Below are positions 1-64,000 of a DNA stretch of 64,000 bases, in pieces (the first letter of the stretch is position 1; each line of letters starts with the position of its first letter). Location: the NCBI GenBank assembly GCA_021794095.1, contig JAJYRN010000003.1, positions 1 through 64,000 of the forward strand. The letters are read 5' to 3'. This DNA comes from Acidobacteriota bacterium (GTDB lineage: Bacteria > Acidobacteriota > Holophagae > Holophagales > Holophagaceae). Under the pieces are notes generated by a model. That model had not been told where the DNA came from and did not search any database. It was given only the letters and a program-made list of their open reading frames with translations. A program made the position numbers and the translations under genes.

Positions 1-232
1 TGAGCGTGATGCTGTTGACGGTCATGCCGAAGGCCATGATCCAGTCGGAGGGGGCATCGCCGATGGCGACCTGCATGGCGGTGGACCCCGTGGTGGTGGG
101 GGTGCCGCCGCCGGTGCCGGTGCCTGTTCCCATCGCGGCGCTGGAGCCGCCGCCGCCGCAGCCGATGAAGGCCAGCCCACCGGTCAGGAGGAGAGCCGCG
201 GCGCTGATTCGGTTGAACGTTCGAAGGGCCAT
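1..232 (-). CDS. Exported lipoprotein, probable DUF4382 family (3' end outside the window)
   Basis: Only the first 77 codons are present; the gene runs off the left edge. It starts at the ATG at 232-230, behind a good ribosome binding site (AGGGAGG, four bases upstream). The N-terminus is a lipoprotein signal: basic start, hydrophobic stretch, then an Ile-Gly-Cys lipobox at about residue 24. A low-complexity Gly/Thr linker follows, then a segment reading QVAIGDAPSDW, which resembles the start of DUF4382 domains of bacterial cell-surface lipoproteins. The function of that family is not established. A sigma-54-like promoter lies at 376-391 on the same strand, next to an operon encoding an NtrC-type activator, so this gene may be its target (inference). 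The family call rests on about 25 residues. Confidence 0.6.
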   Translation of the reverse strand, partial: MALRTFNRISAAALLLTGGLAFIGCGGGGSSAAMGTGTGTGGGTPTTTGSTAMQVAIGDAPSDWIMAFGMTVNSITL

Positions 233-375
233 GGGGGCCTCCCTGGAGAGAGCAGATCCGGGCCTCCCTTTGGGAGACGGGCATCCGACGGGTTGGAAGA
301 AGAGACTGGACGAAGGGAATCTGGACCGAGCCGGTGCAGGGTTGTCGCGACATTCATCGCGCCCAGAGACTCTAC

Positions 376-391
376 ATCAAGGAACGTGCCA
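376..391 (-). promoter_or_regulatory. Candidate sigma-54 (-24/-12) promoter
   Basis: On the minus strand the sequence reads TGGCACG, four bases, then TTGAT. The sigma-54 consensus is TGGCACG-N4-TTGC(A/T). The -24 element is perfect; the -12 element has GA where GC is usual. It lies in the gap before the lipoprotein gene that starts at 232 and directly downstream of an operon encoding an NtrC-family activator. The predicted 5' leader is about 130 nt. Confidence 0.5.
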
Positions 392-454
392 GCAGCTTTT
401 CGGGGTCTTCCCTGGAAAATCGGGGCGTTCTGACCCGTACCCGCTGGGAGGGCT

Positions 455-469
455 GGGTCCAGTTGACCC
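455..469. promoter_or_regulatory. Inverted repeat, candidate enhancer site for the NtrC-type regulator
   Basis: GGGTC-CAGTT-GACCC is a perfect 5+5 inverted repeat about 65 bp upstream of the -24 element of the sigma-54-like promoter. That is a typical distance for an enhancer-binding-protein site. Its assignment to the neighbouring regulator is inference from position only. Confidence 0.3.
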
Positions 470-493
470 GCGAGGCTGGCCCCGAGGTTCCGA

Positions 494-1186
494 TCAGTGC
501 ATGGGGCCCGAGGTTCCGCCCGGATGCATCCCCCCGGGCAGCATGGCTCCGGGACCCATCATGGATCCGTTCATGCGCAGGCCCTGGTCCCAGGCCTTCT
601 CCCCGAAGCCCCGCCCGGACATGGGGCCGACCTTCGGCAACATTGAGGGACCGAAGACAGACCACTGGCCCGCCTTCACAAAGGAGGATCCAGCATGGGC
701 CGCCCGGGGGAGGACCTCCACCACCCCCTTGAAGACCACGAGGGTGGACATCCCTTTCTTGTCCACATCCACACCGTAGCGCGTGCCCCGCACCGCCAGC
801 AGGGCTCCGGGCACGGCCACGCGGCGTTCTACCGGCTTCCCCCCGGCAAGCGCATCGAAGATGGCCTTGAGCCGGCCCCGGTCGAGGATCACCAGAACAC
901 CGGGCTCGCCCCCGGCGAGGCGGACCTGGGTGCTGGGGTAGAGCTCGAAGCGGGAGGCCCGTTCGGGCACCGAGAGCACCGCGTGGCCCCACCAACCGGT
1001 CTTGACCACGTCCCCCGAGGCCGCCGTCATCCCCTGCACCGCCTTCACGGCCTTGGCCTCGTCACCGCCGGGCCAGCGGACCACGGAATGCTTCACCTCG
1101 TCAAAACGATAGGTGAAGGCCACCGGCGCCGGGGCGGGGGTCTGCAGCAGGATGAGGGCCAGGGGGGCGAGCAGGGATTTCAGCAT
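494..1186 (-). CDS. FecR-domain exported protein
   Basis: A 230-residue protein with an N-terminal signal peptide (hydrophobic residues about 4-14, then a Pro/Ala-rich stretch). It carries a FecR-type domain: an early WWGHAVLSV segment, a central LDRGRLKAIFD strand, and the conserved AVRGTRYGVDV motif near residue 135. FecR domains lie in the periplasm and commonly act as sensors or anti-sigma partners. No FecI sigma factor is nearby. Instead the gene is translationally coupled to the NtrC-type regulator: the regulator's TGA and this ATG share one base. The last 40 residues form a Met/Gly/Pro-rich tail (many GP, GM and MH pairs) of unknown role, perhaps metal binding. FecR with CHASE2 proteins is a recurring pairing, so this is probably the periplasmic partner of the kinase encoded at 2568-4409 (inference). 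Confidence 0.8.
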   Translation of the reverse strand: MLKSLLAPLALILLQTPAPAPVAFTYRFDEVKHSVVRWPGGDEAKAVKAVQGMTAASGDVVKTGWWGHAVLSVPERASRFELYPSTQVRLAGGEPGVLVILDRGRLKAIFDALAGGKPVERRVAVPGALLAVRGTRYGVDVDKKGMSTLVVFKGVVEVLPRAAHAGSSFVKAGQWSVFGPSMLPKVGPMSGRGFGEKAWDQGLRMNGSMMGPGAMLPGGMHPGGTSGPMH

Positions 1187-2559
1187 CAGAGGTCTCTTTC
1201 GGGTTCTTCCGTGTCGGGCCCCTCGGGGCGTCGGAGCTTGCGCGCGAGGGTCTTCCGTTCGATGCCGAGGAGGCGCGCCGCCTCGGTCTTGTTGCCGCCG
1301 CAGTGGGACAGGACGGCGAGGATGTAGGCCTGCTCCAGATCCTCCAAGGGGAGGAAGGGCGGGGTAAAGCTCAGGGGGGAAGCAGGCAAGGGGCCTGCCA
1401 GTTCCGGCTCCGCCCCCCCAAGGATTCGCAGGAGCACCCCGGCGTCCTCCAGTGCGCCCGCCTCGATGAGCGCGCGGCGCACCACATGGCCCAGCTCTCG
1501 CACGTTGCCGGGCCAGGGATGGGCGGCCAGGAGGGACAGCACGGCCGGAGACGGCGCGCCGGGCTCGGGCAGGCCCAGATCGCGCTGGAAGCGGGCCTGG
1601 AAATGAGCCACCAGATCGGGAAGATCGCTGATCCGCTCCCGGAGCGGGGGGATGCGCACCTCGAACCCCGCGATCCGGTAGTAGAGATCCTCCCGGAAGG
1701 TGCCCGCCGCCACCATGGCCTTCAAATCCCGGTGGGTGGCGGCCACCACCCGCACATCCACCGCCTCGCCCTTCTCCGCGCCGAGGGGCTGGATCACACC
1801 GTCCTCCAGGAAGCGCAGCAGTTTCACCTGGAACACGGGCGAGATCTCGCCAAGCTCATCCAGGAACACGGTGCCGCCATGGGCCAGGGCCAGGGCGCCG
1901 CGCCGGTCCTTCTGGGCGTCCGTGAAGGCGCCGCGCCGGTGCCCGAAGAGTTCGCTCTCGATGAGCGTGTCGGGGATGGCCCCGCAATGGACAGGCACGA
2001 AGGGGCCGCCGGGGCGGGCACTGAAGCGGTGGAGGGCCCGGGCCACCAGCTCCTTCCCGGTGCCCGTCTCACCGAGGATCAGGACCGGCACCTTCAGAGG
2101 CGCCACCTTCCCGATGGCCTTGTAGACCGCCACCAGGGCGGGATGGGAACCGACGATCAGGCTCTCGGGGCCCTCCTTCGGGGCCGGTGGCGCGGGGGTC
2201 CGGTCCGCCAGAGCCGCCTGCACGCGCGCCAGCATCACATCCAGATCGAAGGGCTTGGCCAGGTAGTCGAAGACGCCCTCCTTCAGGGCCGCCGCTGCGG
2301 TCTCGATGGTGCCCCGGGCCGTCATGAGGATGATGGGCGGGGGATCGTCCAGGTCCTGGATCTCCTTCAGCAGATCCAGCCCCGTCCCACCGGGCATGTA
2401 GATGTCGCTGAGGATGAGATCCGGGCGGCGTTCGCGGAGGGCCGTCCGGGCGGCGGCGAGGCTCTGGGCCCGAACCACGCGGTAGCCACGCTTCTCCAGC
2501 GCCAGGGCCACCATCTCCCGGATTGCCAGGTCGTCATCCACCACGAGCACGTCCGTCAT
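1186..2559 (-). CDS. Sigma-54-dependent response regulator, NtrC family
   Basis: A 457-residue enhancer-binding protein. It has an N-terminal receiver domain (acidic pair VVDDD near residues 6-10, phospho-acceptor Asp52 in LSDIYMP, Lys in LAKPFD) and an AAA+ sigma-54 interaction domain (about 135-365). That domain has Walker A GETGTGKE at 163-170, Walker B TVFLDE, and the arginine-finger region FREDLYYR. A C-terminal Fis-type helix-turn-helix lies at about 417-442 (NKTEAARLLGIERKTL). The sigma-54 contact loop reads GAFTDA instead of GAFTGA. I chose the ATG at 2559 because GAGG lies six bases upstream; an in-frame GTG at 2571 overlaps the stop of the upstream kinase gene. The gene is coupled to the FecR gene by a one-base stop/start overlap. 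It presumably receives phosphate from the CHASE2 kinase just upstream. Confidence 0.93.
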   Translation of the reverse strand: MTDVLVVDDDLAIREMVALALEKRGYRVVRAQSLAAARTALRERRPDLILSDIYMPGGTGLDLLKEIQDLDDPPPIILMTARGTIETAAAALKEGVFDYLAKPFDLDVMLARVQAALADRTPAPPAPKEGPESLIVGSHPALVAVYKAIGKVAPLKVPVLILGETGTGKELVARALHRFSARPGGPFVPVHCGAIPDTLIESELFGHRRGAFTDAQKDRRGALALAHGGTVFLDELGEISPVFQVKLLRFLEDGVIQPLGAEKGEAVDVRVVAATHRDLKAMVAAGTFREDLYYRIAGFEVRIPPLRERISDLPDLVAHFQARFQRDLGLPEPGAPSPAVLSLLAAHPWPGNVRELGHVVRRALIEAGALEDAGVLLRILGGAEPELAGPLPASPLSFTPPFLPLEDLEQAYILAVLSHCGGNKTEAARLLGIERKTLARKLRRPEGPDTEEPERDL

Positions 2560-2567
2560 TCCATTCC

Positions 2568-4409
2568 TCACTCGGCGGGCACCAGGGGGAGCCTGACCCG
2601 GAAGCAGCTTCCGCCATCGGCTCCATCATCCGCCTGAACCCTGCCCCGGTGCCAGGCGACCACCTCCGCCACCAGGGCCAGTCCCAGGCCGAGCCCCGGC
2701 GCGAGGCCCTGGGTGCTGCCCCGGGCGAAGCGCCCGAAGATCCGGGCGCGCTCTCCCACTGGAATTCCGGGGCCGCGATCCTCGATCTCGAGCACGGCCT
2801 CGGCGCCCTCGGCCCGCAGGCCCAGCCGGACCGGCATCCCCTCGGGCGAGAACTTGCAGGCGTTGGAGACGAGGTTCTCGACCACCCGGGCCAGGAGGGC
2901 CGGATCGCCCAGAACCCACAGGCCCGCCGCCACCTCCGCCTCGAAGGGCCGGTCGGTCCCCGCGCGGAGGAAGGCTGACCGTTCAGCGCACAGGGCTGAA
3001 AGATCCAGGGGCTGGGCCTTTTCGGAGAAGGTCCGCAGGCGCAGACGCTCCAGATCCAGGAGGGCGTCCACCATCTGGGCCAGGCGCGACGCCTCGGACA
3101 CCACCATGCCCGCCACGCGGGCGCGCTCGTCGGCGGAGAGATCGTACTGCGCCAGGAGCTGGGCCAGCCCACGCACGGAGGTGAGCGGCGTCTTCAGTTC
3201 GTGGGCCACCACCCGGCGGGCTTCCGCCTCCCGCACCCCAGCCTCGGCGAGGGTGGCCTGGATCTGTTCCAGTTCAGAGATCCGGGCACTGGCCGTCCGG
3301 GCGTCCCGTAGGCTCCGGCGGGCCCGGGCCCAGGCGGCGAGCCCGCCCACGGCCACCAGGGCGAGCAGCAGCGTCAGGGGCTCCCAGGTCACGCGGTAGA
3401 GGCGCAGGGAGGCGGCGGCGAGCCCGAAGGGAACCAGGAGCAGCGCCGCGGCGAGTCCCTTGGATGCGCGGGTTCCCGCCGCCAGCAGCAGGGCCCCGAG
3501 CCAGGCCAGGCCAAAGGCCAGCAGGGCCTCCAGCAAGGGTGGAACGGCGTGGAGCAGATCCCCCGACAGGATGGCTTCGGTGGCCTGGGCCTCGACCAGA
3601 ACCCCGGGTTCCGGCGTGCCGCGTGGCGAAACCGGTGTCACCACCCGGTCGCCAAGCCCGGCGGCGGTGGTGCCGATGAAGACCACCCGGCCCGCCAGGG
3701 CTGCGGCAGGCCGCCCGGCCAGCAGATCCCCAGCCCCCACCGTCGGGATGGAACGGACCCGGAATCCCAGCTGGAGGATCCTTCCGACGGGCACGGGCAG
3801 ATCGGGCTCCGCGAGGCGCGCGGCGGCCACGGGGAAGGCCGCGAGTTCCCGTCCCCCGGCCTGCCGGGTCGCGGCAAAGCGCCGCACCACGCCATCCCGG
3901 TCGAGGTCGAAACTGACGTGCGCAAGCCCGCCCTGCCGGAGGGCCGGATCCGGCCACAACCAGCGGCCATCATCCCCCACCCCCACCGCGAGGACGGAGG
4001 GCCCCCGGGCCAGCGCCTGGGCCAGGCGGGCATCCCCCGGCCGCGCCTCCGGGAGCAGAAGATCCACCGCGACACCCCGGGCCCCGGCGGCGAAGGCAGC
4101 CTCGACCACCTGGGCCAGCCGGTCCCGGTCCCAGGGCCAGGGTCCGTCCGCCCGGAGCGCCGCCTCGTCCACGACCACCGCGGCCACCTTGGCGGCCGGC
4201 GCCGGGGGGAGGGCCCGCAGCAGGGCATCGCGCACCAGGTGCTCAGCCGGGGCCAGCCCTCCTGAGAAATGGAGGGCAAGGACAAAGGTGGCGGCCAGGG
4301 TCGGCCAGAGCAGCTTCAGTTCAGATCTCCTCGGAGGACGCGAAAGGCGCAAAACCCTGATTCTGCCGCATCCAAGGAGAGCCCTGAATGAATTCATGCC
4401 AGCTTCCAT
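2568..4409 (-). CDS. CHASE2-domain sensor histidine kinase
   Basis: A 613-residue inner-membrane kinase as drawn. There is one N-terminal membrane helix (about 33-51), then a large extracytoplasmic CHASE2 domain (about 52-285). Three closely spaced helices follow (about 291-311, 317-337, 343-361), the usual CHASE2 topology. A short coiled linker leads to a HisKA domain with H-box VAHELKTPLTS (His403). The HATPase domain has N-box ENLVSNACKFS, G1 DRGPGIP and G2 GLGLGLALV. All catalytic boxes are intact. The start is uncertain: the ATG at 4409 lacks an obvious ribosome binding site and adds about 30 residues. A GGAG at 4330-4327 sits seven bases before an in-frame CTG at 4319, just ahead of the first helix. 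The gene heads an operon with the NtrC-type regulator and FecR protein. The ligand is unknown. Confidence 0.9.
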   Translation of the reverse strand: MEAGMNSFRALLGCGRIRVLRLSRPPRRSELKLLWPTLAATFVLALHFSGGLAPAEHLVRDALLRALPPAPAAKVAAVVVDEAALRADGPWPWDRDRLAQVVEAAFAAGARGVAVDLLLPEARPGDARLAQALARGPSVLAVGVGDDGRWLWPDPALRQGGLAHVSFDLDRDGVVRRFAATRQAGGRELAAFPVAAARLAEPDLPVPVGRILQLGFRVRSIPTVGAGDLLAGRPAAALAGRVVFIGTTAAGLGDRVVTPVSPRGTPEPGVLVEAQATEAILSGDLLHAVPPLLEALLAFGLAWLGALLLAAGTRASKGLAAALLLVPFGLAAASLRLYRVTWEPLTLLLALVAVGGLAAWARARRSLRDARTASARISELEQIQATLAEAGVREAEARRVVAHELKTPLTSVRGLAQLLAQYDLSADERARVAGMVVSEASRLAQMVDALLDLERLRLRTFSEKAQPLDLSALCAERSAFLRAGTDRPFEAEVAAGLWVLGDPALLARVVENLVSNACKFSPEGMPVRLGLRAEGAEAVLEIEDRGPGIPVGERARIFGRFARGSTQGLAPGLGLGLALVAEVVAWHRGRVQADDGADGGSCFRVRLPLVPAE

Positions 4410-4526
4410 CCCGCCGGGGAGCGCCTATGACCCGCGACCCCAAGCGCCCAAGCAGCCGCCGGGGCCACAGGACCGACATCAGCCCCAGCGGCCCCTTGGC
4501 GTGTCTCCGCCCACCTCTTTTCCGGC

Positions 4527-4565
4527 TTGACACCGGAATCAAGATGAGCATGATACTGAGTATCA
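4527..4565 (+). promoter_or_regulatory. Putative promoter with overlapping palindromic operator
   Basis: TTGACA at 4527-4532 is a perfect -35 box. After 17-18 bases comes ATGATA/TGATAC as a weak -10. The -10 lies inside a 15-base palindrome, TGATAC-TGA-GTATCA (4551-4565), an arrangement typical of repressor control. It serves the lipoprotein gene at 4593 and the large exported protein behind it. The palindrome-binding protein is unknown; it does not match a Fur box. Confidence 0.5.
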
Positions 4566-4592
4566 ATTTCCTTCCTTTGTTGGGGGCCCGGT

Positions 4593-5183
4593 ATGGCCAA
4601 GATTCTGCTACTCAGGGGCGCAGACTTGGCCGTGCTCCTGCTGCTAGGGCCTCTGGCAGGCTGCTCCGGGGGCCACCGGGTCCATGGGGAAGGCCATCCC
4701 TTCCAGGTGCAGGTAAGCCCAGCCAGCCTCAGCATCCCGGCGGGGGGTGGCGGCTTCGTCACCGTGTCCACGGGCTCACCCCTGGCTGATCTCCTGGATC
4801 CCCGCAGCCCCTTGACCCTCTCGCTCCAGGGGGCTCCGGCGGGTGTCGTCGCGTCGGGCAGCCTCGCCCCTGGCCAGGGGACGGGAACCCTGGCGCTGGT
4901 CGTGGACGCCTCGGTGGCCCCCCAATCCCTGTCGGGCGTGCAGGTGGTGGCCTCGAACGGGAGGTGGAGCGGCAGCACGCCCTTCCAACTGGTCATCACG
5001 TCTCCCCTGCCGCCAGGCCGGATCGGTGTGAACGGAGTCCAGGCCAGCGGCATGGGCCAATCTGGCGGCACGCTCTCCAACCTCCCGGTCATCCAGGAAC
5101 CCGTCGCCGCCACGGTGGCCCAGGATCCCGCTCAGGTCGTGAGCGTCCGCCACGGCTTCCTCCCCGCCCTTCCGGCCAACTAG
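4593..5183 (+). CDS. Predicted lipoprotein of unknown function
   Basis: A 196-residue protein with a clear lipoprotein signal (hydrophobic residues 11-22, lipobox LAGC, Cys24). The mature part starts with a Gly/His-rich stretch. It continues as a beta-rich domain with repeated small-residue patterns (VQVSPASLSIPAGGGG, LALVVDASV) reminiscent of immunoglobulin-like or bacterial surface-protein folds, but I cannot assign a family. It lies 22 nt ahead of the large collagen-like/propeller protein and shares its presumed promoter at 4527-4565. The two may work together at the cell surface (inference). Confidence 0.7.
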   Translation: MAKILLLRGADLAVLLLLGPLAGCSGGHRVHGEGHPFQVQVSPASLSIPAGGGGFVTVSTGSPLADLLDPRSPLTLSLQGAPAGVVASGSLAPGQGTGTLALVVDASVAPQSLSGVQVVASNGRWSGSTPFQLVITSPLPPGRIGVNGVQASGMGQSGGTLSNLPVIQEPVAATVAQDPAQVVSVRHGFLPALPAN

Positions 5184-5205
5184 GCCCCCGATCCTGCGAG
5201 GTTCC

Positions 5206-7986
5206 ATGCGCTTCCATCCCTCCTCCGTGACCGCCGCGCTGGTGGCGATGCCCGCCATCCTCCTCGGCCAGACGGCCCCCGCGCCAACCACGGCGGCACC
5301 CAGTCCCCAGGTGGCCTACCAGGGCCGCCTGACGGAGGCGGGGCTGCCCGCCACGGGGGCACGGAGTTTCACCTTCTCAATCCTCGATGCCCAAGGGAAC
5401 GAGTTGTGGAACTCCGGCGCGCAGGATGTCTCCGTGAACAACGGGCTCTACGCGGTGGAACTGGGCGGCACCGGGATGCCCGCCATTCCTGCCAGCCTCC
5501 TGGGCACGCCGGGACTCAAGCTGCGCCTCGCCATCAACGGCGTGACCCTCACGCCGGACACGGATCTCGTGCCAGCCCTCCAGGCCCGCAGCGCGTTCGC
5601 GTTCTCCGGGCCCCTGGCCGGGGATGTCTCGGGCACGCAGAACGCGACCCTTGTGGTGCGTCTGCAGGGGGTGCCGGTGGATGCCACCGTGCCCTCAGCC
5701 GGGCAGGCCCTGGTGTTCAACGGGACAAGCTGGGCCCCGGCGACGGCGGCGGGACCAGCCGGACCGCAGGGTCCACAGGGCCTGGCGGGCATGGCCGGGC
5801 CCCAGGGGCCCATCGGCCTCACGGGGGCCCCCGGTCCCGCGGGCATTCAGGGCCCGGCAGGCACCAACGGGCTCACCATCCTGAACGGAACGGGAGCCCC
5901 CGCAGCCACCCTCGGCGTGGATGGCGACTTCTACCTGGACACCGCCGCCAGCGTGCTTTACGGGCCCAAGGGAGCCCTCACCGCGGAGGCCTGGCCCGCC
6001 GCCGGCCTGAGCCTCGTCGGACCCACCGGCCCTCAGGGGCCCATCGGCCTCCAGGGGCCCCAGGGATCCATCGGCCTCACGGGGCCAGTCGGCCCAGCGG
6101 GCGCCACGGGCCCACAGGGGCTCCAGGGCAGTCAAGGCATCCCCGGCGCCAGTCCCTTCACCCTCAGTGGCTCGAACGCGGTGTTCCCCACCGGCGCGCT
6201 GGGGGTGGGCACCTCCGCCCCGGACGCCAGCGCCCTGCTGGACCTCACCAGCACCACCCAGGGCCTGCTCGCCCCGCGCATGACTTCAGCCCAGCGGCTG
6301 GCCATCGCCACCCCGGCCACGGGCCTGGTCGTGTATGACACCACCCTCGGCGATCTGCAGGAATTCAACGGGGCAAGCTGGGTCACGCCGGGCAGCAGCG
6401 CCATTGCGTCCAACTTGACCTGGCTGGGTTCGGTCATCGGGTTCTCTGCCACGGCGCCCCCACCCTCCACCGGGTCGCGTTACATCGCCACCGCCGACTG
6501 GCTCCAGGGCAGCGGCGGGACGAGCAGCAACCCGCCGAATGCCATCGCCACCTATAACGGCACGGCGTGGGTCTTTACAACGCCGACCGCCCAGGATGCC
6601 GTGTTCGCCACCAGCCAGGCCAATGGGTATGTCTACAACGGCACCGCCTGGGTGCCGTTCACACCCTCCAGCCTGGCCCAACTGGGGGCCACGGCCAACC
6701 AGGTGCTCACCTGGAACGGGACGGCCTGGGCGCCCTCGACGCCGGTCAACGGCGGCGGCACGGTCACGAGCATCGCCACGACGGGCCCCCTGACGGGTGG
6801 ACCCATCACGACCACGGGCACCCTCGGGATCACCAAAGCCACCGCCAGCACGGACGGCTACCTGGCCGCTGCGGATTTCGCCGCCTTCGCCGCCAAGGGC
6901 TACGGCTCGGTGACGAGTGTCGGGGTTTCGGGGGGGACCACGGGCCTGACCACCTCGGGAGGCCCCATTTCGGGCAGCGGCACCATCACCCTGGGCGGCA
7001 CCCTGGCCGTGGCCAACGGCGGCACGGGAATGGCGAATCCTGGGGCTTCCGGGAACGTGCTCACCTCCAATGGCTCCACCTGGGTGAGCGCCCCGCCGAC
7101 GACCGTTTCAAGCGTCTCGCAAAACCTGGCGAACATCGCCTTGCTCCGCTGGGGGGCGGCACCCTCCTATGCCGTCGGCAATACCCCCATTGGGGTCGCG
7201 TTCGATGGCATCAACATCTGGGTGACCAACGATGCGGACAATACCGTCAGCAAGCTGCTCGCCGCGACGGGTGCCCTGGTTGGAACCTATCCCGTGGGCA
7301 CGAGCCCAGAGGGTATCGCCTTCGATGGCACCAATATCTGGGTCGCCAATTACAGCGACGCCACCGTCAGCAAGCTGCTCGCCGCGACGGGCGCCACGGT
7401 TGGAACCTATGCCGTTGGAATGCACCCATATGGTGTCGCCTTCGATGGCACCAACATCTGGGTGGCTGATGGGGGCAACGCTAGCGTCACCAAGCTGCTC
7501 GCCGGGACGGGCGCTCTAGTTGGAACCTATCCCGTGGGCACGAACCCGCATGGTGTTGCCTTCGACGGCACCAACATCTGGGTCGCCAATTTGGGAGACA
7601 GCACCGTCAGCAAGCTGCTCGCCACAACGGGCGCTTTGGTTGGAACCTATCCCGTTGGAAATAGCCCGCAAGGGGTTGCCTTCGACGGCACCAACATCTG
7701 GGTCGCCAATGAAGGGAGCAGCACCGTCAGCAAGCTGCTCGCCACAACGGGGGCTCTGGTTGGAACCTATCCCGTTGGATCTCACCCGATCGGTGTCGCC
7801 TTCGATGGCACCAATATCTGGGTCGCCAATAATGGGAGCAACACCGTCAGCAAGCTGCTCGCCGCAACGGGCGCCCTGGTTGGAACCTATCCCGTTGGAT
7901 CTCTCCCGTCCGGTGTTGCCTTCGACGGCACCAACATCTGGGTAACCGATGGAAACAGCACCGTTTCCGCGATCTCAGCCAGATAG
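5206..7986 (+). CDS. Large exported protein with collagen-like repeats and a seven-bladed propeller
   Basis: A 926-residue protein with a signal peptide (about 1-22, ending near LLGQTAPAP). Order of parts: an N-terminal domain with VAYQGRLTEAGLPATGARSF and DVSVNNGLYAVELG, seen in many outer-surface proteins with fibre-like tails; Gly-X-Y collagen-like segments at about residues 183-222 and 272-315, separated by a short globular piece; then a long Gly/Thr/Ser-rich fibre region with repeated NGTxW motifs like phage tail-fibre stems. From residue 656 come seven 40-residue repeats built around GVAFDGTNIWVAN and VSKLLAATGALVGTY, which should fold as an NHL/YVTN-type seven-bladed beta-propeller. 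The last repeat is shortened, as if the protein ends inside the closing blade. Role unknown; adhesion or surface binding fits the architecture. The ribosome binding site is GAGG, four bases before the ATG. Confidence 0.85.
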   Translation: MRFHPSSVTAALVAMPAILLGQTAPAPTTAAPSPQVAYQGRLTEAGLPATGARSFTFSILDAQGNELWNSGAQDVSVNNGLYAVELGGTGMPAIPASLLGTPGLKLRLAINGVTLTPDTDLVPALQARSAFAFSGPLAGDVSGTQNATLVVRLQGVPVDATVPSAGQALVFNGTSWAPATAAGPAGPQGPQGLAGMAGPQGPIGLTGAPGPAGIQGPAGTNGLTILNGTGAPAATLGVDGDFYLDTAASVLYGPKGALTAEAWPAAGLSLVGPTGPQGPIGLQGPQGSIGLTGPVGPAGATGPQGLQGSQGIPGASPFTLSGSNAVFPTGALGVGTSAPDASALLDLTSTTQGLLAPRMTSAQRLAIATPATGLVVYDTTLGDLQEFNGASWVTPGSSAIASNLTWLGSVIGFSATAPPPSTGSRYIATADWLQGSGGTSSNPPNAIATYNGTAWVFTTPTAQDAVFATSQANGYVYNGTAWVPFTPSSLAQLGATANQVLTWNGTAWAPSTPVNGGGTVTSIATTGPLTGGPITTTGTLGITKATASTDGYLAAADFAAFAAKGYGSVTSVGVSGGTTGLTTSGGPISGSGTITLGGTLAVANGGTGMANPGASGNVLTSNGSTWVSAPPTTVSSVSQNLANIALLRWGAAPSYAVGNTPIGVAFDGINIWVTNDADNTVSKLLAATGALVGTYPVGTSPEGIAFDGTNIWVANYSDATVSKLLAATGATVGTYAVGMHPYGVAFDGTNIWVADGGNASVTKLLAGTGALVGTYPVGTNPHGVAFDGTNIWVANLGDSTVSKLLATTGALVGTYPVGNSPQGVAFDGTNIWVANEGSSTVSKLLATTGALVGTYPVGSHPIGVAFDGTNIWVANNGSNTVSKLLAATGALVGTYPVGSLPSGVAFDGTNIWVTDGNSTVSAISAR
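5752..6150 (+). repeat. Collagen-like Gly-X-Y coding segments
   Basis: Two runs of Gly-X-Y triplets, 5752-5871 and 6019-6150, encode GPQGPQGLAGMAG-type sequence. They are separated by about 150 bp of ordinary coding sequence. Proline and glutamine dominate X and Y, as in bacterial collagen-like proteins. Confidence 0.85.
7171..7983 (+). repeat. Tandem 120-bp coding repeats (six full, one partial)
   Basis: Units start at 7171, 7291, 7411, 7531, 7651, 7771 and 7891; the last is cut at 93 bp by the stop codon. Each unit encodes one 40-residue propeller blade. DNA similarity between units is high, including long identical stretches in the core that encodes FDGTNIWV. This suggests recent expansion or gene conversion. 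Confidence 0.95.
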
Positions 7987-7998
7987 AAACTGGGCGTG

Positions 7999-8026
7999 GC
8001 GCAGGCGGGGATCAACCTGCGCTCTT
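7999..8026 (+). terminator. Probable intrinsic terminator
   Basis: GCGCAGG, a ten-base loop, then CCTGCGC form a 7-bp stem at 7999-8022, followed by TCTT. It starts 13 bases after the stop codon of the propeller protein. The U-tract is short, so efficiency is uncertain. Confidence 0.5.
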
Positions 8027-8113
8027 GACGATCCGTCAGGCCACGGGGCCTCTCGCCGCCTGTGACCGGGCCCGGAACCCCGCTGCGCTAGACTCTCCGG
8101 GTCTGGAGGAACC

Positions 8114-9961
8114 ATGGCCCGGAAGCTGGTGGAGTGCGTGCCGAACATCTCGGAAGGCCGGGATGCCGCGAAGATCAAGCAGGTGGTGGATGCCATCTCA
8201 GCGGTGTCGGGCGTGCAGGTGCTGGATGTGGATCCCGGCGCGGACACGAACCGCACCGTCATCACCTTCGTGGGCGAGCCCGAAGCCGTGCTCGAGGGCG
8301 CCTTCCGCTGCATCGCCGCGGCCGCCAAGGTCCTTGACATGCGCCACCAGAAGGGGGCGCATCCCCGCATGGGCGCCACGGACGTGGTGCCCTTCGTGCC
8401 CGTGGATGGCGTGACCATGGCGGACTGCGCGGACCTGGCCCGCCGCCTGGGCGCGCGCGTGGCCGCCGATCTGGCCATCCCGGTGTACCTCTACGAAGCC
8501 GCCGCCAGCCGCCCCGAGCGGAAGAACCTCGCCGAGGTCCGCCGCGGCGAGTACGAGGGCCTGGCGAAGAAGCTGCAGGATCCTGCGTGGCAGCCCGATT
8601 TCCCAGCACCCTACAACGCCATCACGGGCGCCACCATCATCGGCGCACGAGAGTTCCTGGTGGCCTACAACGTGACGCTGAACTCCCACGACAAGGCCCA
8701 CGCCACGGACATCGCCTTCGAGCTGCGGGAAAAGGGCCGCGTGGCGCGCCGGGGCCGCGTGAAGCCCTACTACCAGGCAGGCGAGCTGATCTACTACGCC
8801 GAGGGCTCCTTCCCCTGCGGGAACTGCGACTTCACGGGCGCCACCTTCCAGGAGACGGTGGACCACTGCGCGACCCTCCACGGCTATGACCTGCCCGCCC
8901 TCATGCGGATGAACGATGTGGATCCCGCGAACCCCGTGGGCCAGAAGGTCCGCCGCCGGGGCACCTTCGCCCACTGCAAGGCCATCGGCTGGGTCGTGGA
9001 CACCTACCGCCGGGCCCAGATCAGCATCAACCTCACGGACTACAAGCAGACCGCGCCGCACACGGTGCTGGAGGAGGCCCGCCGCCTCGCCGCCGAGCGC
9101 GGCCTCGTGGTGACCGGCAGCGAAATCGTGGGCCTGGTGCCCTACCCGTGCCTGCTGGCCTCCGGGAAGCACTACCTGCGCGCCATGGGCAAGTCCACGG
9201 GCGTGCCCGCCGCCGACATCCTGCAATCCGCCGTGTTCTCCATGGGCCTGGCCGATGTGGCGCCTTTCGAGGTGGAGAAGAAGGTGCTGGGCCTGCCCAC
9301 CTTTGAACCCAAGGCGCTGGTGTCCATGCCGGTTCATGCCTTCGCCGATGAGGTGAGCCGCGACACGCCGGCCCCCGGCGGCGGCTCCATCGCGGCCCTG
9401 GCGGGCAGCCTGGGCGCGGCCCTGGCCAGCATGGTGGCCAACCTGGCCCAGGGCGGTCCCGATGCCGAGAAGGACGCGAAGCTCATCGCCCTCGCCGAGC
9501 GCGCCCAGGCGATCAAGGACCAGCTCATGGTCGCCGTGGACGACGACACCAACGCCTTCAACGCCTTCATGGAGGCCCGCCGCCTGCCGGACGGCACGCC
9601 GGAGGAGAAGTCCCGCCGCCACGAGGCCATGCAGGCCGGCCTGAAGATCGCCATCGAGGTGCCCCTGGCTACGGCCCAAGCCAGCCTGGCCGCCCTGGAG
9701 CTGGCCGGCGAGGCCGCGCACCTGGGCAAGGTGGCCTCCATCACCGACGCGGCCGTGGGCGCCCAGATGGCCCACGCCGGCGTGCGTGGCGGCCTCTGGA
9801 ACGTGATCATCAACCTCAAGGACATCAGCGATCCCGCCTACGTGGCCGACATGCAGGCCCAGTGTGCCGAGCTCCTGAAGCAGTCCACGGACAAGCTGGC
9901 GGAGATCACCGGCTTCATTGATCAGAAGCTGGTGGACCGGCTGGTGAAGGCGAAGAAATAG
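8114..9961 (+). CDS. ftcD: Bifunctional glutamate formimidoyltransferase / formimidoyl-THF cyclodeaminase
   Basis: A 615-residue fusion. The N-terminal formiminotransferase half begins with the family signature KLVECVPNISEGRD and runs to about residue 330 with its C-terminal subdomain. The cyclodeaminase half starts near residue 405 (FADEVSRDTPAPGGGS) and continues as an all-helical domain to the end. The enzyme moves the formimino group from N-formimino-glutamate to tetrahydrofolate, then releases ammonia to give 5,10-methenyl-THF. This links histidine degradation to one-carbon metabolism. Many bacteria encode only one half or two separate genes; here both are fused as in animals. There is a GGAGG ribosome site before the ATG. 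No hutH, hutU or hutI lies in the window. Confidence 0.95.
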   Translation: MARKLVECVPNISEGRDAAKIKQVVDAISAVSGVQVLDVDPGADTNRTVITFVGEPEAVLEGAFRCIAAAAKVLDMRHQKGAHPRMGATDVVPFVPVDGVTMADCADLARRLGARVAADLAIPVYLYEAAASRPERKNLAEVRRGEYEGLAKKLQDPAWQPDFPAPYNAITGATIIGAREFLVAYNVTLNSHDKAHATDIAFELREKGRVARRGRVKPYYQAGELIYYAEGSFPCGNCDFTGATFQETVDHCATLHGYDLPALMRMNDVDPANPVGQKVRRRGTFAHCKAIGWVVDTYRRAQISINLTDYKQTAPHTVLEEARRLAAERGLVVTGSEIVGLVPYPCLLASGKHYLRAMGKSTGVPAADILQSAVFSMGLADVAPFEVEKKVLGLPTFEPKALVSMPVHAFADEVSRDTPAPGGGSIAALAGSLGAALASMVANLAQGGPDAEKDAKLIALAERAQAIKDQLMVAVDDDTNAFNAFMEARRLPDGTPEEKSRRHEAMQAGLKIAIEVPLATAQASLAALELAGEAAHLGKVASITDAAVGAQMAHAGVRGGLWNVIINLKDISDPAYVADMQAQCAELLKQSTDKLAEITGFIDQKLVDRLVKAKK

Positions 9962-10040
9962 GCTCGGCCCGTCCAATCGAGGTTCCATCTCGATTACTTC
10001 GTATTACGATGGCCTTCCATTCCCTGCCTGGAGCCATCCC

Positions 10041-13000
10041 ATGGGCATCCTCCGCTACGCCCTTCCCTGCCTGGTTGCGTTGACCCTGGGCGCCGCGACG
10101 CCCCTGCCGCCCTCGGCGAATCCGGGCGCCTTCGCGGGGCTGCGGTTCCGCAACCTCGGCCCCTTCCGCGGCGGGCGCGTGGGCGCGGTGACCGGCGTCC
10201 CGGGCCAACCGCAGCTCTACTACATGGGCGCCACGGGCGGCGGGGTCTGGAAGACGGAGGACGGCGGCGCCAGCTGGCGGAACATCTCCGACGGCTTCTT
10301 CAAGACCGGTTCCGTGGGCGCCATCGCCGTGAGCGCCTCCGATCCCAATGTGATCTACGTGGGCATGGGCGAGGACACCATCCGGGGCAATGTGAGCCGC
10401 GGGGACGGCGTGTACCGCTCCACGGATGCCGGCCGGACCTGGACGCACCTGGGCCTAGACGACACCCAGCAGATCACCCGGGTCCGCGTGGACCCCACAA
10501 ACCCTGACATCGCCTACGTGGCCGCCCTAGGCCACGTCTGGGGGCCCAATGAGGCCCGGGGCATCTTCCGCACCGAGGACGGCGGCAAGAGCTGGAAGAA
10601 GGTGTTGTATGTAGATGACAAAACAGGTGCTTCTGATTTGTGCATGGACCCCTCAAACCCCCGCATCCTCTACGCTGCCTTCTGGCAGGTGGACCGTAAG
10701 CCCTGGACCCTCGAGAGTGGCGGAAAGGGGAGCGGCATCTATAAATCCACGGACCGTGGCGACACCTGGAAGCGGCTGGAGGGCGGGCTGCCCACGGGCA
10801 TCCTGGGCCGCATCGGCCTCACCGTCTCCCCCGCCCGGCCCGATCGCGTGTGGGCCCTCGTGGAGGCGGAAAAGGGCGGGCTCTATCGCAGCGACGATGG
10901 CGGCGCCAAGTGGACCCGCGTGAACAGCGAGAACAAGCTGCGCCAGCGGGCCTGGTACTACTCCCGCATCTACGCCGACCCCAAGAACGCCGACACCGTG
11001 TACGCCCTGAACGTGACCTTCATGCGCTCTCAGGACGGCGGGCGCACCTTCACCGCCATCCCCACGCCCCACGGCGACAACCACGACCTGTGGATCGCCC
11101 CGGAGGATCCCCAGCGCATGATCGAGGGCAACGATGGCGGTGCCACCGTCACCGTCAACGGCGGCGAATCCTGGAGCACCCTCATGAACCAGCCCACGGC
11201 CCAGTTCTACCGGGTGGCCGTGGACACCCGGGATCCCTACTGGATCTACGGCTGCCAGCAGGACAACACCTCCGTGGCCATCAAGAGCCGAGCCGAAGGC
11301 TGGGGCGTCACCGCCGCCGATTGGCACGCCGTGGGCGGCGGAGAGAGCGGCTGGATCGCGCCGGAGCCGAAAGATCCCGACGTGGTGTTCGCCGGCGAAT
11401 ACGGCGGCCAGATCACGCGCTATGACCGCCGCACCGACGAAACCCGCCTGGTCATGCCCTGGCCGCAGCTGGCCATCGGGATGGCCCCGAAGGATCTGAA
11501 GTACCGGTTCCAGTGGAACGCCCCCATCCTCATCAGCCGCTTCGAGCCCCACGCCCTCTACTTCGCCGCCCAGAAGCTGCTGCGCAGCCTCGACCGGGGC
11601 CGGACCTGGGAGGAGATCAGCCCCGACCTCACCCGCAATGACCCGGCCACCCAGATCGCCAGTGGCGGCCCCATCACCAAGGACAACACCGGCGTCGAGG
11701 TCTTCGGCACCATCTTCGCCCTGGCCGAGAGCCGCCAGGATCCCGCCATTCTCTGGGCCGGCAGCGACGACGGCCTGGTCCATCTCACCCGCGACGGCGG
11801 GAAGACCTGGACCGACATCACGCCCAAGGGCCTGCCGAAGGACATCCAGATCAACAGCATTGATCCCTCGCCCTTCGACGCCGGCACGGCCTACCTGGCG
11901 GCCACCGCCTACAAGCTGGAGGATCTGCGGCCCTACCTCTACCGCACTCACGACTTCGGCAAGAGCTGGACGCGCATAGATGCGGGCATTCCCGTGGGCG
12001 CCTTCACCCGCGTCGTGCGCGCGGACGAGCGCCGCCGCGGCCTCCTCTTCGCGGGCACGGAGACGGGCCTCTACCTCTCCTTTGACGACGGCGCCTCCTG
12101 GGAGCCCTTCCAGCGCAACCTACCCGTGGTGCCCATCACCGATCTGGCCGTCCATGCGGGCGATCTCATCGTGGCCACCCAGGGCCGCGCCTTCTGGATC
12201 CTCGACGACCTGGACAGCCTGCGCCAGTGGAAGCCGGAGATCGCCGCCGAGCCCCTGCATGTCTTCCAGCCCCGGCCCGCCATCCGCGCCAACTACGGGC
12301 AGGCCTGGTGGATGGATCCCCATGCCAAGCCCCGCGCCATCGGCCAGAACCCGCCCACCGGCGCCATCCTGGACCTCTGGCTGAAGGAGGCCCCGGACAA
12401 AAAGGATCCGCTCACGCTGGACGTGTACAGCGGCACGGAGTTGCTCCGCAGCTTCAGCAGCGCGAAGGCCGGGAAGCACGACGGCGAACCCGCCGAGAAG
12501 CCCCTCAAGCTCCAAGCCGGCTTCAACCGCGTCACCTGGGACCTTCGCATGTTCCGGCCGCACCTCGTCCCCAAGGCCATCATCTGGGGCAACACCCGCG
12601 GCCCCGAAGTGGCCCCCGGCACCTACACCCTGCGCGTCACCTACCGGGGCACCACCGTGTCGCGGGACCTCCAGGTCCATCCCCGGCCCGGCGTAACGGC
12701 CAGCGAGGCCGATCTGAAGGCCCAGGCCGATCTGCTCAAGGCCCTCCGCGACCACGTGACCGAGATCCACCAGTCCGTGGTGCAGATCCGGGATGTGCGG
12801 GCCCAGGTCAAGGGCCTCCTGGACCGGGCGGAGAAGCTGGGGAAGGCCGAGCCCCTGAAGGCCCCCGCGAAGGCCCTCACGGACAAGCTCAACGCCCTGG
12901 AGGCGCGGTTCGTGAATCCGAAGCTGAAGAGCGAGCAGGATCCGCTGAACTTCACCCCCGCGCTGGACCACCAGTTCATCGGCCTTGCGGGCGTGGTGGG

Positions 13001-13178
13001 CAGTGGCGACGCCGCGCCCAGCCCCTCCTCCCTGGCCTACTACGCCCAGGAGAAGGCCGTGCTGGCGGGCCTCCAGATCGAACTGGCCCAGGTCTGGGCC
13101 ACGGAACTCGCCGCCTTCGATCAGGCGGTTCGCGACGCCGGCATCCCCCCGGTGATCGTCGTGCCGGCGGCGAAGTAG
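10041..13178 (+). CDS. Exported sortilin/BNR-repeat (VPS10-like) protein
   Basis: A 1045-residue protein with a signal peptide (about 1-19, MGILRYALPCLVALTLG). Most of the chain is a beta-propeller built from Asp-box repeats (S/T-x-D-x-G-x-x-W/F). At least ten are visible, for example TEDGGASW, STDAGRTW, STDRGDTW, TRDGGKTW and SFDDGASW. Around residues 740-880 the propeller gives way to a beta-sandwich-like segment (LTLDVYSGTELLRSF, APGTYTLRVTYRG). The last about 160 residues are helical (QADLLKALRDHV and onward). Such proteins are often annotated as glycosyl hydrolase or WD40/YVTN/BNR-like; I see no sialidase catalytic set, so hydrolase activity is not supported. It probably acts in the periplasm or outside the cell. 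It stands alone between ftcD and coaBC. Confidence 0.85.
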   Translation: MGILRYALPCLVALTLGAATPLPPSANPGAFAGLRFRNLGPFRGGRVGAVTGVPGQPQLYYMGATGGGVWKTEDGGASWRNISDGFFKTGSVGAIAVSASDPNVIYVGMGEDTIRGNVSRGDGVYRSTDAGRTWTHLGLDDTQQITRVRVDPTNPDIAYVAALGHVWGPNEARGIFRTEDGGKSWKKVLYVDDKTGASDLCMDPSNPRILYAAFWQVDRKPWTLESGGKGSGIYKSTDRGDTWKRLEGGLPTGILGRIGLTVSPARPDRVWALVEAEKGGLYRSDDGGAKWTRVNSENKLRQRAWYYSRIYADPKNADTVYALNVTFMRSQDGGRTFTAIPTPHGDNHDLWIAPEDPQRMIEGNDGGATVTVNGGESWSTLMNQPTAQFYRVAVDTRDPYWIYGCQQDNTSVAIKSRAEGWGVTAADWHAVGGGESGWIAPEPKDPDVVFAGEYGGQITRYDRRTDETRLVMPWPQLAIGMAPKDLKYRFQWNAPILISRFEPHALYFAAQKLLRSLDRGRTWEEISPDLTRNDPATQIASGGPITKDNTGVEVFGTIFALAESRQDPAILWAGSDDGLVHLTRDGGKTWTDITPKGLPKDIQINSIDPSPFDAGTAYLAATAYKLEDLRPYLYRTHDFGKSWTRIDAGIPVGAFTRVVRADERRRGLLFAGTETGLYLSFDDGASWEPFQRNLPVVPITDLAVHAGDLIVATQGRAFWILDDLDSLRQWKPEIAAEPLHVFQPRPAIRANYGQAWWMDPHAKPRAIGQNPPTGAILDLWLKEAPDKKDPLTLDVYSGTELLRSFSSAKAGKHDGEPAEKPLKLQAGFNRVTWDLRMFRPHLVPKAIIWGNTRGPEVAPGTYTLRVTYRGTTVSRDLQVHPRPGVTASEADLKAQADLLKALRDHVTEIHQSVVQIRDVRAQVKGLLDRAEKLGKAEPLKAPAKALTDKLNALEARFVNPKLKSEQDPLNFTPALDHQFIGLAGVVGSGDAAPSPSSLAYYAQEKAVLAGLQIELAQVWATELAAFDQAVRDAGIPPVIVVPAAK

Positions 13179-13409
13179 TCAAGAAAGGGCCTGGACATGG
13201 AACGCACGGAAAAAGGCGAAAGACACGGGATCTGTTTCTATTGCTGGATTCGTGGTCTTCCTGTCTTCGTGGTGAATCATTTGTTTTGATTGCCCATGGG
13301 TATCAGCCCTCCGGTGGCCGCGGTGCAGCACCAGGGTTCTCGGGCAGAGCCGGAGGGCCCAGAACGTGCCGCCCACCGCGGTGGAGATCAGCGCGTCGCC
13401 CAGGTGCAT
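13179..13409 (-). pseudogene. Possible remnant of an ECF-type (CbiM/NikM-like) permease gene
   Basis: An ATG at 13409-13407 lies 15 nt after the coaBC stop behind a strong ribosome site (GGGGGGATCGCC). It opens a frame starting MHLGDALISTAVGGTFWA. This closely matches the N-terminus of CbiM/NikM-type energy-coupling-factor permeases, where the initial Met-His is conserved and metal-binding. After about 19 residues the similarity stops, and the frame continues into repeat-like DNA to a stop at 13179. I read this as a 5' gene fragment whose remainder was deleted or replaced. The match is short, so the call is tentative. Confidence 0.4.
13186..13300. repeat. Non-coding A/T-richer stretch with CTTCGTGG-type motifs
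   Basis: This stretch is less GC-rich than its surroundings and contains GATTCGTGGTCTTCC and TGTCTTCGTGGTGAATC, plus AACGCACGGAAAAAGGC. From memory it resembles dispersed CTTCGTG-rich intergenic repeats seen in acidobacterial, verrucomicrobial and planctomycete genomes; I could not check this. It sits where the body of a truncated gene would be expected (see 13179-13409). Confidence 0.35.
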
Positions 13410-13423
13410 GGCGATCCCCCCGA

Positions 13424-14623
13424 TCAGGCGCGGCGATCCAGGCGGGCCGCCCACCAGGCCACGACGGCACGGGCCAGGGCGTCTTTGGGCAAAGGCCCCA
13501 ACGCGGGCTCGGGCCCCTGCGGCGTGAGCGGGGTGAGGGTGTTGGACTGGTCCCCGAAGGCCTTCCCGTCCTTCACGTCGTTCAGCAGGATGGCATCGAG
13601 CCCCTTCTTCGTCAGCTTGGCGGCGGCATGATCCAGGTGCTGCTCACTCTCGGCAGCGAAACCCAGGATCCACTGGCCGGGCCGCTTTGCGGCCGAGAGG
13701 GTGGCCAAAACATCCGGAGTACGCACGAGCACGAGGGTCTCCGGCCCGTCACTCTTTTTCACCTTCTGGGAAGCGCGGATCTCCGGCCGCTGGTCCGCCA
13801 CGGCAGCGGCTCCCACCAGTCCATCGGCGTCTGCCCAGCGTGAGGCGCAGGCCTCCAGCATGTCCTGGGCGCTGCGCACACGGACCGTCTCCACACCCCA
13901 GGGCGCCGGAAGATCGCCCCCCAGGATGAGCTGCACCTGGGCCCCGGCATCTCGGAAGGCCCGGGCCAGCTCCACCCCCATGGCGCCGGTGCTGCGATTC
14001 GTGAGGGTGCGCACGGGATCCAGATCCTCCCGGGTGGGGCCCGCGGTGATCAGCACCCGGCGTCCGGCCAGGGCCGGCAGCTTGGGGGTGCCCGCCCTCT
14101 GGATGGCCTCGGCGATGGCTTCCACCTCCGCCAGCTTCCCCGCGCCCTCTTCACCACAGGCCAGGCTGCCCTCGGCGGGATCCACGAGCGCGTGGCCGTA
14201 CCCCCGGAGGCGCGCCACGTTGGCCTGCACCGCGGGATGCTCCCACATGCCGGTGTTCATGGCCGGCGCCCAGAGGACCGGGGCGCGGGTGGCCAGGAGG
14301 ACCGTGCTGAGGAGATCCGTCGCCAGGCCGTTGGCGGCCTTGCCCAAGATGTTGGCGGTGGCGGGCACCACCGCCACGAGGTCGGCCCAGCGGGCCAGCT
14401 CGATGTGCTCGATGGTCGGGAGGGCGCGCCACTCGCCATGGTCGGGGTTCGCGCCGTAGCAGGGCTCCCCAGTGAGGCTCGTGAGCGTCAGGGGCGTGAT
14501 GAAGCGGGAGCCGGCTTCCGTGAGAATGCACCGCACCTGGTGACCGCGCTTGGCCAGCAGGCGCGCCAGCTCCGCCGCCTTGTAGGCCGCTACGCCGCCC
14601 GTGATCCCGAGGATGATGCGCAT
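13424..14623 (-). CDS. coaBC: Bifunctional phosphopantothenoylcysteine decarboxylase / phosphopantothenate-cysteine ligase
   Basis: A 399-residue fusion of normal length for CoaBC. The N-terminal flavin-dependent decarboxylase (about 1-180) begins IILGITGGVAAYKA and carries the PxMNxxMW motif (PAMNTGMW). The C-terminal CoaB ligase starts near residue 185 with VLITAGPTREDLDPVR and contains the KLTKKGLDAILLND segment. Together they make 4'-phosphopantetheine from phosphopantothenate and cysteine, two steps of coenzyme A synthesis in the cytoplasm. The gene is followed after 15 nt by a short ORF resembling a truncated ECF permease, and preceded by queE on the same strand 41 nt upstream. Confidence 0.96.
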   Translation of the reverse strand: MRIILGITGGVAAYKAAELARLLAKRGHQVRCILTEAGSRFITPLTLTSLTGEPCYGANPDHGEWRALPTIEHIELARWADLVAVVPATANILGKAANGLATDLLSTVLLATRAPVLWAPAMNTGMWEHPAVQANVARLRGYGHALVDPAEGSLACGEEGAGKLAEVEAIAEAIQRAGTPKLPALAGRRVLITAGPTREDLDPVRTLTNRSTGAMGVELARAFRDAGAQVQLILGGDLPAPWGVETVRVRSAQDMLEACASRWADADGLVGAAAVADQRPEIRASQKVKKSDGPETLVLVRTPDVLATLSAAKRPGQWILGFAAESEQHLDHAAAKLTKKGLDAILLNDVKDGKAFGDQSNTLTPLTPQGPEPALGPLPKDALARAVVAWWAARLDRRA

Positions 14624-14664
14624 CGGAGGCTCCTGGAAGCCTTCATGCTACTCCAGGCTCTGGA

Positions 14665-15333
14665 TCAGACGCCGCGGGCCTCGGCCCCCCAGATGAGCTT
14701 GTGGAGCTGAAGCTGGAAGCGCACCGGCAGGCCGTCATCCAGCACGCGCCCGGCCAGCCAGGCGGGATCCAGGCGGCCCCAGACGGGGCTGAAGAGGACG
14801 TCCACCCGCTCCCAGATGCGCCGCTCGGCGCACCAGGCCCGCGCCCAGTCGTAGTCGGCCGCATCGCAGAGGACGAACTTCAACTCATCCTGGCCGGGCA
14901 CCAGGCATTCCAGATTGGACTCCAGCCAGCGATGGCTTTCGCCGCTGCCTGGGGTCTTGCGGTCCACGATCTTCACCACCTCGCGCGGCACGGGCGCCAG
15001 ATCATGGCTGCCCGCGGTTTCCAGGGCCACTTCGTAGCCGAGGTCGAGCAGGGCCCGCAGCAGCGCCGGGGCGTCGGGATGGGCCAGCGGTTCGCCCCCG
15101 GTGAGTTCCACGAAGGGCGCGCAGGGCCCCGGACGGGGCGGGCCCAGCCGGCGGCGCACCTCGGCCACCAGGTCGTCCAGCTCGCGCATCACACCCTCAT
15201 GGAAGGCATACGCCGTGTCGCAGTACCCGCAGCGCAGGGGACACCCCGTGAGGCGGATGAACAGGCAGGGTCTCCCGGCCCGGGCGCCTTCCCCCTGAAT
15301 GCTGTGGAACACTTCGTTGACCTTGAACTTCAT
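14665..15333 (-). CDS. queE: 7-carboxy-7-deazaguanine synthase (radical SAM)
   Basis: A 222-residue radical SAM enzyme. It begins MKFKVNEVFHSIQGEG, the usual QueE start. The iron-sulfur cluster cysteines follow at 31, 35 and 38 (CPLRCGYC), then the ELTGGEPL motif. QueE converts 6-carboxy-tetrahydropterin to 7-carboxy-7-deazaguanine for queuosine tRNA modification. The reading frame is open further upstream to 15399, but the added residues are not family-like, so I start at the ATG at 15333. No other queuosine gene is nearby. It is divergent from the CocE-type hydrolase. Confidence 0.92.
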   Translation of the reverse strand: MKFKVNEVFHSIQGEGARAGRPCLFIRLTGCPLRCGYCDTAYAFHEGVMRELDDLVAEVRRRLGPPRPGPCAPFVELTGGEPLAHPDAPALLRALLDLGYEVALETAGSHDLAPVPREVVKIVDRKTPGSGESHRWLESNLECLVPGQDELKFVLCDAADYDWARAWCAERRIWERVDVLFSPVWGRLDPAWLAGRVLDDGLPVRFQLQLHKLIWGAEARGV

Positions 15334-15401
15334 GCGACGGACGCTCCCATCCGATGATGGTCCCATGGCCGGCGCCTCAGGCGCACGGCTGGGAGTCACG
15401 C

Positions 15402-17258
15402 ATGCCCCTCCGCCGGTTCCTGCTCGCCCTCATCCTCCTCGCGCCCCTGGCGGCCCGGCAGGCCCCGCCGCCGAACCCCGTCCAGACCCTCTACACCAAG
15501 GAGGAGGTGCAGATCCCCATGCGCGACGGGGTGAAGCTGTTCACCATCCTCTACCTCCCGAAGGACACGCGCACCCCCCACCCCATCCTGCTCCAGCGCA
15601 CGCCCTACGGCATCTGGCCCTACGGCCCGGCGGTCTTCCCGCGCAGCGTGGGGCCTTCCCCCGCCTTCCTGGGCCAGGGCTACATCGTGGCCTACCAGGA
15701 TGTGCGTGGACGGTTCATGAGCGAGGGCACCTTCGTGGATGCCCGCCCCGCGAACCCGGCGTCGGGGCCGAAGGCCACCGACGAGACCACAGACACCTAC
15801 GACACCATCGCCTGGCTGGTGCAGCACGTGCCGGACAACAACGGCAAGGTGGGGATGTGGGGCATCAGCTACCCGGGGCATTACGTCGTCCAGGGCATGC
15901 TCTGCGGCCACCCCGCCCTGAAGGCCGTCTCTCCCCAGGCGCCCATGATGGACATGTGGGAAGGGGATGACGCCTACCACCGCGGCGCCTTCCAGCTCAC
16001 CGCCAATTTCGGCTTCTTCCTCTTCTTTCACGACCGCACCGGAACCCCCGGCCATGCCTGGCCGCAGGTGGCGGATGTGGGCACGCCGGACAGCTATCAG
16101 TGGTATCTGGACGCCGGACCCGTGGGCGGCCTGGCACACCGGGTCGCCACCCCCATCAGCCGGATCTGGGACGAGTATCTGGCGCATCCCACCTACGACG
16201 CCTACTGGCAGGCCCGGGATCTCCGGCGGCGCATCCGGGATGTGCGCCCGGCGGTGCTCACCGTGGGCGGCTGGTACGACGCGGAGGATCTCTTCGGGGC
16301 CCTGGCCTGTGACCGGGCCCTCACCCGGCAGAGCCCGGCGACGGATCATCACCTCGTCATGGGCCCCTGGACCCATGGCCAGTGGGCCGACGGGGACGCC
16401 ACCCACATCGGCCCAGTGGACTTCGGATCCAACACCGCGGCCTGGTTCGAGCGCGACGTGGAGCTGCCCTTCTTCAACCACTACCTGAAGGATGCGCCGG
16501 GGCCGCTCCTGGCCCAGGCTACGGTGTTCGACACGGGACGGGACCAGTGGCGGACCTTCGGCGCCTGGCCGCCGGAACGCGCCCACCAGGCTTCCTTCTA
16601 CCTGGAGCCGAAGGGGGGGCTCGCCATGGCGCGCCCGGGCCCCAAGGGCGGCTACGACCACTTCGTGAGCGATCCGGCCCATCCCGTGCCCTACACCCAG
16701 GCCATCTCCTTCGACTACTGGCCCCCCTACATGGTGGAGGACCAGCGCTTCGCCTCCCGCCGCCCGGATGTGCTGACCTACGAGACAGCTCCCCTGGCGC
16801 AGGATCTCACCCTTGCGGGCCCCGTGCGGGCGGTGCTGCACGTCAGCACCACCGGAACCGACAGCGACTGGATCGTGAAGGTCATAGATGTGCTGCCGGA
16901 TGACGCGCCCGATCCCGCGGAACGCCCTGCGGGCTGGCACGCCGCAGGCAGCCAGCAACTGGTGCGCGGCGACGTGATCCGCGGCAAATACCGCAACAGC
17001 TACACCACGCCCGAGCCCTTCGTGCCGGGACGCCCCACCCAGGTGGCCTTCACCCTGCCGGATGTCTTCCACACCTTCCAGAAGGGGCACCGGCTCATGG
17101 TGCAGGTGCAGTGTTCCTGGTTCCCCCTGGTGGACCGGAATCCCCAGGTCTTCGAGAACATCTTCCAGGCCAAGCCGGGCGACTTCCAGCCCGCTGAGCA
17201 GCGCGTCTATCACGCGGCCGGTCAGCCGTCGCGGATCGAGGTCCGGGTGCTGGACTGA
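15402..17258 (+). CDS. CocE/NonD-family hydrolase (peptidase S15 type), exported
   Basis: A 618-residue enzyme with an N-terminal signal peptide (MPLRRFLLALILLAPLAA). The alpha/beta-hydrolase core has the nucleophile motif GISYPG (Ser), a probable acid in the region of WYDAEDL, and the His motif GPWTHGQW. The C-terminal third is the jelly-roll domain of the X-Pro dipeptidyl-peptidase/CocE family (LAGPVRAVLHVSTTGTDSDW, GHRLMVQVQCSWFP). The substrate could be an ester, acyl or dipeptidyl group; the family covers cocaine esterase, glutaryl-acylases and dipeptidases. I start at the ATG at 15402 because GGGAG lies seven bases upstream and the signal peptide begins there. It converges on the hybrid kinase gene, nine bases apart. 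Confidence 0.9.
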   Translation: MPLRRFLLALILLAPLAARQAPPPNPVQTLYTKEEVQIPMRDGVKLFTILYLPKDTRTPHPILLQRTPYGIWPYGPAVFPRSVGPSPAFLGQGYIVAYQDVRGRFMSEGTFVDARPANPASGPKATDETTDTYDTIAWLVQHVPDNNGKVGMWGISYPGHYVVQGMLCGHPALKAVSPQAPMMDMWEGDDAYHRGAFQLTANFGFFLFFHDRTGTPGHAWPQVADVGTPDSYQWYLDAGPVGGLAHRVATPISRIWDEYLAHPTYDAYWQARDLRRRIRDVRPAVLTVGGWYDAEDLFGALACDRALTRQSPATDHHLVMGPWTHGQWADGDATHIGPVDFGSNTAAWFERDVELPFFNHYLKDAPGPLLAQATVFDTGRDQWRTFGAWPPERAHQASFYLEPKGGLAMARPGPKGGYDHFVSDPAHPVPYTQAISFDYWPPYMVEDQRFASRRPDVLTYETAPLAQDLTLAGPVRAVLHVSTTGTDSDWIVKVIDVLPDDAPDPAERPAGWHAAGSQQLVRGDVIRGKYRNSYTTPEPFVPGRPTQVAFTLPDVFHTFQKGHRLMVQVQCSWFPLVDRNPQVFENIFQAKPGDFQPAEQRVYHAAGQPSRIEVRVLD

Positions 17259-17267
17259 ACGCGCCGC

Positions 17268-19553
17268 TCAGCGCGCCATCCACGGCTTAAGCCGACGGAA
17301 GCGCTGGCGCAGCTCGTCCCGGGTGAACGGTTTCTGAATGCTGGCCACATTCGGCCGGCCCTCCAGCAGGCTCACCACATCCTGGTCGCTGTAGCCACTG
17401 CACAGAAGCACGGCCTGGGTGGGCCGCACCGCCAGAATGCCCGCGAGCGTCTCGGCCCCGCTCAGGCCGGGCATGTTCAGATCGAGCAGCACCAGATCCG
17501 GCGATTCGCCCGCCTGGAACCGCGCCAGGGCTTCGCCGCCATGCTCCGCAGTGGCCACCTCGCAGCCGTCCAGCTCGAGCATGGGCGCGATGCTCATGCG
17601 CACCAGTTCGTCATCGTCCACCAGCAGGACACGGCAGGGCATGGTCCCCTCGGCCGCTCCATCCGAGGGGGCGGCGGGCCCTTCTGGCGGAGCCGTCTCC
17701 GCCAGGCACGGGAAGGTCAGCACCACCTCCGTGCCCTTCCCCGGGTGGGACTGGAGGTCCAGGCTTCCGCCATGGGCCTTCACGGTGCCGTACACCATGG
17801 ATAGCCCCAGCCCCGTGCCCTTGCCCACGGGCTTGGTGGTGAAGAAGGGCTCCAGCGCGCGGGCCGCCACCTCCGGCGGCATGCCTTGTCCCGTATCCGC
17901 CACGCGGATCTCCACGCGGTTCCCGGAGGCCCGGCCCGTGCGGATACGGAGCAGCCCGCCGCCCGGCATGGCGTCCACCGCATTGACGCAGAGGTTCATG
18001 AGCGCATGACTCAGGGCGGCAGGATCCCCCTGGATGGGCGGCAGGCCGGGCTGGAGATCGGTCTCCAGCTGGACCCGCTTGAGGGTGGTGTGGTCCAGCA
18101 GACGGATGAGCTCCCGGGCCAGCGCATTCAGGTCCACCGGGGCCGATGATTCCAGATCCTGCCGCGCGAAGGTGAGCAGGCCCTTCACCACATCGCGGCC
18201 CCGGAGGCAGGCCCGCGTGATGGTCTCCAGCGCCTCTGCGAGCGGCGTGCCCGCGGCCAGTCCGGGCTGGTGTGCCGAGGCCAAGGAGAGGATGGCCGCC
18301 AGCACGTTGTTGATGTCGTGCGCCACGCCTCCGGCGAGGAGGCCCAGGCTCTCGAGCTTCTGGGACTGGTGGAGCTGGGCCTCCAGGCTCCGCCGCTCCT
18401 CCTCCGCCCGCTTGCGCTCGCTGATGTCCGCCTTGATCGCCACGTAGCTGGTGGTGGCGCCCGCCTCGTCACGGATGGGCGCGATGGTGGCCTGCTCCGT
18501 GAAGAGGCTGCCATCCTTCCGCTGGTTCACGATCTCGCCGGACCAGACCCGGCCCGCAGCCAGGGTGGCCCACATGTCCCGGTAGAACGCCGGCGGATGC
18601 ACGCCGGACTTCAGCACCCGGGGGTTCTGCCCCAGCGCCTCGGCCACCGTGTAGCCAGTTACCCGCGTGAAGGCCGGGTTCACGTACTCGATGGCCCCAT
18701 CCACACCGGTGATGACGACCGAGACGGGACTCTGCTCCACGGCCATGACGAGCCGCGCCATCTCGCGCTCGGTGCGGCGGCGCTCCGTGACATCCCGGTC
18801 CGCGCCCCGGTAGCCCCGCAGATTCCCGGCCTCGTCCAGCATCGGAATGCCGTTGGTGAGCACCTCCACCAGGCGTCCGTCCCGGGTGACCATCGGATTC
18901 AGGAGATCCTGGAACCGGCCGCGCCGGTCGAACACCTCGAACGCCGCACGTTTGAACGCCTCACGCCCCGCATCGGGATGCAGGTCGTAGAAGTGCAGCC
19001 GACCCACCACCTCCTCTTCGCGGTAGCCGATAAGGCCCGCGCAGGCGGGGCTGAGGTAGGTGTAGAGGCCCGTGGCATCCACCTCCCAGATGAGCTCTCC
19101 CATCAACGCGGAGATCTCGGCGAAGCGGCGCTCGCTTTCCCGCAGCGCCGCGACCGACCGGTGATGCTGGCGCCGGATCTCGCGATCGGCCAGTTCCCGT
19201 TCCAGGGCTGGCAGCAGCCGTTCGAGGCGGTCCTTCCGGATGAAATCCTTGGCGCCACGCCGCATGATCTCCGCGGCGCGATCCTCCCCGATGGCGCCCG
19301 AAACCAGGATGAAGGGGATGTCTTGCCCGGTGTCCAGGATGCGCTCCAGGGCTTCCAGTCCCGTGAAGCCCGCCAGGGAATGGTCGGACAGCACCAGATC
19401 CCAGCCAGGCTCCTCCAGGGCCCGGTCGAGTTCGGGAAGCGTCTGGACCCGGCGCAGGTCCAGGGGACGGGCTCCCCGGCGCAGGGCACGGCCGATCAGG
19501 AGGGCGTCGTCGTCCGAGTCCTCCACCAGCAGGACGCGCAGGGCCTCGCCCAT
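17268..19553 (-). CDS. Hybrid histidine kinase (REC-PAS-PAS-HisKA-HATPase-REC)
   Basis: A 761-residue soluble kinase with no membrane helix. Order: receiver domain (about 6-118, Asp57 in LVLSDHS), a coiled linker, PAS domain (about 140-255) with a PAC-type end, second PAS (about 265-382), NtrB-like HisKA with VAHDINNVLAAIL (His412), HATPase (N-box NLCVNAVDAMPGGG, G1 DTGQGMP, G2 GTGLGLSMV), and a C-terminal receiver (about 640-758, Asp691 in LLDLNMPG). Receivers at both ends suggest a phosphorelay with the kinase taking phosphate from an upstream sensor. The start shares one base with the stop of the Rcp1-like regulator, so the genes are translationally coupled. The partner sensor is probably the kinase at 20009-21559. 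Confidence 0.93.
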   Translation of the reverse strand: MGEALRVLLVEDSDDDALLIGRALRRGARPLDLRRVQTLPELDRALEEPGWDLVLSDHSLAGFTGLEALERILDTGQDIPFILVSGAIGEDRAAEIMRRGAKDFIRKDRLERLLPALERELADREIRRQHHRSVAALRESERRFAEISALMGELIWEVDATGLYTYLSPACAGLIGYREEEVVGRLHFYDLHPDAGREAFKRAAFEVFDRRGRFQDLLNPMVTRDGRLVEVLTNGIPMLDEAGNLRGYRGADRDVTERRRTEREMARLVMAVEQSPVSVVITGVDGAIEYVNPAFTRVTGYTVAEALGQNPRVLKSGVHPPAFYRDMWATLAAGRVWSGEIVNQRKDGSLFTEQATIAPIRDEAGATTSYVAIKADISERKRAEEERRSLEAQLHQSQKLESLGLLAGGVAHDINNVLAAILSLASAHQPGLAAGTPLAEALETITRACLRGRDVVKGLLTFARQDLESSAPVDLNALARELIRLLDHTTLKRVQLETDLQPGLPPIQGDPAALSHALMNLCVNAVDAMPGGGLLRIRTGRASGNRVEIRVADTGQGMPPEVAARALEPFFTTKPVGKGTGLGLSMVYGTVKAHGGSLDLQSHPGKGTEVVLTFPCLAETAPPEGPAAPSDGAAEGTMPCRVLLVDDDELVRMSIAPMLELDGCEVATAEHGGEALARFQAGESPDLVLLDLNMPGLSGAETLAGILAVRPTQAVLLCSGYSDQDVVSLLEGRPNVASIQKPFTRDELRQRFRRLKPWMAR

Positions 19554-19999
19554 CAGAGTTCTCCGGCCTGCTTCACGCTCTGGTTCAGCACCAGCCAGTA
19601 CATGCCCAGCTGGCGCACGGCTTCGGTGAACTGGTCGAAGTCCACGGGCTTGCGGATGTAGCTGTTGGCGCCCAGGCGATAGCTTTCGATGATGTCCTGC
19701 TCCTCGCTGGAGGTGGTCAGGACCACCACCGGCATCAGGCAGGTGCTTTCGTGGGCCCGGATGCGCTGGAGAACCTCCAGCCCGTGGAGCTTGGGCAGCT
19801 TCAGGTCCAGCAGCACCACCTCGGGCAGATGCTCCGGATTCCGGCCCGCGTGGCTGCCCTGGGCGAAGAGAAAATCCAGGGCCTCGGCCCCATCGCGGAC
19901 CACGACCACCTCGTTGGCGATGTGGTTCCGTTTGAGCGCGCGCAGGGCCAGCACCACATCGTCGGGATTGTCTTCCACCAGCAGAATGAATTTGGACAT
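19553..19999 (-). CDS. Single-domain response regulator, Rcp1-like
   Basis: A 148-residue stand-alone receiver with no output domain. It has the acidic cluster VEDNPDD, phospho-acceptor Asp65 in LLDLKLPK, Thr in LTTSSEE and Lys in YIRKPVDF. The ALRALKRNHIAN and DFLFAQG segments and long loop are typical of regulators that partner phytochrome-type kinases (Rcp1 family). Located between a CxxCH-containing kinase (stop to start nine bases) and the hybrid kinase (one-base overlap), it is likely the shuttle between them. Confidence 0.92.
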   Translation of the reverse strand: MSKFILLVEDNPDDVVLALRALKRNHIANEVVVVRDGAEALDFLFAQGSHAGRNPEHLPEVVLLDLKLPKLHGLEVLQRIRAHESTCLMPVVVLTTSSEEQDIIESYRLGANSYIRKPVDFDQFTEAVRQLGMYWLVLNQSVKQAGEL

Positions 20000-20008
20000 G
20001 GGAGCCCC

Positions 20009-21559
20009 CTAGAGCGTAAAGAAGAAGGTGGCGCCCTGGCCGGGCGCGGATTCGGCCCAGATGCGCCCGCCGTGGCGCAGGATCACGCGCTGAACCGTGG
20101 CCAGGCCGATGCCCGTGCCTTCGAAGGATTCCGCATCGTGCAGGCGCTGGAAGGCGCCGAACAGCTTGTCCACGTACCGCATGTCGAAGCCCACGCCGTT
20201 ATCCCGCACGAAGAACACCCGCTGGCCGTCCGCCAGGTCTTCCCCGAAGGAGATGCGGGCTTCGGGCACCGGGGCGGTGAATTTGAAGGCGTTGCCCAGC
20301 AGGTTGTCCAGCACCGCGCGCAGGAGCGTGGGATCGCCTGAGGCGCGCAACCCGGGCTGGATCTCGAAGAGCGCCTTGCGGCCGGGGGCGCCGGCCTGGA
20401 GCTCCTCGGCCACCTCCCGCGCCAGGGCGCTGAGATCGAGGTCCACCCGGCTGATCTCCCGGCGGGTGAGGCGCGACAGCTGCAGCAGATCCTCGATGAG
20501 GCGCCCCATGCGGGTACAGCCTTTCCGGATGCGGGCCAGGTAATCGCGGCCCGTGTCATCCACCCCCTGCGCGTAATCCTCCTCCAGGGCTTGGCTGAAC
20601 CCGGCTATGGCCCGGAGGGGGGCTCGCAGGTCGTGGGAGACGGAGTAGGCGAACGCATCCAGTTCCTTGTTCACCGCCAGCAACTGGGCGTTGCGCTCTT
20701 CCACCCGGTATTCCAGCGTCTGGTTGAGTTCCCGAACCGCTGCCTCGGCCTGCCGGCGTTCCCGGACTTCCGCTTCCAGCAGGGTGGTCCGGGCCTGTAC
20801 CAGCCCCCGCAGGCGGGTGTTGAACATGGCGAGCAGCAGCAGGCCCAGCACCCCGCCCACCACGGAGGCGCTGACCAGGGCCGCGGTCTGGATCTCGTGG
20901 GAGATGGGCACCCTGACGATCTCCACGGCCCGGATCTGGCCCAGCTTCTCGTTGAACCCGCCCTGCCCCGGGTACAGCGCCTGAAGACCGAGCGGTGCAT
21001 CCTCCCGGCGCCCGTGGCACTGGAGGCAGGCCTCGGTATTCGGCAGGAAGGGGATGACCCGCTCCAGATAGGGCTCGCCATGCAGGGTGAGGGTCCAGGC
21101 GAGGTCGTGGAGGCTGTGGTCGGCGTTGAAGCGTTGGATGAGTTGCGCCTCTTCGGGCGTGGCCCGGTTGACGGGATTGCGCGGATTATCGGCCGCCATC
21201 TTGTAGTAGATCGGCGGCAGCCCGTCCTTGACGCGCTCCTCGTTGAAGAAGCTGTGCATCACCCGGGTCATGTAGGACGAGGACATGAGGCGGGGATCGT
21301 AGAACGTCGCCGGGATACGCCCCTCCTTGAGGGCGCGGTCGTAGCCGGGAAGGAGCACCTGCTGGACATAGACATGGAAGCCGCGGTGGGACAACAGCAC
21401 ATCCCGGATATCGGCGTTGGCCTGCCGCAGCACGTAGGCGCGCACCAGTGCGTAGCTCGCCGCCATGACCACCAGGGCGCTCAGCAGGGGCACGCCCACC
21501 CAGAGAACCCAACGGGTCCTCCGCAGGGGCGACGCAAGGGCGGAGATCAGGGATCGCAT
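20009..21559 (-). CDS. Membrane histidine kinase with DUF3365/Tll0287-like sensor domain and CxxCH motif
   Basis: A 516-residue kinase. TM1 is about 17-38; an extracytoplasmic domain about 40-222 contains a c-type haem-binding motif CLQCH (178-182); TM2 is about 225-245. A coiled linker leads to a phytochrome-class HisKA (YSVSHDLRAPLRA, His309) and HATPase (DNLLGNAFKFT, RDNGVGF, GTGIGLATVQ). The sensor resembles DUF3365, which binds haem in the periplasm, so redox or gas sensing is plausible. I start at the ATG at 21559; an in-frame GTG at 21604 would add 15 unlikely residues. It heads an operon with an Rcp1-like regulator and a hybrid kinase. A c-type maturation system is not in the window. 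Confidence 0.9.
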   Translation of the reverse strand: MRSLISALASPLRRTRWVLWVGVPLLSALVVMAASYALVRAYVLRQANADIRDVLLSHRGFHVYVQQVLLPGYDRALKEGRIPATFYDPRLMSSSYMTRVMHSFFNEERVKDGLPPIYYKMAADNPRNPVNRATPEEAQLIQRFNADHSLHDLAWTLTLHGEPYLERVIPFLPNTEACLQCHGRREDAPLGLQALYPGQGGFNEKLGQIRAVEIVRVPISHEIQTAALVSASVVGGVLGLLLLAMFNTRLRGLVQARTTLLEAEVRERRQAEAAVRELNQTLEYRVEERNAQLLAVNKELDAFAYSVSHDLRAPLRAIAGFSQALEEDYAQGVDDTGRDYLARIRKGCTRMGRLIEDLLQLSRLTRREISRVDLDLSALAREVAEELQAGAPGRKALFEIQPGLRASGDPTLLRAVLDNLLGNAFKFTAPVPEARISFGEDLADGQRVFFVRDNGVGFDMRYVDKLFGAFQRLHDAESFEGTGIGLATVQRVILRHGGRIWAESAPGQGATFFFTL

Positions 21560-21671
21560 GGCAACCGAAGGACCAGTCCAGAAAGGTACAGATGTCGGGA
21601 ACACCAGACAGCATTTTGGAGGCCTCTGTCATCTGGTTTAGTTCCGTCATCCTTCTCAGGGCGCGTCCTGG

Positions 21672-22400
21672 CTACCGCCAGCGCCGGCCACCATCCAGGG
21701 TCAGGATCTCGCCGGTCAGGAACGGGCTGTCGGCGGCGAAGCGGACGGCCCGGCAGAGGTCAGCCGGGGTGCCCAGGCGTTTGAGGAGGGTCTGCTCCGC
21801 CAAGAACCCGGCATCACTGCCCTCCGCCGGCAGAATCGCGCCCAGGGCGTGCCCGACCACGCGCACCTTCGGGGCGAGGAGCCGCGCCAGACCGGGAACA
21901 GCGGTCGCCAGCCCCCCCTTGGCCACGCTGTAGGGCAGGCGCTGGAGCCAGGGGGTATGGACGGAGGTATCCAGGAGGAACTGGAGGCAGGCGCCTTCCG
22001 CCAGACGGGGCGCCAGGGCCTGGGCACAGAGCAGCGGGAAGGTGAGGTTGATCTGCCAGGTGGCGTCCAGGGACTCCCGGGACCAGGTGCCGAAGGGGGC
22101 CTCGGGAAAGGTTCCGGCCACAAGCACCGCTCCAGAAAGGGTCACACCCGCCCTGTCGAGGGCCTCCAGATCTGCCATCATGCGGGACACCAGCTCCGGA
22201 TCCGTCGCATCCCAGTGAAGGGTCCGGACCTGCGCACGGGTGGCTCCTCCGGGCCATTCCGTGGCATTCCCCCAGGGCCGGGAACTCGTCAGCACCAGGT
22301 CGTGATCCCGGGCCAGATCCTCCGCCAAGGCCTTCCCCAGGCGGCGGCGTCCTCCCACCAGCATCCAGCAGGGTCTTTCGTTCCCCGGTTCCCGCTCCAT
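21672..22400 (-). CDS. Short-chain dehydrogenase/reductase (SDR)
   Basis: A 242-residue enzyme of classical SDR size. The nucleotide-binding turn is unusual, MLVGGRRRLGKAL, in place of TGxxxGIG. The catalytic Ser is in LLDTSVHTP and the YxxxK pair is in LPYSVAKGGL. The C-terminal LTGEILTLDGG motif is standard. The arginine-rich glycine loop recalls pteridine-reductase-like and FolM-type SDRs and suggests NADPH preference, but the substrate is unknown. I start at the ATG at 22400, preceded by GGAAGA. It is divergent from the SpoIIE phosphatase gene with only 25 bp between start codons, so at least one promoter must lie within the opposing gene. Confidence 0.85.
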   Translation of the reverse strand: MEREPGNERPCWMLVGGRRRLGKALAEDLARDHDLVLTSSRPWGNATEWPGGATRAQVRTLHWDATDPELVSRMMADLEALDRAGVTLSGAVLVAGTFPEAPFGTWSRESLDATWQINLTFPLLCAQALAPRLAEGACLQFLLDTSVHTPWLQRLPYSVAKGGLATAVPGLARLLAPKVRVVGHALGAILPAEGSDAGFLAEQTLLKRLGTPADLCRAVRFAADSPFLTGEILTLDGGRRWR

Positions 22401-22425
22401 CCGGGCATTCTTCCACAAAGGCCGC

Positions 22426-24987
22426 ATGAGCCCTACCCTCAAACGCATCCGCTGGCGGCTGGCCCTGATCAGCCTCGTGGCCCTGATGTTCTCGCTGGGC
22501 TCCTTCTACCTGAACCAGTGGGCCTATGTCGGATCGGACGATCAATGCTCCTGGAGCCTCGAACAGGGAAAGATCATCATTCGCGAGATCCTGCCGGATG
22601 GCGTGGCAGAGGAGGCGGGGCTCCTGGAGGGTGATGAGCTCGTGGCCATCCAGGGCCACCGGTATGCGCCGACCCTGAAGGGCACCCGCGAGGCCCAGCG
22701 CTACATCAACAACCGCCGGGAAGGCACCATCCTCATCTACACCGTGCTGCGCCACGGACGGTTGCTCCAGTTGCCCCTGCGCCTGGTGAAGCCCATCGGG
22801 TGGTTCCAGCTGGCCCTGCTGCTCAACGGCCTCATCGCCTGGGGGATCTCCCTGCTGGTGGTGGTATCGGCCGCGGAGCGCAAGAGCGCCCGCCACTTCT
22901 TCTACCTGGGCAGCACGGCCCTCATGCTCTCCGGCGCCACAGCGATCGCTGGCAATGCGCCGGATGCGGCGGTGGCCGCCGTCCAGGTTGGGCGCGGCCT
23001 GGTCGAAGCCCTCCTCCCGCCGCTCTGGGTCCACTTCTTCCTGCGTTTCCCGTATCCCTTTGCCCTCCGCAAGGATCGGCGGATGCTGCGGATCCTCTAC
23101 GGAACCTTCGCCATCCTGGCCATCCTGCTCGGGGTCCGGGCTCTCTCCATGGCGCTTGGCCCGGGGAGTAGCCTCCTGGGGGGATCTTCGCCGCTCTCGG
23201 CAGCCATCAGGCTGATCCGCTTCGCCCTGCTCGCCGGGCCTCAGGCTCTCTACCTGCTGGCGGGGCTGGCGGGATTGGGGCTGTTCCTGGCCGGTTTCCT
23301 GCACATGGGCAGCCAGGCGCGGCGGGCGCTCGTGCCCAGCCTCGTGGTGACCGCGGCCATCTGTGCCGATCTGGTCGCCATGGTACTGCTCCAGGCCAAG
23401 TACGGCCCCAGCCTCCTGTTCGCGCGGCAGAGCTGGATCTTCATGCTGCCGATGCCCCTCCTGCCGCTCAGCTTCGCCTACGCCATCTTCCGCCATGGCC
23501 TGTTCGATGTCCGCAAGGCCCTGCTCCGCTGGATCACCTATTTCGCCGTACTCGGATTGACGATGGCGCTCTACCTCGGCGGCCTGGCCCTGATCTTCTC
23601 CCGCAGCCTCTCGGCCATTCCGCCGGGCTGGGCCGGGGCGCTGGTGGGCCTGCTCGCCCTGCCCCTGGGCTGGATGCTCCGGTGGCTGCTGCGCACCATC
23701 CGCAAACGGTTCCGGCGGGATCTGGCCAGCGCCCGCGAAGCGGCCCTGGGCACCTTGCACGAGCCCAAGCGGCGGTTCAGCGAGGAGGCCCTCCTGAAGT
23801 CCGTGGCCGCCTCCCTGCAGCAGGCCTTCAATCCCCAGTTCCTCGTGATGCTGCCGGTGCGCGACCAGCGGATCCTGCTGCCCCAGGCCGAGGGCCTGGA
23901 CCGGGAGGAGCACCCGGTGGTGTTCCCTCCGAAGAGCCTGCTCCTTCCCGCCGGACTCCTGCGCCTGGCCCGGGAGAGCCAGGAGCTGGTCCTGGGCCTG
24001 GGCAGCGAAGAGGCCGCCTGGATCCATGAGCAGGGCGGCGGCCTGCGCGCCCATGTGGACGCCCTGGGAGCCCAACTGCTGCTTCTCCTGTTGGCCAACG
24101 ATATGCCCCACACCGCGATCCTGCTGGGCGGCAAGTACGCGGAGCTGAACTACGGGCGCGAAGATCGCGAACTGCTCCGCGAAGTGGCCATGGCCGCGGG
24201 CCTGGTGCTGGAAACCGCGATCCTCCACCAGCGCACCCTGGTCCAGGAGCGCCTCACCCAGGAACTGGAAACGGCCCGGAAGATCCAGGAAGGCCTCATC
24301 CCCGCCGCAGCGCCCATCGTGCCCGGCTTCCAGCTTGCCCTCCGCCTGGAGCCGGCGCTGGAAACCGGCGGCGACCTCCTGTTCGTCAAGCGCCGCCCCA
24401 GTGGAACCTGGATCGCCGCCGTAGGCGATGTCTGCGGCAAGGGGCTGCCGGCGGCCCTCTATATGGCCCAGGCCACCGCCCTGCTGGAATTCGCGACCCA
24501 GCGGGAGGACCAATCCCTGGAGAGCATCCTCGCCTCCCTCGACGAGGCCCTGAGGCACCTGATGGGTCCGCGGGGCTTCCTCACCCTCGGGCTTCTGGAA
24601 TGGAACGAATCCGGGCAGTTCCGCCTGGCCCGGGCCGGCCATCCCGGCGCCCTGCTTCTGGATGGCGCTGGTCCAGACTGCGCGCGGGAACTGGTCCCCC
24701 GGGGCCGGGGCCTGGGCCTTCGGCCCGTGGCGCCAGGCGACTGGGAGGTGCTGGAGGGAACCCTGCCTCCCCGCGGCTGGCTGGTCCTCTACAGCGACGG
24801 CCTGTCCGAGGCCATGGACCGGAACGGGGAACTCTACGGCTTGCCCCGCTTGTGCGCCCAGCTGCGTCGCGTCTGGGCCATCGGCAGCCCCCGCGCCGCC
24901 TGCGAAGCCGTCTTCCGGGATGTGGCCGACTTCGACACCCGGAATCTGGATGACCGCACGCTGTTCATTCTCGCAAGGGAGGGCTGA
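22426..24987 (+). CDS. PDZ-membrane-GAF-SpoIIE protein phosphatase
   Basis: An 853-residue membrane protein. TM1 is near residues 12-30, then a PDZ-like periplasmic domain (about 44-122, ILPDGVAEEAGLLEGDELVAIQG). About seven further membrane helices (about 125-425) resemble 7TM sensor modules. A GAF-like region spans about 450-600. A coiled segment (ERLTQELETARKIQEGLIP) leads to a PP2C/SpoIIE phosphatase (about 610-850) with GDVCGKG, RAGHPG, LYSDGLSEA and DDRTLF. The first motif is GGDLLF rather than GGDxxD, so one acidic residue is missing. Such RsbU-type phosphatases act on anti-sigma-factor antagonists; none is encoded in the window. The gene is translationally coupled (one-base overlap) to a small two-helix membrane protein. 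Confidence 0.9.
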   Translation: MSPTLKRIRWRLALISLVALMFSLGSFYLNQWAYVGSDDQCSWSLEQGKIIIREILPDGVAEEAGLLEGDELVAIQGHRYAPTLKGTREAQRYINNRREGTILIYTVLRHGRLLQLPLRLVKPIGWFQLALLLNGLIAWGISLLVVVSAAERKSARHFFYLGSTALMLSGATAIAGNAPDAAVAAVQVGRGLVEALLPPLWVHFFLRFPYPFALRKDRRMLRILYGTFAILAILLGVRALSMALGPGSSLLGGSSPLSAAIRLIRFALLAGPQALYLLAGLAGLGLFLAGFLHMGSQARRALVPSLVVTAAICADLVAMVLLQAKYGPSLLFARQSWIFMLPMPLLPLSFAYAIFRHGLFDVRKALLRWITYFAVLGLTMALYLGGLALIFSRSLSAIPPGWAGALVGLLALPLGWMLRWLLRTIRKRFRRDLASAREAALGTLHEPKRRFSEEALLKSVAASLQQAFNPQFLVMLPVRDQRILLPQAEGLDREEHPVVFPPKSLLLPAGLLRLARESQELVLGLGSEEAAWIHEQGGGLRAHVDALGAQLLLLLLANDMPHTAILLGGKYAELNYGREDRELLREVAMAAGLVLETAILHQRTLVQERLTQELETARKIQEGLIPAAAPIVPGFQLALRLEPALETGGDLLFVKRRPSGTWIAAVGDVCGKGLPAALYMAQATALLEFATQREDQSLESILASLDEALRHLMGPRGFLTLGLLEWNESGQFRLARAGHPGALLLDGAGPDCARELVPRGRGLGLRPVAPGDWEVLEGTLPPRGWLVLYSDGLSEAMDRNGELYGLPRLCAQLRRVWAIGSPRAACEAVFRDVADFDTRNLDDRTLFILAREG

Positions 24988-25490
24988 TGCCTCGCCGTTC
25001 CGCCTTGTCCTGGTCCATCCCCCTGCTCCTCGCCCTGCAGCTTGGCATGCTCTGGATCCAGGGCGCCCAGCTCCATCGGCAGAACCAGCTGCTCCGCGCG
25101 CTCCGGAGCGATGTCCAGAATCTCGCCGATAGCCTCGACAATGGTCCGGACCAGGCGGATCCCCAGGACGGCAGCGATGTTCTGCCCCTCCACCGGCCCC
25201 AGGCCCAGCCCCGCTTCCAGCGGGTGGCTCTGCGCACGTTCCAGGCGGATCCTGATGCGGCTTCGAAGGAAGCCGAGAAAGAGCTTGAAGCCTCGCGGGA
25301 ATCCGCCCGGAAGGCCGTCAAGGAGGCCAGGGAGGACCAGTCGAAACTCTCCTTCACGGACAATGCCCGCAAGGCCGAGGAAGCCCAGAAGCTCCAGGGG
25401 GCCACGAACGCCTGGCACCGTTGGTCCCTGATTGCCCTCGGCGTGCTCTGCCTGGCCTGGATGGTCCGCGCCTGGCTCCGGCGCCGCTGA
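24987..25490 (+). CDS. Small two-helix membrane protein of unknown function
   Basis: A 167-residue protein with a hydrophobic helix at about 8-25 and another at about 145-163 followed by RAWLRRR. The middle is polar: an Asp-rich linker, then a long charged helix (ASKEAEKELEASRESARKAV) likely to form a coiled coil. I recognise no family. Its start and stop each share one base with the neighbouring genes (TGATG junctions), so it is translated together with the SpoIIE phosphatase and the SirB1-like protein. A scaffold for the phosphatase is possible. Confidence 0.75.
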   Translation: MPRRSALSWSIPLLLALQLGMLWIQGAQLHRQNQLLRALRSDVQNLADSLDNGPDQADPQDGSDVLPLHRPQAQPRFQRVALRTFQADPDAASKEAEKELEASRESARKAVKEAREDQSKLSFTDNARKAEEAQKLQGATNAWHRWSLIALGVLCLAWMVRAWLRRR

Positions 25491-26278
25491 TGTCGCTCCT
25501 GGAATACCTCCGCGACGATCCGGCCTGCCGGAACCTGGCCGAGGGCGCGGTCTACGCCGTGGGTCCGGCCCTGGAAGACCCCTACCCGGACCAGGTGCTT
25601 CTGGAATTGAGCGAATGGGCCTTCCGCCTGGCGGGCCGCATGCCCCTGCCCTGGAACACCCACAAGGCGCTGGATGAGCTGAACCACCTGCTCTTCCAGG
25701 AACTGGGCTTCCGCGGCGACCGGGACACCTACGACGCCCCGGAGAATGCGCTGCTCCCCTATGCCATCGAACACCGCAAAGGCCTGCCCATCACGCTCTC
25801 CATCCTGTGGGTGGATCTGGCCCGGCGCATGGGCTTCGACGCTGTAGGCGTGGGCCTACCCGGGCACTTCATCTGCGGGCTGCGCACCGCCTTCGGGCTC
25901 CTCTGTTTCGACCCCTTCCACGGCGGCCGCCCCGTGGGCGAAGAGCGGGGCTCCGAACTGGTGCGGGCCGCCACGGGAGGCCGGATCGCCTTCCATCCCA
26001 CCATGTTCCGCCCCACCCCCGATCGCCAGATCCTGACGCGGCTCGTGCGCAACCTCCACCTGCGCTACATGCACACGGAAACCTGGGAGGAAGCCCTCTG
26101 GACCGGCACCCACCTCATCCTGCTCGATCCGGAGAATCCCCGGCCCCGGAAGGAACGCGCGTTCGTCCACCTCCAGCGCGGCGAACCCGGCCCAGCCCTG
26201 GAGGATCTCCAGGAGGCCCTCCGGCTCAGCCCCGAGCCCGACCCCGAGATCCAGGCCTGGATGCAGCAGCTTCGCTAG
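25490..26278 (+). CDS. SirB1-family transglutaminase-like / TPR protein
   Basis: A 262-residue protein of the SirB1 family. It has the family core ENALLPYAIEHRKGLPITLS, DAVGVGLPGHFICG and CFDPFHGG, followed by a C-terminal tetratricopeptide-like region (about 190-260, ENPRPRKERAFVHLQRGE). The family has a transglutaminase-like fold; its biochemical role is not settled. The ATG at 25490 overlaps the preceding stop by one base, so it is the third gene of a coupled operon with the phosphatase and the small membrane protein. Confidence 0.88.
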   Translation: MSLLEYLRDDPACRNLAEGAVYAVGPALEDPYPDQVLLELSEWAFRLAGRMPLPWNTHKALDELNHLLFQELGFRGDRDTYDAPENALLPYAIEHRKGLPITLSILWVDLARRMGFDAVGVGLPGHFICGLRTAFGLLCFDPFHGGRPVGEERGSELVRAATGGRIAFHPTMFRPTPDRQILTRLVRNLHLRYMHTETWEEALWTGTHLILLDPENPRPRKERAFVHLQRGEPGPALEDLQEALRLSPEPDPEIQAWMQQLR

Positions 26279-26290
26279 GAGCGTGCCCGA

Positions 26291-26722
26291 TCACAGCTTG
26301 CGGACCGCCACCGAAGCGCCGGCCCCTTTCCGGAGGAAAAGGATCTGGACGCGTACGGGGCCGGTCGGGAACCGGAAGGTGAACCGGAAGGTTTTCGACG
26401 CGCCCTCGCCCGCGCAGAAGGCACGGAACTCGCCCTGGAAACCTTGGACGGCCGTGCAGGGGGCCACGTCGGTGAAGAAATTGCGCCCGAGGACCTCCTC
26501 TGGCCGCCGCCCCGCGAGTTCGCTCTCCGCCCGGTTGTAGGCGAGGACCGTTCCCTCTTTCGAGAGGACGATCACACCAAAAGGGAGGGCGTCGAGTTCG
26601 GATTCGCTGAGATCGGGCACGCCCCGGAGTTGCCGGTCGCAGGCGGGGCAGATGCCATGGGAGTGCTCCACCGGGCTCTCCCCGATCCGGGCTCCGCACC
26701 AAGCACAGATCACCGCAGGCAT
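26291..26722 (-). CDS. Photoactive yellow protein (PYP) homologue with N-terminal zinc-ribbon-like segment
   Basis: A 143-residue protein. Residues about 40-143 align without gaps, with a constant offset of 20, to the PYP core of Halorhodospira. The match includes the chromophore cysteine (Cys89 in FFTDVAPCT, PYP Cys69), Tyr62 (Tyr42), Glu66 (Glu46) and Arg72 (Arg52). Thr50 of PYP is replaced by Ala70. PYP binds p-coumaric acid through that cysteine and senses blue light. The usual N-terminal cap is replaced by a segment with CAWC at 6-9 and CPAC at 25-28, plus two histidines, as in a small zinc ribbon. I chose the ATG at 26722 because GGAG lies five bases upstream. No TAL or p-coumaroyl-CoA ligase gene is in the window, so chromophore supply is unproven. 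It could also be a PYP-like PAS protein with another ligand. Confidence 0.8.
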   Translation of the reverse strand: MPAVICAWCGARIGESPVEHSHGICPACDRQLRGVPDLSESELDALPFGVIVLSKEGTVLAYNRAESELAGRRPEEVLGRNFFTDVAPCTAVQGFQGEFRAFCAGEGASKTFRFTFRFPTGPVRVQILFLRKGAGASVAVRKL

Positions 26723-26749
26723 GGGCACTCCGCAGGTGGTTTCCCATTA

Positions 26750-27020
26750 GGAGCTGGAACGAAATAAGCAATACCATCGCGCGGGGTGCCGGGCAAGCGA
26801 GTCAAGGAGGCTGAGGTTCCAGCGGAGCGGGACTCCGTGAACCGAAGCCGACGCAGGATCGCGCCGCCCGCCACCCCGCGCCCGGAGGGTTGACGCCCAT
26901 CCGCGCGCCCCGCGGCGTCAGGGCCCTTGGACCATGAACCACATGGCCCTGCGGGCCCTTCCTTGCGGATGCATCGCGGCTGGGCGTCAACGATGGCAAC
27001 GATTATTCCGTTCCAGCTCC
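26750..27020. mobile_element. MITE-like element, copy 1 (271 bp)
   Basis: Terminal inverted repeats begin GGAGCTGGAACG and end with its complement; the terminal match extends to about 19 bp with one mismatch. The body matches the element at 38036-38348 in inverted orientation with nine substitutions. It has no credible ORF. Internally TTGACGCCCA (26890) pairs with TGGGCGTCAA (26981), and there are several GGGCCC-centred palindromes, so it can fold strongly. Each end is flanked by TA, as expected for an IS630/mariner-type target duplication. It lies 27 bp upstream of the PYP-homologue start. Confidence 0.8.
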
Positions 27021-27029
27021 TAAGCATAA

Positions 27030-27056
27030 CCGCGGGGGCCAAAAAGGCCCCCGCGG
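27030..27056 (-). terminator. Strong hairpin, probable terminator of the malic enzyme gene
   Basis: CCGCGGGGGCC and its complement form an 11-bp GC stem around a five-base loop, 27 bases after the malic enzyme stop. There is no clear U-tract on the minus strand, so termination may be partly factor-dependent. Confidence 0.6.
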
Positions 27057-27083
27057 GTGCGTGGAATGGCGATGCTCGTACGG

Positions 27084-29342
27084 CTATTTCTTCTGCGCCT
27101 CCACCACCGTGAGGGCCGTGAGGTGGATGATGTCGTTCAGATCGCTGTGCCGCTGGAGCACGTGCACCGGCGCTGCCATGCCGCAGGTGATGGGCCCGAT
27201 GACCTCCGCGCCCGCCAGCCGCTGCACGAGCTTGTAGCCGATGTTGCCGCTGGTGAGATCGGGGAAGATCAGCACGTTCGGGCCACCGGGCAGATCCACC
27301 CAGGGATAGTCCTCGGCCAGGATATCGGCGCCGAGGGCCGTGTCCGCCTGCATCTCGCCGTCGCACTTGAGGCCGGGGCGCTGGGCCTTCACGATCTGGA
27401 CGGCCTTCTGGACCTTGCGGACCAGCGGATGATCCACGCTGCCGAAATCGGAGAAGGAGAGCATGGCCACCTTGGGATCCATGTTGAAGGTGTCCTTCGC
27501 CAGGTCCGCGGTGAGCAGCGCGATCTCCGCCAGCTCCTCACTGGTGGGCTCGATGTTCATGGTGGTGTCGGAGAAGAACAGGACGCGATTCTTCAGGACC
27601 ATGGTGTACACCCCGCAGACCCGCTTGACGCCCTTGCGGGTGCCGATCACTTCCAGGCAGGGACGGATGGTCTCGGGGTAGTACATCGTCAGGCCGGCGA
27701 TGAGGCCATCAGCCTTGCCCATGCGGCACATCATGGCGCCGAAGTAGATCCGGCGGCGGATCAGGCGCTTGGCTTCGGAGTGGGTGATGCCGCGGCGCTT
27801 GCGCAGGTCGAAGAAGGCATCTTCGGCTTCCTGGCGCCAGGACACGGTCCCCGGATCCAGCACCTCAATGCCGCTGATATCAATGCCGTGATCCAGGGCC
27901 GCCGACTTCACCTTGGCAGGATCACCGAGGAGGATCGGGATGCAGATGCCCTCATCCACCATCTGGGCCACCGCCTGGAGGATGAGTGGATGATCGCCCT
28001 CAGGGAAGACCACGCGCTTGGGATGGGCCTTGGCGCGGTGCACCACGCTGCGGATCACATCCTTGCTGCGCCCCTGGAGGCCTTCGAGGCGCTCCTTGTA
28101 CTGCTGCATGTCGGCAATGGGCTGCTTGGCCACGCCCGTGTCCATGGCGGCCTTCGCCACGGCCGGGGCCACCCACAGCAGCACGCGGGGATCGAAGGGC
28201 TTGGGAATGATGTACTCGGGGCCAAAGCTGAACTTCTGGCCCGCGTAGGCCTTCACCACCGACTCCGGGACCTCTTCCTTGGCGAGGGCCGCCAGAGCCT
28301 TGGCGGCGGCCAGCTTCATGGGCTCGTTGATCTCCGTGGCACGCACATCCAGGGCGCCGCGGAAGATGAAGGGGAAGCCCAGGACGTTGTTTACCTGGTT
28401 CGGATAATCGCTGCGGCCGGTGGCCATGATGATGTCCGACCGCGTGGCCTTCGCAAGGGGGTACTCAATCTCGGGATCGGGGTTGGCCATGGCGAAGACG
28501 ATGGGATCCTTGGCCATACTCTTGATCATCTCGGGCGTCAGCACACCCTTGCTGGAGCAGCCCACAAACACATCGGCCCCGGGCATGACATCGGCCAGGG
28601 TCCGGTGATCAGATTTCTTGATGAACTTCTCCTTATAGACGTTCATCCCCTCCTTGCGGCCCTCGTAGACCAGGCCCTTGGTATCGCAAAGCCAGAGGTT
28701 CTCCAGCTTCACCCCAGCAGCGATCATCATGTTCGCGCAGGCGATGGCGGCGGCGCCGGCGCCGCTGAACACCACCTTCATGCTGCCGAGATCCTTCTTC
28801 ACCAGCTCTGAAGCATTCAGCAGGGCCGCAGTGGAAATGATGGCCGTGCCATGCTGGTCATCGTGGAAGACGGGGATGTTCATCTCCTTCTTCAGGCGGG
28901 TCTCGATCTCGAAGCACTCAGGCGCCTTGATGTCCTCGAGGTTCACACCTCCGAAAGTCGGTTCCAGCGCCTTCACCACCTGGCAGAACCGGTCAATGTC
29001 CAGCTCGTCCACCTCGATGTCGAACACATCAATATCCGCGAAGCGCTTGAAGAGAACCCCCTTGCCTTCCATCACCGGCTTACCAGCCAGGGCCCCGATA
29101 TTGCCGAGGCCCAGTACTGCCGTGCCATTGGAGATCACCGCCACGAGGTTGCCCTTGGCTGTGTATTTGTATGCATCTTCAGGATTCTTCTCAATCTCAA
29201 GGCAGGGTTCGGCTACGCCAGGGGTATAGGCGTTGGCCAGATCACGGGCGGTGGAGCAGGGCTTGGTGGCCACCACTTCGATCTTTCCCTTGCGACCCTG
29301 CGAATGGTAATCGAGCGCTTCTTGCTTGCGTGTCATCGCCAT
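27084..29342 (-). CDS. maeB: NADP-type malic enzyme with C-terminal phosphotransacetylase-like domain
   Basis: A 752-residue protein of the MaeB type. Residues about 1-430 form the malic enzyme: [19 protein letters not shown], the metal-site region [10 protein letters not shown] and a nucleotide-binding FSGAGAAA. Residues about 430-752 form a phosphate acetyl/butyryltransferase-like domain ([12 protein letters not shown] to the end), which in characterised homologues is regulatory and binds acetyl-CoA. The enzyme decarboxylates malate to pyruvate with NAD(P) reduction. The start follows a strong GAGGAG site. It is monocistronic, with a hairpin terminator behind it. Confidence 0.94.
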
Positions 29343-29546
29343 GCTCCTCGCTGTGTGGGGGCCCTACCGGGCTGGACCCCAAGCTTACACCGGGTCTACG
29401 CAGAGCTTCTCCCTTCCATGGATTTGTTGCGGGCATCACAGACGTGCGGTACCCGGGCCGCCGAGTCCTGTTCTCACAGCAACGGCATATTCCCAATCCG
29501 CACCGGCGGGTGTAGCCTCCAGCGGACACCTCCTCCAGGAGCCTCC

Positions 29547-30098
29547 ATGCGAATCGGGTTTCTGCTTGCCACCTGCCTGCTCGCCCTGCCGCTCGCCGCA
29601 CAGAAAACCCATCCGGCGGCGCACCCCGCAACCCAGCCGAAGGCCGTCGTGAATTGGGATGGCGAATGGAGCCGCCTAGCCGCCCAAGGGGATGACCTGG
29701 ACCAGCGGATCGCGGAACAGGTGAAGGACATGAATTTCGTCCTGCGCCTGTATTGGAAGAAGAAGCTCCAGAATGACTGCAAGGCATACAGCCACCTGGA
29801 CATTCTTGCCGGCGACAGCTTCAGCGTGGCCCTCGACAAGGAACCTCCGATTGACACGCCGGCGGATGGCTCCGTGGTGGACTGGAAGAACCGAGATGGC
29901 GACGCCTTCAAGGCCTCCCTCACCCAGGACGGTCCCACGCTCATCCAGACCCTCCAGGGGGATGGCTACACCCTCCAGTACGTCTACTCCATGCGCCCGG
30001 ACGGGAAGACCCTGGCCCTGGAGGTCACCTACACCCACCCCAAGCTGGACAACGCATTCAGCTACAAACTCGTATTCAAGCGCATCGAGAACGACTGA
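29547..30098 (+). CDS. Exported protein of unknown function
   Basis: A 183-residue protein with a signal peptide (MRIGFLLATCLLALPLAA) and a likely cleavage before a His/Ala/Pro-rich linker. The mature domain alternates beta-strand-like segments (SFSVALDKEP, LIQTLQGDGYTLQYVYSM, KTLALEVTYTHP), suggesting a lipocalin- or barrel-like sandwich. I do not recognise a family. The ribosome site is AGGAG. It is followed after 14 nt by a YheT-like hydrolase gene and may share its transcript. Confidence 0.75.
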   Translation: MRIGFLLATCLLALPLAAQKTHPAAHPATQPKAVVNWDGEWSRLAAQGDDLDQRIAEQVKDMNFVLRLYWKKKLQNDCKAYSHLDILAGDSFSVALDKEPPIDTPADGSVVDWKNRDGDAFKASLTQDGPTLIQTLQGDGYTLQYVYSMRPDGKTLALEVTYTHPKLDNAFSYKLVFKRIEND

Positions 30099-30112
30099 GG
30101 CCGACCTGGGTG

Positions 30113-31096
30113 ATGCCTTATGTGATGCCCTCGCCGCTCCCCTGCCGCCCGCCGGTGTGGGCCCAGGGCGGTCATCTCCAGACGATCCTGGGCAACTACC
30201 TGCCCGGGGATCCGCCCGCCCACCCCTTCCGCGCCTTCCGCATCCCCCTCGGCGATGGCGACCAGCTGGCAGCCCGCCACTACCCGGGCGAGACGGATGT
30301 CCTGGTGCTCGTCTTCCATGGCCTCGGCGGGGATGATCAGGCCCACTATGTCCGCCGCGCCGTGGCCTCCGCCCGGAAGCTCGGCCACCACGTCTGGACC
30401 GTGAACCACCGGGGCTGCGGCGAGGGCCGGGGCCTGGCGCGTGGGCCCTACCACAGCGGTTCCGGGGCGGATCTCGGCGCGGCCTTCTCCGCCGCGCGGA
30501 CCCTGCACCCGGGCCTCCGGCAGCTGGCCCTGGGCTTTTCCCTCTCCGCCAACGCCCTGCTTCTCAATCTGGGGGGCGGGTTGCCCGAACCCGCTGCCCA
30601 GCCGGATCTGGCCATCGCCGTGAACCCTCCCGTGGATCTGGGCGCCTGCGCCAGCACCATCCACGGGGGCCTCAACCGGCTCTACGAGCTGCGCTTCATC
30701 CGGCGCTGCCGCCGCGCCATCCGGGAGCGGGTGAGCGACGGCCTGATTCCGGACGCCTATCCCACCCATGCCCTGATGAGCCTGCGGGACTTCGACAACG
30801 CCTACACCACGAAGGCCGCGGGCTTCCGGGATGCTGAGGACTACTACGCCCGCTGCTCCGCCCAGTCCCACCTCGCCCAGATCGAGGCGCCCACGGTGAT
30901 TCTCCAATCGAAGGACGATCCCTTCGTTCCCTGGCAGCATCACGCGCGAGCCCCTAAATCACCCCGGGTCCACCTCCACCTGGAGGACCACGGCGGCCAC
31001 ATGGGCTACCTCAGCCGCGATCTGCCAGGGCACCGCTGGCTGCCCTACGCGCTGGAGCACTACATGCAGGAGCTGCTCAGCGCCGCGCCCGCGTGA
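30113..31096 (+). CDS. YheT-type alpha/beta hydrolase
   Basis: A 327-residue cytoplasmic hydrolase. It begins in the family manner with WAQGGHLQTILGNYLP. The oxyanion region is VFHGLGGDDQAHYVRR, the nucleophile elbow GFSLSAN, the acid QSKDDPFVP and the base DHGGHMGYL. These match the YheT/ABHD1-3 family of predicted esterases. The elbow has Ser where Gly is usual in the last position. Start is ambiguous between GTG at 30110 and ATG at 30113. Its 3' end overlaps the convergent cysteine desulfurase gene by 20 nt. Confidence 0.88.
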   Translation: MPYVMPSPLPCRPPVWAQGGHLQTILGNYLPGDPPAHPFRAFRIPLGDGDQLAARHYPGETDVLVLVFHGLGGDDQAHYVRRAVASARKLGHHVWTVNHRGCGEGRGLARGPYHSGSGADLGAAFSAARTLHPGLRQLALGFSLSANALLLNLGGGLPEPAAQPDLAIAVNPPVDLGACASTIHGGLNRLYELRFIRRCRRAIRERVSDGLIPDAYPTHALMSLRDFDNAYTTKAAGFRDAEDYYARCSAQSHLAQIEAPTVILQSKDDPFVPWQHHARAPKSPRVHLHLEDHGGHMGYLSRDLPGHRWLPYALEHYMQELLSAAPA

Positions 31097-32228
31097 GGTT
31101 GCGCAACTCTGCCACGATCCCGGGCAGCACCTCCAGAACGCGAGCCATCTGGGCCCCGGTGGTGCCAAGACCCAGGCTGAACCGCACCGTGCCCCGGCCA
31201 TAGGCGTCCGGCACGTGCATGGCCCGCAGCACATGGCTGGGCTCGTGCATCCCGGTGCTGCACGCGCTCCCCGTGGACACGCAGATGCCCTGCTCCGCCA
31301 GCTTCAGCTGCACCGCCTCGCCCTCCACGCCGCCGAAGCCCACGAGGCTGGTGTTGGGCAGGCGCTCCGCGCCCGCACCGTGGATACGCAAATCCGGCAC
31401 CCGCACTGCCAGTTCCGATTCGAACCGGTCGCGCAGGGCCCGAACGCGGGCCATCTCCGGCAGCCGGGCACCGGCCAACTCCGCGGCCTTGCCGAGACCC
31501 ACGAGGCCGGGCACATTCTCCGTACCACCCCGCCGGCCGCGCTCCTGGGAGCCTCCCAGCATGAGGGGCTTGAGGCGCACCCCGCGCCGGATCATCAGCA
31601 GGCCCGTGCCCTTGGGGCCATGGAATTTGTGCCCGCTGAGGCTCAGCAAGTCCGCGCCCCAAGCCGCAGCATCCACCGGGATCTTCCCTATGGCCTGGGT
31701 GGCATCCACCAGGAAGAGCGCGCCCTTGGCCTTGGCGATCCGCCCGGCTTCGGCCACCGGGAACAGGACGCCGGACTCGTTGTTGGCCGCCATCACCGCG
31801 ACCAGGACCGTGTCGGGACGCACGGCGGCCTCCAGCCCCGCGAGATCCAGGCGGCCTTCTCCGTCCACGCCCACATCGGTGGCCTCACCGCCCATGGCCC
31901 GCCACCACTGCACCAGGGCCCGCACCGCAGGGTGCTCCACGGCCGTGGTGACCAGGTGACGTTTCGCCGGGAAAGCCTCCCACGTGCCTTTGACCGCGTG
32001 GTTCAGGCTCTCGGTACCACCACTGCTGAAGACGATCTCCGCGGGCGTGCAGCCCACCAGGGCCGCCACCTGTTCCCGGGCCGCCACCACCGCGCCATCG
32101 GAGAGATGGCCCAGGGCATAGGCGGAGCTGGCGTTGCCGAAACGCTCTGTGAACCAGGGGCGCATGGCTTCGAACGCTTCGGGATCGAGGGCGGTGGTGG
32201 CATTGTGGTCGAGGTAGATCAGATCCAT
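31077..32228 (-). CDS. Cysteine desulfurase (NifS/IscS family)
   Basis: A 383-residue PLP enzyme. It starts MDLIYLDHNATTALDP. It has SSGGTES for phosphate binding, His99 in TAVEHPAV, DATQAIG, the PLP lysine in SLSGHKFHG (Lys201), and the sulfur-carrying Cys323 in the extended loop STGSACSTG. It removes sulfur from cysteine as an enzyme-bound persulfide for iron-sulfur cluster or tRNA thiolation use. There is no IscU partner beside it. It follows the AlaX-like gene after four bases, and both probably form one transcript. Confidence 0.93.
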   Translation of the reverse strand: MDLIYLDHNATTALDPEAFEAMRPWFTERFGNASSAYALGHLSDGAVVAAREQVAALVGCTPAEIVFSSGGTESLNHAVKGTWEAFPAKRHLVTTAVEHPAVRALVQWWRAMGGEATDVGVDGEGRLDLAGLEAAVRPDTVLVAVMAANNESGVLFPVAEAGRIAKAKGALFLVDATQAIGKIPVDAAAWGADLLSLSGHKFHGPKGTGLLMIRRGVRLKPLMLGGSQERGRRGGTENVPGLVGLGKAAELAGARLPEMARVRALRDRFESELAVRVPDLRIHGAGAERLPNTSLVGFGGVEGEAVQLKLAEQGICVSTGSACSTGMHEPSHVLRAMHVPDAYGRGTVRFSLGLGTTGAQMARVLEVLPGIVAELRNLTRARR

Positions 32229-32232
32229 TGAA

Positions 32233-33405
32233 TCACCCCCGCAGATGGGCCAGGGCCTCAGCGCGGGCTGCCAGGCTGGGCGCCTTCCCCTGGAAGCTCT
32301 TTCCCGAACCGCCGCCTTTCGCATTCAGGATGCTGGCCACGGCGTTGCCGAGGGCCGGCACATCGAAGGCGGAGGCCTCTCCGGCGCTGAGCAGGAACAG
32401 CCCCTGCCCCATCAGATCGGAAGTGAGGAACACGGCCTTGCCTGGATCCGCCACGAGGATCTGGCGGGCCAGCTTCTGGAGGAAGGCCATATCCCGGCCC
32501 TCGACATGCGCTTCCACCAGGGTTTCCGGCCTCGCGGCCAGGGCTTCGGCCTGGAGATCCGCCAGCTGTTCCTCCAGCTTCCGGGCCCGGCGTTCGGAGG
32601 CCTGGAGCTGGTCGAGCTTGGCCTTGAGGACCGCCGGAAGGTCATCGTCGGGTGCGCCGAGCAGGGTCCGCAGCGCGGCGTTGCGTGTTTCATGGGCGCC
32701 AAGGCGGGCGCGGACCCGGGCCCCGGCCACGTAGAAGAGCCGCGTGCCGCCCCGGATGGATTCGGTGCCCAGCAGCTTCAGGGCCTCGATCTCCCCAGTG
32801 TGACGCAGGTGCGTGCCGCCGCAGGTGTTCAGATCCACACCGGCGATTTCCACCAGGCGGATGTCTCCGGTATGGCCCTCGGGCAGGCCGCGGGATCGCA
32901 CGGTCTCCTGCGCGTAGGCCTCCGGGCTCACCCAGCGGGCCCTGACCTCGCGGTGGGCGCGGATCTCCACGGCCACGGCCTCCTCCAGTTGCTCCAGCTC
33001 GCGTGGCGAAAGAGCCGTCGCGGTCAGCTCGATGTCACAGGTCGTGGCGCCCAGGTGGAAAGCGGTGGTTCGCCACCCAAAGCGGTCCTGGGCCACGGCC
33101 GTGAGCAGGTGCTGGCCCGTGTGCTGCTGCATGTGATCGAAGCGCCTGGACCAGTCCAGCCGGAGCGCGGCCGGGCCTGCGCTGACCGGAGCCTCCAGGA
33201 CATGCCGGATCTCACCGTCACGCTTCTGCACGTCGAGCACGGTCACGCCGTTGAGCGTGCCCCGGTCGCAGGGCTGGCCTCCGCCCTCGGGGTAGAAGAC
33301 CGTGTCCTCGAGGATCGCGTAAGGGCGGCCCTTCTCCTCGCCGCAGCGCAGGATCTGCGTCTCGAGGGTGGTGGCGGTGGGATCGCGCTCGTAGGCCGGC
33401 AGCAT
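32233..33405 (-). CDS. AlaX-type alanyl-tRNA editing protein with DHHA1 domain
   Basis: A 390-residue protein lacking the catalytic tRNA synthetase core. The N-terminal domain begins with DTVFYPEGGGQPCD. The editing domain has the zinc motifs HTGQH and CGGTH. A charged helix (ASERRARKLEEQLADLQ) leads to a C-terminal DHHA1 domain ending GGGSGKSFQGKA. AlaX proteins hydrolyse Ser- or Gly-mischarged tRNA-Ala. The long form with DHHA1 (AlaX-L) is the best match. It is divergent from rarA with 41 bp between starts. Confidence 0.92.
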   Translation of the reverse strand: MLPAYERDPTATTLETQILRCGEEKGRPYAILEDTVFYPEGGGQPCDRGTLNGVTVLDVQKRDGEIRHVLEAPVSAGPAALRLDWSRRFDHMQQHTGQHLLTAVAQDRFGWRTTAFHLGATTCDIELTATALSPRELEQLEEAVAVEIRAHREVRARWVSPEAYAQETVRSRGLPEGHTGDIRLVEIAGVDLNTCGGTHLRHTGEIEALKLLGTESIRGGTRLFYVAGARVRARLGAHETRNAALRTLLGAPDDDLPAVLKAKLDQLQASERRARKLEEQLADLQAEALAARPETLVEAHVEGRDMAFLQKLARQILVADPGKAVFLTSDLMGQGLFLLSAGEASAFDVPALGNAVASILNAKGGGSGKSFQGKAPSLAARAEALAHLRG

Positions 33406-33446
33406 CCCCGGAGCCTAGCACGCCCCCTGATAGGCTGGAGGGCGCC

Positions 33447-34835
33447 ATGTCCCACATTCCCCTGCCCGAACGCCTCCGCCCCACGACCCTCGAGGGGGTG
33501 GTGGGCCAGGCGCATCTGTTGGGCCCGAAGGGGGCGTTGGCGCGCCTCACCGCTGGCGGCCGCCTGCCCTCCATGGTGCTGTGGGGGCCGCCGGGCACGG
33601 GCAAGACGACCCTCGCCCGCATCCTCGCCGAGGCCACGGGCCACGGCTTTCGCGAGTTCTCCGGCGTGAGCGGCAGCGCCGCGGAACTGAAGAAGTTCCT
33701 CCAGGAGAGCCGGGAGATGCCGCTGTTCCGGGGCGTGCCGCCGGTGGTGTTCCTGGACGAGATCCACCGCTTCAACCGGGCCCAGCAGGACATCCTGCTG
33801 CCCTTCCTGGAACGCGGCGAAGCCATCCTCATCGGCGCCACCACGGAGAATCCGGCCTTCTACCTGAACCCGGCGCTCCGCAGCCGCTGCCAACTCATCG
33901 CCCTCAAGGGCCTGGAGCCCAGCGACATCCAGCAGGTGCTGAAGCGGGCCTGGGCCAAGGAGCGACCTGGGGAGCCGGAACCAGAGAATCTCTTCGACTG
34001 GCTCTCCCGCTGGGCCGGTGGCGACCTGCGCTCGGCGCTCTCGGGGCTGGAGACCTGGCTGGAGATGCCCGATCCCGACCTGGAGTCCATCCAGGGCGCC
34101 CTGGGCGGGCGCATGATGTTCGACCGGGCGGATGGCCACTACGACCTGGCCTCGGCCTTCCAGAAGAGCCTCCGCGGTTCGGACGCCGACGCGGCCCTCT
34201 ACTACCTCAGCCGCATGATCCGGGGGGGCGAGGATCCCCGCTTCATCGCCCGGCGCCTCATGGTCTGCGCGGCGGAAGACGTGGGCAACGCCGATCCCCA
34301 GGCCTTCATCCTGGCCGAGGCCGCCAGCCGCGCCGTGGAGCAGATTGGCTGGCCCGAGGCCCGCATCCCCCTGGCCCAGGCCGTGATCTACGTGGCGAAC
34401 GCCGCCAAGAGCAACGCCACCGTCCTGGCCGTGGACGCGGCCCTGGCTGCTGACGACGCGCCCATCCCCGAGGCCATCCGGGATGCCCACACCGCCACCG
34501 CCCGCAAGGCCGGCATGGGCGCGGGCTACCACTACTCCCACGACGACTACGACCGGCCCCAGACCTTCCTGCCTGATAAGCTGCGCGGCACAGCCTTCCA
34601 CCAGCCCCGGCGGCCCCAGGAACGGAGCTGGCGGGACCGCCAGGAGCCGGATGCCGCGGCCCTGGGCGCACTCTGGGAGGCCTGGATCGCGGACCATCCC
34701 GAGGGTGGTGAGATCCCCGTGGACGCCTGGTGCGAGCGCCTCGCCTGCAGCCGGGAAGCCTTGGCCCGGGCCCTGCCGAAGCTGGCCCAGGGAAAGTTCT
34801 CTCTTGTGCGCAAACTCGAGGTACGACCCGTCTGA
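33447..34835 (+). CDS. rarA: Replication-associated recombination protein A (AAA+ ATPase)
   Basis: A 462-residue AAA+ ATPase of the RarA/MgsA/WRNIP1 family. It opens LPERLRPTTLEGVVGQ, with Walker A GPPGTGKTT, Walker B FLDEIHRFN, sensor 1 GATTEN and arginine finger LRSRC. The C-terminal half holds the family motif ARRLMVCAAEDVGNADP and YHYSHDDYD. RarA acts at stalled replication forks. The last about 60 residues are a charged/helical extension (EAWIADHPEGGEIPVDAWC) not usual in E. coli RarA. It converges on the chemotaxis protein gene with one base between stops. Confidence 0.95.
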   Translation: MSHIPLPERLRPTTLEGVVGQAHLLGPKGALARLTAGGRLPSMVLWGPPGTGKTTLARILAEATGHGFREFSGVSGSAAELKKFLQESREMPLFRGVPPVVFLDEIHRFNRAQQDILLPFLERGEAILIGATTENPAFYLNPALRSRCQLIALKGLEPSDIQQVLKRAWAKERPGEPEPENLFDWLSRWAGGDLRSALSGLETWLEMPDPDLESIQGALGGRMMFDRADGHYDLASAFQKSLRGSDADAALYYLSRMIRGGEDPRFIARRLMVCAAEDVGNADPQAFILAEAASRAVEQIGWPEARIPLAQAVIYVANAAKSNATVLAVDAALAADDAPIPEAIRDAHTATARKAGMGAGYHYSHDDYDRPQTFLPDKLRGTAFHQPRRPQERSWRDRQEPDAAALGALWEAWIADHPEGGEIPVDAWCERLACSREALARALPKLAQGKFSLVRKLEVRPV

Positions 34836-34836
34836 C

Positions 34837-36420
34837 TCAGGCCTCGGTCCACCCCAGAAGACCGGCGCCGTAGCGCTGGCCCATCACGTAGAGGGGCACC
34901 GTCAGCACGGTCACCAGGGCCCCGGTGTCCCGGGCGTAGGTCTGAACGAGGAAGTCGCGGGTGCCCCCAAGCGGTTCGGCTAGGTCGGCGCCCACCCGGC
35001 GGAAGGCCTCGCGGTCGGCCCGGTCGGGAAGCCCCTCGGCGGCCTCGCCCAGGCCGTGGCGCGCGCCCCGAACCAGCACCCGGTTGTCCGTGAAGAACCG
35101 CTTCACCCGGTTGCCCGCAAGGTCCTTCTCGGAAATGCCGGTCCAGTCCTGCTCGAACCGCTTGTTGTGGGTCGGTCCGTAGCTGTTGAGGTCAATGATG
35201 AGCGCAAAAATCAGGCGCGGTTCCCGGGCCAGGATCTCGTCGAAGAGGGCCTGAAGAGGCTGATCCACTTTCAGGTCGTAGCCAGTGTGGAACTTGGGAG
35301 GCGTGAAGCCTTCGCGGGGCACCCGGTCCACGTTGAAGCGCCCGGCCAGCCCGCGGATGGCGTCGCCGCGGATCTCCGTGTAGCGCAGGTCCAGGATCTC
35401 CTCGAGGCGGCAGCTTCCCGAGGCCACGGCCGAGGCCAGGACGGCCGAAGAACGGGCCGCCAGTTCGCGCGTCATCGCCAGACTGCGGTGGAAGAGGGAG
35501 CCTGTGTCGTAGGGCGCCAGGTGGCGGTGGCCTTCTTCCACCAGGGACGCGAGCTGGAAAGCATCCTGCGCGACGCCCGCGGTGTCTCCGTGGAGGCTGT
35601 CCGTGGAAGCCACGAGGCTCCGGGAGGCCTCCAGCAGCCGGGTGGCGGCCTCCGCCTCCTCGGAGGCGGATCGGGCGATGCGTCCCACATGGGCCGAGGC
35701 ATCCTCCGCCAGAGCAGCCAAATCCACCAGCCGCTGACCGACGGCTTCCACCTGCTCGCCGGTGCGGGTGGCCAGGACCAGGCTCTGGTCCATGGCCTCG
35801 CGGGCGGGTTGCAGATCCCCCTGGATCGCCGCGAGCAGGGCGCTGATCTCCTGGGTCTGCTGGGCGGTGCGTTCCGCCAGCTTGCGGACCTCCTCGGCCA
35901 CCACCGCGAAGCCCCGGCCGGCCGCCCCGGCATGGGCCGCTTCGATGGCCGCATTCAAGCTCAACAGGCCGGTCCGGGCAGCAATCTCCTCGATGACCCT
36001 GGAAACCTCCGTCACCTGGAAGATCTTCTCCATGAGCGCCTGGATGCGGCGGTCGGTGACTTCGGTCTGCCGATGAAGTTCCTGGACGGTCGAGACCGAG
36101 CGCTGGCTCTCCAGCAGCCCCTCCTGGGTGAGCTCGGCCATCCGACGGGAACTCTCCGCCCCCCGGTCGGCGGCCTCTGAAGCCCCCTGGATGTTCTGCC
36201 CGAGCCCCGAGAGGGCACCCTGGATCTCACTGGAGCTGACCAGGATCTGGTCGTAGGCGCGGGCGAGGGTCTGCAGACGGAGCGAGGTGCGCGCGGCGCC
36301 GATGGCGGCCTGGGTGATCACCTTCTCAAGACCCAGCAGATCCTGCCGCAAGCCTGGGTCCAGGGGCTCGCCGTTCGAAGTAGGCTGGGGGCCCGATTCA
36401 GTTTGGGCTCTGCGAAACAT
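34837..36420 (-). CDS. Soluble methyl-accepting chemotaxis-type transducer with C-terminal sensor
   Basis: A 527-residue protein with no membrane helix. The N-terminal half is a long coiled coil with an MCP signalling tip ([36 protein letters not shown]) that would contact CheA/CheW. The C-terminal about 200 residues form a globular domain with [17 protein letters not shown] and NRVKRFFTD, a motif set I associate with C-terminal sensory domains of some cytoplasmic MCPs. The usual order is reversed, with the sensor after the signalling hairpin. I start at the ATG at 36420; the frame is open to an ATG at 36456, with no good ribosome site at either. No other che gene is in the window. Confidence 0.85.
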
Positions 36421-36498
36421 GACCCAGGATATTCCAGTTACCCGGGATGTCTCCATCGTACTGACAGCTTGATGGCTGAAATCCGAACCGCGTTCCGG

Positions 36499-37365
36499 TC
36501 AGTCCAGCCGCCCCATGCGCCCGGCCTGGTAGTCCCGCAGGGCCTGCTCGATCTCCTCCCGGGTGTTCATCACGAAGGGTCCGTAGTGGGCGATGGGCTC
36601 GCGGAGCGGTTCTCCGGCCAACAGCATCAGACTGGCGTCCGAGACCGCCTCCAGGGCCAGGGTGTCCCCCTCGCCGAGCAGGGCCACCGTATCGGCCGGG
36701 ACGTCCGTCCCCTCGATGCGCACGCTCCCGCGCAGCGGCACCACCGCCGCCATCCAGCCTCCCGGGAGGGTCTGCTGGAAGCGGCTTCCGGCCGCAAGCT
36801 CCAAGTGGGCATAGGCGATGTGGGCGGGGGTCCGGGCCGGTCCCGCAATGCCCGCCCAGGTGCCCGCCAGCACGCGGATGCGTCCTCCTGGAAGGCTGTG
36901 CCAGGGCATGGACTCGGGTTGGAGGTCGGTATAGCCCGGCTTGGAGCCCTTCTCAGAGGTCGGCAGATTGATCCAGAGCTGCACGCCCTCAATGGGGCCG
37001 CCGGTCTCCAGGTGTTCCGGCACGGGCATCTCCTCGTGGACGATGCCGGAGCCCGCGTTCATGAGCTGGGCCCCGCCGGGCCTCAGCAGGCCCGAACCGC
37101 CCGTGCTGTCCCGGTGGCGAAAGGCGCCTTCCAGCAAGTAGGTCAGCGTCTGGAAGCCCTTGTGGGGATGGGGCGGGAAGCCCGCGTCCGTCCCTGGCGG
37201 CAGCACCATGGGCCCGAAGTGGTCCATGAGCAGGAAGGGATCCATGGCGAGGAAGGCCTCCCCGCCCTGCTGGCCACGCCCCGGCACGAGGCGGGTGAGG
37301 GGCACGCGGTTGCCGTCCTGCGTGGGCAAACCGGGCACGAGGGATCGGATGGACTTGGTGGCCAT
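36499..37365 (-). CDS. Pirin-family protein
   Basis: A 288-residue bicupin. Motifs include FLLMDHFGP, the metal-binding HPHKGFQTLTYLLEG, and the later H in SGIVHEEMP. The second cupin follows from about residue 170. Pirins include quercetin 2,3-dioxygenases and regulators; the substrate here is unknown. I start at the ATG at 37365 with GAGG upstream. A 36-codon ORF resembling the N-terminus of another pirin lies seven bases ahead and uses the same promoter at 37501-37529. Confidence 0.9.
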   Translation of the reverse strand: MATKSIRSLVPGLPTQDGNRVPLTRLVPGRGQQGGEAFLAMDPFLLMDHFGPMVLPPGTDAGFPPHPHKGFQTLTYLLEGAFRHRDSTGGSGLLRPGGAQLMNAGSGIVHEEMPVPEHLETGGPIEGVQLWINLPTSEKGSKPGYTDLQPESMPWHSLPGGRIRVLAGTWAGIAGPARTPAHIAYAHLELAAGSRFQQTLPGGWMAAVVPLRGSVRIEGTDVPADTVALLGEGDTLALEAVSDASLMLLAGEPLREPIAHYGPFVMNTREEIEQALRDYQAGRMGRLD

Positions 37366-37372
37366 GGGCACC

Positions 37373-37483
37373 TCAGGCGAGATCGAAGAAGAGGACTTCG
37401 GAAGGAAAGGAGAACGTGGGGTGGGTGTCCAGCCATCCGAAATCGAACTGCCCCCGGTCTCCGGCTTTGCGAACGCGGATCAT
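37373..37483 (-). pseudogene. 36-codon ORF matching a pirin/YhhW N-terminus
   Basis: This ORF starts MIRVRKAGDRGQFDFGWLDT and continues HPTFSF. It matches the first about 26 residues of YhhW-type pirins (start MI-x-x-R-K/R-A, GHxxHGWLDSxHTFSF). It then diverges and stops after ten more residues. It has a strong GGGAGG ribosome site, and a good promoter lies 18 bases upstream, so it is likely translated as the first cistron of the pirin transcript. It is either a 5' gene remnant or a retained leader peptide. Confidence 0.6.
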
Positions 37484-37500
37484 GGCGACCTCCCGCTACC

Positions 37501-37529
37501 ATTATGCGTGTTGCAACTTCCTTTTTCAA
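37501..37529 (-). promoter_or_regulatory. Sigma-70-type promoter of the pirin transcript
   Basis: On the minus strand TTGAAA (37529-37524), a 17-base spacer, then CATAAT (37506-37501). Each box has one mismatch to consensus. Transcription would begin about ten bases before the small pirin-like ORF. Confidence 0.65.
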
Positions 37530-37603
37530 GCCAGGCGCCGCTTTTTCGGAAGCCGCCTCAGGGACTTGGACTTATCTTTGTCCTGTCCCGGAAGGAGGCC
37601 GCC

Positions 37604-38035
37604 ATGATCACGCGGGTGCTGGTAGGGGTGGATTTCTCGGAGGCTTCCCGGCAGGCCCTGGACCGCGCCGGTGCCTGGTCCGCGCGCCTGGGGGTGCCGC
37701 TCGTGGCCCTGCATGTGCTCCAGCCGCCCGCCCCCATGCTGCCCGAAGCCCAGATCGCCCTGCCTGACCCGGCCTGGCTCCAGAGCATGGAGGACCATGC
37801 CCGCACCCAGCTCGAGGCCTGGCTGAAGCCCTTCCCGGGCGGCGAAGCGTTGGTGAAATGGGGCGGGCCTGCCGAGGAACTGGTGGGCGAAGCCACCCCG
37901 GACACCCTGCTGGTGGTGGCCCAGGTGGGCCATTCCGCCCTGGAGCGGCTGCTGTTCGGCAGCACCGCCGCCCGCGTGGTGCGCCTGGCCCCCTGCGATG
38001 TGCTGGTGGTCCGGACGGAGCGGCCGCACCGGTAG
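37604..38035 (+). CDS. Universal stress protein (UspA family)
   Basis: A 143-residue single-domain USP. It begins MITRVLVGVDFSEASRQALD. The C-terminal VGHSALERLLFGSTAARVV approximates the ATP-binding G-2x-G-9x-G(S/T) motif, followed by APCDVLVVR. The ribosome site AAGGAGG is strong. The stop codon is immediately followed, with no gap, by the MITE-like element at 38036. Confidence 0.93.
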   Translation: MITRVLVGVDFSEASRQALDRAGAWSARLGVPLVALHVLQPPAPMLPEAQIALPDPAWLQSMEDHARTQLEAWLKPFPGGEALVKWGGPAEELVGEATPDTLLVVAQVGHSALERLLFGSTAARVVRLAPCDVLVVRTERPHR

Positions 38036-38348
38036 GGAGCTGGAACGGAATAATCGTTGCCATCGTTGACGCCCAGCCGCGATGCATCCGCAGATATCCG
38101 TTCGTCTCGCGTATCGCCGTAGGCGATACCGAGAAGGAAGGGCCCGCAGGGCCATGTGGTTCATGGTTCAAGGGCCCTGACGCCGCGGGGCGCGCGGATG
38201 GGCGTCAACCCTCCGGGCGCGGGGTGGCGGGCGGCGTGATCCCGCGTTGGCTTCGGTTCACGGAGTCCCGCTCCGCTGGAACCTCAGCCGCCTTGGCTCA
38301 CTTGCCCGGCACCCCGCGCGATGGCATTGCTTATTCCGTTCCAGCTCC
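38036..38348. mobile_element. MITE-like element, copy 2 (313 bp, inverted to copy 1)
   Basis: It has the same GGAGCTGGAACGGAATAA termini, here perfectly inverted over 18 bp. The body is about 97% identical to copy 1 (nine substitutions), but 42 bp are added between the CCTTCC and GCGGATGC segments. Within the added DNA lies a 30-nt palindromic unit (38105-38134). The left end abuts the uspA stop codon. Flanks do not show a clean target duplication. There is no credible ORF inside. Confidence 0.8.
38105..38134. repeat. 30-nt palindromic element inside MITE copy 2
   Basis: TCTCGCGTATCGCC, GT, AGGCGATACCGAGA. The GTATCGCC/GGCGATAC arms pair perfectly. The outer TCTCG(C) and (C)CGAGA ends pair apart from a C-C mismatch. 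Its reverse complement has the same outer bases as the palindrome at 54697-54724. It is part of the 42 bp absent from MITE copy 1, so it was gained or lost after the copies separated. Confidence 0.65.
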
Positions 38349-38410
38349 CAGGCGCCAGGAACATGGACCGCAGGCGATTCCGGTGTTATGCTTCCTGGTT
38401 CGGAGTATCC

Positions 38411-38695
38411 ATGACCCAGCGCACCATCGTCCGTGTCCCCGAAGAAATCGGCAACAAGTACCGCTTCGTCGTGGTGGCGGGCAAGCGCTGTGAGCAGCTC
38501 CAGCGTGGCGCCTTCCCCAAGGTGGAAGTGGTGGTTCCCGTGAACAAGCACGGCCAGGCGCAGGATGCCCCCAAACTCGCCTCCTTCTGGGGCCAGGTGG
38601 CGGTGGCGGAAGTGGAAGAGAACCGCATCGCCTTCGAAGAGCCTGAGGTCATCACCCTCGACTACACCACCGAGATCCCCATCTCCGTGGAATAG
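38411..38695 (+). CDS. rpoZ: RNA polymerase omega subunit
   Basis: A 94-residue protein with KYRFVVVAGKRCEQLQRGA, matching the conserved omega helix (normally F-x-LVxxAAxRARQL). It is followed by a variable acidic C-terminal part rich in VAVAEVEENRIAFEEPE. Length fits omega. It would assist folding of beta-prime in RNA polymerase. The divergent second half lowers certainty. It stands alone between MITE copy 2 and a hairpin terminator. Confidence 0.7.
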   Translation: MTQRTIVRVPEEIGNKYRFVVVAGKRCEQLQRGAFPKVEVVVPVNKHGQAQDAPKLASFWGQVAVAEVEENRIAFEEPEVITLDYTTEIPISVE

Positions 38696-38712
38696 GCCCA
38701 CTCAGCCTTCTT

Positions 38713-38736
38713 GACCGGCCCGCCTGCGGGCCGGTC
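38713..38736 (+). terminator. Hairpin behind rpoZ, probable terminator
   Basis: GACCGGCCCGC, CT, GCGGGCCGGTC: an 11-bp perfect stem starting 18 bases after the rpoZ stop. No U-tract follows. Confidence 0.55.
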
Positions 38737-38777
38737 GTGCGTACCGGAGCTATTTCCACGGATGATGAAATGTTCCC

Positions 38778-38823
38778 TTGCGCGCACCGGCATGATTCTC
38801 AATAATTCAACAGTCGTTGAATT
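38778..38823 (+). promoter_or_regulatory. Promoter with TetR-type operator
   Basis: TTGCGC (38778-38783), a 17-base spacer and AATAAT (38801-38806) make a credible sigma-70 promoter. Overlapping the -10 and running to 38823 is AATTCAAC-AGTC-GTTGAATT, a perfect 8+8 inverted repeat of the kind bound by TetR dimers. It sits ten bases ahead of the TetR start, which suggests autorepression and control of the exporter operon. Confidence 0.65.
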
Positions 38824-38832
38824 GGAGCTACC

Positions 38833-39516
38833 GTGTCCCCTGCCATGCCGCCTCGCACCCGGGGCCCCAAGCCCCACAAGGTTGAAGCGGACCAGCTGCT
38901 GGATGCGGCCCAGGTGGTGTTTGCCCGAGAGGGCCTCCGTCCCGCGAGCCTGCGTGCCATCGCCCGCGAGGCGGGCTGCGATCCGGCGTTGATCTACTAC
39001 CATTTCGACAGCAAGGAGGCGATGTTCACCGCCCTGCTTGACCGCCGCGTCCCGCCCCTCGTCGAGGCGCTGAAACGGATCGCCGATCCTGCGGATCTGC
39101 GCGCCACCCCCCTCCGCCTGTGGAGCGTGATGGGTGCCTTCCACCGCCATCTGAGCCACGATCCCGGCTTCCGCAGCCTCGTCCGGGGGGAGATCGTCCG
39201 AGGCGCGGAGGGCATCCAGGCCCGCATCCAGACCTATCTGGGCGGGGCGGCCCAGCAGGTCCGCGGTGTGCTCGAGCAAGGCATAGCCCGCGGCGAGGTT
39301 CGGCCCGGTCTGCCCCCCTTCCTGGCCACGTTCTTCCTGGTCCGCCTGCATCTGGAGATCCTGGATCTGCTCCCGGTGGTGGCGCCGCAGATCCTGGGCC
39401 TCGAGGAGCGGCCCGACCTGGCTACTGCGGAGCGGACCTGGCTCCAGCTCTACTGGCGGGGCATCGCGACCGATCCAGCCGCACCCTGCCCGCCCCTGCC
39501 CGCGTTCGACGCCTGA
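38833..39516 (+). CDS. TetR-family transcriptional regulator
   Basis: A 227-residue regulator. The N-terminal helix-turn-helix is at about 17-63 (LLDAAQVVFAREGL, LRAIAREAGCDPALIYYHFDSKEAMF), and a helical ligand-binding domain follows. I use the GTG at 38833 because GGAG lies five bases upstream; an ATG four codons in has poor spacing. It heads an operon with an HlyD-type adaptor, two ABC ATPases and a permease, as CecR (YbiH) does for YbhGFSR in E. coli. It probably represses this operon through the palindrome at 38804-38823. Confidence 0.92.
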   Translation: MSPAMPPRTRGPKPHKVEADQLLDAAQVVFAREGLRPASLRAIAREAGCDPALIYYHFDSKEAMFTALLDRRVPPLVEALKRIADPADLRATPLRLWSVMGAFHRHLSHDPGFRSLVRGEIVRGAEGIQARIQTYLGGAAQQVRGVLEQGIARGEVRPGLPPFLATFFLVRLHLEILDLLPVVAPQILGLEERPDLATAERTWLQLYWRGIATDPAAPCPPLPAFDA

Positions 39517-39534
39517 ACCCCGGAAAGGACACCC

Positions 39535-40500
39535 ATGCGCAAGTCCCTGCTGCCCGTTCTCCTGCTGCCCCTGCTGGGGCTCGCCTGCCACCGTGATCCG
39601 CGCCCCCTGCTCAACGGCCGGGTGGAGGCCTACCTCACCGATCTGGGCCCCCGCGTGGCAGGCCGCCTGGTGGAGGTGGATGTAAAGGAAGGCCAGCGCG
39701 TGAAGGCCGGTGAATTGCTGGCCCGGATCTCGGCCACCGAGCTGGACGCGGCCGTGGCGCGGGATCTGGCCGGGTACCAAGGCGCCGAGGCCAAGCGCCT
39801 GGAACTGGACCGGGGCTCCCGGGCCGAGGACATCGCCCAGGGTGAGGCACGGGTCCACGATGCCCGGGCAGCCCTGCGGCTGGCCCAGGAGAACCTCCAC
39901 CGGGCGCAGAAACTGGCCACTGACCGCGTGCTGTCCCGGGCCGATCTCGACACCGCGCTGAGCGCCCGGGACCGCGCCGCCGCCAACCTGAACCTCCAGG
40001 CCAAGGCCCTGGCTGAATTGAAGGCCGGCACCCGGATCGAGGAGCGTCAGGCCGGGCAGGCCGCGGCCCGGCAGGCGCGGGCCGTGCTTGAGCAGAGCCG
40101 CATCCAGGCGGGCTATCTGGAGGTGCGCGCCCCCTTCGATGGCATCGTAATCCACCGCCTGCGCGAACCCGGAACGGTACTCACCGCAGGCCAGCCGATC
40201 CTCACCCTGGCCCGCCAGGACGCCCTCTGGGTGCGCCTCTACCTGCCCCAGCCCCTCCAGGCCACCGCGCACCTCGGCATGCCCGTCTCCGTGCAGGTGC
40301 CCGAGCGCGCCATGCCCCCGATCCAGGCCACCCTCGACGAGGTTTCCAGTGAGGCGGAGTTCACGCCCAAAATGGTGGAGAGCCGCGAGGAGCGGGTGAA
40401 CCTGGTCTATGCGGCCCGGGTGAATCTGCCGGGGGGCTGGGACCAGGGCCTCTTCCCGGGCGTGGCCGTGGATGTGCGCCTGGGAGCCCCCGTCCGATGA
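39535..40500 (+). CDS. HlyD-family membrane-fusion adaptor (YbhG-like)
   Basis: A 321-residue periplasmic adaptor. The N-terminus is a lipoprotein-like signal ending LLGLAC (Cys20). Then come a biotinyl-lipoyl half (PRVAGRLVEVDVKEGQRVKAGE), a long alpha-hairpin (about 70-185, rich in Ala/Arg/Glu) and a returning half (VRAPFDGIVIHRLREPGTVL), then the beta-barrel domain. It would link the inner-membrane permease to an outer-membrane channel. Its stop overlaps the next start by four bases (ATGA). No outer-membrane factor lies in this operon. Confidence 0.9.
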   Translation: MRKSLLPVLLLPLLGLACHRDPRPLLNGRVEAYLTDLGPRVAGRLVEVDVKEGQRVKAGELLARISATELDAAVARDLAGYQGAEAKRLELDRGSRAEDIAQGEARVHDARAALRLAQENLHRAQKLATDRVLSRADLDTALSARDRAAANLNLQAKALAELKAGTRIEERQAGQAAARQARAVLEQSRIQAGYLEVRAPFDGIVIHRLREPGTVLTAGQPILTLARQDALWVRLYLPQPLQATAHLGMPVSVQVPERAMPPIQATLDEVSSEAEFTPKMVESREERVNLVYAARVNLPGGWDQGLFPGVAVDVRLGAPVR

Positions 40501-41384
40501 TCCTGCTCGAGACCGAAGGCCTCACCTGCCGCTACGGCGCCAAGGAGGCCGTCCGTGGCCTGGACCTCGCCTTGGCTGAGGGCGACCTGGTGGGCCTCAT
40601 CGGGCCCGACGGCGCCGGAAAGACCACCACCTTCCGCCTGCTGGTGGGGCTCCAGGCCCGCACGGGCGGCCAGCTTCACCGGCATCTGGAGCCCGCGCGC
40701 ATCGGCTACGTCCCCCAAGTCTTCAGCCTCGCGCCCGAACTCACCGTGGCGGAGAACCTGCGCCTCCAGGCCGGCCTCTTCAACCTGCCCGATCCCGAGC
40801 CCCGCATCCGGCGGCTGCTGGCCTCCGTGGATCTCGAACCCTTCCGGGATCGCGCCTCCGGGGCCCTCTCCGGGGGCATGAAGCAGAAGCTGGCGCTGTG
40901 TGCCGCGCTGCTCACGGAACCCCGCCTGCTGCTGCTCGACGAGCCCACCACGGGCGTGGACCCCGTGAGCCGGCGCGAGTTCTGGGCCCTGCTGCACGAA
41001 GTCCACGATACGGGTGTGGCCATCCTCTTCTCCACGCCCTACATGGACGAAGCCGAGTACGCCCACCGGATGCTCCTCATGCATGAGGGCCGCGTACTGG
41101 CCGAGGGCGATCTGGCCACCTTCCGCCAGAGCCTGCCCGGTCTCGTGTTCCGCCTGGTCAGCCGCCGGCGCCGGGAGGTCCAGCAAACCCTCGCGGCCCT
41201 TGAGCCGCTGGACCTCTTCGCGGAAGGCGAGATCCTCCGGGTGCGTTTTCCCGCACAGGATCCCGGCCCGCTGCTGGCCCGCCTCGCGGCCATCGAAGGG
41301 GTGGAGCAGGTCCGCCTGGCCGAACCCACCCTGGAGGACGCCTTCCTGCATGTCCTGGCGGCAGCCGGTGAATCCCATGGCTGA
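40497..41384 (+). CDS. ABC transporter ATPase, first of a pair (YbhF N-half-like)
   Basis: A 295-residue ATPase: Walker A GPDGAGKTTT, Q-loop GYVPQVF, signature LSGGMKQKLAL, Walker B LLLLDEPTTGVD. The switch region reads ILFSTPYMDEAEY with Thr-Pro where His is usual in the H-loop. A C-terminal accessory domain of about 80 residues follows. E. coli YbhF carries two such ATPases in one chain; here they are separate, overlapping genes (eight-base overlap with the next). Confidence 0.93.
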   Translation: MILLETEGLTCRYGAKEAVRGLDLALAEGDLVGLIGPDGAGKTTTFRLLVGLQARTGGQLHRHLEPARIGYVPQVFSLAPELTVAENLRLQAGLFNLPDPEPRIRRLLASVDLEPFRDRASGALSGGMKQKLALCAALLTEPRLLLLDEPTTGVDPVSRREFWALLHEVHDTGVAILFSTPYMDEAEYAHRMLLMHEGRVLAEGDLATFRQSLPGLVFRLVSRRRREVQQTLAALEPLDLFAEGEILRVRFPAQDPGPLLARLAAIEGVEQVRLAEPTLEDAFLHVLAAAGESHG

Positions 41385-42309
41385 GCCCATCCTGGCCGTG
41401 GAAGGCCTCACCCGCCGGTTCGGGGATTTCACGGCGGTCTCCGAGCTGAGTTTCGAGATCGAGCCCGGCGAGATCTTCGGCTTCCTCGGCCCCAACGGTG
41501 CGGGCAAGAGCACCACCATCCGCATGCTCTGCGGCGTGCTCGCCCCCAGCGCTGGCCGCGCCCGAGCCCTGGGCCTGAACCTGTTCACCGAGGCCGACCA
41601 GGTGCGCGCCCGCATGGGCTACATGAGCCAGAAATCGAGCCTGCTGACGGATCTCACGGTGATCGAGAACCTGCGCTTTTTTGGCGGGCTCTACGGCCTG
41701 GAGGGCTCCCGGCTCTCGGGAGAAGTGGAATTCCGCCTGCGGGAGATGCAGGTCTGGGGTGAACGCGACCTCTTCGTCTCCGCCCTTTCCACCGGCGAGC
41801 GCCAGCGGGTGGCCCTGGCGGCGGCCACCCTCCACCGCCCGGAGATCCTGTTCCTGGACGAGCCCACCAGCGGCGTGGATCCGCTGCGGCGGCGCCTCTT
41901 CTGGGAGGCCATGGATGACCTGGTGGCCTCGGGCATGAGCATCCTGGTCACCACCCACAACCTCGCAGAAGCGGACCAGTGCGACCGCCTGGCCTTCATC
42001 CTGGCCGGCAAGCTCATGGCCTACGGCCGGCCCCGGGCCCTCAAGGAAGGGCTCGGACGCCAGGTGATCGAGCTGCGCACGGACGCCTTTCGGGCGCTCC
42101 AGACCGCGGCCCGCAGCCTTCCCGGCATCCTGGCCGCCGAACTGCAGGGCCGGGCCGTGCGGCTCTCCCTGGCGGCGGAGGCCGATCCCGCCCCGCTCCT
42201 GAACCGCCTCCGGGCGGCGGGCCTGCCCTTCGAGGCCCTGCCCGCCGAACTCCCCTCCCTCGAAGACCTTTTCGTGGACCTGGTGCAGCGGTCCCGCGCC
42301 GCAGCCTGA
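41377..42309 (+). CDS. ABC transporter ATPase, second of a pair (YbhF C-half-like)
   Basis: A 310-residue ATPase: Walker A GPNGAGKSTT, Q-loop GYMSQKSS, signature variant LSTGERQRVAL, Walker B ILFLDEPTSGVD, and H-loop VTTHNLAEAD with the switch His present. It has the C-terminal accessory domain seen in drug/lipid exporters. Because the first ATPase lacks the switch His and this one has a degenerate signature (Thr for Gly), the pair may form one canonical and one impaired ATP site. Confidence 0.93.
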   Translation: MAEPILAVEGLTRRFGDFTAVSELSFEIEPGEIFGFLGPNGAGKSTTIRMLCGVLAPSAGRARALGLNLFTEADQVRARMGYMSQKSSLLTDLTVIENLRFFGGLYGLEGSRLSGEVEFRLREMQVWGERDLFVSALSTGERQRVALAAATLHRPEILFLDEPTSGVDPLRRRLFWEAMDDLVASGMSILVTTHNLAEADQCDRLAFILAGKLMAYGRPRALKEGLGRQVIELRTDAFRALQTAARSLPGILAAELQGRAVRLSLAAEADPAPLLNRLRAAGLPFEALPAELPSLEDLFVDLVQRSRAAA

Positions 42310-42318
42310 GGAGCCCCC

Positions 42319-43446
42319 ATGTGGAACCGGATCAAGGCCCTCGTCTGGAAGGAGTTCCTGCAACTCCGCCGCGACCGCATGACCCTGGCGTTCGTGCTGG
42401 GCATGCCGCTCATGCAGCTGGTCATCTTCGGCATGGCCATCAACTACGATGTCAAACACATGCCCGCCGTGGTGCTGGATGAATCCCACAGCCAGGAGAG
42501 CCGCAGTTTCGTGGATGGGCTCCAGGCCACCCAGTACTTCGATGTGAAGGCCCAGGTCCCCACCGAGGCGGCGCTGCGGGCCGCCATTGACGATGGGAAG
42601 GCGCAGATCGGCGTGTGGTTCCCGCCGGACTACGGACGGAAGATCCATGCGGGGCAGACCGGCCAGGTGATGGTCATCGTGGATGGCTCCAGCCCCACCA
42701 CCGCCTCCAACGCCATGGCCGTGGCCCAGGGCGTGGGCCAGCTCCGCAATACGCAGCTCCTGTACGACCGCATGGGCTATGGCGATGCGGCCCAGCCCGT
42801 CATGCCTGTGGAGGTGCGGATCCGGCCCTGGTACAACCCCGATCTCCGCAGTCCCACGTTCATCGTGCCGGGGCTGGTGGGCGTCATTCTCTCCATGACC
42901 TGCATCATGTTCGCGTCCAACGCCATCGTGCGGGAGAAGGAGCGCGGCACGCTGGACCAGATCCTCGTCACGCCGGTGACGCCATTCGAATTGTTCCTGG
43001 GGAAGATCATCCCCGTGGTGGTCATGGCCTACGCCCAGATGACGGTGCTCTTCGGCGTGGCGCACGTGTTCTTCAAGGTGCCCGTGGCGGGCTCCGTCCT
43101 GCTGCTCTACGCCATGGCCGGCTTCTTCATCGTGGCCATGCTGGGCATCGGCATCGGCATCTCCACCGTGGCCCAGAACCAGGCCCAGAGCAGCCAGATG
43201 AGCATGCTCACCATCCTTCCCTTCGTGTTCCTGAGCGGCTATATCTTCCCCCGCGAGGGCATGCCCCTGCCCTTCTTCCTCATCGGCGAGCTGATGCCGC
43301 TCACCCACTTCATCATCATCATCCGTGCCATCGTTCTGCGGGGTGTGGGCCTGGTCGCCTTCTGGCCGGAGCTGTTGAAACTGCTGGGCCTCACGCTGCT
43401 CATCTGGGCGCTGGCCCTGCGCCGGATGAAGCGGGCGGAGGCATAA
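42319..43446 (+). CDS. ABC-2 type permease (YbhS/YbhR-like)
   Basis: A 375-residue ABC-2 permease. TM1 is at about 24-44 (MTLAFVLGMPLMQLVIFGMA), followed by a large periplasmic domain (about 45-180). Then five membrane helices and the LxxILVTPVTPFELFLGKIIP loop between TM2 and TM3. It belongs to the exporter with the two ATPases and the HlyD adaptor. The E. coli system has two permeases (YbhS, YbhR); only one is encoded here, so it probably dimerises with itself. Substrates of this class include drugs and cations. Confidence 0.92.
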   Translation: MWNRIKALVWKEFLQLRRDRMTLAFVLGMPLMQLVIFGMAINYDVKHMPAVVLDESHSQESRSFVDGLQATQYFDVKAQVPTEAALRAAIDDGKAQIGVWFPPDYGRKIHAGQTGQVMVIVDGSSPTTASNAMAVAQGVGQLRNTQLLYDRMGYGDAAQPVMPVEVRIRPWYNPDLRSPTFIVPGLVGVILSMTCIMFASNAIVREKERGTLDQILVTPVTPFELFLGKIIPVVVMAYAQMTVLFGVAHVFFKVPVAGSVLLLYAMAGFFIVAMLGIGIGISTVAQNQAQSSQMSMLTILPFVFLSGYIFPREGMPLPFFLIGELMPLTHFIIIIRAIVLRGVGLVAFWPELLKLLGLTLLIWALALRRMKRAEA

Positions 43447-43483
43447 AGCGTCTCACCGGCTACAATGGAGGGCTGAGGTGCCG

Positions 43484-44620
43484 ATGCTTCCCCTTGCCTC
43501 CCGGATCCGCGATCCTCGCCTGCTTCCCATCGCCGACAAAGTGCTCCGTGGCCAACGCCTGACCTTCGAGGATGGCCTGCTGCTCTACGAAACGCCCGAT
43601 CTCACCGGCGTGGGCGCGATGGCGAACCTGGTGCGGACCCGCCTCAATGGACGCCGGGCCTACTACGTGCTGAGCCGCCGCCTCTCCTACACCAACGTCT
43701 GCTACACCCACTGCCAGTTCTGTGCCTTCCAGGCCAAGCCCGGCGATCCGAAGGCCTACGCGCTCTCGGCCGAGGAGATCATCCGCGAGCTTGAGAAGCC
43801 TGAGAGCGAGGGTGTCCGCGAACTGCACATGACCTCGGGGCACAACCCGAAACTGAAGGTGGACTACTTCGAGGATCTGTTCCGGAAGATCAAGGCCCGC
43901 TTCCCGGCCATGCATCTGAAGGTCTTCACGATGATCGAGATGGACTACTACGCCCGCATCAGCGGCATCAGCACCGAGGCCTTCCTGGACCGCTGCATGG
44001 CGGCGGGCCTGGAGAGCTGCCCCGGCGGCGGGGCAGAGATCTTCGACGAAACGCTGCGCGAGCAGATCTGCATCGGCAAGAAGGACGCGCAGGTGTGGCT
44101 GGATACCGCCGCCCTCTGCCACCGCAAGGGCCTGCCCACCAACTGCACCATGCTCTACGGCCACATCGAGGAGGCCCGGCACCGGGTGGATCACCTGCTC
44201 CGCCTGCGCGACCTCCAGGATCGCTCGCAGGCGGCGGGCTACGAAGGCTTCCTGGCCTTCATCCCCCTCGCCTACCAGAATGAGGACAACGAACTGAGCG
44301 CTGTGCATGTCATCCACGAGACCACGGGTACCCAGGATCTGCGCGAGATCGCCGTGGCCCGCCTGCTGCTGGACAACATCCCGCACATCAAGGCCTACTG
44401 GGTGATGATTTCGCCCGGCCTGGCCCAGATCGCCCTCAGCTACGGGGCGGATGATGTGGATGGCACCATCATCGCGGAGGAGATCGCCCATACCGCCGGC
44501 GCCAAAACCCCGCAGGGCCTCAGCCAGGGGGATCTGGAACGCCTCATCCGCGAGGCCGGCTACGAGCCCCTGGAACGCGACAACCTCTACAACACCTTCG
44601 GGGCGCCGGCGACCGCCTGA
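43484..44620 (+). CDS. mqnE: Aminofutalosine synthase (radical SAM, menaquinone)
   Basis: A 378-residue radical SAM enzyme with cluster cysteines at 73, 77 and 80 (CYTHCQFC). MqnE-typical stretches include NVCYTHCQFCAFQAKPGD, MTSGHNPKLK and TNCTMLYGHIEE. MqnE joins 3-[(1-carboxyvinyl)oxy]benzoate to the adenosyl group of SAM to make 6-amino-6-deoxyfutalosine. It shows that menaquinone is made by the futalosine route. The start is either GTG at 43478 or ATG at 43484. It follows the exporter operon by 37 nt; no other mqn gene is in the window. Confidence 0.93.
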   Translation: MLPLASRIRDPRLLPIADKVLRGQRLTFEDGLLLYETPDLTGVGAMANLVRTRLNGRRAYYVLSRRLSYTNVCYTHCQFCAFQAKPGDPKAYALSAEEIIRELEKPESEGVRELHMTSGHNPKLKVDYFEDLFRKIKARFPAMHLKVFTMIEMDYYARISGISTEAFLDRCMAAGLESCPGGGAEIFDETLREQICIGKKDAQVWLDTAALCHRKGLPTNCTMLYGHIEEARHRVDHLLRLRDLQDRSQAAGYEGFLAFIPLAYQNEDNELSAVHVIHETTGTQDLREIAVARLLLDNIPHIKAYWVMISPGLAQIALSYGADDVDGTIIAEEIAHTAGAKTPQGLSQGDLERLIREAGYEPLERDNLYNTFGAPATA

Positions 44621-44648
44621 TGGACACCAAGGCCGGACTCGATACCGC

Positions 44649-46754
44649 CTACCCCAGCTTCAGGATGCTCGATCCATCGGCATAGTCCTCGGTGCTGGCT
44701 TCGCGCATCTTCTGCAGCACCTGCACCAGGGCGCGGATGCGCTCGACCATCTCCTCGATCTTGCCGAGCTTGGGCTCCTCCGGATATTTCCGCTGGAGCA
44801 TCTCCACCTGCATGAGGATGATGGCCAGCGGATTGTTGATCTCGTGCTTGAGGGTGCCCGCCATCTTCCTGAAGGAGTCGAGTCGCTCGGCCGCCAGGGC
44901 GCGCTGCTGCAATTCTGTGTGGCCGCGCAGCACCTGGAGCCGGTGGTGCAGGGCCTCCCAGTGGAAGCCCTCCGCCAGCCAGTCCGTCGCCCCGGCATGC
45001 ATGAGTATCGGCGTGTCCTCCTCGCCGCAGCGCACCACCAGGATGGGCGTCGTCGCGAAGGAGGGATGATGGCGGTAGGCCCGGATGCAGGCCTCCGGAT
45101 CCTTCACACCCTTGGCATCCACCACCAGGAAGCGGAAGCGCGGCAAGGGCGGCAGCGGGGGATCCTCCTCCAGCGGGAAAAGCCAGATATCGCTCACCTC
45201 GGCCACGGTCTGGAAGAGGCCGAGCAGGTTCAGCTCCTCGGTCACGAGGCCCAGCAAGGGGCGGCTGGGTTCCTCGGGCTGGGTGTCCGGGCCCTGGGGC
45301 AGCAGCAGAGACAGGGTCTGGTCGGCCCAGGTCCACTGGATGCCCGCTTCCCGGAGCACCCGCTCGGTCCAGGGATCGGGCACGGGGGCATGCAGCCCGG
45401 AGGGAAAAGGCAGCCGGAGCACATAATGCCCCCGGTCCGTATCCCAGCGTCCCGCCACGCTGGAACCCGGAGCCAGCTGCATGAGCATGGGTTCCACGAG
45501 GCCTGAGAGGGCCGACAGCACTGGGCCAGAGCCCACCCAGGCGGAAGCCCGTGGCGGCTCTCCCAACCCCAGGGAGGCCTTGCGTAGACGCACCAGAGCC
45601 TCCCAGCGCTGAATCAGATCCTCCTGGACCTGGTCCAGATGCCAGGGGTGGCCGGACATGGCCGCACCATCCCCCTGAAGATCGGCCCTCTGCCCATGCT
45701 CCAGGAGATCCATGAGCTGTGCGATCTGGTGATGCATGGCCTCCGCCAGATCCCCCGAAAGGCCTTCGGTCCAGCTCTGGACGCGGCGCAGGGGCGCGGC
45801 CATGGCCACGAGCAGCTGCCCGTGGTGATCCAGCTCCAGCTGGCGCTCATGGCGCAGACGCAGAAGCTCCCCGTGCAGTTCGGCCTGGCTGAGGGCCTGG
45901 CGGTGGAGCATCGCCTGGCGAAGCGCCAGGGAACCCTGGCGGACGAAGGCCTGGAACAGGGCCAAATCGAAGCGACTGAAGGGCCGCCCTTCGGATTCCC
46001 GGTCCAGGTAGAGCGCCCCGCGCAGATCGCCCTGCTCCCCCAGGGGCGCGCACATCAGGGATCCGCGGTGCAGTTCGATCAGGCTGAAGCCGCCGAACCT
46101 CGGATCGGCCAAGGGCTGGTTGGACAGCACGGCTGTGTGTTCCCGGTCCACGTAGTCCAGCACCGAACGAGAGAGGCCGATGCCTTCCTGCACATCCCCG
46201 ACCCGGTGGGCCGTGCGCCACCCGCCCTCCGGGTGTTTCATGACCAGGAAGCCACGATCGCCACCCAGCAGGCGGAGAGATCCATCGAGCAGGCCCTTGA
46301 CCATGACCTCCGGATCCATCTCCTTCAGCAGGTTCTCCGTGGACCGGTGCAGGAGTTCGATGCCGCGGACCAGCGTGAGGGCCTGGGCCGGCTCGGGTTT
46401 CACCTCATCGAACAGATCCCCCACCCGCTCGATGAACAGGGCCTCATCCAGCCCCGGGAAACCATCCGTGAACCGCAGGATCCAGCCCGAAAGCGACAGC
46501 GTGTCGCCATCGTGCAACGCATTCCCGTGGGGATGATTCAGGGGCAATCCGTTGAGCAGGGTTCCATTAGCGGAATCCAGATCGCGGATCCACCAGATGC
46601 CGCTGTACCGGTTGATCTCCGCATGGGTGCGGGACAGCGACGGGAGCCCAGGTTGCGCAAGGGTGCAGACGAGCGGATCCCGGCCGAGAACACAGGTTTC
46701 CCCCAGGGCATGGCGGAACAGCTGGCTTCCTTCGTTCCAGGACAGGTACGGCAT
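44649..46754 (-). CDS. FHA-GAF protein with degenerate kinase and REC-like parts and a C-terminal H-box
   Basis: A 701-residue soluble protein. An FHA domain (about 5-95) has GR at 24-25, SRTH at 41-44 and NGTLLNG at 63-69, so phosphothreonine binding looks intact. A GAF domain is at about 140-285. A region at about 305-490 resembles a decayed HisKA/HATPase pair without N- or G-boxes. A degenerate receiver-like domain at about 495-610 lacks the usual DD and phospho-Asp pattern (LVVDAKGVKDPEA). It ends with a well-formed HisKA H-box, LKHEINNPLAIIL (His637), and no ATPase domain after it. The ATG at 46754 has GAGGGGA upstream. It may accept phosphate from another kinase or act as a scaffold. 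Confidence 0.75.
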   Translation of the reverse strand: MPYLSWNEGSQLFRHALGETCVLGRDPLVCTLAQPGLPSLSRTHAEINRYSGIWWIRDLDSANGTLLNGLPLNHPHGNALHDGDTLSLSGWILRFTDGFPGLDEALFIERVGDLFDEVKPEPAQALTLVRGIELLHRSTENLLKEMDPEVMVKGLLDGSLRLLGGDRGFLVMKHPEGGWRTAHRVGDVQEGIGLSRSVLDYVDREHTAVLSNQPLADPRFGGFSLIELHRGSLMCAPLGEQGDLRGALYLDRESEGRPFSRFDLALFQAFVRQGSLALRQAMLHRQALSQAELHGELLRLRHERQLELDHHGQLLVAMAAPLRRVQSWTEGLSGDLAEAMHHQIAQLMDLLEHGQRADLQGDGAAMSGHPWHLDQVQEDLIQRWEALVRLRKASLGLGEPPRASAWVGSGPVLSALSGLVEPMLMQLAPGSSVAGRWDTDRGHYVLRLPFPSGLHAPVPDPWTERVLREAGIQWTWADQTLSLLLPQGPDTQPEEPSRPLLGLVTEELNLLGLFQTVAEVSDIWLFPLEEDPPLPPLPRFRFLVVDAKGVKDPEACIRAYRHHPSFATTPILVVRCGEEDTPILMHAGATDWLAEGFHWEALHHRLQVLRGHTELQQRALAAERLDSFRKMAGTLKHEINNPLAIILMQVEMLQRKYPEEPKLGKIEEMVERIRALVQVLQKMREASTEDYADGSSILKLG

Positions 46755-46821
46755 GGAATGTCCCCTCGCCCGTTTCTTCGGATCCGGGGCTTCCCAACCT
46801 GAGTACCGCGTGTCCGGAGGC

Positions 46822-47121
46822 TCAGCCCGGCAGCGGATACCGGGTGGGCCGGGTCCGGCTGGGGCGGAACAGCAGCAGGGTGTGCCCGATGGTCCAGACA
46901 TGCTCCAGGCCGGCCACGGCGGCGCACAGGGCGGCTGCGGCGGTAGCTTCGTCCTCGAAGCTGTTGGGATTGATCTTGACCTTCACAAGTTCGAGGCTGT
47001 CCAGCATGACATCCAGCTCCGCCGCCTGGGCCGGCGTCACACCCCCCTTGCCCACATGCATGACGGGCTTCAGCGGATGCGCCTGGGCCTTGAGGAACTG
47101 GCGCTGCTTGGGGGTGAGCAT
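46822..47121 (-). CDS. yhbY: YhbY-type CRM-domain RNA-binding protein
   Basis: A 99-residue single CRM domain starting MLTPKQRQFLKAQAHPLKPV. It has the GxxG loop in HVGKGGVT, LELVKVKINPNS, and a terminal strand GHTLLLFRPS. YhbY associates with the pre-50S ribosomal subunit. It lies upstream of the FHA protein gene on the same strand, 67 nt away, and may share a transcript. Confidence 0.92.
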   Translation of the reverse strand: MLTPKQRQFLKAQAHPLKPVMHVGKGGVTPAQAAELDVMLDSLELVKVKINPNSFEDEATAAAALCAAVAGLEHVWTIGHTLLLFRPSRTRPTRYPLPG

Positions 47122-47266
47122 CGGAACTCCAGAGACGTGGTGTCCCGGCTTGGCCGGAACGCCGCGTGGGGGTGCACGAGGGGGGACATCGCGAACCGAA
47201 GGTGAGCAGGTGGTCCCCCCCGTTCAGGTCAGAAATCCAGTCTATCCTCAGAAGGTGAGGTGTCCC

Positions 47267-48649
47267 ATGCTCCGCCGCCTGCTGCTTTCCCTCGCCACCG
47301 TGACCTGCCTGGCCGCCGCCCCCCGAACCATGCGCGTGGACTATGGCCATACGGGGAATGCCTCCCAGGAGAGCTTCGGCCTGGAACGGGTGGTGATCGA
47401 GCCCCTGCCCTGGCCCGGAGATCCGGCCAAGGCCCTGGATACCAGCAACCTCGGCAAGTACTTCTTCGAAGTGGATGACAAGGCCACAGGCAAGGCCCTG
47501 TACTCCCGCGGTTTCGCTAGCATCTACGGGGAGTGGGAAACCACGGACGAAGCCAAGACCACCCGCCGTACCTTCGACGAGTCCCTGCGCTTCCCGGAGC
47601 CGGACCGCCCCGTCACCATCCACCTCAAAGAGCGCGACGCCGCCAATGCCTTCAAGGATGTCTGGACCTTCGACGTGGATCCCCGCGATCCCGCCATTGA
47701 CCGCGCCCTGCCCCCGAGTCCTGGCCCGGTTCTGGCCCTCCAGAAGAGCGGCCCGCCGGCGGACAAGGTGGACCTCCTCATCCTGGGCGATGGCTACACC
47801 ACCGCCGAGCGGCCCAAATTCGAGAAGGATGCGCGCCGCCTGATGGCCATGCTCTTCGCGCAGCCGCCCTTCAAGGAACATCGCTCGGACTTCAATGTCT
47901 GGGCCATCTGCCCGCCGGCCGCGCAAAGCGGCATCAGCCGCCCCTCCACGGGCGTCTACCGCCATTCGCCGCTGGGCGCGACCTACGATGCCTTCGGCAG
48001 CGAGCGGTACATCCTCACCTTCGACAACCGCGCCTGGCGCGAAGCCGCTTCCAATGCGCCCTACGAGTTCGTGGAAATCCTGGTGAATGGCCAGACCTAC
48101 GGCGGTGGCGGCATCTTCAACCTGTTCAGCACGGTCGCCGCCGACAGCCTCTGGTCGCCCTACGTCTTCGTCCACGAATTCGGCCACCATTTCGCAGGCC
48201 TGGCCGACGAGTATTTCACCTCCGACGTCGCCACCACCAACAACCCCGCCCGGCCCGAGCCCTGGGAACCCAACGTCACCGCGAATCCGGAGCACCCCAA
48301 ATGGGCCGCCCTGCTCACCTCCGGCATCCCGCTCCCCACCCCCTGGAAGAAGGCGGAGTTCGAAGCCCACAGCCGCGCCATCCAGAAGGAGCGCCGGGCG
48401 ATCCGGGCCGCCAACAAGCCCGAGTCCGAAATGGACGCCTTGTTCGTCCGCGAACGGGCCTTCGAGACCCGGCTCCTGGGAACCGATGCCCACAGCCATC
48501 AGGTAGGCGCCTTCGAGGGCGCCAACTACGAATCCACGGGCTACTATCGGAGCCAGGAAGACTGCATCATGTTCACCCGCGATGACGTGGGCTTTTGTGC
48601 TGCCTGCCGGGCGGCCATCGCGCGGGTGATCGGGATGTACGCCAAGTAG
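47267..48649 (+). CDS. Exported M64-family metallopeptidase
   Basis: A 460-residue protein with a signal peptide (MLRRLLLSLATVTCLAAA). An N-terminal beta-rich domain (about 25-150) precedes the catalytic domain, which opens KVDLLILGDGYT, a mark of the IgA-peptidase M64 family. The zinc site is HEFGHHFAGLADEY (first His at about 303): HExxH with a downstream acidic pair. A C-terminal part with CIMF and CAAC follows. It probably degrades proteins in the periplasm or outside the cell; the substrate is unknown. Confidence 0.9.
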   Translation: MLRRLLLSLATVTCLAAAPRTMRVDYGHTGNASQESFGLERVVIEPLPWPGDPAKALDTSNLGKYFFEVDDKATGKALYSRGFASIYGEWETTDEAKTTRRTFDESLRFPEPDRPVTIHLKERDAANAFKDVWTFDVDPRDPAIDRALPPSPGPVLALQKSGPPADKVDLLILGDGYTTAERPKFEKDARRLMAMLFAQPPFKEHRSDFNVWAICPPAAQSGISRPSTGVYRHSPLGATYDAFGSERYILTFDNRAWREAASNAPYEFVEILVNGQTYGGGGIFNLFSTVAADSLWSPYVFVHEFGHHFAGLADEYFTSDVATTNNPARPEPWEPNVTANPEHPKWAALLTSGIPLPTPWKKAEFEAHSRAIQKERRAIRAANKPESEMDALFVRERAFETRLLGTDAHSHQVGAFEGANYESTGYYRSQEDCIMFTRDDVGFCAACRAAIARVIGMYAK

Positions 48650-48711
48650 AGCCTGAAGCGGAGGGACACTCCCCGTCGTGCCAGGTTTATCATTTCACTT
48701 CTGGATGGACC

Positions 48712-50232
48712 ATGAATCCTATGGCCTTGATTGACACCCGCCGCGGGAAGGCCCGCCGCATCCTGCGCCACGCCCCCTGGCCGCTGGCGCTCCTCGCGAT
48801 GGCTGGCTGCGCCGTGGGCCCCCGGTTCACGGCGCCTGCGCCGCCCAAGGTGGATCGGTACGGCCCGGCACCGCTTCCTTCCAAGGTCGGATCGGCCAAC
48901 GTACCCGGCGGGGGCATCCAGCGCTTCCAGCCCGGTCAGGCGGTGCCTGAAGCGTGGTGGCGGGCCTTCGGCAGCCCGGAACTGGATCGGCGCATCGCCT
49001 TGTCCCTTGCCCACAACCCCACCGTGGAAGCCGCGCGGGCCTCCCTCCGACAGGCCCAGGCCACCCTCCAGGCCACGCGAGGCGCCCGCTTCCCATCGGC
49101 GGATCTGGCCGCGGGCGCCGGGCGCACCAAGCAGAGCGTCGTGACCGGAGGCACCGGCACGCCCTTCACCCTCTACAACGCCTCGGTGAACGTGTCCTAC
49201 ACCCTCGACCTCTTTGGCGGGGTGCGCCACGGGATCGAGCTGCGGCAGGCCCAGGTGGACTACCAGCACTGGCTGCTGGAAGGCGCCACCCTGAGCCTGG
49301 CCTCCAACGTGGCCACCGCCTCCTTCCAGGAAGCCGCCCTCACCGAACAGATCGAAGCCACCCGGCAGGTAGTGGAACTGCTGAAGGAGCAGGCCGCCAT
49401 CGCCGCCAAGCAGTTCGCCCTCGGCGCGAAGAGCGAGGTGGATGTGCTGGCGGTCCAGTCCCAGTTGGCCAGCGCTGAGGCGGCGCTGGCGCCGCAGCGC
49501 CTGGCCCTGGCCGCGCTGCGGAATCAGCTGGCCGTGCTCATGGGCCGCATGCCTTCCCAGGCGAAGGTCCAGGGCAGCGGATTGGACGGTTTCCAGCTGC
49601 CGGCGGATGTGCCTCTGAGCCTGCCCTCGGAACTGGTTCGCCAGCGACCGGATGTCCGCGCGGCCGAAGCCCAGCTGAAGGCCGCCACCGCGCAGGTGGG
49701 GTTGGCCACCTCCAACCTGTTCCCGCAGATCACCCTGGGCGGTTCCTACGGCTCGTCAGCCACCGAGACAGGGAACCTGTTCAAGGAGCCCACCACCACC
49801 TGGAGTCTCGGCCTCAACCTGCTGCAGCCCATCTTCCATGGCGGCAGCCTCCGGGCCCAGAAGCGCGCGGCTGAAGCCGGTCTGGATGGCGCTTCGGCCA
49901 CCTACCGCGCCTCTGTCCTCAATGCGTTCCGGGATGTCTCCGACACCCTGAACGCCTTGCAGTTCGACGCGGATGCCCTGGAGGCACAGGCTCGGGCAGA
50001 AGCGGCCGCCGCCCGTTCTCTGAAGCTCGTGAAGGCCGATTACCACATCGGCTCCGCCAGCTATCTGCAACTGCTGGATGCTACCCGCCAGTGGCAGTTG
50101 GCCCGCATGGGCTACATCCAGGCCCGGGCCGCGCGGCTTTCCGACACCGCCGCGCTCTATGCGGCCCTCGGCGGCGGGTGGCAGCGGCAGGCTGTCCAGG
50201 CCCACCAGCCTGCCCCCGAAACCGCCCGTTAG
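48712..50232 (+). CDS. Outer-membrane efflux lipoprotein (NodT/OprM family)
   Basis: A 506-residue TolC-like channel subunit. The signal ends in a lipobox (LAMAGCAVGP, Cys33), and CAVGPRF is the usual start of NodT-type factors. Two repeats of the OEP domain follow, with WWRAFGSPELD, the coiled-coil stretches, and ELVRQRPDVRAAEAQLKAA. It forms the outer-membrane exit duct of the RND pump encoded by the next two genes. The gap to the adaptor gene is 43 nt. Confidence 0.95.
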   Translation: MNPMALIDTRRGKARRILRHAPWPLALLAMAGCAVGPRFTAPAPPKVDRYGPAPLPSKVGSANVPGGGIQRFQPGQAVPEAWWRAFGSPELDRRIALSLAHNPTVEAARASLRQAQATLQATRGARFPSADLAAGAGRTKQSVVTGGTGTPFTLYNASVNVSYTLDLFGGVRHGIELRQAQVDYQHWLLEGATLSLASNVATASFQEAALTEQIEATRQVVELLKEQAAIAAKQFALGAKSEVDVLAVQSQLASAEAALAPQRLALAALRNQLAVLMGRMPSQAKVQGSGLDGFQLPADVPLSLPSELVRQRPDVRAAEAQLKAATAQVGLATSNLFPQITLGGSYGSSATETGNLFKEPTTTWSLGLNLLQPIFHGGSLRAQKRAAEAGLDGASATYRASVLNAFRDVSDTLNALQFDADALEAQARAEAAAARSLKLVKADYHIGSASYLQLLDATRQWQLARMGYIQARAARLSDTAALYAALGGGWQRQAVQAHQPAPETAR

Positions 50233-50275
50233 ATCTTCCTCTCACGACCTCGAACCGACTCGATTGGAGCCTCCC

Positions 50276-51457
50276 ATGGAACTGGAGACCGACCTGGATA
50301 CGAACGAACAGCACCCGAGCACCGGCAAGCGGATGATCGTGATGATCCTCGGAGTCGTGGGTCTGGCCCTGCTCATCGCCGCCATCTGGATCAGCGCCAT
50401 TCTCACGCGGATCCATGGTGCGCCCAAAGGCGAGCCCCCCCAGACCGTGACCACCACCTCTGCAGCCACCAGCGCCTGGCAACCGACCCTCAGCGCCGTG
50501 GGAACCCTCCGCGCGGTGAAGGGCGCTGATCTGGCCTTCGAAGTGGCGGGCGTGGTGACGCGGATCGGCGCCCATCCCGGCCGGGACGTAAAGCAGGGTC
50601 AGCTCCTCATCCAGCTCAACGATTCCGTAGAAGCCGCCCAGCTCAAGCAGCTCCAGGCCGCCCTCTCGCTCACCCGGGTCAACCTCGCGCGCGCCAAGGA
50701 GCAGTTGGCCATCCACGCCATCAGCCAGGGCGACTATGATGCCGCGCTGGCCGATTTCCAGGGCAAGGAGGCCTCGGTCCAGCAGGCGGCCGCGATCGTG
50801 GCGAAGAAGCGCCTCAACGCGCCCTTCGGTGGCAGGGTCGGCATCCTCACCACCAGCCCGGGCGCCTACCTCAATGCAGGCATCTCGGCAGTTACCCTCC
50901 AGCAGTTGGATCCCATCTACGCGGACTTCTATCTGCCCCAGCGCGAGGTCGCCTCCCTGAAACAAGGGCAGAAGGTGGAACTGGCCTTCGATGCCTTCCC
51001 GGGGCAGACCTTCAAAGGTGCGGTGACCACCATCAACCCCAAGGTGGACGCTGCGACCCGCAACATCCAGGTGGAGGCCACGCTTCGCAACCCCAAACAT
51101 CAGCTCCTGCCCGGCATGTTCGCCTCGGTGAGCATGGAGGTCGGCAGCAAGGTGCAGTACCTCACCCTTCCGCAGACCGCCATCACCTACAACCCCTACG
51201 GCGCCACGGTCTTCGTCGCCAGGAAAGGGGAATTCACGGGGCCGGATGGCGCGAAACATGAAGGACTCAAGGCCGAGCAGGTCTTTGTCACCACGGGCCT
51301 CACCCGGGGCGACCAGGTCGCCATCCTCAAGGGACTGGAGGCGGGCGATGTGGTGGTTACCAGCGGCGGCTTGAAATTGAAGAACGGAACGCCTCTGATC
51401 GTGAACAACAGCCTGACCCCAAGCAACGACCCGAATCCTGCGCCGCAGGAACAGTGA
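50276..51457 (+). CDS. RND efflux periplasmic adaptor (MexE/MdtA-like)
   Basis: A 393-residue membrane-fusion protein with an N-terminal membrane anchor (about 21-44, MIVMILGVVGLALLIAAIW). Lipoyl halves are VVTRIGAHPGRDVKQGQLL and FGGRVGILTTSPGAYL, and the hairpin between them is short (about 125-185). Beta-barrel and membrane-proximal domains complete it. It is anchored rather than lipidated. It sits between the channel gene and the pump gene, ten bases before the latter. Confidence 0.94.
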   Translation: MELETDLDTNEQHPSTGKRMIVMILGVVGLALLIAAIWISAILTRIHGAPKGEPPQTVTTTSAATSAWQPTLSAVGTLRAVKGADLAFEVAGVVTRIGAHPGRDVKQGQLLIQLNDSVEAAQLKQLQAALSLTRVNLARAKEQLAIHAISQGDYDAALADFQGKEASVQQAAAIVAKKRLNAPFGGRVGILTTSPGAYLNAGISAVTLQQLDPIYADFYLPQREVASLKQGQKVELAFDAFPGQTFKGAVTTINPKVDAATRNIQVEATLRNPKHQLLPGMFASVSMEVGSKVQYLTLPQTAITYNPYGATVFVARKGEFTGPDGAKHEGLKAEQVFVTTGLTRGDQVAILKGLEAGDVVVTSGGLKLKNGTPLIVNNSLTPSNDPNPAPQEQ

Positions 51458-51467
51458 GGCGGCGCTG

Positions 51468-54400
51468 ATGAATTTCACGGACATCTTCATCCGGAGGCCG
51501 GTCCTGGCCATGGTGATCAGCATGCTGATCGTCGTGCTGGGCTTGCGGTCTGTCTTCAATCTCCCGATCAACCAGTATCCCAAGACCGAGAGCGCCGTCG
51601 TCACCATCAGCACCGCCTACTATGGCGCCGATGCCAAGACAGTGGCGGGGTTCATCACGCAGCCCCTGGAGCAGTCCATCGCCCAGGCCCAGGGCATTGA
51701 CTACATGTCCTCCAGCAGCGTCAACAGCGTATCCAACATCACCTGCACGCTGCGCCTGAACTACAGCGCCAACAAGGCCCTCACCGAGATCACCACCCAG
51801 GTGAACGCGGTGAAGAACCAGCTCCCGCCCCAGGCCCAGGCCCCCGTCATCACGGTCCAGACCGGCGACACCACGGACGCCATGTACATGGGCTTCTTCA
51901 GCCACGTGCTACCCACCAACAACATCACGGACTTCCTGTCCCGCGTGGTGAAGCCCAAACTCGATTCCATCGAGGGCGTGCAGACCGCCGAGATCCTGGG
52001 CGCGCGCAACTTCGCCCTGCGCGCCTGGCTGGATCCCCAGCGCATGGCGGCCCAGGGCGTCACGGCGGCCGATGTCTACGCCGCCATGGCCGCCAACAAC
52101 TACCTGTCCGCGGTGGGCACCACCAAGGGCCAGATGGTCAGCGTGGATCTCACGGCCAATACGGACCTCCACTCCGTGGACGAATTCAAGAAGCTCATCA
52201 TCCGCCAGGACAAGGGCGCGGTGGTTCGCTTGCAGGATGTCGCGCAGGTCGTGCTCGGCTCGGACAACTACAACTTCAACGTGGCCTTCGATGGTCAACA
52301 GTCGGTGTTCATCGGCATCAAGGTGGCCCCCGAGGCCAATATTCTGGATGTGGCCAAGCGCGTCAGGGCCGCCTTCCCGGCGATCCAGCAGCAGCTTCCG
52401 GCCGGCGTGACCGGCAAGGTGGTCTATGACGCCACGCACTTCATCAACACATCCATCTACGAGGTGATCAAGACCCTCATCGAGGCGCTCCTGATCGTGA
52501 CCCTGGTGATCTACCTCTTCCTCGGTACCTTCCGGGCCGTGGCCGTGCCCGTGATCGCCATGCCCCTCTCCCTGATCGGCACCTTCTTCGTGATGCTGGC
52601 GCTGGGCTATTCCATCAATCTGCTCACGCTCCTGGCGCTGGTGCTGGCCATCGGCCTGGTGGTGGACGACGCCATCATCGTGGTGGAGAACGCCGACCGC
52701 CACATGAAGGAGGGCAAGAAACCCCTGGAAGCGGCCCTCATGGCCGCCCGCGAGCTGGGCGGGCCCATCCTGGCCATGACCGTGGTGCTGGTGGCCGTCT
52801 ATGTCCCCATCGGCTTCCAGGGCGGGCTCACGGGCAGCCTCTTCACCGAGTTCGCCTTCACCCTGGCGGGCGCCGTGGCTGTTTCCGGCGTCGTGGCCCT
52901 CACCCTCTCGCCGATGATGTGTTCCCGATTCTTCCGTCCCGAGCAGGACAGCGGACGTTTTGTGAAGTTCATTGATGGCCAGTTCGAGCGGCTCCATGAC
53001 CTCTACCACCGCCTCCTGAAGAGCCTCCTCGCCACCTGGCCCGTGCTGGTGGTCATGGGCCTGCTGCTGCTGCTGCTCATGTTCCCCCTCTTCAAGTTCG
53101 CCAAGTCTGAGCTGGCCCCCCAGGAAGACCAGGGCATCGTCCTCTACAACATCCAGGGCCCTCCCAATGCGACGCCCCAGCAGATGCAGACGTACGCCAA
53201 ACAGGCCCATCAGATCGCCAAGTCCACGCCCGAGTACCAGCAGATGTTCCAGATGACCGGCGTACCGACACCCAACCAGGGCATCGGCGGCATGCTGCTC
53301 AAGCCCTGGGATGAGCGGAAACGCAGTGCAGACGAGATCCAGCAGGAGTTCCAGAAGAAGCTTTCAGCCATCGCCGGGGCCCGGACCGTGGTCTTCCAGA
53401 AACCGCCCCTTCCGGGCAGTCAGGGGCTTCCGCTCCAGTTCGTCATCAAGACCACCCAGCCCTTCCAGAACCTCTATGACGTGTCCCAGGCCGTCCTGGC
53501 CAAGGCCCGCAAGAGCGGCATGTTCTTCTTCGTGGATTCCGATCTGAAGGTGGATAAACCCGAATACACCGTGAAGGTGGACCGCGACATGACCGCCCAG
53601 CTGGGCCTCACCCAGCAGGATGTGGGCGCCTCCCTCAGCGCGGCCCTGGGCGGCGGGTACGTGAACTACTTCTCCATCGGAGGCCGCTCCTACCGCGTGA
53701 TCCCCCAGGTGCTCCAGAAGGACCGGCTGAATCCCGACCAGGTGCTGGACTACTACATCCGGACCCCCTCGGGCGCCGTGGTGCCCGCCGCCACCGTCGC
53801 CACCATCCAGCGCTCCGTGGTGCCGGAGTCCATCGCCCACTTCCAGCAGCTGAATTCCGCCACCATCTCGGGCGTGTACAACCCTGCGAAATCCCAGGCG
53901 GAGGTGCTGAAGTTCATGAACGACACCCTCCACGAGGTGGCGCCTTCCGGCTACACCTCCGACTACTCCGGCGTGTCGCGGCAGTACGTCCAGGAATCCG
54001 GCGGGTTCCTCCTCACCATGTTCTTCGCCATCATCATCGTCTTCCTGGCGCTGGCAGCCCAGTTCAACAGCTTCCGCGATCCCGTGATCATCCTCATCTC
54101 GGTGCCGCTGGCCCTGTTCGGGGCCATGGTCTTCATCTCCACGCTGCCCATGCTGGGGGCCTTCTTCCCCAACCTCGCCATCACCAAGGTCTCCCTGAAC
54201 ATCTACACCCAGGTGGGCCTGGTGACGCTCATGGGCCTCATCAGCAAGCACGGCATCCTCATCGTGCAGTTCGCCAACGAACTGCAACGGTCCGGCTACC
54301 GGAAGCTGGACGCGATCCTGGAAGCCTCCTCCATCCGCCTCCGGCCCATCCTGATGACCAGCGCCGCCATGGTGCTGGGCGTGTTCCCGCTCGTCATCGC

Positions 54401-54563
54401 CGGCGGCGCGGGCGCGGCGGGCCGCATCAACATGGGCATCGTGATCTTCACGGGCCTCTCCATCGGCACCCTGTTCACCCTCTTCGTGGTGCCGGCCTTC
54501 TACATGCTGCTCGGCTCGGACCACCACGCCGAGCAGGCTCACGCGGTGAAATCCGCCGAGTAG
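51468..54563 (+). CDS. RND multidrug efflux pump subunit (AcrB/MexI-like, HAE1 class)
   Basis: A 1031-residue inner-membrane pump of normal HAE1 length, starting MNFTDIFIRRPVLAMVISML. The proton-relay aspartates are in TM4 (GLVVDDAIIVVENADR). Twelve membrane helices and two large periplasmic loops are evident, with conserved GPPNATPQQM-type and FFVDSDLKVDKPEY porter segments. It exports small molecules, driven by proton flow, with the adaptor and channel encoded upstream. Drug or dye efflux is typical; substrates cannot be read from sequence. Two perfect hairpins follow the stop codon. Confidence 0.95.
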   Translation: MNFTDIFIRRPVLAMVISMLIVVLGLRSVFNLPINQYPKTESAVVTISTAYYGADAKTVAGFITQPLEQSIAQAQGIDYMSSSSVNSVSNITCTLRLNYSANKALTEITTQVNAVKNQLPPQAQAPVITVQTGDTTDAMYMGFFSHVLPTNNITDFLSRVVKPKLDSIEGVQTAEILGARNFALRAWLDPQRMAAQGVTAADVYAAMAANNYLSAVGTTKGQMVSVDLTANTDLHSVDEFKKLIIRQDKGAVVRLQDVAQVVLGSDNYNFNVAFDGQQSVFIGIKVAPEANILDVAKRVRAAFPAIQQQLPAGVTGKVVYDATHFINTSIYEVIKTLIEALLIVTLVIYLFLGTFRAVAVPVIAMPLSLIGTFFVMLALGYSINLLTLLALVLAIGLVVDDAIIVVENADRHMKEGKKPLEAALMAARELGGPILAMTVVLVAVYVPIGFQGGLTGSLFTEFAFTLAGAVAVSGVVALTLSPMMCSRFFRPEQDSGRFVKFIDGQFERLHDLYHRLLKSLLATWPVLVVMGLLLLLLMFPLFKFAKSELAPQEDQGIVLYNIQGPPNATPQQMQTYAKQAHQIAKSTPEYQQMFQMTGVPTPNQGIGGMLLKPWDERKRSADEIQQEFQKKLSAIAGARTVVFQKPPLPGSQGLPLQFVIKTTQPFQNLYDVSQAVLAKARKSGMFFFVDSDLKVDKPEYTVKVDRDMTAQLGLTQQDVGASLSAALGGGYVNYFSIGGRSYRVIPQVLQKDRLNPDQVLDYYIRTPSGAVVPAATVATIQRSVVPESIAHFQQLNSATISGVYNPAKSQAEVLKFMNDTLHEVAPSGYTSDYSGVSRQYVQESGGFLLTMFFAIIIVFLALAAQFNSFRDPVIILISVPLALFGAMVFISTLPMLGAFFPNLAITKVSLNIYTQVGLVTLMGLISKHGILIVQFANELQRSGYRKLDAILEASSIRLRPILMTSAAMVLGVFPLVIAGGAGAAGRINMGIVIFTGLSIGTLFTLFVVPAFYMLLGSDHHAEQAHAVKSAE

Positions 54564-54567
54564 CCCC

Positions 54568-54587
54568 GGGTTCCCCAAGGGGAACCC
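54568..54587 (+). terminator. Perfect hairpin after the RND operon
   Basis: GGGTTCCCC-AA-GGGGAACCC, a 9-bp perfect stem beginning four bases after the pump stop codon. No U-tract follows. Confidence 0.5.
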
Positions 54588-54593
54588 ATCGTC

Positions 54594-54623
54594 CCCGCGG
54601 CGCCCTGATCAGGGCGCCGCGGG
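54594..54623. terminator. Thirty-base perfect palindrome between the pump and uvrB
   Basis: A self-complementary stretch (CCCGCGGCGCCCTGA, then its complement) with no unpaired loop in the DNA. As RNA it would form a GC-rich hairpin for either strand, fitting a bidirectional terminator between the convergent RND operon and uvrB. Confidence 0.5.
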
Positions 54624-54802
54624 CCCGCGTTAGGTCGCCGAGGTCAACCGCTCGCGCCGGACACGGAGGATGCGATCGCGGAGTTCGGCTGCATCCTCTC
54701 GGTATGCCTCCGGCATACGCGAGACCGCCCGCGTTAGGTCGCCGAGGTCAACCGTTCGCGCCGGACACGGAGGATGCGATCGCGGAGTTCGGCTGCATCC
54801 TC
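54623..54802 (-). repeat. Partial tandem duplication of the uvrB 3' end
   Basis: Bases 54623-54698 repeat 54727-54802 with one mismatch in 76. The copy nearer uvrB contains its stop and last 22 codons; the outer copy repeats them beyond the stop. The unit offset is 104 bp, and the 28 bp between the copies is mostly a palindromic element (54697-54724). Confidence 0.9.
54697..54724. repeat. 28-nt palindromic element at the uvrB duplication
   Basis: TCTCGGTATGCC, TCC, GGCATACGCGAGA. Arms GTATGCC/GGCATAC pair perfectly around a short loop, with outer TCTCG and CGAGA pairing beyond. Read on the other strand it matches the palindrome inside MITE copy 2 (38105-38134) at all outer positions: TCTCGCGTAT on one side and ATACCGAGA on the other. 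Confidence 0.65.
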
Positions 54803-56746
54803 AAAGTTCATCTGGGAGGCCAGATCCTTCATGCGCCTCTCGAGCTTGGCGACCTCTCGCTCGAAGGCCTTATCCTCCAGGTAGAGGAGCGGTTCCTCGG
54901 CCGCGGCCTCGACCTTGGGGACGTTGATGAACTCCCGGGCCAGGGCCTCGCCCATGACATCGTCCAGGTTGCGCTTGACGGTCTCAGGCGTGATGCCGTA
55001 CTCGGCGTTGTGGGCCAGCTGCTTCTGCCGCCGCCGCTCGGTCTCGCCGATGGCCTGGGTCATGGATCCCGTCATCACGTCCGCGTAGAGGATGGCCTTC
55101 CCATTGACATGGCGGGCGGCGCGGCCAATGGTCTGGATGAGGCTGCGGTTGTTGCGGAGAAAGCCCTCCTTGTCTGCATCCAGAATGGCCACCAGGCTGA
55201 CTTCCGGAAGGTCCAGGCCCTCGCGGAGGAGGTTGATGCCGATCAGCACATCAAACACGCCCCGGCGGAGGTTCTTCAGCAGTTCCACCCGCTCCAGGGT
55301 GTCAATCTCGCTGTGCAGGTATTCGGCCTTGACCCCCAGTTCCTGGTAGTAGGCCGTGAGCTGCTCCGCCAGCTTCTTGGTGAGCACCGTGACCAGCACC
55401 CGCTCGTCCCGGGCGACGGTCTTCCGGATCTCCTCCAGCAGATCGTCCACCTGAGTGCCCACGGGGCGCACCTCCACCAGCGGATCCACCAGCCCGGTGG
55501 GGCGCACCACTTGCTCCACCACCACGCCGCCACTCTGCCGCAGTTCGTAATCGCCGGGCGTGGCGCTCACGAAGACCACCTGGTTCACCCGGTTCTCGAA
55601 CTCCTCGAACTGGAGGGGTCGGTTGTCCAGCGCGGAGGGCAGCCGGAAACCGAAGTCCACCAGGGTCGTCTTGCGGGACCGGTCGCCGTTGTACATGCCG
55701 TGCAGCTGGCCCGTGGCCACGTGGCTCTCGTCCATGAAGACGATGAAGTCCTCCGGGAAGTAGTCCAGCAGGGTGTGGGGCGGCTCGCCGGGTTTCCGCC
55801 CGTCCAGGAAGCGGCTGTAGTTCTCGATGCCGCTGCAGTAGCCCATCTCCTTCATCATCTCCACGTCGTAGATGATCCGCTGATGAAGGCGCTGCAACTC
55901 CACGATCTTCCCCTGGGCGCGGAAGGCTTCCTCGCGGGCCTCCAACTCGTCCTTGATGTCGCGGATGGCCGCCTTTAGCTTGTCCTCGGGCGTCACGTAG
56001 TGGGTCTTGGGCCAGATGGTGAGCTCGTCCAGCTTCTCGATCACCACGCCGCGCAGGGGGTCAATTTTCGACAGGCGCTCCACCTCGTCGCCCCAGAGCT
56101 CGATGCGATAGGCCACATCCTCGTAGGCCGGGTAGACCTCCACCACATCGCCCCGCACCCGGAAGACACCCGGCTCGAAGCTGAGGTGGTTCCGCTGGTA
56201 CTGGATGGCCACCAGATCGCGCAACAGCATGGCGCGGTCGAGCGTCTGACCCGGTTTCAGCGTCACGGACAGGTTCAGGTACGAGGAAGGATCGCCCAGG
56301 CCATAGATGCAGCTCACCGAGGCCACCACGATGGTGTCCCGGCGCTCCAGCAGGCAACGCGTGGCGCTGAGGCGGAGCTTCTCCAGCTCCTCGTTGATCT
56401 TGGCGTCCTTCTCGATGAACAGGTCCCGCTCGGGCACGTAGGCCTCGGGCTGGTAGTAGTCGTAGTAGCTGACGAAGTACTCGACGGCGTTCTCGGGGAA
56501 GAACTGCTTGAACTCGCTGAAGAGCTGGGCCGCCAGGGTCTTGTTGGGCGCGAAGATCAGCGCCGGACGGCCCACCCGGGCGATGGTCGAGGCCATGGTG
56601 TAGGTCTTCCCCGAGCCCGTCACACCCAGCAGTGTCTGGAAGCGCTCCCCTCGCCCAAGCCCTTCCACCAGCTGGGCGATGGCCTCGGGCTGATCGCCGG
56701 CGGGTTGGTAGGGAGCATGCAGCTTGAAGGGGATCGCGCGCGGCAT
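54734..56746 (-). CDS. uvrB: Excinuclease ABC subunit B
   Basis: A 670-residue UvrB of normal length. It begins [17 protein letters not shown] and has Walker [11 protein letters not shown], the beta-hairpin [21 protein letters not shown], helicase motifs ([45 protein letters not shown]), and the C-terminal UVR motif ([21 protein letters not shown] cut short here). It loads onto damaged DNA with UvrA and is incised with UvrC. The last about 70 bp are duplicated downstream of the stop. Confidence 0.97.
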
Positions 56747-57083
56747 GTTTCCAGCAAACCACCGGCCGGGGGGATGTCAATGCATGCCACCCTCCAATCC
56801 TGGGCGGGCGCGGCCCCGCAGGCCCTCCCGGAAAGATTGACAACCTGTCAACACCTGTACGGCCAAATGCCTGTAGATCCCATCTCCAGAGTGCTTCTCA
56901 TCACGACTTCGCGTGGCTCCTCGCAGCTCAAGGCCCTTCCCCGCTAGAGTTCTGGACGTCCGGTATAGGATGTTCGACGCAGGCCGGGGAAGCCCAAGGA
57001 CAGGCCCACGGCGCCCTTTCGGGGAACTGCTTCCACGACGGGGTTCTTCGAGTGCCCCACCACCCTTCCTTCCAGGAGGAACC
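56747..57083. other. Intergenic region between divergent uvrB and gdhA
   Basis: 337 bp without a supported gene. It holds a 15-base palindrome TTGACA-ACC-TGTCAA (56837-56851), each arm equal to a perfect -35 box, one per strand, but I find no matching -10 at 16-18 bases on either side. A TATAGG at about 56973 may be a -10 for gdhA. No LexA-type box was recognised. The gdhA ribosome site AGGAGG lies just before 57084. Confidence 0.4.
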
Positions 57084-58433
<1,350 letters not shown>

Positions 58434-58457
58434 ACTCCGCTCACCGTGCCGACCGAC

Positions 58458-58486
58458 TGGGGGCCCGCAAGGGCCCCCAATCTTTT
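58458..58486 (+). terminator. Intrinsic terminator of gdhA
   Basis: TGGGGGCCC-GCAA-GGGCCCCCA (58458-58479) is a 9-bp stem with a GCAA tetraloop, then ATCTTTT. It begins 25 bases after the gdhA stop. It also argues against starting the next gene at the GTG at 58446. Confidence 0.8.
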
Positions 58487-58514
58487 GGGTAGACTGCTGG
58501 GGGGGCGGGCCAGC

Positions 58515-61500
58515 ATGGTGCAGCAGGAATTCAGCCGGATCTTCGGGAAGTACAAATCGGACAAAGAGATCTTCCACGATCTCATGCCCCTGCGCACCCG
58601 CGAGATCCTGCTGGTGGCTCCGGCCTTCGATGCGTTCACGCTGGAACAGGACGGCCTCCTGACGGAGATCCTGTTCGAGGGCTACTACCAGCTCAACATG
58701 AGCAATCCTCCGCGGGTGGTCAATGTCAGCACGGCGGAGGAGGCGCTCCAGAAGCTCGCCACCCGCCACTTCGACATGATCATCGTCATGAGTCGCCTGG
58801 GCCAGGTGGGTCACACCGAGCTGTCGCAGGCCCTGCGCAAGGCCGATGCCCGCATTCCCATCTACCTGCTGCTCAACGACAACATGGAAGTGGGCATCAT
58901 GGACCGCCGCCGCCAGGAGTTGTTGCGGCATTACGACCAGATCTTCGTCTGGAACGGCAATCCGGAAGTCTTCATGGCCATGGTCAAGTTCATGGAGGAC
59001 CGGGCCAATGTGGAGAACGACACGCAGGTCGGCCTGACCCGGGTGATCCTCCTCGTGGAGGACAGCATCCGCTACTACTCGCGGTACCTGCCGATCCTCT
59101 ACAGCGAGATCCTCAAGCAGACCACGCGGATGGCCCAGGACCGGAACCTGGACGGCATGGCTCGGATTCTCGCCATGCGCGCCCGACCGAAGGTCCTCCT
59201 GGCCACCTCCTACGAGGAGGCGTTGGCGCTCTCCGATCGCTTCCAGGACTACCTGCTCTGCCTCATCTCGGACCGGAAGTTCCCCAAGGATGGCGCGCTG
59301 GACCGCGAGGCGGGCATCAAGCTCATCCGGGCGGTCAAGGAGCGGAATCCCCATTTGCCGACCCTGCTCCAGTCCTCGGACCCCGACAAGGAGGCCTGGG
59401 CGGCCGCCCTCCAGAGCTGCTTCCTGAACAAGAATTCCGCCACCCTGGGCACTGAACTCTCCCGCTTCTTCCACGACTACCTGGGCTTCGGCGACTTCAT
59501 CTTCCGCAACGAGGCCGGTCAGGAGATCGCCCGGGCCAAGGACATGGAGGATCTCCAGGAGAAGCTGCGCAGCGTGCCGGTGGCATCCCTGGTCTACCAC
59601 GCCTCGCGCAACCACTTCTCCACCTGGATCATGGCCCGGGGCGAAGTCCAGGTGGCCAGGGTGCTCGCTACCTTCCGCATCGAGGACTACCGTGATCCCG
59701 AGGAGATGAGGGCCTTCCTGATCAGCGTCGGGGATTACGTCCAGCGCATGAAGTCGCGGGGCAAGGTGGTCCCCTTGACCGATACCACACCGAGGGAAGA
59801 AGCCAACATCCTCAGGCTGGCCCCGGGCTCCATGGGGGGCAAGGGCCGCGGGGTGGCCTTCACCCACGCCCTGCTCTCCAGGCTCGACATGGAAGCCCTC
59901 ATCCCGGGAGCGAACATCCGCATCCCCCGCAGCGCCATCGTGGGAACAGAGGAATTCATCCGCTTCATCGAGCGTCATGACCTGCGCCAAGCCCTCCAGG
60001 AGGAGGATGACGAGGTCGTGAAGCGGCGCTTCCTCCTCGGATCCCTTTCCCCCGGCTTGATGGAGAAGCTCCGCCTGTTCCTTTCGAAGCACACGAAGAT
60101 GCCACTGGCGGTGCGCTCTTCGGGCCTGCTGGAAGACGCGCTCTCCCATCCCTTCGCCGGCCTCTACAACACCTTCTTCCTGCCCAACAACCACCCCGAT
60201 CTGGAAGTCCGCGTGGCCCAGACCGCCGAAGCCATCCGCCTGGTCTATGCCTCCGTGTACTCCAAAGCCGCGCGCTCCTACTTCGAAGCCATTGACTACA
60301 AGATCGAAGAGGAGCAGATGGCCATCCTCATCCAGGAAGTGGCGGGGCGCCGGTTCGGGGACCGTTTCTACCCGCACCTCTCTGGTGTGGCCCAATCCTT
60401 CAACTACTATCCCGTGGCCTACACCCAGCCCGAGGACGGCATCGCCAACCTGGCTGTGGGCCTCGGAAAATACGTGGTGGATGGCGGGAAGACCTACCGC
60501 TTCGCGCCGCCCTATCCCGGCATGGACATGCTCCCGCCCCGGGAGCAGCTCCGCACCACCCAGAAGCAGTTCTACGCCCTCGACATGAGCCGCGCCTCGG
60601 TGGATCTCTACCGCGGGGAGGATGCCACCCTGCTCACCCTCGGCATCCAGGACGCCGAAGCGGACGGCGCCCTGCACCATTGCGCCTCGGTCTGGGACGC
60701 CAACGATGACCGGATCCAGGACGGCCTAGACCGCCCCGGTCCCCGCATCGTGAACTTTCGGAACATCCTGAAATACGATTCCTTCCCCCTGGCCCAGATT
60801 CTCCAGCACGCCCTGGAACTCATCCGGGAGGCGATGGAAACACCCGTCGAGATCGAGTTCGCCGTGAACCTCGATCCCGATCCCGAAAACGGGAAGCCCA
60901 CCTTCCATCTGCTCCAGATCAAACACCAGCTCATGGAGAACGGGGATGTGACCCTATCTGCGGCAGACCTCGACCCGGCCTCGGTATTCCTCTTCTCCGA
61001 GAAGTGCGTGGGCAATGGCGTGGTCGAGGGCCTGCGCGACATTGTCTGGATTGATCCGGAAGGGTTCGACAAATTCGACACCCCCGCCCTGGCCCAGGCC
61101 CTGGAGAAGCTGAACGACACCTTCCGGGCCGAAGGCCGTCGCTATGTCCTGATCGGCCCCGGCCGCTGGGGCAGCACCGACCAGCACCTGGGCATCCCCG
61201 TGGCCTGGGCGATGATCTCCTGCGCCCAGGTGATCGTGGAGTACGCCATGGAGCACTTCCAGGCCGATGCCTCGCTGGGCTCCCACTTCTTCCACAACGT
61301 GACATCCCTGAACATCGGCTACTTCACGATTCCCTACCCCCGGAAATCAAGCATTCTGGACTGGGATTGGCTCCGCGGGCAGCCCGAGGTCTCCCGGACC
61401 GGGTGCGTGGTCCACAGCCGCGTGGAGACGCCTCTCCACATCGTCATGGACGGCCGGCACACCTCGGCCGCCATCTTCACCCAGGCCCCAGCGGCGGAAA

Positions 61501-61544
61501 GCCCGGATTCCGATTTCCCGGAACCCGGGCTCGCGCCGGAATGA
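58515..61544 (+). CDS. REC-like / PEP-synthase ATP-binding-domain protein
   Basis: A 1009-residue soluble protein. A degenerate receiver-like domain is at about 32-125 (no phospho-Asp: DMIIVMSRLG). A second receiver-like domain is at about 175-315 (LLVEDSIRYY, an Asp in LISDRKF). After a linker (about 320-425) comes the ATP-binding domain of PEP synthase/PPDK (about 433-930), with GSMGGKGRG, AVRSSGLLEDA and GLYNTFF. It lacks both the swivelling phosphohistidine domain and the PEP/pyruvate barrel, so it cannot be a full PEP synthase. It ends with a conserved GSHFFHNVTSLNIGY segment. It may phosphorylate an unknown acceptor. The ATG at 58515 lies beyond the gdhA terminator, so it has its own promoter. 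Its stop abuts the fabF stop directly. Confidence 0.8.
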   Translation: MVQQEFSRIFGKYKSDKEIFHDLMPLRTREILLVAPAFDAFTLEQDGLLTEILFEGYYQLNMSNPPRVVNVSTAEEALQKLATRHFDMIIVMSRLGQVGHTELSQALRKADARIPIYLLLNDNMEVGIMDRRRQELLRHYDQIFVWNGNPEVFMAMVKFMEDRANVENDTQVGLTRVILLVEDSIRYYSRYLPILYSEILKQTTRMAQDRNLDGMARILAMRARPKVLLATSYEEALALSDRFQDYLLCLISDRKFPKDGALDREAGIKLIRAVKERNPHLPTLLQSSDPDKEAWAAALQSCFLNKNSATLGTELSRFFHDYLGFGDFIFRNEAGQEIARAKDMEDLQEKLRSVPVASLVYHASRNHFSTWIMARGEVQVARVLATFRIEDYRDPEEMRAFLISVGDYVQRMKSRGKVVPLTDTTPREEANILRLAPGSMGGKGRGVAFTHALLSRLDMEALIPGANIRIPRSAIVGTEEFIRFIERHDLRQALQEEDDEVVKRRFLLGSLSPGLMEKLRLFLSKHTKMPLAVRSSGLLEDALSHPFAGLYNTFFLPNNHPDLEVRVAQTAEAIRLVYASVYSKAARSYFEAIDYKIEEEQMAILIQEVAGRRFGDRFYPHLSGVAQSFNYYPVAYTQPEDGIANLAVGLGKYVVDGGKTYRFAPPYPGMDMLPPREQLRTTQKQFYALDMSRASVDLYRGEDATLLTLGIQDAEADGALHHCASVWDANDDRIQDGLDRPGPRIVNFRNILKYDSFPLAQILQHALELIREAMETPVEIEFAVNLDPDPENGKPTFHLLQIKHQLMENGDVTLSAADLDPASVFLFSEKCVGNGVVEGLRDIVWIDPEGFDKFDTPALAQALEKLNDTFRAEGRRYVLIGPGRWGSTDQHLGIPVAWAMISCAQVIVEYAMEHFQADASLGSHFFHNVTSLNIGYFTIPYPRKSSILDWDWLRGQPEVSRTGCVVHSRVETPLHIVMDGRHTSAAIFTQAPAAESPDSDFPEPGLAPE

Positions 61545-62798
61545 TCAGACGCGGCGAAGCAGCAGGCAGGCGTTCGTGCCGCCGAATCCGAAGCCATTGT
61601 TCATGGCGTACTCGGCCTCGAAGGCGCCCGCGACGTTCGGGGTGACATCCAGATCGCATTCGGCATCCTGGTTCTCCACGTTGATCGTGGGCGGGATCTT
61701 CCCGGTCTTCACCGCCAGGGCGGTGACGATGGTTTCCAGGCCGCCGGCGGCGCCCAGCAGGTGGCCGTGCATGGACTTGGTGCTGCTGACTTTCAGCCGT
61801 TTCGCGTGATCCCCGAAGACCCGGTGAATGGCCATGCATTCCAGCTTGTCGCCCACGGGCGTGCTGGTGCCGTGCATGTTGATGTAGCCCACCTGCTCGG
61901 GCGCGATGCCGGCGTCCTTCATGGTCGCCCGCATGACGCGCTGGCCGCCCTCGCCCTCGGGAGCGGGCGCAGTGATGTGGTTCGCGTCACCGCTCATGCC
62001 ATAGCCGGCCACTTCGGCGTAGATCTTCGCGCCCCGGGCCTTGGCGAGTTCGTATTCCTCAAGGATGACGATGCCGGAGCCCTCGCCCATGACGAACCCA
62101 TCGCGGTCCACATCGAAGGGACGCGAGGCCCGCTGGGGCTCGTCGTTCCGGGTGCTCAAGGCGCGCATGGACGAGAAGCCGCCCACGCCCAGCTGGTTGA
62201 TGACGGAATCGCTGCCACCCGCCATCATCCGGTCGGCGTAGCCGAAGGCGATGAGGCGCGCGGCATCGCCGATGGCGTGGGCGCCCGTGGCACAGGCGGT
62301 GGCCACGGCGCTGTTGGGCCCCTGCAGGCCGTACTTGATGCTGGCCTGGCCGCTGGCCATGTTCACGATGAGGCTGGGGATGAAGAACGGACTGGTGCGC
62401 CGGGGGCCGCGGTAGCTGTTGGCCTCTTCCCAGATGGTGCTGAGGCCGCCGATGCCGCTGCCGATGTAGACGCCGAACACCTCGCGCTCCGCCTTGCTGA
62501 GCGTGACCTGGTCGAAACCCGCATCCATCCACGCCTCGTGGGCCGCGCCCAGGGCGTACTGGATGAAGATGTCCATCTTCTTCTGCTCTTTCTTGTCAAT
62601 GCACCCATCGGGATTGAAGCCCTTGACCTGCCCCGCGATCTTGCAGGCGAACTCCGCGGTGTCGAACCGGTCAATGGGCCCGATGCCGCTTCGGCCCGCT
62701 AGCAGGTTGTCCCAGGTCTCCGCGACTCCGAGCCCACAGGGGTTGACCGTGCCCATGCCCGTGATGACCACGCGGCGGCGATGGATGGGAGTGCTCAT
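61545..62798 (-). CDS. fabF: 3-oxoacyl-ACP synthase II
   Basis: A 417-residue KAS II. It starts [15 protein letters not shown]. The catalytic triad is Cys in [12 protein letters not shown], His in [10 protein letters not shown] and His in [12 protein letters not shown]. It ends [15 protein letters not shown]. It elongates acyl-ACP with malonyl-ACP. It lies directly downstream of acpP, the usual acpP-fabF order, but separated by a hairpin that may attenuate transcription. Confidence 0.96.
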
Positions 62799-62861
62799 GC
62801 GTCACCTCTCGAACGGACTGCGGGTCCTTGAAGTCTAATCGCCTGCGGGGTCCGGTTGAAA

Positions 62862-62897
62862 AACGAACGTGCCGCAGGCCATGGGGCGCTGCGGCAC
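62862..62897 (-). terminator. Hairpin between acpP and fabF, probable attenuating terminator
   Basis: GTGCCGCAG and CTGCGGCAC pair around an 11-base loop (62869-62897). On the minus strand GTTCG then TTTTT follows. It lies 17 bases after the acpP stop and would let acpP be made in excess of fabF. Confidence 0.6.
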
Positions 62898-62914
62898 GGA
62901 ATGCGGGCGTGGGA

Positions 62915-63154
62915 TCAGGCCTTGGCGTGCTTCTCGATGTAGGCAACCGCATCGCCCACGGTGCGGATCTTCTCCTGCTCGCTCTCGGGAATCTCGAGGC
63001 TGAAGGCCTCCTCAATGGCCATGATGATCTCGACAGTATCGAGGCTGTCGGCACCGAGGTCGTCCACGAAATGGCTGGCTTCGGTAATCGAATCCTCAGG
63101 CTTGGCCAGTTGCTCGGCAATGATTGCAATGACCTTCTTACGCACATCAGCCAT
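62915..63154 (-). CDS. acpP: Acyl carrier protein
   Basis: A 79-residue ACP with the phosphopantetheine site GADSLDTVE (Ser37). It is acidic overall, beginning [16 protein letters not shown] and ending [11 protein letters not shown]. It carries growing acyl chains for FabF, encoded next. The ribosome site is GGAGGAG. Confidence 0.97.
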
Positions 63155-63263
63155 CGTGGGCTCCTCCAGACGAACCCGAAAACCCTAACACATCCCCCTC
63201 CGAAAACAAAACCCCGAGTCAACCATCCGTTGCACCTCTCCCAGGGATATGCGGGAATGGCAC

Positions 63264-64000
63264 ATGCCCCGCCCTAAGCAGACCGAGGAACCCGAGCATG
63301 GATGGCCCCTGGGTTGGGCCGCCAGCCTGAGGGAATTCCGGACGTTCCTGGCGGTGGAGCGGGGGCTCTCCCCCCACACCACAGAGGGCTACCTGTCCGA
63401 TCTTGCCCATCTGGCATCCTGGGCCAGCACGGAGAATCTGGCCCCGGGCGAACTGACGCGCGATCACCTCTCGCGGTTCCTGGTCACCCAGCAGGCCCTG
63501 GGGAAGGCCCCCCGGAGTCTGGCGCGGATGAGTTCCAGCGTGCGATCGTTGCTGACCTTTTTGCGCATGGAAGGCGGCAGCGGCGCAGGCCCCGAGGCCG
63601 TGGTGAAGTCTCCCCGTCCGCCACGCATGCTCCCCCGCACCTTGAGCGAACCCCAGGTGGAGGCCCTCCTGGAAGCGCCGGACACGAACACCCCCCTCGG
63701 CATCCGCGACCGGGCCTGGCTGGAACTGCTCTATGCCTCGGGTCTCCGCGTCTCAGAGCTGGCGGGGCTCCCGGCCCTTGGTGTCTTCCTGGACGAGGGC
63801 TTTCTGAAGGTCATGGGCAAGGGCCGCAAGGAGCGGCTGATCCCCTTCGGCGCCAGCGCCGAACACTGGATCCGCGCCTGGCTGGCCTTGCGCTCCGGGT
63901 TCAAGCCGAAGGGGGGCGAACTGTTCGTGGGGCAGCGCGGCGAGCCCCTCAGCCGGCAGCACCTCTGGCGGCTTCTCAAGGGGTATGCGCGGAAAGCAGA
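63264..64000 (+). CDS. Tyrosine recombinase, XerC/XerD type (3' end outside the window)
   Basis: The first 245 codons are present. A core-binding domain (about 15-100, LREFRTFLAVERGLSPHTTE) is followed by the catalytic domain with the first catalytic Arg in LLYASGLRVSEL, the Lys in VMGKGRKERLIPF, and the start of the LSRQHLWRLLK helix before the edge. The HxxR, His/Trp and Tyr parts lie beyond 64000. Spacing and motifs match chromosome-dimer-resolving Xer proteins rather than phage integrases, but XerC and XerD cannot be told apart here. It is divergent from acpP. Confidence 0.88.
   Translation, partial: MPRPKQTEEPEHGWPLGWAASLREFRTFLAVERGLSPHTTEGYLSDLAHLASWASTENLAPGELTRDHLSRFLVTQQALGKAPRSLARMSSSVRSLLTFLRMEGGSGAGPEAVVKSPRPPRMLPRTLSEPQVEALLEAPDTNTPLGIRDRAWLELLYASGLRVSELAGLPALGVFLDEGFLKVMGKGRKERLIPFGASAEHWIRAWLALRSGFKPKGGELFVGQRGEPLSRQHLWRLLKGYARKA

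Follow-up and report, generated by a model that had tools for sequence, protein, structure and literature searches.

The gene described here lies on the minus strand of the window, the 64,000-nucleotide stretch of contig JAJYRN010000003.1 that was analyzed, in the 2.99 Mb, 99% complete genome of a member of the genus Geothrix (Acidobacteriota). It encodes a predicted protein of ~16 kDa in which a four-cysteine segment precedes a domain of the photoactive yellow protein (PYP) type, and the protein is referred to below as ribbon-PYP. The features of the locus are as follows.

26291..26722, minus strand: ribbon-PYP gene (143 aa), with the ATG at 26722 and the stop codon at 26291-26293
26728..26731, minus strand: GGAG Shine-Dalgarno-like box, 5 nt before the ATG
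26639..26707, minus strand: four-Cys ribbon CAWCGARIGESPVEHSHGICPAC (residues 6-28), from the conserved cysteines and an AlphaFold2 (AF2) pLDDT of 83-93
26312..26614, minus strand: PYP-type PAS domain (residues 37-137), from the TIGR02373 match and the fold match to PYP crystals
26537..26539, minus strand: codon of Tyr62 (equivalent to Tyr42), by alignment
26525..26527, minus strand: codon of Glu66 (equivalent to Glu46), by alignment
26507..26509, minus strand: codon of Arg72 (equivalent to Arg52; variable within the subfamily), by alignment
26456..26458, minus strand: codon of Cys89 (equivalent to the chromophore-binding Cys69), from alignment by HMM, phmmer, and fold
26747..27023, no strand given: MITE-like element of 277 bp with 33-nt terminal inverted repeats TTAGGAGCTGGAACG...
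27023..27056, minus strand: terminator-like hairpin after maeB (27030-27056), then TATGCT (27023-27028), a possible promoter box

The position of the ATG and a similar Shine-Dalgarno-like box were found to be kept in most orthologues. Comparison with the nearest relative (L040, 83% identical) gave a dN/dS of 0.09/0.47 = 0.19, which indicates purifying selection on the coding frame. When the two parts of the protein were compared with the same relative, the values were 0.05/0.45 for the ribbon and 0.10/0.47 for the PYP part, and by this measure the ribbon is constrained at least as strongly as the PYP part. The open reading frames on the plus strand across the same bases were dropped, since the support from family, fold, and selection all falls on the minus-strand frame. 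No match to the protein was found in PHROGs. The initial annotation had read this frame as that of a PYP homologue, and the gene is real by its selection, by the profile match given below, and by 18 further homologues in the Geothrix group.

Upstream of pyp lies maeB, which is closed by the terminator-like hairpin, and the genes downstream (transglutaminase-like/TPR, a small protein without a Pfam match, and a PDZ-SpoIIE phosphatase) are convergent to pyp; an operon partner was therefore rejected. The arrangement of hairpin and TATGCT upstream of pyp is conserved in several Geothrix, and the distance from TATGCT to the start of pyp is about 30-40 nt in L040 and in several relatives from Geothrix. 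In the present strain, the likely promoter is separated from the start codon by the MITE-like element, which sits 24 bp upstream of the pyp start and is absent there in the nearest relatives. Because of this insertion, expression may be affected, and the transcription of pyp in this strain may be altered or may rely on the element. About 20 substantial copies of the element are found in the genome, and partial copies too, several of them 97-99% identical; a second copy is located in the window near 38036-38348, and some copies carry internal insertions. The gene order is shared with G. fermentans, which we read from the sequences as shared descent, and not with the deeper ribbon-PYPs. No conserved partner gene was found to adjoin ribbon-PYP in the loci that were compared.

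The assignment of the PYP-type domain draws on profile, fold, and pocket residues, which agree. TIGR02373 (photo_yellow) matched residues 37-137 with 103.7 bits (E = 7e-30), compared with 40.4 bits for PF00989, 39.9 bits for PF08448, and 20 bits for the PAS S-box (sensory box). The curated cut-off of 143.05 bits for TIGR02373 was missed, and hence ribbon-PYP is not filed under that equivalog. Canonical PYPs were determined to score 197-210 bits against this model; a control, the PYP of a Chromatiaceae species in a large open frame (L117), reached 132.6 bits and is also under the cut-off. The model recovers only about 20% of PYP homologues (PMC9664959). The best sequence match in the PDB was Ppr-PYP from Rhodospirillum centenum (1mzu, E = 1.5e-23), and the top 33 PDB sequence matches were all PYPs or PYP derivatives.

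The AF2 model, obtained with an alignment of 72 homologues, has a pLDDT of 89.3 and a pTM of 0.82. Using this model, Foldseek returned PYP structures on top (2phy, E = 3.9e-12), and VIA-align superimposed residues 24-143 on residues 5-125 of the PYP crystal structure 1gsv with a Z of 18.1 and an rmsd of 2.1 over 117 residues, compared with a Z of 13.0 for the best non-PYP PAS domain. Two findings had been named in advance as speaking against a PYP, namely a better score to generic PAS families and a misplaced Cys89. A generic PAS domain is ruled out by both the bit scores and the Z values, and the segment that contains Cys89 aligns with PYP in the predicted fold.

Tyr62, Glu66, Ala70, Arg72, and Cys89 correspond to residues 42, 46, 50, 52, and 69 of Halorhodospira halophila PYP at a constant offset of 20, and the chromophore cysteine and the equivalents of Tyr42, Glu46, and Arg52 are thus all present as first proposed. 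The change of Thr50 to Ala is also there, but it is not a peculiarity of this protein, since Ala50 is the consensus of the PYP family (PMC12826048). The equivalents of Cys69, Tyr42, and Glu46, together with a closer resemblance to PYP than to other PAS domains, are among the properties by which the family has been delimited (Xing et al. 2022, PMC9664959), and these were all found. As judged from the alignment and the model, the chromophore pocket of this PYP-type PAS domain looks intact.

The N-terminus follows the pattern CAWC-x13-GICPAC, with the cysteines at positions 6, 9, 25, and 28. Cys6, Trp8, Cys9, Ile24, Cys25, and Cys28 are invariant in 19 proteins of the Geothrix group and in an 18-row cross-phylum alignment. 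The AF2 model has strands and a helix at residues 3-32, and the same elements were obtained when the 39-residue N-terminal segment was folded alone (pLDDT 88). Two C-x2-C knuckles with beta-hairpins, as expected of a zinc ribbon, are indicated by the sequence and by the beta strands and helix of the two models. The fold matches of the ribbon were individually non-significant (Foldseek E ≥ 1, VIA Z ≤ 2.7) and were mostly zinc sites, including those of Zur, PerR, Fur, the ClpX ZBD, Fin, PHD, RING, and ribosomal proteins; the best Pfam zinc ribbon was DZR_2 with 18.4 bits, under its cut-off of 27. Because no structural match was significant, the ribbon was not named after a known fold; "zinc-ribbon-like" is a fair description, and the module probably binds zinc. 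The initial annotation had claimed that the N-terminal cap is replaced by a C-x2-C...C-x2-C segment, and this is confirmed in that a conserved four-Cys module, with a predicted ribbon fold, stands in place of the usual PYP N-terminal cap.

The distribution was determined in 77 genomes of the family Holophagaceae, 47 of which belong to the Geothrix group (named relatives: G. fermentans DSM 14018, G. rubra, G. fuzhouensis, G. campi, G. terrae, and G. paludis), and in a wider sampling of 396 genomes from the Acidobacteriota, 392 from the Planctomycetota, and 394 from the Gemmatimonadota class. Without a cysteine filter, 19 ribbon-PYP genes were found in 18 of the 47 Geothrix-group genomes, and none was found in the other 29, some of which are incomplete. 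Tyr62, Glu66, and Cys89 are invariant in all 19 of these proteins, as are the four cysteines. Outside the Geothrix group 17 more were found (two in Acidobacteriota, seven in Planctomycetota, and eight in Gemmatimonadota), for a total of at least 36 distinct genes across three phyla; this number is a lower bound, and two more genes (L190 and L204) are only partly readable. The 36-gene set was picked by a pattern of four cysteines plus the APC motif. Ribbon-PYPs are 143-170 residues long with 13 to 33 residues between the cysteine pairs, and outside the genus the ribbon is mostly CAWC...SHGIC.

Within the set of 36, and with the numbering of PYP, position 42 is Tyr in 34 proteins and Phe in two, position 46 is Glu in 35 and Gln in one, and Phe62, Phe63, and Phe96 are kept in every case. 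Arg52 is kept in 20 of the 36, position 50 is mostly Ala, and Met100 and Trp119 are lost. In a tree of the PYP domain only, the ribbon label needs 2 changes, compared with a mean of 20 when the labels are shuffled, and the carriers thus cluster. A single ribbon clade was not rejected (p-AU = 0.14) in this tree, which was built from few columns. From these sequences it is plausible that the ribbon was fused once, long ago, and was then transferred or lost.

Several other PYP architectures were encountered. A stand-alone PYP without the ribbon is found in the Geothrix group (L023, genome G027), and both types circulate in this group. Other PYPs of the Holophagaceae are N-terminal on a histidine kinase (L021 and L022) or on a V4R protein (L024). 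In L020 (616-1839) and L025, both from another genus of the Holophagaceae, and similarly in L060 and L067, an EAL domain is followed by a C-terminal PYP without a phytochrome; the 2025 survey found EAL fusions only with an N-terminal PYP (PMC12826048). A 3.7-kb contig from the Thermoanaerobaculia (L082) carries three distinct PYP genes next to one another. In Holophagaceae genus g9 (L026, 304-1989), a CSWC...GICLAC ribbon precedes a PAS-like stretch that lacks the cysteine motif of PYP, and from this example ribbon-PYP may be one case of a wider ribbon-PAS architecture.

The CxxC...[TS]HG[IL]C-x2-C signature of the ribbon is also shared by C-terminal modules in the same genome (ICSxCKKIRD...THGICPxC) on kinases and regulators. 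These modules differ from the ribbon in having about 30 residues between the pairs, in their C-terminal location, and in standing apart from PYP; the resemblance is no more than suggestive of homology to the short ribbon. In L143, L144, L145, L146, and L148 the pattern is IC[SA]xCKK[IV]R[DN]D-x-G-x-W...[TS]HG[IL]CP-x-C, and several of the carriers are kinases or other regulatory proteins. No Pfam match above cut-off was obtained for the two modules that were tested, and the pattern suggests an undescribed module that binds zinc and serves for output or dimerization.

The presence of genes for tyrosine ammonia-lyase (TAL) and p-coumaroyl-CoA ligase (pCL) had been suggested as a check on the PYP assignment, and neither was recognized: the arrangement expected from the H. 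halophila-type operon, with TAL and pCL nearby or elsewhere in the genome, was not found. The sole gene of the aromatic-lyase family is HutH (625 bits, over the cut-off), which has Ser-His (SH) at the selectivity motif, compared with His-Leu (HL) in five of the six lyases beside canonical pyp genes. SH at this position is typical of histidine ammonia-lyases and HL of TALs. With HutH as the only candidate, a dedicated TAL was rejected. A match to the lyase family was obtained in each of the 30 well-assembled Geothrix genomes, with or without pyp, and, split fragments aside, none of these genomes has a second copy. Only general AMP-binding ligases were found in the genome, and none of them was recognized as a relative of the short pCL of the PYP type. 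The most 4CL-like of these, the PRK08162-like ligase L032, was rejected as a pyp partner because it is missing from most pyp-bearing relatives, complete genomes included. No TAL or pCL was found near ribbon-PYPs in the loci scanned, several of which are on short contigs, compared with eight of the other PYP loci, a difference that is suggestive only. In known pyp operons TAL is found in about 5% and pCL in about 32%, and uptake of p-coumarate has been considered (PMC12826048). Given this rarity, the missing genes are weak evidence and constitute a gap rather than a refutation.

Ribbon-PYP shares with H. halophila PYP and the PYP family the profile, the fold, the chromophore cysteine, Tyr42, Glu46, Arg52, and the aromatic cage (PMC9664959, PMC12826048), and, like H. 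halophila PYP, it consists of one short chain that lacks a classical output domain. It differs from H. halophila PYP in the four-Cys ribbon that takes the place of the cap, in the change of Thr50 to Ala, in the loss of Met100 and Trp119, and in a genome without TAL or a recognizable pCL. The highest identity among solved PYPs in the fold search (41-45%) was with R. centenum Ppr-PYP, with which Arg52 is also shared. However, Ppr is a PYP-phytochrome-histidine kinase fusion with an N-terminal PYP, whereas in ribbon-PYP the ribbon comes first and nothing follows the PYP. The Znf-heliorhodopsins of the Thermoplasmatales, in which a photoreceptor is fused to an N-terminal CxxC-x17-CxxC zinc ribbon, are a precedent for the idea, although these are archaeal membrane retinal proteins with an unrelated receptor fold (PMC8612252).

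The statement in the initial annotation that PYP is rare outside proteobacteria is weakened, since PYPs from such organisms, Acidobacteriota included, are documented (PMC9664959, PMC12826048); 2.4% of the 984 sequences in the family survey are from Acidobacteriota (PMC12826048). A text search of both surveys found no mention of zinc or of a cysteine-rich N-terminus (PMC9664959, PMC12826048). The 2025 survey counts only PYPs over 200 aa as multi-domain (PMC12826048), and by this rule ribbon-PYPs of 143-170 aa would count as single-domain. In the open literature, with closed papers and supplements outside the scope of the search, no paper was found that pairs photoactive yellow protein with a zinc ribbon or with Geothrix. 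The PYP family itself is thus known, and for the ribbon-PYP architecture no description was found in the open papers searched.

We propose that ribbon-PYP is a PYP photoreceptor in which the segment that unfolds in the light has been replaced by the ribbon, which serves as the output surface. We regard the case for this proposal as evenly balanced, and it is mainly the gap in chromophore supply that keeps our confidence at that level. Cys89 would bear a p-coumaroyl (or related) thioester, for which the chromophore would come from outside or be made by an unrecognized enzyme. Blue light would isomerize the bound chromophore, Glu66 would give its proton, and the core would loosen, such that strain could move, free, or re-orient the zinc-bound ribbon; in Halorhodospira PYP the same strain is taken to unfold the 25-residue N-terminal cap. 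The ribbon would then dock on a separate partner, and it is proposed as the docking surface because the protein has no other output domain. Loss of Met100 is expected to slow recovery. This residue has been discussed as a catalyst of re-isomerization (PMC9664959), and from its absence we predict that the dark recovery of ribbon-PYP is slow. More tentatively, and with something short of even confidence, we suggest that the proteins from Acidobacteriota, Planctomycetota, and Gemmatimonadota constitute a largely stand-alone ribbon-PYP subfamily whose N-terminal segment is a zinc-binding output module with docking controlled by light. Light is perhaps joined in this subfamily by redox or metal status, and the partner is perhaps a protein or a nucleic acid.

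The ribbon could instead be only a structural lid, a zinc-stapled replacement of the cap, with the signal leaving via the beta-scaffold or by dimerization as in ordinary PYP. It stops right at the first PYP helix and fills the position of the cap, the four cysteines never change while the linker separating the two pairs ranges from 13 to 33 residues, and the fold matches, although non-significant, are mostly structural Zn(Cys)4 sites. However, residues that are not ligands are also conserved (Trp8, Ile24, and mostly His22), which suggests a recognition surface, and similar C-terminal ribbons are carried by regulators of the same genome; we therefore consider a lid alone to be unlikely, though credible. 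The genome without TAL or recognizable pCL, and the examined ribbon-PYP loci without either when several canonical pyp loci have them, would also be consistent with a protein that does not sense light in vivo. The Cys89 pocket would then trap or sense aromatic acyl-CoA or thioesters (hydroxycinnamoyl-CoA from plant material, for example), or work unliganded, and the ribbon would report occupancy. This is improbable in our judgment: Tyr42, Glu46, and the aromatic cage are kept, and these tune the photocycle beyond what acylation alone would need, and the frequencies of TAL and pCL in known pyp operons are low in any case (PMC12826048).

We attach very little probability to the proposal that the four-Cys module is a redox switch, operating by release of Zn/Fe or by disulfide formation, that gates PYP or is gated by it and thereby integrates light and redox. 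The module has two C-x2-C pairs, the genus is known for anaerobic Fe(III) reduction, and Zn(Cys)4 sites that act as redox switches are known. For the Ppr of methylobacteria, redox sensing derived from PYP has been put forward, by another route (PMC9664959). However, the predicted fold points to a structural site of the Zn(Cys)4 type, and no redox gene is linked to the locus.

After four decades of work on single-domain PYP, its partner and the role of the unfurling of the N-terminal cap in recognition are still open (PMC11003764). Ribbon-PYP has a conserved, probably metal-binding module exactly at the cap, which provides a natural handle on the idea that the cap is the output, and it would offer a small photoswitch with a built-in, putative metal site. 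If the photoreceptor reading is true, light sensing would be placed in Geothrix.
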